In this document: one piece after another, positions 1-22,269 of the stretch
How positions within the stretch are numbered: position 1 is the stretch's first letter
How the letters are laid out: every line of letters begins with the position of its first letter
Source: a virus
Virus record (IMG/VR): IMGVR_UViG_3300024999_001043
Location: 1 to 22,269 of that record
Reading direction: 5' to 3' (one strand)
DNA length: 22,269 bases
Notes under the pieces: model-generated
The model's input: only the letters and a program-made list of their open reading frames with translations
What the model was told of the DNA's origin: nothing
Database searches by the model: none
Position numbers and translations under genes: made by a program

Positions 1-38
1 TTAGTTTCGCAAGTATTTGAACGACAACTTTTTATTTT

Positions 39-96
39 TATTTATCTTTACTAAGAATTAATCTGCTAAAATATTAATGTTTAGCAAAGATAAATA
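39..96 (+). promoter_or_regulatory. Leader inverted repeat upstream of the ligase gene
   Basis: Eleven bases at 39-49 (TATTTATCTTT) are the exact reverse complement of 86-96 (AAAGATAAATA). Nested inside, GCTAAA (65-70) pairs with TTTAGC (80-85) around a 9-nt loop. On the 3' side the two stems abut, and on the 5' side 15 nt bulge out. The structure ends 8 nt before the ligase Shine-Dalgarno AAAGGAG (104-110). It could fold in the mRNA leader or serve as a DNA operator. It has no U-tract of the kind that follows a terminator. The rest of positions 1-117 shows no gene that I can support. Confidence 0.5.
64..72 (+). promoter_or_regulatory. Candidate extended -10 promoter element
   Basis: TGCTAAAAT fits an extended -10 (TGnTAtaaT-like) box and lies 46 nt before the ligase ATG. 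No good -35 is seen at 17 nt upstream (ATCTTT at 44-49), so it would depend on the TGn extension. It overlaps the inner stem of the inverted repeat at 39-96. If it is real, transcription would start near 79-80 and the mRNA would lack most of that hairpin, so the promoter and the RNA-structure readings compete. Confidence 0.25.
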
Positions 97-117
97 TCCT
101 TTTAAAGGAGTCAACCT

Positions 118-1872
118 ATGAATCATGAACAACTCATAAAAGAAATCTCCCAAGCAAATATGGCTTATGCATCTGGCATACCATTTATGACCGACAGCGA
201 ATATGATCTGTTATGGCAACAACTTTATACAATCGACCCTCATAATAATATCCTCTACCATACTGCACAAGGTCGGGCTGCACTGACGGGCAAAACCTGG
301 CACAAGCATCCGATCTATGGAACAAACAAAGCATTCAACATGCTTGACCTTAAGCCATTCTTAACAAGGTTTGGCAGTTACAAACTTAGAATTGAGCCAA
401 AATACGATGGCTGTGCAGCAGTTGTAACCCTTACAGATACTGGAATTAACATTACTCTTGAAGGTGATGGTAGATGTGGACGAGACATAACTCACTTAAT
501 GCCATACATTACGTTTCCTTTCCAGCTGAGACACTTTCAACCAGTTGAGATACTCATCCCACTGAGTGAGTGGAATCCAGATTATGGAGCAAATCCTCGT
601 AATGTAGTCGCCGGCTGGTTAGAGCGAAAGTATGACAAACCTTCTGCCCTAATGACAGCAATTCCCCATAATCATGGCAACCTATTCGAAGAATATACCT
701 ACTCCGGTAGCTTAGAAGCTATGGGAGAATTTCTACTTGAGACATACAATAAATGGTCAAAGATTTATCCGATGGATGGCTTGATGATCAAGGTGGCGGA
801 CGAAAAAGTTAGGTTGGTCGCTGGTAATAATGGACAGACCAATAATTGGTCGATAGCTTGGAAGCCTCCAATCCAAGTTAAAGAAACATCAGTTATTGAA
901 AGAGAATGGAACATTAGTAGACTTGGTAGAGTCATACCAACAATTATTTATAATTCAATTGAACTTTGTGGAACAATAAATAATCGAGTTACTGGTAATA
1001 ATGCTCAATGGATTAAAGATAGAAAAATAATGCCTGGATCTATTATTACTGTTGGTAAAGCAGGTGAAATAATTCCAAAGATATTAGCAGTTAAAAATAA
1101 TCAGATATTTGAAGATAAAGATTTACTTCCAACTCACTGTCCAAAATGTAAAGAAGTTCTTCAATGGGAAGGAGTACATCTTGTCTGTAATGGTCCAAAT
1201 TGCATAGCTAAACTGATCGTATCAATTGCTTACTTCTACTCTCAGAAGGGCATAAAAATCGACGGAGTAGGCGAAGGCATTATAGAAAAACTACTTCAGA
1301 ATGAAAAATGTTATTCAGTTCTGTCAACCAAGCCCTGGGCTTTACTCGATCCACTTAGCTACGACCTTGTACCAGACATAATAAATACAATCGGAGTAAC
1401 AATTTATAGTAATATCGCTGAACAAGTATTTTCAATGAATAATCAATGCACAATGGCACACTTTGTCGCAGGATTAGGATTGCCAGGACTTGCATACAAG
1501 TCTTCTTTGCGGCTTTGCCAATATTTAAGAACCGGCCAGATTAACATTCATATAACTGATAATGCCAAACGCAGCTTTGTTGAAGCAGCTACTATTTATA
1601 CAGAAGCCATTAAAGAGATGAAAAACTTCTCCTTCGCCCCATTACCTAGTGAAGCGAAAGCAATTTATTGCATAACCGGATCGTTAAGCCAGTCACGAGA
1701 TACTATGATCGAAATTTTGAATGGTTATGGATATGAATTTTCATCTGGAGTAACGAGGGAAACAAACTATCTAGTCGTCGGTATTGAACCAGGCAGAACC
1801 AAGATAGAAAAGGCAACTCGTTACAACATCCCTCAGATAACTGAGGAACAACTTTTTAACCTCTTACGGTGA
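118..1872 (+). CDS. ligA: NAD+-dependent DNA ligase (LigA type)
   Basis: The enzyme seals 5'-phosphate/3'-OH nicks in DNA using NAD+. A compact NMN-binding Ia segment is visible at about 10-40 (DSEYDLL). The adenylation domain follows, with the KYDG motif (nucleophile Lys95), EGDGRCGRD at 115-123, NPRNVVAG at 159-166 and MDGLMIKV at 219-226. Next come an OB fold (about 255-330, with VGKAGEIIPK), a four-Cys zinc finger (Cys341, 344, 357, 362), a shortened helix-hairpin-helix region and a C-terminal BRCT domain (about 512-584). All catalytic parts are present. At 584 aa it is shorter than the usual ~670 aa of bacterial LigA. AAAGGAG at 104-110 sits 7 nt from the ATG and fixes the start. GC drops sharply within the gene (about 29% over 901-1140 against 47% over 541-660). 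The phage probably uses it for Okazaki-fragment joining. Confidence 0.95.
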   Translation: MNHEQLIKEISQANMAYASGIPFMTDSEYDLLWQQLYTIDPHNNILYHTAQGRAALTGKTWHKHPIYGTNKAFNMLDLKPFLTRFGSYKLRIEPKYDGCAAVVTLTDTGINITLEGDGRCGRDITHLMPYITFPFQLRHFQPVEILIPLSEWNPDYGANPRNVVAGWLERKYDKPSALMTAIPHNHGNLFEEYTYSGSLEAMGEFLLETYNKWSKIYPMDGLMIKVADEKVRLVAGNNGQTNNWSIAWKPPIQVKETSVIEREWNISRLGRVIPTIIYNSIELCGTINNRVTGNNAQWIKDRKIMPGSIITVGKAGEIIPKILAVKNNQIFEDKDLLPTHCPKCKEVLQWEGVHLVCNGPNCIAKLIVSIAYFYSQKGIKIDGVGEGIIEKLLQNEKCYSVLSTKPWALLDPLSYDLVPDIINTIGVTIYSNIAEQVFSMNNQCTMAHFVAGLGLPGLAYKSSLRLCQYLRTGQINIHITDNAKRSFVEAATIYTEAIKEMKNFSFAPLPSEAKAIYCITGSLSQSRDTMIEILNGYGYEFSSGVTRETNYLVVGIEPGRTKIEKATRYNIPQITEEQLFNLLR

Positions 1873-2087
1873 ACAAAATGCTCAAAGAAGAATGTAAAGT
1901 AACTGCACGAATAGACAAAGACTTGTATGAACAAGTCCAGGAACACTTCCATCATGGACAGCAAACAAAACTGTTCAGGCAAATATTTCTTTCATTGAAA
2001 AGCATCATTAATGGTGGAAAACTGAATGAAGTCCTTGACTACATGTATAAGGGTAAGGCATTAACTTTGCCCGGCATAGAGAAATAA
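1869..2087 (+). CDS. Small ribbon-helix-helix-like protein
   Basis: This 72-aa protein begins at a GTG that overlaps the ligase TGA (GTGA), so it is probably translationally coupled. An alternative ATG lies at 1878. The stretch VTARIDKDLYEQVQEHF followed by HHGQQTKLFRQIF has the beta-strand, helix, turn, helix pattern of small ribbon-helix-helix DNA-binding proteins (residues about 11-45). The C-terminus (KALTLP) looks like a conserved phage tail sequence. No SD is obvious for either start. A role as a transcriptional regulator of the early arm is possible but is inferred from fold pattern only. Confidence 0.55.
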   Translation: MNKMLKEECKVTARIDKDLYEQVQEHFHHGQQTKLFRQIFLSLKSIINGGKLNEVLDYMYKGKALTLPGIEK

Positions 2088-2091
2088 CATT

Positions 2092-2574
2092 ATGAGTGAT
2101 ATGGGCTGTCCATATAGAAAATGGCATTGGCATGATGGTGGTCCAGATCATGCATGTACTAAAGATGGTCTTCAGAACACAGCTTGTAAGGATAGTTATT
2201 CTGATTGGTATCAATGTGAAGAAGTTAAGACTACAAAGGATGATATGATGACCTTCAATGAATACCAAAGCCTGGCAAAATCAACTGACATTTATCCACC
2301 AGACAAAGCTCTTGATTGTCACATTCTAGGGCTTGCCAATGAAGCTGGAGAAGTAGCAGGTAAGCTCAAAAAGATTTATCGTGACAAAGATGGGCTTATT
2401 TTACTACTTGATAAGGCTGAAATATCTAAAGAGCTTGGAGATGTTTTGTGGTATGTAGCTTGTACAGCATATGATCTAGGAATACTACTTGAAGATATAG
2501 CTACCATAAACATTAACAAACTTTCTGATCGTAAAGAACGCAACAAGATTGGTGGTTCTGGAGATCATAGATAA
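2092..2574 (+). CDS. MazG-like nucleotide pyrophosphohydrolase with Cys/His-rich N-terminus
   Basis: The C-terminal two thirds (about 53-160) is a MazG-family helical domain. Its metal ligands are visible in EAGEV (84-88) and ELGDV (114-118), and it ends with the DRKERN signature common in phage MazG-like proteins. Family members cleave NTPs or dNTPs to NMP plus PPi, and some act on alarmones. The first ~45 residues hold Cys6, Cys22, Cys32, Cys42 and several His (12, 14, 20), which could bind zinc and are not part of the MazG fold. Met52/Met53 (ATG at 2245 and 2248) follow AAAGGA at 2235-2240, so a short MazG-only product could also be made. The protein fits a role in shaping the nucleotide pool alongside ThyX. 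The substrate is unknown. Confidence 0.88.
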   Translation: MSDMGCPYRKWHWHDGGPDHACTKDGLQNTACKDSYSDWYQCEEVKTTKDDMMTFNEYQSLAKSTDIYPPDKALDCHILGLANEAGEVAGKLKKIYRDKDGLILLLDKAEISKELGDVLWYVACTAYDLGILLEDIATININKLSDRKERNKIGGSGDHR

Positions 2575-2586
2575 GGAGATTTCTTT

Positions 2587-2877
2587 ATGCCACTAATGGA
2601 TCGTATTTACTGTCGATCATTTTTAGAAATGTCATATCCAGAGCAAGCCAGATTAATTGAGCGCGTTCGGACTATGCGAACATCTGCGCTGAATGCAGCA
2701 CTTGTGAAGTCTCAAAAGATCACCAAGTCTGCCATGAAGAATATTTCTAAGAATTCTGGAACAAAGCGCGGAAAGAAGATGCTGGCTGATCCTACCAAGA
2801 ATGCAACAGACTTGCTTGGTAAACTTTCAGCAGATCAAATAGAGTTAATCAAAAGGCAGTTTCAAAATTTAAACTAG
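2587..2877 (+). CDS. Hypothetical small basic protein
   Basis: This 96-aa protein has a strong AAGGAG Shine-Dalgarno just upstream (2574-2579). It is Lys/Arg-rich in the middle (about 38-66: KSQKITKSAMKNISKN, then TKRGKK) and ends in an amphipathic helix (about 74-94: LLGKLSADQIELIKRQFQ). I do not recognise a family. The basic centre could contact nucleic acid, but no motif shows this. Its last codons (AAT TTA AAC TAG) are the start of a 16-bp sequence that recurs after the next gene. Confidence 0.7.
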   Translation: MPLMDRIYCRSFLEMSYPEQARLIERVRTMRTSALNAALVKSQKITKSAMKNISKNSGTKRGKKMLADPTKNATDLLGKLSADQIELIKRQFQNLN

Positions 2878-2879
2878 GT
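2864..2879 (+). repeat. 16-bp direct repeat, left copy
   Basis: AAAATTTAAACTAGGT covers the 3' end and stop of the 96-aa gene and the region just before the next ATG (2886). An identical copy lies at 3085-3100, just before the methyltransferase gene. The pair brackets the 66-aa gene exactly. Confidence 0.75.
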
Positions 2880-2885
2880 GTTAAT

Positions 2886-3086
2886 ATGACAATAGAAGAA
2901 ATAGAAGAATTACGAAAACATATTAAAATCTTGCAACAAACAATACTAGAAGTTCGTCATGCTCAGTATAATGTATCTGATTGGTATACAAGAGGGGATA
3001 GTGGATTATATCAACAAGTATCAATGTGGTTAGAAAAAGGCCAAGTATCAATTGATTACTGTAATGAGATATTGAAAGCTAAATAA
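2886..3086 (+). CDS. Hypothetical 66-aa protein between direct repeats
   Basis: This is a short, mostly helical, charged protein (TIEEIEELRKHIKILQQTI at its N-terminus) with an aromatic centre (NVSDWYTRGDSGLYQQVSMW). I recognise no domain. Its bases are AT-richer than those of the adjacent methyltransferase gene. It lies between two identical 16-bp repeats that carry the spacer and weak AGGT ribosome-binding region, as if it had been inserted as a cassette or survives as a duplication product. Confidence 0.65.
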   Translation: MTIEEIEELRKHIKILQQTILEVRHAQYNVSDWYTRGDSGLYQQVSMWLEKGQVSIDYCNEILKAK

Positions 3087-3100
3087 AATTTAAACTAGGT
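3085..3100 (+). repeat. 16-bp direct repeat, right copy
   Basis: This copy is identical to 2864-2879. It starts inside the stop codon of the 66-aa gene and ends 7 nt before the ATG of the ParB-methyltransferase gene at 3108. Recombination between the copies would remove the 66-aa gene cleanly and leave the same junction. Confidence 0.75.
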
Positions 3101-3107
3101 TAAAGAT

Positions 3108-4538
3108 ATGCAATTATTTCAGATAGAAGAAAGAAATATCTCAGACATTATAATCAAAGATCGCGCTCGTACAGCAGTAGGTGACATCTCCAGCCTAGCC
3201 GATTCAATCTCTATGGTCGGCCAACTTCATGCGATTCTTATAGATTCAAATAATGTCTTAATCGATGGTCTTCATCGCATCGAAGCCTTTAAAAAGCTTG
3301 GCAAAGAAACAATTGAAGTTCGAGTCTTCGACGGTATTACTGAAGATGATCATTTCTTGATTGAACTTCTTAGTAATATGGACCGTAAGGAATTCTTGTG
3401 GCATGAGGAAATAGATCTCAAGTATAAGCTGCACAACTATTGGGTAGATGCCGCAGGCAAGGAAAACAAATCTTGGGGCTACAGAGAAACTGCCAAGAGG
3501 CTCAAATGCAGTCTCGGAGGTCTATCTACTGACCTTGCATTTGCAGAAGCTCTCAAAGTCTTCCCAATCCTCAAAGACCAGTCTACTAAAGGCCGAGCTA
3601 AGGAAGCATACAAAGCTCTTGGTGAACAAGCTAAGGCACTTCAGCGAATGGGAAGTTTCACCGATGCTGAAAAAGGGCGTTTAGTTGCATTACAGAACGG
3701 CACCATGACAGCTCCGATAAAAAATACTGTAACTCAAAATGTATTTGAGAAAACCAAGCAAGCTAAGGAAAGACTTACCGAATTCGATGAAGATGATCAG
3801 GAACTTGACGATGAACAAGAACCAATCAGATCTAACATTCAAGTAATTTATGTAGCTGAAAATTATAAAACTTTCCTCGACAAGATTCCTAGCAACTCTG
3901 TGGGGATGGTAGAACTTGATCCACCATACGCAATTGATTTTAACGATAACTATGGTAAAACTAATAAGATCGAATGTAAAGCCCAAGATTGGGATGAAAA
4001 AGAACTTTATGACTTCTACTTTAATTATCTTCCGCTTGTCTATGAGAAGATGCTTGACTGTAGTTGGGCTTTAGTCTGGACAGGCAAAGAACATTTTATA
4101 CAGATCCACAACATTGCTAGAGAAATAGGTTTTGGAGTTCAATCTCCTGGTTCATGGAACAAAGTTGGTGGCAGTACCAATAAACCGAAAACAAATATGG
4201 TGAGCAATTGGGAAATGTTTTTACTCCTGCGTAAGGGAAATGCACAGTTTAATACTCCTAGCTTGTCATCTTCAATTAACATAAGTACAGTTAGCTCAAG
4301 TCAACGCATTCATCAGTGGGAAAAACCTATAGAGCTTTATGATCATTTCTTAAAAGCCTTAGGTAAGCCTGGCACCTTATTTATGAGCCTCTTCGTTGGT
4401 TCTGGTAATTGCTTGATTAGCGCAGCCAAAGAAAAAATGATACCCGTTGGATGTGATAAGAGCCAGAAATATATTCCAGAATTTTATCAGAGACTTGAAA
4501 ATTATCTTGGGATAACTGCTGACGTGGAAGGACTTTAA
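3108..4538 (+). CDS. ParB-like domain fused to DNA methyltransferase (N6-adenine or N4-cytosine)
   Basis: The N-terminus (about 10-75) is a ParB/Srx-type domain: GDISSLADSI, then IDGLHRIEAFKKLG (52-65), the DGxHRxxA form of the ParB nucleotide-binding motif. A helical region (about 80-220) and an acidic linker (226-239) follow. The C-terminal domain (about 243-465) is an amino-methyltransferase, with catalytic DPPY at 271-274, HQWEKP at 402-407 and the S-adenosylmethionine-binding loop FVGSGN at 429-434. The order (catalytic motif before SAM motif) places it in the beta class. It would methylate an exocyclic amine of A or C in phage DNA, as self-protection or regulation. No partner restriction enzyme is present here. 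The recognition site cannot be read from the sequence. The ParB part may bind a nucleotide or guide site choice, which is inference. Confidence 0.9.
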   Translation: MQLFQIEERNISDIIIKDRARTAVGDISSLADSISMVGQLHAILIDSNNVLIDGLHRIEAFKKLGKETIEVRVFDGITEDDHFLIELLSNMDRKEFLWHEEIDLKYKLHNYWVDAAGKENKSWGYRETAKRLKCSLGGLSTDLAFAEALKVFPILKDQSTKGRAKEAYKALGEQAKALQRMGSFTDAEKGRLVALQNGTMTAPIKNTVTQNVFEKTKQAKERLTEFDEDDQELDDEQEPIRSNIQVIYVAENYKTFLDKIPSNSVGMVELDPPYAIDFNDNYGKTNKIECKAQDWDEKELYDFYFNYLPLVYEKMLDCSWALVWTGKEHFIQIHNIAREIGFGVQSPGSWNKVGGSTNKPKTNMVSNWEMFLLLRKGNAQFNTPSLSSSINISTVSSSQRIHQWEKPIELYDHFLKALGKPGTLFMSLFVGSGNCLISAAKEKMIPVGCDKSQKYIPEFYQRLENYLGITADVEGL

Positions 4539-4564
4539 TCTAAAAATGTAGGCTAGGCTAGGTT

Positions 4565-4834
4565 ATGATAAAATATAAAGTAGGCCAACTATCAGAACAG
4601 AAAGCTCCCATTACGCCTGGTTCCAACTGTTGCCTACACAAAAACATCGTGCCACTCGAAATAGGTTTTGCCTCCAAGAGCTGGCCGAACGGCTATAAGA
4701 ATGAGCCAGACTATAACTTTGCTATCAACATCATCAGTGCAAATGTTATCCGGGTTCGTTCTTATCTTTGCTTAGACTGCAAACAGGAAATAAAGGCTCC
4801 GAATCCAGGAGCATTAACTAAGGATAGGATATGA
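4565..4834 (+). CDS. Hypothetical protein with zinc-ribbon-like cysteines
   Basis: This 89-aa protein holds Cys22, Cys23 and His25 near the N-terminus and a CxxC pair (Cys69, Cys72, in YLCLDCKQE) near the C-terminus, an arrangement suitable for one zinc site. No family is recognised. It is preceded by an imperfect pentamer repeat TAGGC-TAGGC-TAGGT (4549-4563), whose AGG units may act as the ribosome-binding site. Its TGA overlaps the next gene's ATG (ATGA), so the two are probably co-translated. Confidence 0.7.
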   Translation: MIKYKVGQLSEQKAPITPGSNCCLHKNIVPLEIGFASKSWPNGYKNEPDYNFAINIISANVIRVRSYLCLDCKQEIKAPNPGALTKDRI

Positions 4835-5025
4835 AAAAATCAGAACTCAGAAATGTTCTTAATAAATTTGGATATCAATTCTTAGAGCAAATAAATAATA
4901 ATATTTCAAAAATCTTATTTGAAATAAAACGAGATCCTCGAAAGAGAACTAATATGACTTTAGATACATTTATCAATACTTTAGATGATGAATTAGAATC
5001 TAGAGATATAAAAGATATAGAATAA
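4831..5025 (+). CDS. Hypothetical 64-aa protein
   Basis: The gene begins inside the stop of the zinc-ribbon-like gene (ATGA overlap), with AGGATAGGAT just ahead of the ATG. The protein is charged and helical (KKSELRNVLNKFGYQFLEQI, then DTFINTLDDELESRDIKDIE) and acidic at the C-terminus. It is strongly AT-rich. I do not recognise a family or see a motif that gives a function. Confidence 0.6.
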   Translation: MKKSELRNVLNKFGYQFLEQINNNISKILFEIKRDPRKRTNMTLDTFINTLDDELESRDIKDIE

Positions 5026-5047
5026 CTTACTTATTAAAGAGGGTAAA

Positions 5048-5233
5048 ATGGAAAACACAAAGCTAGTTCAAATAACCTTTACCATTGCTAGTATTACTCA
5101 AGGTATTCAATATTGGTTAAACAATGTAGTATTAAGAGAAAACATAGTTGCTGATAAAATTATATTTGATACTCGTGATAACGTGTTTATTGTAACGCTT
5201 GATAATGGAATTCAAGTAGGTAAAAAATTATAA
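5048..5233 (+). CDS. Hypothetical 61-aa protein
   Basis: GAGGG (5038-5042) precedes the ATG, which supports translation. The sequence alternates hydrophobic and polar residues in a beta-like way (LVQITFTIASITQGIQYWL, then DNVFIVTLDNGIQVGKKL). This suggests a small beta-rich domain. No known family is recognised. It sits directly before the DNA polymerase gene. Confidence 0.6.
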   Translation: MENTKLVQITFTIASITQGIQYWLNNVVLRENIVADKIIFDTRDNVFIVTLDNGIQVGKKL

Positions 5234-5243
5234 GGAACTAGCA

Positions 5244-7766
5244 ATGATCATTCCAAGCATATCAACTACAGCAACTCCGCAGAAAGAAGATTCTTTCGAT
5301 TGCCTCGCTGTAGAGTGCGCTCCAACTGACAACATTCTCACGGCTGAGATTGCAATGGTTGGTGAAGCTCCAGGCGAAATAGAAGTCCTGAAGAACGAGC
5401 CATTCGTTGGCCCGACAGGCTCTCAGCTTAATCGCATCTGTGCAGCAGTCAGACTTGCAAGATACAAAATATACTTAACCAATGCTTGCAAAGCTAAATT
5501 CCCTAAGAATAATACCGCTGTCTTATGGACAGATAAAGGTTACCGTCATCCAGACTGGAGCAAGTTGCAGGCAGCCTTAATTGATGAGCTTGCTCAATTT
5601 CCTGGCAAAGTCATACTGTTGCTCGGTGCAACTCCAATGAGACTTCTCCTGGATGAACCTAAGTTTGATTCAATCACAAAATATCGTGGTTCTTTCTACC
5701 ATGCTGAAGACTTCCCACATTTGAAAGACAAACTGGCTGGCAAGATAATTGGTTTGTCTTATCATCCATCTTTCACCCTTCCATACGGGCAGCCTATCCA
5801 TTTCTATACAATGATCGCAGACTTTACAAAAGCCTTGCGGATTATTGAAGCCCCAGAATTGCTTGTTGACAATGTGGAAATAAAAATCAAGCCTAGCTTT
5901 GAAGAAATCATGCAGTTCTATGCATTGATTAAGACAAAGGAATATGTAGCTTTCGACATTGAAGCTACGCCAGAATTTATTACCTGCTATTCTTTGGCTG
6001 TCTATCACGATAATAAAATTCTGTCCATGTCTGTTCCTCTAATGAACAATCAGGGCAACTATTGGGCAACAGCAGAAGAGATAAAAATATGGATTGGATT
6101 AGCAGAAATACTTAACGATGAAGCAATAGGTAAGATTTGTCAAAATGGAATGTTTGATATCATGTTTACTTTCCGCACCATGATGATTAAAACAGATAAC
6201 TTTTATTTTGACACCATGCTTGCACAGCACATATGTTATACAGAACTCCCAAAAGGGCTTGATTATTTAACTTCAACATACACTTACTATCCATACTATA
6301 AGGACGAAGGAAAGCAATCACACCTTAAGGCTATCAAGAACTGGCCACAATACTGGACTTATAATGCCAAAGACTCAGCATACTTATTGCCAATAACTGA
6401 GAAGCTCCTTGAAGAATTAAGTGAATTCGATTCTATGGATGCTATGGATTATACAATGAATCTTCATAAGCCACTTATGGAAATGGAATTCAACGGCATC
6501 CTGACTGATCAGAAAGGTATTAGTAAAAGAAAAAAAGCACTTGAAAGAATACTTAGACTTCTTCAATATAAATTAAATAAATTAACTGGTAAAGAACTTA
6601 ACCAAGGTTCATCAAAGCAAATGATAGCTTATTTCTACGGCCTTTGCATGATCAAGCCATATGTTAATCGCAAAACTGGAGCTATCTCTTGTGATGCTGT
6701 AGCCATGCATAGGATAGCAAAGAAAGGAATTAAGGGGTCTGAAGAAGCTAGAATCATTATTAAAATGCGAGGCTATCAAAAACTTTTATCTACTTATTTT
6801 AATGTCACTGTAGATGAAGATGATAAAATTAGATGTAATCATAAAATAACTGGTACAGTTTCAGGACGTATTGCTACTGAAAAAACTTACCAAGGTACAG
6901 GAACAAATCTGCAAAACCAACCTTATATGTTTAAGTATTATCTGATTGCTGATCCTGACTGGATTATGTGTGAGTGTGATCTTGCTAAGGCTGAAGCTCA
7001 TGTCGTTGCATACCTTACTCAAGATGCCAACATGATTCAGTCATTCGAATCTGGCATTGATGTTCACAGTTTTAATGCTAGCAAGATTTTTGGTGTGCCA
7101 ATTGAAGAAGTAATTTATGAAGCAAAGAATAAAAAGGCTGATCAAAAATCTACCATGCGTTACATGGGCAAAAAGGTTGTTCATGCATCTAACTATAGCA
7201 TGGGACCTCAAACATTCTCAGACAATCTTGCAAAAGAAGAAGTTTTTATGTCTCAGTCAGAGTGTAAACGCCTTCTCGATAATTACTCTGACCGCTTTCC
7301 TGGCCTCAAACGCTGGCACAGATCAATTGAAGAGGAAGTACAAAAGAATCGAGTTCTCTACAACTTATTTGGCCGGCCTCGCAGGTTCTTGGGTGAAATG
7401 AATGCAGCACTATTCAGAAATGCCTATAGCTACAAACCTCAATCAACCGTAGCAGAGTTGTTAAATCGTGGAATGATAAAAGTAGTTAATGACCCCAGGC
7501 TTGGCAAAGATGGCTTTGACATTCGTTGTATGACAACTGTCCATGACTCGTTTGTATTCAGGTTTCACAAAAGTCAGATTCCAAACTTACCTCAGATTCT
7601 TCTTATCATTAAAGATCACCTAACACATACCTTTACTTACAAGGGAAAGAGTTTTACTATTGGACTAGATGCCAAGATAGGAACCCAATGGGCCGGCAAC
7701 ACGGCTGAAATCAGTAAGTTTACTCAGGAAGAATGTGATAAAGCAATTGAGAAGATAGGATTCTAA
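5244..7766 (+). CDS. DNA polymerase I (family A) with N-terminal UDG-like domain and 3'-5' exonuclease
   Basis: Residues about 30-200 match the family-4 uracil-DNA glycosylase fold: GEAPGEIE at 40-47, PFVG at 53-56, NACK at 80-83, LLLGA at 125-129 and HPS at 174-176. The iron-sulphur cysteines look incomplete (Cys20, 25 and 82, with no fourth in the usual place), so glycosylase activity is uncertain. The DEDDy exonuclease is intact: Asp238/Glu240, Asp305 and Tyr373/Asp377. The polymerase has motif A with Asp579 and Glu584, motif B with Arg639, Lys643, His647 and Tyr651, and motif C HDS with Asp768. His647 occupies the position of E. coli Phe762, usually Phe, Tyr or Leu in phage PolA. Motif C has Ser where HDE is usual. 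A UDG-PolA fusion is known in phage SPO1. AAGGA precedes the ATG. This is probably the replicative polymerase. Confidence 0.95.
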   Translation: MIIPSISTTATPQKEDSFDCLAVECAPTDNILTAEIAMVGEAPGEIEVLKNEPFVGPTGSQLNRICAAVRLARYKIYLTNACKAKFPKNNTAVLWTDKGYRHPDWSKLQAALIDELAQFPGKVILLLGATPMRLLLDEPKFDSITKYRGSFYHAEDFPHLKDKLAGKIIGLSYHPSFTLPYGQPIHFYTMIADFTKALRIIEAPELLVDNVEIKIKPSFEEIMQFYALIKTKEYVAFDIEATPEFITCYSLAVYHDNKILSMSVPLMNNQGNYWATAEEIKIWIGLAEILNDEAIGKICQNGMFDIMFTFRTMMIKTDNFYFDTMLAQHICYTELPKGLDYLTSTYTYYPYYKDEGKQSHLKAIKNWPQYWTYNAKDSAYLLPITEKLLEELSEFDSMDAMDYTMNLHKPLMEMEFNGILTDQKGISKRKKALERILRLLQYKLNKLTGKELNQGSSKQMIAYFYGLCMIKPYVNRKTGAISCDAVAMHRIAKKGIKGSEEARIIIKMRGYQKLLSTYFNVTVDEDDKIRCNHKITGTVSGRIATEKTYQGTGTNLQNQPYMFKYYLIADPDWIMCECDLAKAEAHVVAYLTQDANMIQSFESGIDVHSFNASKIFGVPIEEVIYEAKNKKADQKSTMRYMGKKVVHASNYSMGPQTFSDNLAKEEVFMSQSECKRLLDNYSDRFPGLKRWHRSIEEEVQKNRVLYNLFGRPRRFLGEMNAALFRNAYSYKPQSTVAELLNRGMIKVVNDPRLGKDGFDIRCMTTVHDSFVFRFHKSQIPNLPQILLIIKDHLTHTFTYKGKSFTIGLDAKIGTQWAGNTAEISKFTQEECDKAIEKIGF

Positions 7767-7768
7767 TT

Positions 7769-8092
7769 ATGAATAAAGATAGAATTTATTATCAATTAAA
7801 ATTAATGTCAGAGTTATGCAGAACAGTTGGTGGAAATTATATAATAATTCTTCCAACCATACGTAGAATTGATGGTGTTATATCATGCTATTCAGAAGAA
7901 TTATTGTCTGATTTTACTTTTAATAAAAACCAAAGAGTTTATAGAAACGAAAAAGGAAGTATAAGATTAACTATTCCCCTTATGGAAAAATTAGGTGGAT
8001 TAAAAGTTACGGATTTTTGGATAGATGAAGAAGTAGATAATTATTTTGATATTAATTTATATTTGAAAAGTAGAAAGTTAGTCTCAAAATAA
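7769..8092 (+). CDS. Hypothetical 107-aa protein
   Basis: The gene starts 2 nt after the polymerase stop, so it is probably co-translated. The sequence is AT-rich and encodes a mixed alpha/beta protein (NYIIILPTIRRIDGVISCY in the first third, and EEVDNYFDINLYLKSRKL near the end). No motif or family is recognised. The 76 nt between this gene and the next hold a small hairpin and a possible 20-codon leader. Confidence 0.6.
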   Translation: MNKDRIYYQLKLMSELCRTVGGNYIIILPTIRRIDGVISCYSEELLSDFTFNKNQRVYRNEKGSIRLTIPLMEKLGGLKVTDFWIDEEVDNYFDINLYLKSRKLVSK

Positions 8093-8121
8093 ATACAATA
8101 TTACTTTATAGAGATAATAAA

Positions 8122-8184
8122 ATGGGAAAGCCCATTAAATTAGTATTTGCTATTCAAGGAACCTTTTCATGTCGAGGCAATTAG
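8122..8184 (+). CDS. Possible 20-aa leader peptide
   Basis: An open frame MGKPIKLVFAIQGTFSCRGN begins inside a 6-bp hairpin (AATGGG, loop AAAG, CCCATT, 8121-8136) and ends 16 nt inside the following ATPase gene. A weak AGAG lies at 8110-8113. The overlap would allow translational coupling, with the hairpin hiding the leader start. This is small and may be chance. I include it because the gap is unusually long for this arm. Confidence 0.25.
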   Translation: MGKPIKLVFAIQGTFSCRGN

Positions 8185-9440
8185 ATAATTGGTTAGCCCA
8201 CTATATGAAGTATACTCAGCGAACAGAGCCACCAGAACTATACCATCTTTGGAGCGGACTAACAGCCATTAGTTCTGCTTTGCGAAGAAAGTGCTATTGT
8301 AACTGGGGAGCACTTCGTGGTTATGTTTATCCTAACTTATTCGTATCTCTTGTCGGGCCGCCTGGGGGACGGAAAGGCACAGCCATGAAAATTGCAAAGA
8401 GCTTTGTACAGAAACTAGACGTTAATATCGGTGCAGATTCACTAGGCTCAACCCAGGCACTGTACAAAGAACTCATGGACAGCGAAGATACTTATGTTGA
8501 TCATGCTGGGTTTACTCGCAAGCATAAGAGCGTCTCAATCTGGTCAGAAGAATTTCAAGTCTTCCTGAACGACAGAGATCAGATGCTTCTCGCATCCCTG
8601 ACTGACCTATTTGATTGTGCAGATACTTGGAAGTATAAAACCCTAGCCAGGAAGACTGAAGATATATCCAATTGTTGGCTAACGCTTTTTGGCTGCATAA
8701 CTCCTAGTCTTTTGCAATCTAAGCTGAGTCAAGATGCAGTCGGTGGGGGCCTGATATCTCGGATTATTTTCGTAGTTGGCCAAGGACCCAAGCAAAGAAG
8801 AGCCTTACAGTTCTTGACTGAGGAGGAGGAAGATACACAAAAAAGGTTAGAAAACGATCTGCAGGAAATTGCAAACCTATCCGGACAGTTCACCTTAAGT
8901 AAGGATTTTCTCAAAACTTATGTTCGTTGGTATGAGCAAGATTATGACGAATCTGGAGTGCCAAGCGAGCGCTTTCTTGGTTATAATCATAGACGACCAC
9001 TTCATTTGAATAAGGTCTGTATGCTTGTTTGTGCTGCCGAGTCTGATGACATGATCATTACGGCTGAACATTTTGAGCAAGCCTTAGCAATAATGCAAGC
9101 AACAGAACTTGAGATGCCAAACGCGTTCTATGGTTTAGGCTTGTCCAGTCAGGCTAACATCTATGCCAAGATACTTTCATTCATTGATAGTCACGAATCT
9201 TTTGAGTGGACAGAACTGGTTAGGAACTTTCACCTAGATGTAGATAACATTCCTCAGTTACGTGGCTATGTTGAAATGGCTGAACAGTCTGGAATACTCA
9301 AAGCCGAGAATTCTGCTACAACTTGCATGTATACCACCATTCGTAAGAAACAAAAGATTCGTGATCCAACATATCTTGATAGAACAATATTTAGATTGAT
9401 AGATAGAAATGTTATTAAAAATCAAATGGAGAAAAACTAA
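8169..9440 (+). CDS. P-loop ATPase, DUF3987-like (probable helicase-type replication protein)
   Basis: The N-terminal part (EPPELYHLWSGLTAISSALR) and YPNLFVSLVGPPGGRKGT resemble DUF3987 proteins, which phage and plasmid genomes carry as primase/helicase-associated ATPases. The Walker A loop spans Gly63-Thr71 (GPPGGRKGT, Lys69), with Arg and Gly where GxGKS/T is usual. A Walker-B-like strand IWSEE is at 124-128, and a conserved GGGLISRIIF segment could supply an arginine finger. The C-terminus (about 310-423) looks like a winged-helix region. AAGGAA at 8156-8161 sets the start. No DnaB-type helicase or zinc-binding primase is in the window, so this is the best candidate for a replication-fork motor; that role is inference. 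Confidence 0.75.
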   Translation: MSRQLDNWLAHYMKYTQRTEPPELYHLWSGLTAISSALRRKCYCNWGALRGYVYPNLFVSLVGPPGGRKGTAMKIAKSFVQKLDVNIGADSLGSTQALYKELMDSEDTYVDHAGFTRKHKSVSIWSEEFQVFLNDRDQMLLASLTDLFDCADTWKYKTLARKTEDISNCWLTLFGCITPSLLQSKLSQDAVGGGLISRIIFVVGQGPKQRRALQFLTEEEEDTQKRLENDLQEIANLSGQFTLSKDFLKTYVRWYEQDYDESGVPSERFLGYNHRRPLHLNKVCMLVCAAESDDMIITAEHFEQALAIMQATELEMPNAFYGLGLSSQANIYAKILSFIDSHESFEWTELVRNFHLDVDNIPQLRGYVEMAEQSGILKAENSATTCMYTTIRKKQKIRDPTYLDRTIFRLIDRNVIKNQMEKN

Positions 9441-9656
9441 ATGACAGATAATCAATTAGATATACTAGTAGATAAATTAGAAGAACTTAGGTGTTGTCTT
9501 ATTGATATAGAAGAGGCTATAGAGAAAAAGAATAATTCAAAAACAGATTTTATAGTGATTAAAGATTTTAAAAAAGTATTTTTTGATAGATTAGAATTAA
9601 AAACTGGTTGTGGAAGAAATGAAATTAAAGCAATTGTTGAAGAAATTTTAAATTAA
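9441..9656 (+). CDS. Hypothetical 71-aa protein, N-terminal coiled coil
   Basis: The ATG directly follows the ATPase stop (TAA at 9438-9440). Residues about 5-32 form a heptad-like helix (LDILVDKLEELRCCLIDIEE). The remainder is charged and helical (LKTGCGRNEIKAIVEEIL). The gene is very AT-rich. I recognise no family. Its tight link to the ATPase suggests an accessory partner, which is speculative. Confidence 0.55.
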   Translation: MTDNQLDILVDKLEELRCCLIDIEEAIEKKNNSKTDFIVIKDFKKVFFDRLELKTGCGRNEIKAIVEEILN

Positions 9657-9668
9657 TTGGAGAACTAA

Positions 9669-10295
9669 ATGACACCAGCTACAAAAGTATTATTCTTTGA
9701 CACAGAAACCTCAGATTTTATTAAAAAAGCTCTGCCTGCCAACGATTCTGAGCAAGCCTGGACAGTACAGATTGGTGCAATTCTTGCCAGCCAAGAAGAA
9801 GAATTTGATCAAATGAATGTTATCATCAAAAGTAATGGCCGATCAATGAATTATTATGCTCAAGAAGTGCATGGCATCACAATTGAGCGAGCCGACCAAG
9901 AGGGTATTGAGGAACTTGAAGCTGCTGAACAATTTGGTTTAATGCTCAGACAGGCAGACTTGATTGTCTGCCATAACTTTTCTTTTGATTGGAACTACGT
10001 TTACCAGATGATGGAACGCAATCTTGATGCCTTGTCAGACCTTGCGCGAAGTGCATTTTATCTTGATCTTCCAAATCATTGTACCATGAAAGATAAGGCT
10101 GTGGTAAAAATGTGTGGACTGAAAAACAAGGCTGGCAGGCCAAAATGGCCCAAGCTAACCGAGTTGCATGAACACTTATTTGGTGAAAGATTTGATGGTG
10201 CTCATGATGCATACGCAGATATCAGTGCAACTAAGAGGTGTTTTTTTGAATTGGTGAATAGAGGAATTGTTACTCCTAACCTGAATCAAATATAA
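9669..10295 (+). CDS. DnaQ-like DEDDh 3'-5' exonuclease
   Basis: The three exonuclease motifs are complete: Asp11/Glu13 in FFDTET, Asp107 in CHNFSFD, and His179 with Asp184 in HDAYAD. This is the DEDDh arrangement of the DnaQ/epsilon family, which removes 3'-terminal nucleotides from DNA (or RNA in some relatives) with two metal ions. The 208 aa are one domain with no extension. GGAG (9660-9663) precedes the ATG. The polymerase has its own intact proofreading domain, so this enzyme probably serves another purpose, such as host DNA breakdown, end processing or recombination. The sequence does not decide between these. Confidence 0.9.
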   Translation: MTPATKVLFFDTETSDFIKKALPANDSEQAWTVQIGAILASQEEEFDQMNVIIKSNGRSMNYYAQEVHGITIERADQEGIEELEAAEQFGLMLRQADLIVCHNFSFDWNYVYQMMERNLDALSDLARSAFYLDLPNHCTMKDKAVVKMCGLKNKAGRPKWPKLTELHEHLFGERFDGAHDAYADISATKRCFFELVNRGIVTPNLNQI

Positions 10296-10314
10296 TTATT
10301 AATGGAGTTTAACT

Positions 10315-10650
10315 ATGCAAATTGATCCTTGTCCATCGGAAGAAGATTACGAACCTATTCCTTCATTACGTGCAATTGAGTGGCATAAATTTGCTAATAA
10401 CGTCTTTAACCATATTGAAACCTATACAGTTCCACAATATGGTGATAAAGGCTACGATCAATGCTCTGAGTTTAGCGAAGCTGACTTTATCACCCAGATG
10501 AAGAAGTATCTAAATCGTTATGGAAAGAACTCTCGTGAAGGCCAACAGAGGCTTGATTTGTTAAAGATTGCACACTATGCAGGGATGCTTTATACAAAAC
10601 TAAGTGAGAAAGAACAAGAACTTGATAAGATAATTAAGCATGAAAATTAG
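10315..10650 (+). CDS. Hypothetical conserved-looking phage protein
   Basis: This 111-aa protein begins after GGAG and has an acidic N-terminus. The core VPQYGDKGYDQ followed by FITQMKKYLNRYGKNSREG and RLDLLKIAHYAGMLY has the look of small phage helical proteins, loosely like the KYxxR...DLxKxxxY pattern of DUF3310. That link is weak and I do not assign the family. No catalytic motif is seen. Confidence 0.65.
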   Translation: MQIDPCPSEEDYEPIPSLRAIEWHKFANNVFNHIETYTVPQYGDKGYDQCSEFSEADFITQMKKYLNRYGKNSREGQQRLDLLKIAHYAGMLYTKLSEKEQELDKIIKHEN

Positions 10651-10659
10651 TACAAATTT

Positions 10660-10884
10660 ATGAAAAAACTAACTGAACTAGATCTACAAAATGCTCTTGA
10701 TGAGTGCGAATTATTACAGTTCAAATCTCATGGAGACTGGCTGGCTGGAATGGTTAAGCGATTGAATACTACTCTTGGGACTATAACAGAGAAGAAAATT
10801 GTTAAAGGTTTTCCTGAGCATGTAAAACGAATGGTGATTAAAACTGGCAATTCTGTTGAACCAGAAGTTCCATGCAAAAGCTGA
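10660..10884 (+). CDS. Hypothetical 74-aa protein
   Basis: The protein opens with a helix (KKLTELDLQNALDECELLQF) and ends with a basic segment (EHVKRMVIK). No good Shine-Dalgarno precedes the ATG, only ACAAATTT, so its translation may depend on the gene 9 nt upstream. No family is recognised. Confidence 0.5.
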   Translation: MKKLTELDLQNALDECELLQFKSHGDWLAGMVKRLNTTLGTITEKKIVKGFPEHVKRMVIKTGNSVEPEVPCKS

Positions 10885-10894
10885 AGTGATTAAC

Positions 10895-10911
10895 TACACC
10901 TGGAGGGTGTA
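10895..10911 (+). promoter_or_regulatory. Shine-Dalgarno presented in a hairpin loop
   Basis: TACACC (10895-10900) pairs with GGTGTA (10906-10911) around the loop TGGAG, so GGAGG (10902-10906) lies across the loop and the first base of the 3' arm. The ATG of the next gene is at 10915. A stem at this place could present or partly mask the ribosome-binding site. Confidence 0.45.
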
Positions 10912-10914
10912 ACA

Positions 10915-11109
10915 ATGCCAATGACGTTCAAATCTAAAGTGTTGCAAAAACTCCAAACTTATTTACTTTCTCGGGAAGCAGAACCAGTTAGAGATGCAGC
11001 CAATGTAATAATTCCTAATGGAGTTACAGCAGCAGCAACCATACAGGCAATTAAAGATTGTATTAAAATAGTGGAGGCTTGTAATAATGAGATTAATTAT
11101 AACGATTGA
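10915..11109 (+). CDS. Hypothetical 64-aa protein
   Basis: The start is set by GGAGG at 10902-10906. The protein is helical (FKSKVLQKLQTYLLSREAEP, then ATIQAIKDCIKIVEACNN) with no recognised motif. Its last 23 nt overlap the next gene in another frame, which suggests that the pair is translated together. Confidence 0.6.
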   Translation: MPMTFKSKVLQKLQTYLLSREAEPVRDAANVIIPNGVTAAATIQAIKDCIKIVEACNNEINYND

Positions 11110-11362
11110 ATCAAATGATAAAGGCTTAAACTGTTCTGCAACGGTTGATGGAATGGATGCTTTTAATCATGTAGAAGCCAACACTTTTGCTGTAGGTGCT
11201 TTAGAAATAGCAAAAGCATCTTTACTTGCTCGTCGATGGGGTGTGGAGATTGGCATGCCTTTAGTTGATCCGCCTGAAGATGTACTGAAAGAAGAAATTG
11301 ATCCCAGAGAAGATTTGCATAATGATTTGATAGCAGCATTAGCTCATGAGGATGGAGAATGA
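11087..11362 (+). CDS. Hypothetical 91-aa protein
   Basis: GGAGG at 11073-11077 lies inside the preceding gene and about 9 nt before this ATG, which supports the overlapping start. The protein begins with a beta strand (RLIITIES), has a middle helix (FAVGALEIAKASLLARRWG) and an acidic C-terminus (about 63-91, with PPEDVLKEEIDPREDL). No family is recognised. It is followed directly by thyX. Confidence 0.6.
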   Translation: MRLIITIESNDKGLNCSATVDGMDAFNHVEANTFAVGALEIAKASLLARRWGVEIGMPLVDPPEDVLKEEIDPREDLHNDLIAALAHEDGE

Positions 11363-11366
11363 GAAT

Positions 11367-12224
11367 ATGAAAATAATCAAACCAAGCATTCAATTTTATG
11401 GGGCAGTACCTACTGAATATAATGCATCACTTAAGTTCATCGAGATGGCTGGCAGAACTTGCTATAAGTCAGAAGACAAGATCACTGAAGATAGTGCTGA
11501 AGGATTTGTTAAGAAGCTGATCAATGCAGGTCATCTAGCTATGGTTGAGCACTCGAATTTTGTGGTGCGGACAACCTTTGCGAAGAATCACCAGAACATA
11601 AAAAATGTTATCGGCAAATATCTTACGGCCAAAGAAGTTAATGGAAATTTATTTGTAGGTGGAAATCTCACCGCTTGGGAACAAACATGGTCTTACTATG
11701 ATAGTGTATTCAAACCTTTTACGAAAGTATATGGAGACTTATTTGGTTTTGGAAAAGAGGCAATGAGAGAGTATCCAGATGATTGGAGCATTTGCAAGCA
11801 TGATGAAATCCCCAAAGAACTCCACCGCTACTCAGCAAAATTCATCTGTGATCGGGGAGTCAGTCACGAGTTGGTAAGACACAGACCTTGTAGTTTTGCT
11901 CAGGAATCAACCAGGTATGTGAACTACGGCGGCAAGGATATGGAGTTTATTGAGCCAGAAGGTTTTGATGACTGGGGAACTACGGCACGTCATTGGTTCA
12001 GTCAACATTGCGCTGATAGCGAACAGGTGTATCGTGCTTTGGTATCATCAGATTTTAGCCCTCAGCAAGCCCGAGCCGTCCTGCCCAATGCCCTGAAGAC
12101 TGAGATCGTAGTCACAGCAGATGCAGCTGAATGGGCACATATCAGAAAACTGCGAACAGCTAAGTCAGCTCATCCCGATATGCAACGAGTAATGAATATG
12201 ATGCCTTGGGAAGAGTTCTTATAA
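11367..12224 (+). CDS. thyX: Flavin-dependent thymidylate synthase ThyX
   Basis: The enzyme makes dTMP from dUMP with FAD, NADPH and methylene-tetrahydrofolate. The ThyX signature RHRxxSxxxxSTRY is clear at 171-184 (RHRPCSFAQESTRY). MVEHSNFVVR near residue 60 supplies the conserved EH segment, and the C-terminal KLRTAKSAHPDMQRV matches the region holding the substrate-binding arginine. At about 285 aa it is slightly longer than many bacterial ThyX proteins, with an insertion around 85-150. A longer frame opens at 11346, but GGAG at 11354-11357 is 9 nt before the ATG at 11367 and would lie inside the longer form. The conserved protein begins at MKIIKPSI, so I choose 11367. The phage can thus supply thymidylate without the host enzyme. 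Confidence 0.95.
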   Translation: MKIIKPSIQFYGAVPTEYNASLKFIEMAGRTCYKSEDKITEDSAEGFVKKLINAGHLAMVEHSNFVVRTTFAKNHQNIKNVIGKYLTAKEVNGNLFVGGNLTAWEQTWSYYDSVFKPFTKVYGDLFGFGKEAMREYPDDWSICKHDEIPKELHRYSAKFICDRGVSHELVRHRPCSFAQESTRYVNYGGKDMEFIEPEGFDDWGTTARHWFSQHCADSEQVYRALVSSDFSPQQARAVLPNALKTEIVVTADAAEWAHIRKLRTAKSAHPDMQRVMNMMPWEEFL

Positions 12225-12231
12225 AACAAAA

Positions 12232-12272
12232 GCCAGAACCTACGATAACTTGTAAGTTCTGGCAATCTTTTT
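12232..12272. terminator. Bidirectional terminator between convergent arms
   Basis: GCCAGAAC (12232-12239) pairs with GTTCTGGC (12256-12263). After one C/A mismatch, TAC pairs with GTA to extend the stem around an 8-nt loop. On the + strand TCTTTTT (12266-12272) follows. On the - strand the complement of 12221-12231 gives TTTTGTTTTAT. The hairpin therefore can stop both thyX read-through and the leftward late transcript. It lies exactly between the two stops. Confidence 0.85.
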
Positions 12273-15200
12273 ATTGCACCGTACCTGTAACCTCAAAATA
12301 TCTTTTCAATATCATCTCCCGTTGCTGTTGCAACTGTCCAAGCCTTTCCCGAACATTTGTTGTCTGATCAATCTTTTTCAACTTATTAATTACTGCCTGG
12401 TTCCGATTGAGGGCAGATTGAAAATTTTCATGCAATTTCATTTGCTTGAATCCATCCAGGTTTGAATTCAAGAAAGTTCGCTTGTCTTCCGAGTTTTCAA
12501 GCTGCTTCTTGAAGATGTCTACTTCCTTGCTGACCTTACCAAACTCTTGTTCATTGCTACTCTTCTTATAGTCTTCTCCACGACCGTAGTGCCAATAATA
12601 GAGCTTACCACCAATTGGGATTGATTCAACAATTCTGGCATGATCAAAATCAATTGTATCTCCCGTAATGTAAGATCCATACAATTGGTTAAGATCCTTA
12701 CTGATGGAGTTTACAAACCTGAAGGGAGGCAAGATCTGTCCGATTAATCCAGATCCTAAACCTTCCCTAGTAGTTTGCATCCTTACATACTTTGATGCTC
12801 CGCCCATGGTTAAGAAGTTTTCAATCACGTGATCTTCAAACTTAGTTTCTTTACCCAACATCCAGTCTTTAAGTTCATCCGCGCCTGCATTAGCAAGTGT
12901 AAGCAAACTTACCAGCTTTATCATGTTACCAATTCCTTCAATAACCTGATCCCGTTCGCCAGTCTTAATTTTGTGCCAGGCTTCATTTCTGAAAACATCA
13001 AACTGCTTTAGTGTATATGTCTTGAGCATATAAAACACTCGACCATTTCCACTCTTGAGATATTGCTCTGACATTTCAGAAAGTGCAACCGGTTGAAAAT
13101 CTAACAATCTATGATACAACAACATCTTCACGTTGTCTGTTGGATTTCCGGCAAGCAAATCATTTATTATACCTTCCGACTGTGTACCAAAGATTGGCTT
13201 GATTTGTTTCAATAATGTCTGTCGTCCAGCCTCAGTGCTAGCCATAACCTTGTAGTTACTAAACGCATTGTTGATCAAAGTCTCCTTGCCGATAGAATCT
13301 ATTCGTTCCAGTCCAACTTTTTTAAATACCCAACTGACTGCATTCCCTAACGTTGTTCCGTCTGCAAACTCCTGAGCTATCCTTTCAATGCCTAAGTCTT
13401 CCTTAGTTATTTCAGACTTCTTAGTTATGGCCTTACCAACATTCTTAATTGTATCAGCTAAGCCACGTGGTGTCCATACTTTGCCAACATACATCGCCCA
13501 AGCCAAATCTCCAATCTGAGTCAGTGCAGATATAGGCGATCCCATTACGTCTATGTATGACATATTCTTGTAGGCATTAACTATTCCTGTAGCTCCATGT
13601 TCGTGGAATCTCGCATCAAGAATATCTCTAACTACTTTTTCATCATCTGCTTGAATTCGACCAGACATTCGCAAGTCATTAATATATGTTCCAATATTCT
13701 CAGTATAGTCTCTTTGCAGTTTGTACTTATCCAATTCTTGTTCAATCCTAATTAGGTCGCCTGAAACATCATCTATGCGTGCAGTATTGTTGGATTTTTC
13801 ATACTCTGTGAGCATTACCTGCTTTCGTTTCTTCTCAGCTTTTAGGCTTGCTATTCTTTCTGGAACCTTACCAAAGAACTTCCGTGCTTCTATTTTCTTT
13901 GTCATACTATAGATGTATTGCATCAATGCTGCATCACTATCCATGTAAAACTTATTCAACTCTGGCGGAACAGTTTCATATTGCCTGGCTTGAATGTTGC
14001 CTGGGCCACCAAGTCCGAGGTTCCTCCCTAGTATTGTGTTGCTTGCAATATCTGCTGCCTGTTCAGGATATTCAATCTCAAACTTTTCAACTGTCATCCC
14101 AAGTTTGTCTGCATAAACTTTGATTGCATCAGTAATAACGGGGCGTTGAGAAATTCCTTTAGTTGCTTGCAAGAATCCTTCCTGATCCTTGATTACGCGT
14201 GGCCAGTATTCTTCGATAAAACCAACATCATAACCAACATCAATTGCATCCTGACGAATCTGATCCAGGACTGATCGCAGCTTTTCTTGATCAGCGATCA
14301 TGTTATATTTTGTTGCCAGCTCTTTTATCTTAACCTCGTCTGAATTACGTCTCGCTGCATCCCAAACAAATTTGTCTTGCGGACTCATTTGTTTAGTCTT
14401 TTCTAATAATGGATGTGCAATTCGTAAAGCAGTTACAATCTTTTGTGAAGTTCGAAAATCGAGGTTTCTAATCTCTGACCGAAGCATAGGATCTACATTT
14501 TTAAGTCTAGTTGATATAGATCCCAATCCCTTGTCGATGAGTTGCTTAATTTCATGTCCACGCATACGAAGCATCTGACCAATTGTACGTACCAAACTAT
14601 TTCGTTCGCTGAACATTTGATGATAAACATCATCACTAATCTTCTGAGTTGGGGCTTCACGAACCTCGAACATCGGCATACCTTCACGGAGTGCCTCAGC
14701 TTTCCGCTCATAAATCTTTCCACTTTCTACTTCACGAGCCAATCCCGATACTGTTTGCTTGCCAAAGCTTAACATCTGCTGAAAGAAGTCCATTACTCGT
14801 TGAATCACTTTACCAAACGCAGTGTTACGATATTCAGCTCTGTTGACCATAATCTGAGCAAACATGTTCGCACGATTCTCAATCATACGCTGCTTCTTAT
14901 TCTCATTCTCACTCTTCTTTGGATCATTATAAGTACTCAAAGCAAAGGCAAGCTTACCTGCCTTCCGCAGCTTGTTAAACTCTCTATTAAGCGCGCTATC
15001 ATCTGCTTCTGTAATCAACCCCAGGTTGTCAAGGACATGCTTGTTTTCATGCCAAAGAGTCTTATTGTCTGCAAAGTTTTCATCAAGAAGAATTTCATTG
15101 CCAACAGTAATTCCAAAGATACTTTTACCTTTTGACATTTGACCAGTTTCAATTGCTAACTTAATAAATCCTTCGCCTGCATTTTGAATACTATTGATTG

Positions 15201-17670
15201 TTAAGTCTTGTCCATTCTTGAACTGAATAGCTACTGAACCATTTTCATGTTGAGTAACTGTTTGATTTGGAAAAGTCTTTTTAATGTCTTCAAGACTTAC
15301 TTTGCCTAATGCTTCTTGATTTTCGTTTACTTGAAACTGTGGAACACTACCTACTTGCCGTTCATTAGTGAACCCACTCGGCAAACCTCCGGGCAAGTTT
15401 CTAGGAACCTCAGTTTGAACTGCCTGCCTATTTACTGACGGAACATCTCCGAGGTCTTTAGCAATTTGTTGAAACCATGCCTGACGTTTATTTTGCTCAG
15501 CTAAAGATGGAACAGCATTTTGTTTTGCTTCACTTTGTACTGTAGTATCACTCTTAACATTATTTTCAATTTCATTAAGTTTAGTCTCAAAGAACTTACG
15601 CTTCATATAAGCCTCAGTTCCAGGAGTCATTTTTTCACGAGCTACTTCTAACTCACCTTTAACTTCTTGCCAATAATTTTCAATAATACTTCTTTCATCT
15701 GGACTAAACTTTTGATTAAGAAAACTAGTTATTTGATTTTGATAATCACTAATTACTCGTAATTTTTCAAGATCTTCTGGAGTTGTTGCAACTTCCTGAA
15801 GTAAACTTTGTTTTCTTTCATTATCTTTAATATCATTTATTTCATTCACATAATCAACAATACTATTATAGCGTTGATTAATCACTCCTTGGTCTTTCAA
15901 CTCATTAAATCTTGCCTGCAGATCATCAGCATACTGACTAGCATTTTGTAAAATCCTTTCACGCTTAGGATCTACTTGGTTTTCTTGAGTCTTAAGATTA
16001 ATTATTTCATTATAATAATCAGTAATATCTTTTGCAACTTTTTGATCTGGCAATGAATTAATAATTTCTGCAGATTCAGCAGTATCCTTCTCAAATCCTA
16101 CCTTATCACTTTGATTACTATTAGCAGTTCCAAAAAGCTCCTCAAGATATTTCTGCCTACCATCTCTAGTAGTGTATGGTGCAAAAGCCTTCTTAACCTC
16201 AGGCGTTTCTTTATCAAGTAACTCATTACGCCTTTTGTTCAATTGAATAAGTTTATCTTCAATTACTTTTCTTTCTTCTGCACTTGGTGATGTCTTAGCA
16301 TCTAATGCATAAGGGTCAAACTTACGATTATATTGTTCAGAGAGAGTTGTAATCTCATTATCAATATTTGTAATTCTTTCATTAAGCTGGCTTGCAGATT
16401 CATATCTGTGAGTAGCTAACTTATTTTCAATCTCTTTTACTTCCTTCTCTTCAGGAGAAAGTGCTTCATATTCTTTCTTAGCAAGTTCTTCTTTCTTCTG
16501 AATTCCTGAATTAATCCGATCCAGAAGACTCTGCTTATTTTTATTATCTTCAACTGTCTTTCTAATCAATTCAGCCGGATCAACATTTTCTTTCCTTGCC
16601 TTTGCTTCAAGTTTATCAAGATCATTAATAAGTTCCTGGTTTGAATTAATATCAGTAGTTAACTTTTGAATACTTTTATCAAGTTCGTCATCTTTCAGAT
16701 TGAGAATATTTGCTGCCTGCCTATCAAGTTCTAACTCTTGTTCAGTCTTTTCAGCTGGCTTATCTACTCCTGGAAGTAAATTTGCACCACCACCCATCAC
16801 TCCACCAAGAATAATAGCTTGTGCAGCTCCTTCAGGTACTCCCTCCATCAAAGGCTTATCAAGAGCTGCATTAGTAAATATTGTCTCTTGAATAGTTTGT
16901 GGCAATTCCTCAAACACACCTTCAGTTATACCACCACCAATAATAGATTTCACAACACCTTTAAACCCTTCTTTCTTAGCAGGATTTAAGCCAGAAATTA
17001 CCATTGTATCTATATCAGCAAAACCAAGTTTCTTGGCTAATGAGCCACCGACTATACCAAATGCTGATGTACCTAATCCTGAAACTACTGCAAGTGCAGA
17101 TTGTTTAGCAGTCAAAAGATCATCAGGTGTTGCATTTCTTATTTGCTCTGCAGTTTGTCCAGCAGATATTGCCCCCTCACCAACTGATCCAGCAGCAATA
17201 GCAGATCCAGTTTTGCCTAATGCAGTTACGGCCTTTGGTAATAATTTGCTACTAAGAGCAAGAGCACCACGACCTAATACACCACCAGCAGCAACAGATG
17301 GCAATGTTTCAACAATACCATGAGCAATAGTACTTGGATTTTCCAACATTGCTTGAGCTGTATCAACAAAGCCTTTTGCCTCATCAACCTTTTTATTTGC
17401 TTCTTGTTGTGCAAGAGAATATTCTTCAGAAAGATCTGCCTGCCATTCTTCTGGTTTTATTCCAATATACTCAAGTCCACGACCAACTCTTCCACCAGTT
17501 GGAATATCAGCAAGCCCCACAATTCCTTGGCCTGCACCAATAACACCTTTAGCAAGAGACACACCAGTGTCTTTTAATGTAGAGCCTAAAGTACGTTCAG
17601 GCTTTTCATCAAATTGATCAAAAGGATTTTCATCTACAGGATCAAATTGATCGAAAGGATTTGTACTCAT
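12271..17670 (-). CDS. Giant polyvalent internal virion (ejection) protein with metallopeptidase motif
   Basis: In order, this 1799-aa protein has a twin NPFDQFD motif (residues 4-10 and 15-21), a Gly/Ala-rich hydrophobic region (about 40-300), a long charged coiled-coil region (about 310-700), a Pro/Gln-rich linker (about 720-790) and a zincin-like domain. In the zincin-like domain HENKH (874-878) fits HExxH, and Glu931 in ENRANMFAQ is a likely third zinc ligand. The C-terminal half (about 1010-1799) contains EEYWPRVIKD and GRVFYMLKTYTLKQFDVFR, typical of large phage polyvalent proteins (LPD38-like). Such proteins are packaged inside short-tailed phage heads and are ejected to help DNA cross the cell envelope. 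The peptidase might cleave cell-wall or virion proteins, which is inference. AGGA about 8 nt before the ATG sets the start. GC is lower at 15300-16700 than at 12300-15000. Confidence 0.8.
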   Translation of the reverse strand: MSTNPFDQFDPVDENPFDQFDEKPERTLGSTLKDTGVSLAKGVIGAGQGIVGLADIPTGGRVGRGLEYIGIKPEEWQADLSEEYSLAQQEANKKVDEAKGFVDTAQAMLENPSTIAHGIVETLPSVAAGGVLGRGALALSSKLLPKAVTALGKTGSAIAAGSVGEGAISAGQTAEQIRNATPDDLLTAKQSALAVVSGLGTSAFGIVGGSLAKKLGFADIDTMVISGLNPAKKEGFKGVVKSIIGGGITEGVFEELPQTIQETIFTNAALDKPLMEGVPEGAAQAIILGGVMGGGANLLPGVDKPAEKTEQELELDRQAANILNLKDDELDKSIQKLTTDINSNQELINDLDKLEAKARKENVDPAELIRKTVEDNKNKQSLLDRINSGIQKKEELAKKEYEALSPEEKEVKEIENKLATHRYESASQLNERITNIDNEITTLSEQYNRKFDPYALDAKTSPSAEERKVIEDKLIQLNKRRNELLDKETPEVKKAFAPYTTRDGRQKYLEELFGTANSNQSDKVGFEKDTAESAEIINSLPDQKVAKDITDYYNEIINLKTQENQVDPKRERILQNASQYADDLQARFNELKDQGVINQRYNSIVDYVNEINDIKDNERKQSLLQEVATTPEDLEKLRVISDYQNQITSFLNQKFSPDERSIIENYWQEVKGELEVAREKMTPGTEAYMKRKFFETKLNEIENNVKSDTTVQSEAKQNAVPSLAEQNKRQAWFQQIAKDLGDVPSVNRQAVQTEVPRNLPGGLPSGFTNERQVGSVPQFQVNENQEALGKVSLEDIKKTFPNQTVTQHENGSVAIQFKNGQDLTINSIQNAGEGFIKLAIETGQMSKGKSIFGITVGNEILLDENFADNKTLWHENKHVLDNLGLITEADDSALNREFNKLRKAGKLAFALSTYNDPKKSENENKKQRMIENRANMFAQIMVNRAEYRNTAFGKVIQRVMDFFQQMLSFGKQTVSGLAREVESGKIYERKAEALREGMPMFEVREAPTQKISDDVYHQMFSERNSLVRTIGQMLRMRGHEIKQLIDKGLGSISTRLKNVDPMLRSEIRNLDFRTSQKIVTALRIAHPLLEKTKQMSPQDKFVWDAARRNSDEVKIKELATKYNMIADQEKLRSVLDQIRQDAIDVGYDVGFIEEYWPRVIKDQEGFLQATKGISQRPVITDAIKVYADKLGMTVEKFEIEYPEQAADIASNTILGRNLGLGGPGNIQARQYETVPPELNKFYMDSDAALMQYIYSMTKKIEARKFFGKVPERIASLKAEKKRKQVMLTEYEKSNNTARIDDVSGDLIRIEQELDKYKLQRDYTENIGTYINDLRMSGRIQADDEKVVRDILDARFHEHGATGIVNAYKNMSYIDVMGSPISALTQIGDLAWAMYVGKVWTPRGLADTIKNVGKAITKKSEITKEDLGIERIAQEFADGTTLGNAVSWVFKKVGLERIDSIGKETLINNAFSNYKVMASTEAGRQTLLKQIKPIFGTQSEGIINDLLAGNPTDNVKMLLYHRLLDFQPVALSEMSEQYLKSGNGRVFYMLKTYTLKQFDVFRNEAWHKIKTGERDQVIEGIGNMIKLVSLLTLANAGADELKDWMLGKETKFEDHVIENFLTMGGASKYVRMQTTREGLGSGLIGQILPPFRFVNSISKDLNQLYGSYITGDTIDFDHARIVESIPIGGKLYYWHYGRGEDYKKSSNEQEFGKVSKEVDIFKKQLENSEDKRTFLNSNLDGFKQMKLHENFQSALNRNQAVINKLKKIDQTTNVRERLGQLQQQREMILKRYFEVTGTVQ
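17608..17662 (-). repeat. Two 22-bp near-identical repeats encoding NPFDQFD
   Basis: Positions 17608-17629 and 17641-17662 differ at one base and lie 33 bp apart, in phase with the reading frame. They encode the two NPFDQFD copies at the N-terminus of the giant virion protein. The single mismatch suggests recent duplication or strong constraint. Confidence 0.8.
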
Positions 17671-17701
17671 ATTTATTTCCTATATAATTTATTACTGTAG
17701 A

Positions 17702-18946
17702 TTATTTTATTGTTGCCCAAGAAGGCAAGTAGCCATATTTTGCTTTGAAATTATTTGCTTGTGACGGATTTTCTTTTAAAAATTTAATGGCAGGATGATT
17801 TTCATCAAGTTGATTTACTGCCGTTTGATTAGGTGTATCATTAACATATCCAGTACCTTCAGCATTTGGCATTTTAATTACTTGTCTCTTAGTCATCCCA
17901 CTAGGATCATTCGGATCTGGCTCTTCAATTACTAAAGGCTTTAATGGGTTTTCTTTAACTGGAGGATTCTGCAATACTTGTCCTTGAATATCACGTAACT
18001 TATTTTCTGCAATAACTCCTTGCTCATATATTCGATTTTTATCTTTATCTATAGCAGCTCGTTGTCTTTGTTCTTCAAGATTAACTAAATTATTCTCTCT
18101 TGATTGTTGATTAGCTAAATTTTGTAGCAGAATATCTTTATGTGTTTTCCATCCCATAGGTGTAGGTGGTGTATTATCAATCTTAGTAACGCCGAAATTC
18201 TGACCTCGCGGAGTGTTCATATACTTTTCATATTGTGCCATCTGTCCAGTCGGTGCAACAGGATTTTCTAAGAATCTTTTCCTTGCTTCCGGAGATACAC
18301 TAGAATCAAATGATACATCCATATTGCCAACTCGCTGAGGACCATTTGAATTTATTTTTCCTAAATTAGTTCTAGTTTGAGCATCTTTATTTCCTTCAAA
18401 CGAAAGAGTGTTTCCACCAATATCATAAGTAGTTATATTTCCATTTTTTGCTGTAGTCATTGCCCCTAACTCTGAATCTCTTTGTGCATTAGGAACTTCA
18501 TTAATCTTAGGGCTTTCATTACTTACTGAAGGTAACATATTTCTTTCAACTACTCTAGTTCCTTGTCCAATCCTATCAGGACGAGAATTAATATCTTTTA
18601 AACTATTTTGATTTGTTTCTATCACATTAAGTTTCTGATCTTTCGGAGTTACCTCACCAGTAATGGCAGTTTTTCCAACATCAGCAGCAGCATTAATCCA
18701 AGGAGCAAAAGGCTTATTAATTGGATCAATTAACATTTCTTTTAAGCCAACTGCAATATCACCAGGAGCTCTTCGTAAGCCCATTCCAGCAGCACTCATC
18801 ACTCCGCCTTTATCATATGCATCGCTTATCAATCTGCCAGTTTCTTGTCCACGTTTAGCCCCAGGCATTAGATTGGCTACATCATTCAAGAAAGGCTTCT
18901 TTCTTTTCTTCTCTTCTTCAACTGCTGTTTGAAAATCATTAAACAT
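17702..18946 (-). CDS. Virion-associated protein, mostly disordered
   Basis: A frame of 416 codons opens at 18952, overlapping the preceding TGA (ATGA). The GGGAG of the ribosome-binding site (+ strand 18954-18958) would be only 1 nt from that ATG and is 7 nt from the ATG at 18946. The true product is therefore probably 414 aa. A basic N-terminus (EEEKKRKKPF) leads to a Gly/Ala-rich stretch (about 45-110), then to a long Asn/Gln/Pro-rich low-complexity region with a charged helix (about 275-315). The C-terminus (AIKFLKENPSQANNF, then KYGYLPSWATIK) resembles a short conserved end seen on some phage proteins. No enzyme motif is visible. Its place between a propeller protein and the ejection protein suggests a second internal or ejected protein. 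Confidence 0.7.
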   Translation of the reverse strand: MFNDFQTAVEEEKKRKKPFLNDVANLMPGAKRGQETGRLISDAYDKGGVMSAAGMGLRRAPGDIAVGLKEMLIDPINKPFAPWINAAADVGKTAITGEVTPKDQKLNVIETNQNSLKDINSRPDRIGQGTRVVERNMLPSVSNESPKINEVPNAQRDSELGAMTTAKNGNITTYDIGGNTLSFEGNKDAQTRTNLGKINSNGPQRVGNMDVSFDSSVSPEARKRFLENPVAPTGQMAQYEKYMNTPRGQNFGVTKIDNTPPTPMGWKTHKDILLQNLANQQSRENNLVNLEEQRQRAAIDKDKNRIYEQGVIAENKLRDIQGQVLQNPPVKENPLKPLVIEEPDPNDPSGMTKRQVIKMPNAEGTGYVNDTPNQTAVNQLDENHPAIKFLKENPSQANNFKAKYGYLPSWATIK

Positions 18947-18948
18947 AA

Positions 18949-20838
18949 TCATTCTCCCTGAGTATAAATTGTTTTCTTAATAATCTTATTCGTTTGTGTC
19001 CATAATGGTGAATCATAATCTCCTTCACTCGGCGTTGATATAGTTGCTGTCACTGTAGTTGTATTAACAGTAACATCATCGTGCCAAGTAAACTCATAAC
19101 CTGGAGTTCCTTCACCTGGACCAGGATCTTGATGTACTGGAATATTTGCTTGGTCATCATATATGACCAAAGCTGGATTAGTAAATACCAATCCCATTTG
19201 ATTACCAATAAATCCTCCGCTGCCAGGAAGTTTAGCTGTAAGTGGAGACTTATCAGCAATAATTGATCCAGCAAAATAAATATCTGCACCTACAGCCCGA
19301 ATTGCTCTAGGAATAACTCCTGTATGTCCAGCAACTTGTGCTTGTGTAAGTTCAAGGGCCATGTGTTTTTTCCAAAGAACATCTCCTGCTTGTGGTGCTA
19401 ATGGATTAACAGAGTCAGATTTTTGGAACTTAATTATATATGCACCCCAGCCATCAGTTCCATTAGGAAAACTTGGAAAAATAATATACACTCCATCGAA
19501 GGCAACATCTAATTGAGTAACACAAAGAATGGCATCAGCATCATCGTAGTATTGAACCTCTGCAAATCTTTGCCATTGCAATGCACCAGCAGAAGATACT
19601 TTAGAAAGATGAAAATGCCACCAACCACTATCAGTAGCAATTTCAATCTTTGTCATTGAAGCAAAATAAATATCTCCATTACTGTCAATAGCACATCCCC
19701 TGATGTTCAGTCCGCTCATGCTAGTTCCTACACCATACCAACCATAAAGCCCATTAGCTTGTAAAAACCTGCCTTCAAGAACTCGATGCCACTGAACAAC
19801 TCCACTATTATTAAGTTTAGTCAAGAGTCCCATTGGATGAATTGAGCTAGTTGTAGGCTCTTGAATGCTTCCACCTATAACAATATCACCTGTATACTTG
19901 ACGGCAACATCATATGGATTAACCATATTCTGTACAGTTGGATCACCATTCTCATCAAGCAAACAATCACCAAGTTGTAAAGTCCATCCTAGTGTTCCAT
20001 CATATTGCAATGACGCAACATAAGCAGCATTATAAATTAAAGTATAACTCTCATCATATGCATCATGTCGACCAATCACTACTGCATTACCAGCAGCATC
20101 AGCATCAACTCCCCAACTAAATAGATCATCAATTCCAGTATATCCAAGAGAAAATCGTTTCTTCCATTTAATTGTTACGCCATCAGTGGCATACTTAATC
20201 AAGCTCATATCATAACAATTATCATCACGCAACTTATAAATATCTGCTGTGACATAAACCCCACCATAATCAGTATCAAGTTCTGTCGGAACAGTAGGAT
20301 CAATTGCAACGCCAGTTCCTGACTCATTACGATTCACTCCACTCAACAATCCACCTTCCAATACTCGACGACGCTGAAACCATCCATCATTATCATAATA
20401 TTGAACGTATGCTTCATTTGATAATTCTGACGAAGCATCTGTAAAATCTCTTGTTCTAGTATAACCAACTACAATTACATTACCAATTGGATCAACATCA
20501 ATATCTGATAATCCACCTCCTGCTATAAGAGTCTCTGTAGTATCTATAGAAACTGATATGGCATACCAGTACCATTCATATAGCTCTTTAATAGTTGGTG
20601 GTTTGCCAAACTTCTTTTCAACTAAAGGGGTAACATGCACTCTTGCTTCATCAAAGCCAAAGACCGATCGTGCCTCAATAGTTACACCTGGAGCAACAGG
20701 AACAAAGCGTCTGCCTTGCTTAAGTCCAAGTCGAGCCATATCATCCTTCAGCATACCGACTTGAACTCTAGCTTGTTTAGCAAAATTCTTACCAGTAAAT
20801 ACATCCCCGGTATATGTTATTTTAATAGGAATTGTCAT
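18949..20838 (-). CDS. Beta-propeller-like virion protein (probable tail or receptor-interacting protein)
   Basis: After an N-terminal domain (about 1-105), the 629-aa protein repeats a blade-like pattern about every 60-70 residues. Each blade has an Asp/Ala strand plus GN or GD turn and VxxG, a polar loop, then a closing strand with WxxxF/L. Examples are DIDVDPIGNVIVVGYT (112-127), GVDADAAGNAVVIGR (243-257), VAVKYTGDIVIGGS (311-324), GCAIDSNGDIYFAS (381-394) and AIRAVGADIYFAGS (512-525). I count seven candidate blades between about 110 and 560, then a C-terminal strand-rich domain. It is probably a structural or adhesion component of the tail. Propellers of this kind can bind sugars or protein, but no ligand can be read here. 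The start overlaps the upstream gene's stop (ATGA) and lacks a clear SD, so it is probably coupled. Confidence 0.7.
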   Translation of the reverse strand: MTIPIKITYTGDVFTGKNFAKQARVQVGMLKDDMARLGLKQGRRFVPVAPGVTIEARSVFGFDEARVHVTPLVEKKFGKPPTIKELYEWYWYAISVSIDTTETLIAGGGLSDIDVDPIGNVIVVGYTRTRDFTDASSELSNEAYVQYYDNDGWFQRRRVLEGGLLSGVNRNESGTGVAIDPTVPTELDTDYGGVYVTADIYKLRDDNCYDMSLIKYATDGVTIKWKKRFSLGYTGIDDLFSWGVDADAAGNAVVIGRHDAYDESYTLIYNAAYVASLQYDGTLGWTLQLGDCLLDENGDPTVQNMVNPYDVAVKYTGDIVIGGSIQEPTTSSIHPMGLLTKLNNSGVVQWHRVLEGRFLQANGLYGWYGVGTSMSGLNIRGCAIDSNGDIYFASMTKIEIATDSGWWHFHLSKVSSAGALQWQRFAEVQYYDDADAILCVTQLDVAFDGVYIIFPSFPNGTDGWGAYIIKFQKSDSVNPLAPQAGDVLWKKHMALELTQAQVAGHTGVIPRAIRAVGADIYFAGSIIADKSPLTAKLPGSGGFIGNQMGLVFTNPALVIYDDQANIPVHQDPGPGEGTPGYEFTWHDDVTVNTTTVTATISTPSEGDYDSPLWTQTNKIIKKTIYTQGE

Positions 20839-22269
20839 GCTGCTGGATCATGAGTATAATCATGTGATTCAGAGATGCTGGAATGGAAACTATGCTGTTC
20901 ACTAATTGATTCACTCTTGTTATAATCTTCCGAGCGGCTTTCATTCTCAGTAGCACCAACTGAAGCAGAAACATTAACTGCATTCAATGCAGAAGCTACA
21001 GACTGAGCGGCAATTTGGGCTAAGTCATTACTGACCTTTTCCTTCAAAGAAGATTCACCTATATATGCACGAATTGCAGCATCAATCTGTGCAATCATCA
21101 GCCTTAATTCAAGATCAGCTTTTTCAATCTTTGCCTTATTATCTTCAACCAAAGCCATCTGACTTGCAGTCAGTGCTTTAGTTTCCGCTTCATATCCAGT
21201 AATCTCTGCTTCAAAGCCTTTAATAATTGCATCGTTAATACTAGCCTTAGCTTCAACACCAATTTTGAATACTTCAGATTGTGCCTTATACACATCAAGC
21301 AAGCCCTTGTTACTTTCAATGACTCCCCGCAGAACTTCAACCTGTGCTTGGATATATGCTTTCTTAGCTTCAAGAGTAGCAACATAACCTTTGACACTTT
21401 CTGAATATAACTGAATAATGATTTCTGCAGAAATCTTGGAATAATCAAGTGCTCGCTGAGATTCTCCATCTCTGGTAGCCCTGATTAATTTTTCTAATTC
21501 TGTTGCCTGCTGAAGGATAAAATGAGCATTTTTCTGAGCCAGATCTGCCCGTTCAATCATTACCTTTTCAGTAACATCAGTTTCATTTCTAGCAATTTCT
21601 GCTGACGCCTCAAGAAGCTTTCCTTCAAGTGCTCCTTGTGGTTCATCCCACCCACGAACAGAGAAGTATGTCTCAACCTCATTATACATCTTACTGTTAG
21701 TAGTCAGGTTCCTTGCAATAGCGCGATCATAAATCGCTTGTTCTACTAATGGATCAAGCCCTGTAGAATCATCTGCCATCGTAGCCAGAATCTTCGCCAA
21801 CAATGGAGTATATACAGAAGTAGCAAGCGCAGTCTCAGACCATGTGACACTAGCTTCAGGTGCAACCGGAGCAGTACCAGGAGTCAACAATGTTGTGTCA
21901 ATAGATGGCATTGCCGCCATTGTCGGAGCTACTTCAGAAAAAGTACCAAAATCAGTAATCAATGATGCAAGTCCAGTAGGCAATGGGCGCTCTGGAATAG
22001 TTACAGCAGTTGTAGAAAGAGTAATAGAAAGTGGATCAAGAACTGGTTCAGAATAAGTAGTAATCAGTGAGTTAAGTGTTCCAAGATATCCACTCGCACC
22101 GTCAAGTCCGACCAGTCGCACCATCATATCATCGGCCAATTGCATGGTCGAAGTCAGTTTTGTTTCTACTAAAGTACGCGTACCACCAATGATGATAGGT
22201 GGATCAGGGACATGTATATCAGGAAGGTTCGGAGTAACTGTTGCAACCGGCAGAACTACTCCTGCGGAT
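20835..22269 (-). CDS. Coiled-coil virion protein, 5' end outside the window
   Basis: The reading frame stays open from the stop at 20835-20837 to the right edge, so the gene is cut off by the window. The Met codon at 22143-22145 has no ribosome-binding site and is probably internal. The partial protein has a Pro/Thr-rich N-terminal part, a motif FSVRGWDEPQGALEGKLLEA that resembles a conserved region of podophage structural proteins, and then about 250 residues of nearly unbroken helix (ARNETDVTEKVMI... to ...IAAQSVASAL) likely to form a long coiled coil. The C-terminus is Ser/His-rich (SEQHSFHSSISESHDYTHD). It overlaps the propeller gene by ATGA. It probably belongs to the neck, tail or internal core of the virion. 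The exact role is not visible. Confidence 0.75.
   Translation of the reverse strand, partial: SAGVVLPVATVTPNLPDIHVPDPPIIIGGTRTLVETKLTSTMQLADDMMVRLVGLDGASGYLGTLNSLITTYSEPVLDPLSITLSTTAVTIPERPLPTGLASLITDFGTFSEVAPTMAAMPSIDTTLLTPGTAPVAPEASVTWSETALATSVYTPLLAKILATMADDSTGLDPLVEQAIYDRAIARNLTTNSKMYNEVETYFSVRGWDEPQGALEGKLLEASAEIARNETDVTEKVMIERADLAQKNAHFILQQATELEKLIRATRDGESQRALDYSKISAEIIIQLYSESVKGYVATLEAKKAYIQAQVEVLRGVIESNKGLLDVYKAQSEVFKIGVEAKASINDAIIKGFEAEITGYEAETKALTASQMALVEDNKAKIEKADLELRLMIAQIDAAIRAYIGESSLKEKVSNDLAQIAAQSVASALNAVNVSASVGATENESRSEDYNKSESISEQHSFHSSISESHDYTHDPAA

Follow-up and report, generated by a model that had tools for sequence, protein, structure and literature searches.

The residue equivalent to position 762 of E. 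coli Pol I strongly affects activity in the DNA polymerases of T7 and Taq. In virus studies it also links sequences with speed of replication and with life style, and three states of it are recognised. The largest published survey of the position (Keown 2022) retained only F, L or Y, and Phe, Tyr and Leu are also the states named in a 2026 T7 preprint. In T7, Tyr526 makes two contacts with the incoming nucleotide, its ring stacking against the ribose and its hydroxyl forming a bond to the beta phosphate; a Phe in its place keeps only the first, and a Leu neither. The Y526F change halves activity, and Y526L loses 97% of it and gives no plaques (PMC13228545). Tyr762 has been linked with gp4 helicase and Leu762 with SNF2 or UvrD-type helicases (PMC9069017). 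Fusions of uracil-DNA glycosylase (UDG) with PolA were described earlier in PaBG and related 'Lupandier' jumbo phages (PMC7412058).

The present study concerns a polA gene in a viral DNA stretch of 22,269 nucleotides (positions 1 to 22,269 of IMG/VR record IMGVR_UViG_3300024999_001043), hereafter the window. Its product carries His at position 762, outside the published viral PolA classes for this residue (Phe, Tyr, Leu). A His762 class is missing from the largest survey because its filter kept Phe, Leu and Tyr only. Family A membership and the UDG fusion are known, while the His762 class, its Asn765 partner and the primase linkage look new. The initial annotation had allowed that a His762 clade might already be well characterised; neither such a paper nor any description of a His762 PolA was found in the literature searched, most subscription journals lying outside its scope.

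The fusion polymerase and its residue 762

The open reading frame at 5244..7766 (+ strand, ATG start) codes for 840 amino acids in which Pfam places three domains in order, in agreement with the UDG-PolA fusion proposed at first reading. A UDG-superfamily domain, family-4-like and of uncertain activity (aa 33-181, 5340..5786, PF03167, E 2.5e-14), is followed by a 3'-5' proofreading exonuclease (DNA_pol_A_exo1, aa 225-392, 5916..6419) with D238, E240, D305 and D377 present in conserved columns, and by the family A polymerase domain (DNA_pol_A, aa 427-817, 6522..7694) with R542, D579, E584, H608 and Q733. NCBIfam and PHROGs agree with Pfam on the product. The PF00476 match scores 147.6 bits against a curated cut-off of 34.3, and the family A catalytic residues R668, D705, E710, R754, K758, Y766, Q849, H881 and D882 are all present in the alignment. 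The statement of the initial annotation that the enzyme is otherwise intact was thus upheld for both active sites. An AlphaFold2 model made from 26 sequences from the window and IMG/VR (mean pLDDT 90.3) predicts a Klenow-like right-hand fold; against 1kfd it gave Z 33.9 and rmsd 3.3 over 522 residues at 22% identity, a comparison covering mainly model residues 209-826. On sequence grounds the product is best read as the replicative family A DNA polymerase of a tailed phage, with a proofreading domain and without 5' nuclease.

Two other window genes were observed. The frame at 3108-4538 (+) has a ParB-like N-terminal domain fused to a DNA N6/N4 methyltransferase. The 1799-aa protein at 12271-17670 (-) matches phrog_30335 and phrog_11358, neither with a known function, and has a weak match to an endolysin family; it is likely to be a large virion or injected protein.

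In alignments with E. coli Pol I and T7 gp5, Arg639, Lys643, His647 and Tyr651 fall on E. coli R754, K758, F762 and Y766. His647 (codon CAT, 7182..7184) shares its column with E. coli F762 and T7 Y526, in exact four-residue steps from the K758 and Y766 equivalents. Residues 638-650 (7155..7193) form helix O, one unbroken helix in the model which contains R639, K643, H647 and N650 and is followed by Y651; Asn650 (codon AAC, 7191..7193) is position 765. It is highly improbable that another residue truly occupies 762 and that His is displaced by misalignment. The helix O arginine of the PaP2 branch does lie one residue further from His, but the R-K-H-Y spacing of the window enzyme is exactly 4-4-4, the alignments are concordant and the helix is predicted unbroken. 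The placement of His647 at 762, and the spacing shared with E. coli on which the initial annotation had based it, is firm, and it stood when the predicted structure was brought in. Motif C reads His-Asp-Ser (HDS; aa 767-769, 7542..7550) instead of HDE as had also been claimed, with Ser769 replacing E883 in its column.

Spread of His762 among viral relatives

His762 is not a chance substitution in one enzyme, and in the sequences compared it is the normal state of a large clade of viral PolAs. The close family comprised 58 distinct loci; His and HDS are present in every one of the 55 that are alignable at the motif. When 138 non-identical viral PolA proteins were aligned, column 762 was H in 136 and N in 2, and column 765 was N in 135; K758, Y766, D705 and H734 were invariant and E710 was E or D throughout this set. 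In the numbering of the window enzyme H608, K643, H647 and Y651 are invariant even at 28% identity. The clade signature in helix O, as the alignments give it, is His762 together with Asn765, GKxxxHxxNY.

Similar results were obtained when residue 762 was left free. A degenerate DNA pattern fixing R..GK......NY.MG found nearly all His among the matches listed; the exceptions there were two Asn (L067 and L123) in long PolA frames, one Leu in a 372-aa PolA frame (L139) and three chance matches in frames of 13-21 aa. An alignment-based scan keyed on motifs other than 762 gave at least 515 relatives. Both scans were seeded from the window enzyme and favour its relatives, so these counts do not say how frequent His762 is in viral PolAs as a whole. 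PolA-independent sampling was done through the primase gene in IMG/VR: 76 of 80 loci had a PolA frame, located with a profile derived exclusively from Phe/Tyr enzymes, and the 75 readable ones comprised 74 His and a single Phe (L348, GKKANFGLDY). Asn765 is replaced by Asp in L348 and in three His enzymes of this sample. A further alignment search (A2) of the genome collection gave 11 loci in metagenome-assembled genomes, most of them on phage-sized contigs. Hundreds of related viruses thus appear, from their sequences, to carry His762.

Several single loci deserve mention. The 372-aa PolA frame of L139 has Leu762 with Asn765 (GKTLLLAANYGMG), which means that Asn765 also occurs with Leu. The nearest PolA relative outside IMG/VR (L279, PIVU01000005.1, 46% identity) lies on a 51 kb contig of a Nitrospirae metagenome-assembled genome beside the same neighbour gene; if rightly binned, this contig gives a weak hint of the host. 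Intein-like insertions, read as such from a starting Cys, a terminal Gly-Asn and a following Ser or Thr, are seen in the His762 polA of L248 (between GKK and SNH, two residues before His762) and near the R668 motif in L130 (between GTG and TNLQNQP) and L057, and the polA of L046 carries an insertion at the L057 site. In L018, L019, L202, L203, L059 and L027-L029 an HNH endonuclease-like frame stands at the polA 3' end, and beyond it comes a second copy of the last ~18 polA codons, as would result if a mobile endonuclease gene had detached the tail of polA; two different endonucleases are involved.

Named phages were also read. His762 is found in Pseudomonas phage PaP2, Polaromonas phage Tiera, EBPR podovirus 3, Aeromonas phage P5, Microcystis phage Mel-JY34, Caulobacter phage Kuura and a Desulfofustis phage, and by near-identity in the PaP2 relatives 119X and the PaMx phages; the PaP2 group, Tiera, P5 and Mel-JY34 are cultured. 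Phe762 is found in Lebethron, KimJongPhill, LysYB1, Jamzy, AG74, Zulu, Ilzat, BSP38, Almagne, Colly_1, OLIVR3, STP12, IME260, SPO1 and vir526, and none of these Phe762 phages has Asn765. The survey of 762 among phage PolAs that the initial annotation had proposed shows His762 to be general in this clade. Its view of an odd change in one enzyme stood as far as the residue is concerned, but the residue marks a large, old clade with cultured members, Asn765 and a primase neighbour. The HDS motif is likewise present but was rejected as a special feature, being common with Phe762 (SPO1, LysYB1, AG74, IME260, Ilzat, BSP38 and Colly_1); column 883 of the 138 aligned viral proteins holds S in 107, A in 14, Q in 7, E in 5 and D in 1, with 4 gaps.

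Neighbouring gene, UDG domain and descent

Directly downstream of polA lies a gene for a DUF3987 / phrog_14296 primase- or helicase-like ATPase (8169..9440, +), identified by Pfam and PHROGs and found by the locus surveys to be a conserved neighbour of His762 polA. A DUF3987-type gene follows PolA in 122 of the 123 loci with enough sequence. Among 23 phage genomes phrog_14296 was present in 7/7 with His762 and in 1/16 with Phe/Tyr762, the exception being vir526 (Fisher p 3e-5, a value that ignores shared descent, since the linkage comes from one clade and not from many independent events). In one locus (L365) a 769-aa PolA frame that seems to be missing most of helix O, possibly decayed or misassembled, stands beside an intact primase neighbour.

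The UDG domain meets its superfamily profile (PF03167, 54 bits against 24.3) and keeps its motif A (GEAPGEIE) and motif B (HPS) intact. It falls below the curated family 4 cut-offs, with 65.3 against 125.3 bits for TIGR00758 and 51.1 against 250 for NF040953. Of 43 close relatives that possess the domain, 28 retain E41, 20 retain G44 and 27 retain N80, whereas the more distant His762 enzymes mostly keep GxxPG and the His. Uracil excision by this domain is possible but doubtful, because of the missed cut-offs and the drift of motif A among close relatives. In Caulobacter phage Kuura (L181, 677-4081) UDG and polymerase occupy separate frames with two small genes between them, a natural split.

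It could be that His762 and Asn765 are tuned, together with the fused UDG, to an unusual nucleotide pool such as modified or uracil-containing DNA. Most members do have the domain, and ThyX and MazG-like genes lie nearby. Yet the dTMP that ThyX produces is an ordinary nucleotide, no gene for base modification could be recognised in the set of window proteins scanned, and the UDG motif drifts in the subfamily of the window enzyme. Moreover, no UDG domain was detected in the His762 enzymes of PaP2, Tiera and P5, and UDG fusions occur with Phe762 in Lebethron, LysYB1 and vir526. A tuning of this kind is therefore unlikely. The fusion as a cause of His762 was rejected on the same separation of the two traits in both directions.

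In a tree from which columns 762, 765 and 883 had been removed, 63 His and 2 Asn rows fell on one side of a branch and all Phe/Tyr rows on the other (SH-aLRT 92). In a second tree, with L348 added and long branches left out, vir526 branched just outside the His group with supports of 97 and 87; its polymerase has Phe762, a UDG domain and a phrog_14296 neighbour. These were quick trees with a single support measure, and the exact root of the His group is moderately supported. The simplest reading would be one change from Phe762 to His, followed by one change to Asn and one reversion to Phe. Likewise, the module of UDG-PolA with phrog_14296 would most simply predate His762, UDG being lost later in the PaP2 branch. 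His is not strictly required at 762, as one lineage has gone back to Phe (L348) and one to Asn.

A single origin with vertical inheritance also fits the view that His762 is an inherited structural substitution of no distinct effect, the enzyme acting as an ordinary Phe762 PolA while Asn765 and other clade residues compensate. Phe762 enzymes are active, and L348 is a natural Phe revertant inside the clade. On the other hand, His762 is conserved almost absolutely at overall identities of 28-35%, and the same position matters strongly in T7 and Taq. We regard a neutral His762 as a minority possibility, if a serious one.

Possible chemistry and comparison with known systems

We consider it probable that these enzymes add a fourth 762 class to the replicative viral PolAs, marked by His762/Asn765 and the phrog_14296 neighbour, in which the imidazole takes the Phe/Tyr ring and hydrogen-bond role. 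By analogy with Phe and Tyr the imidazole would stack on the sugar of the incoming dNTP, and it could donate a hydrogen bond to the triphosphate as the T7 Tyr hydroxyl does. Asn765 may orient the imidazole, since 765 adjoins 762 on the helix. If this role is true, active and fairly fast synthesis would be expected, with acceptance of ddNTPs above that of Phe762 enzymes; rNTP exclusion is expected to be retained because the E710 equivalent is present. The literature searched yielded neither a structure nor an assay of a His762 PolA. As natural enzymes, His762 PolAs could be used for probing how an imidazole handles ddNTPs and modified nucleotides. A fourth state, in hundreds of viral contigs and in cultured Pseudomonas phages, would mean that a part of the viral PolA tree is absent from the 762 scheme. 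More speculative is a stronger form of the proposal, in which a His762-Asn765 dyad has its own nucleotide-selection chemistry (imidazole donor to the triphosphate, with pH-dependent rate and ddNTP choice) and has co-evolved with phrog_14296 as a distinct replisome type absent from 762-based virus ecology.

With the Klenow fragment of E. coli the window enzyme shares the exonuclease and polymerase fold and the catalytic residues; it differs from E. coli Pol I in having His762/Asn765 for Phe/Ile, HDS for HDE and a UDG domain where Pol I has its 5' nuclease. T7 gp5 is likewise a phage replicative family A enzyme with proofreading and a polar-capable ring at 526 (= 762), but this is Tyr rather than His, and T7 is without the phrog_14296 partner. 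The vibriophage phiVC8 polymerase DpoZ is another phage PolA whose motif B is altered and whose motif C contains Ser. However, DpoZ carries Leu455 together with Phe459, which takes the place of the steric-gate Tyr, whereas the window enzyme keeps Tyr766 as Tyr651 (PMC8599892). Assignment as such an aminoadenine polymerase was rejected on the retained Tyr651 and on scores of 57.9 against 500 bits (NF038380) and 48 against 350 (NF038381). The UDG-exonuclease-polymerase order is that of the PaBG/Lupandier phages and of Spounavirinae such as LysYB1, and of Lebethron, although the fusions of LysYB1 and Lebethron carry Phe762. PaP2/119X PolA (YP_024759.1), at ~25% identity and with no UDG domain detected, shares His762, Asn765, HDS and the adjacent phrog_14296 gene. 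The linkage of phrog_14296 with His762 parallels the helicase links published for Tyr762 (gp4) and Leu762 (SNF2 or UvrD-type; PMC9069017).
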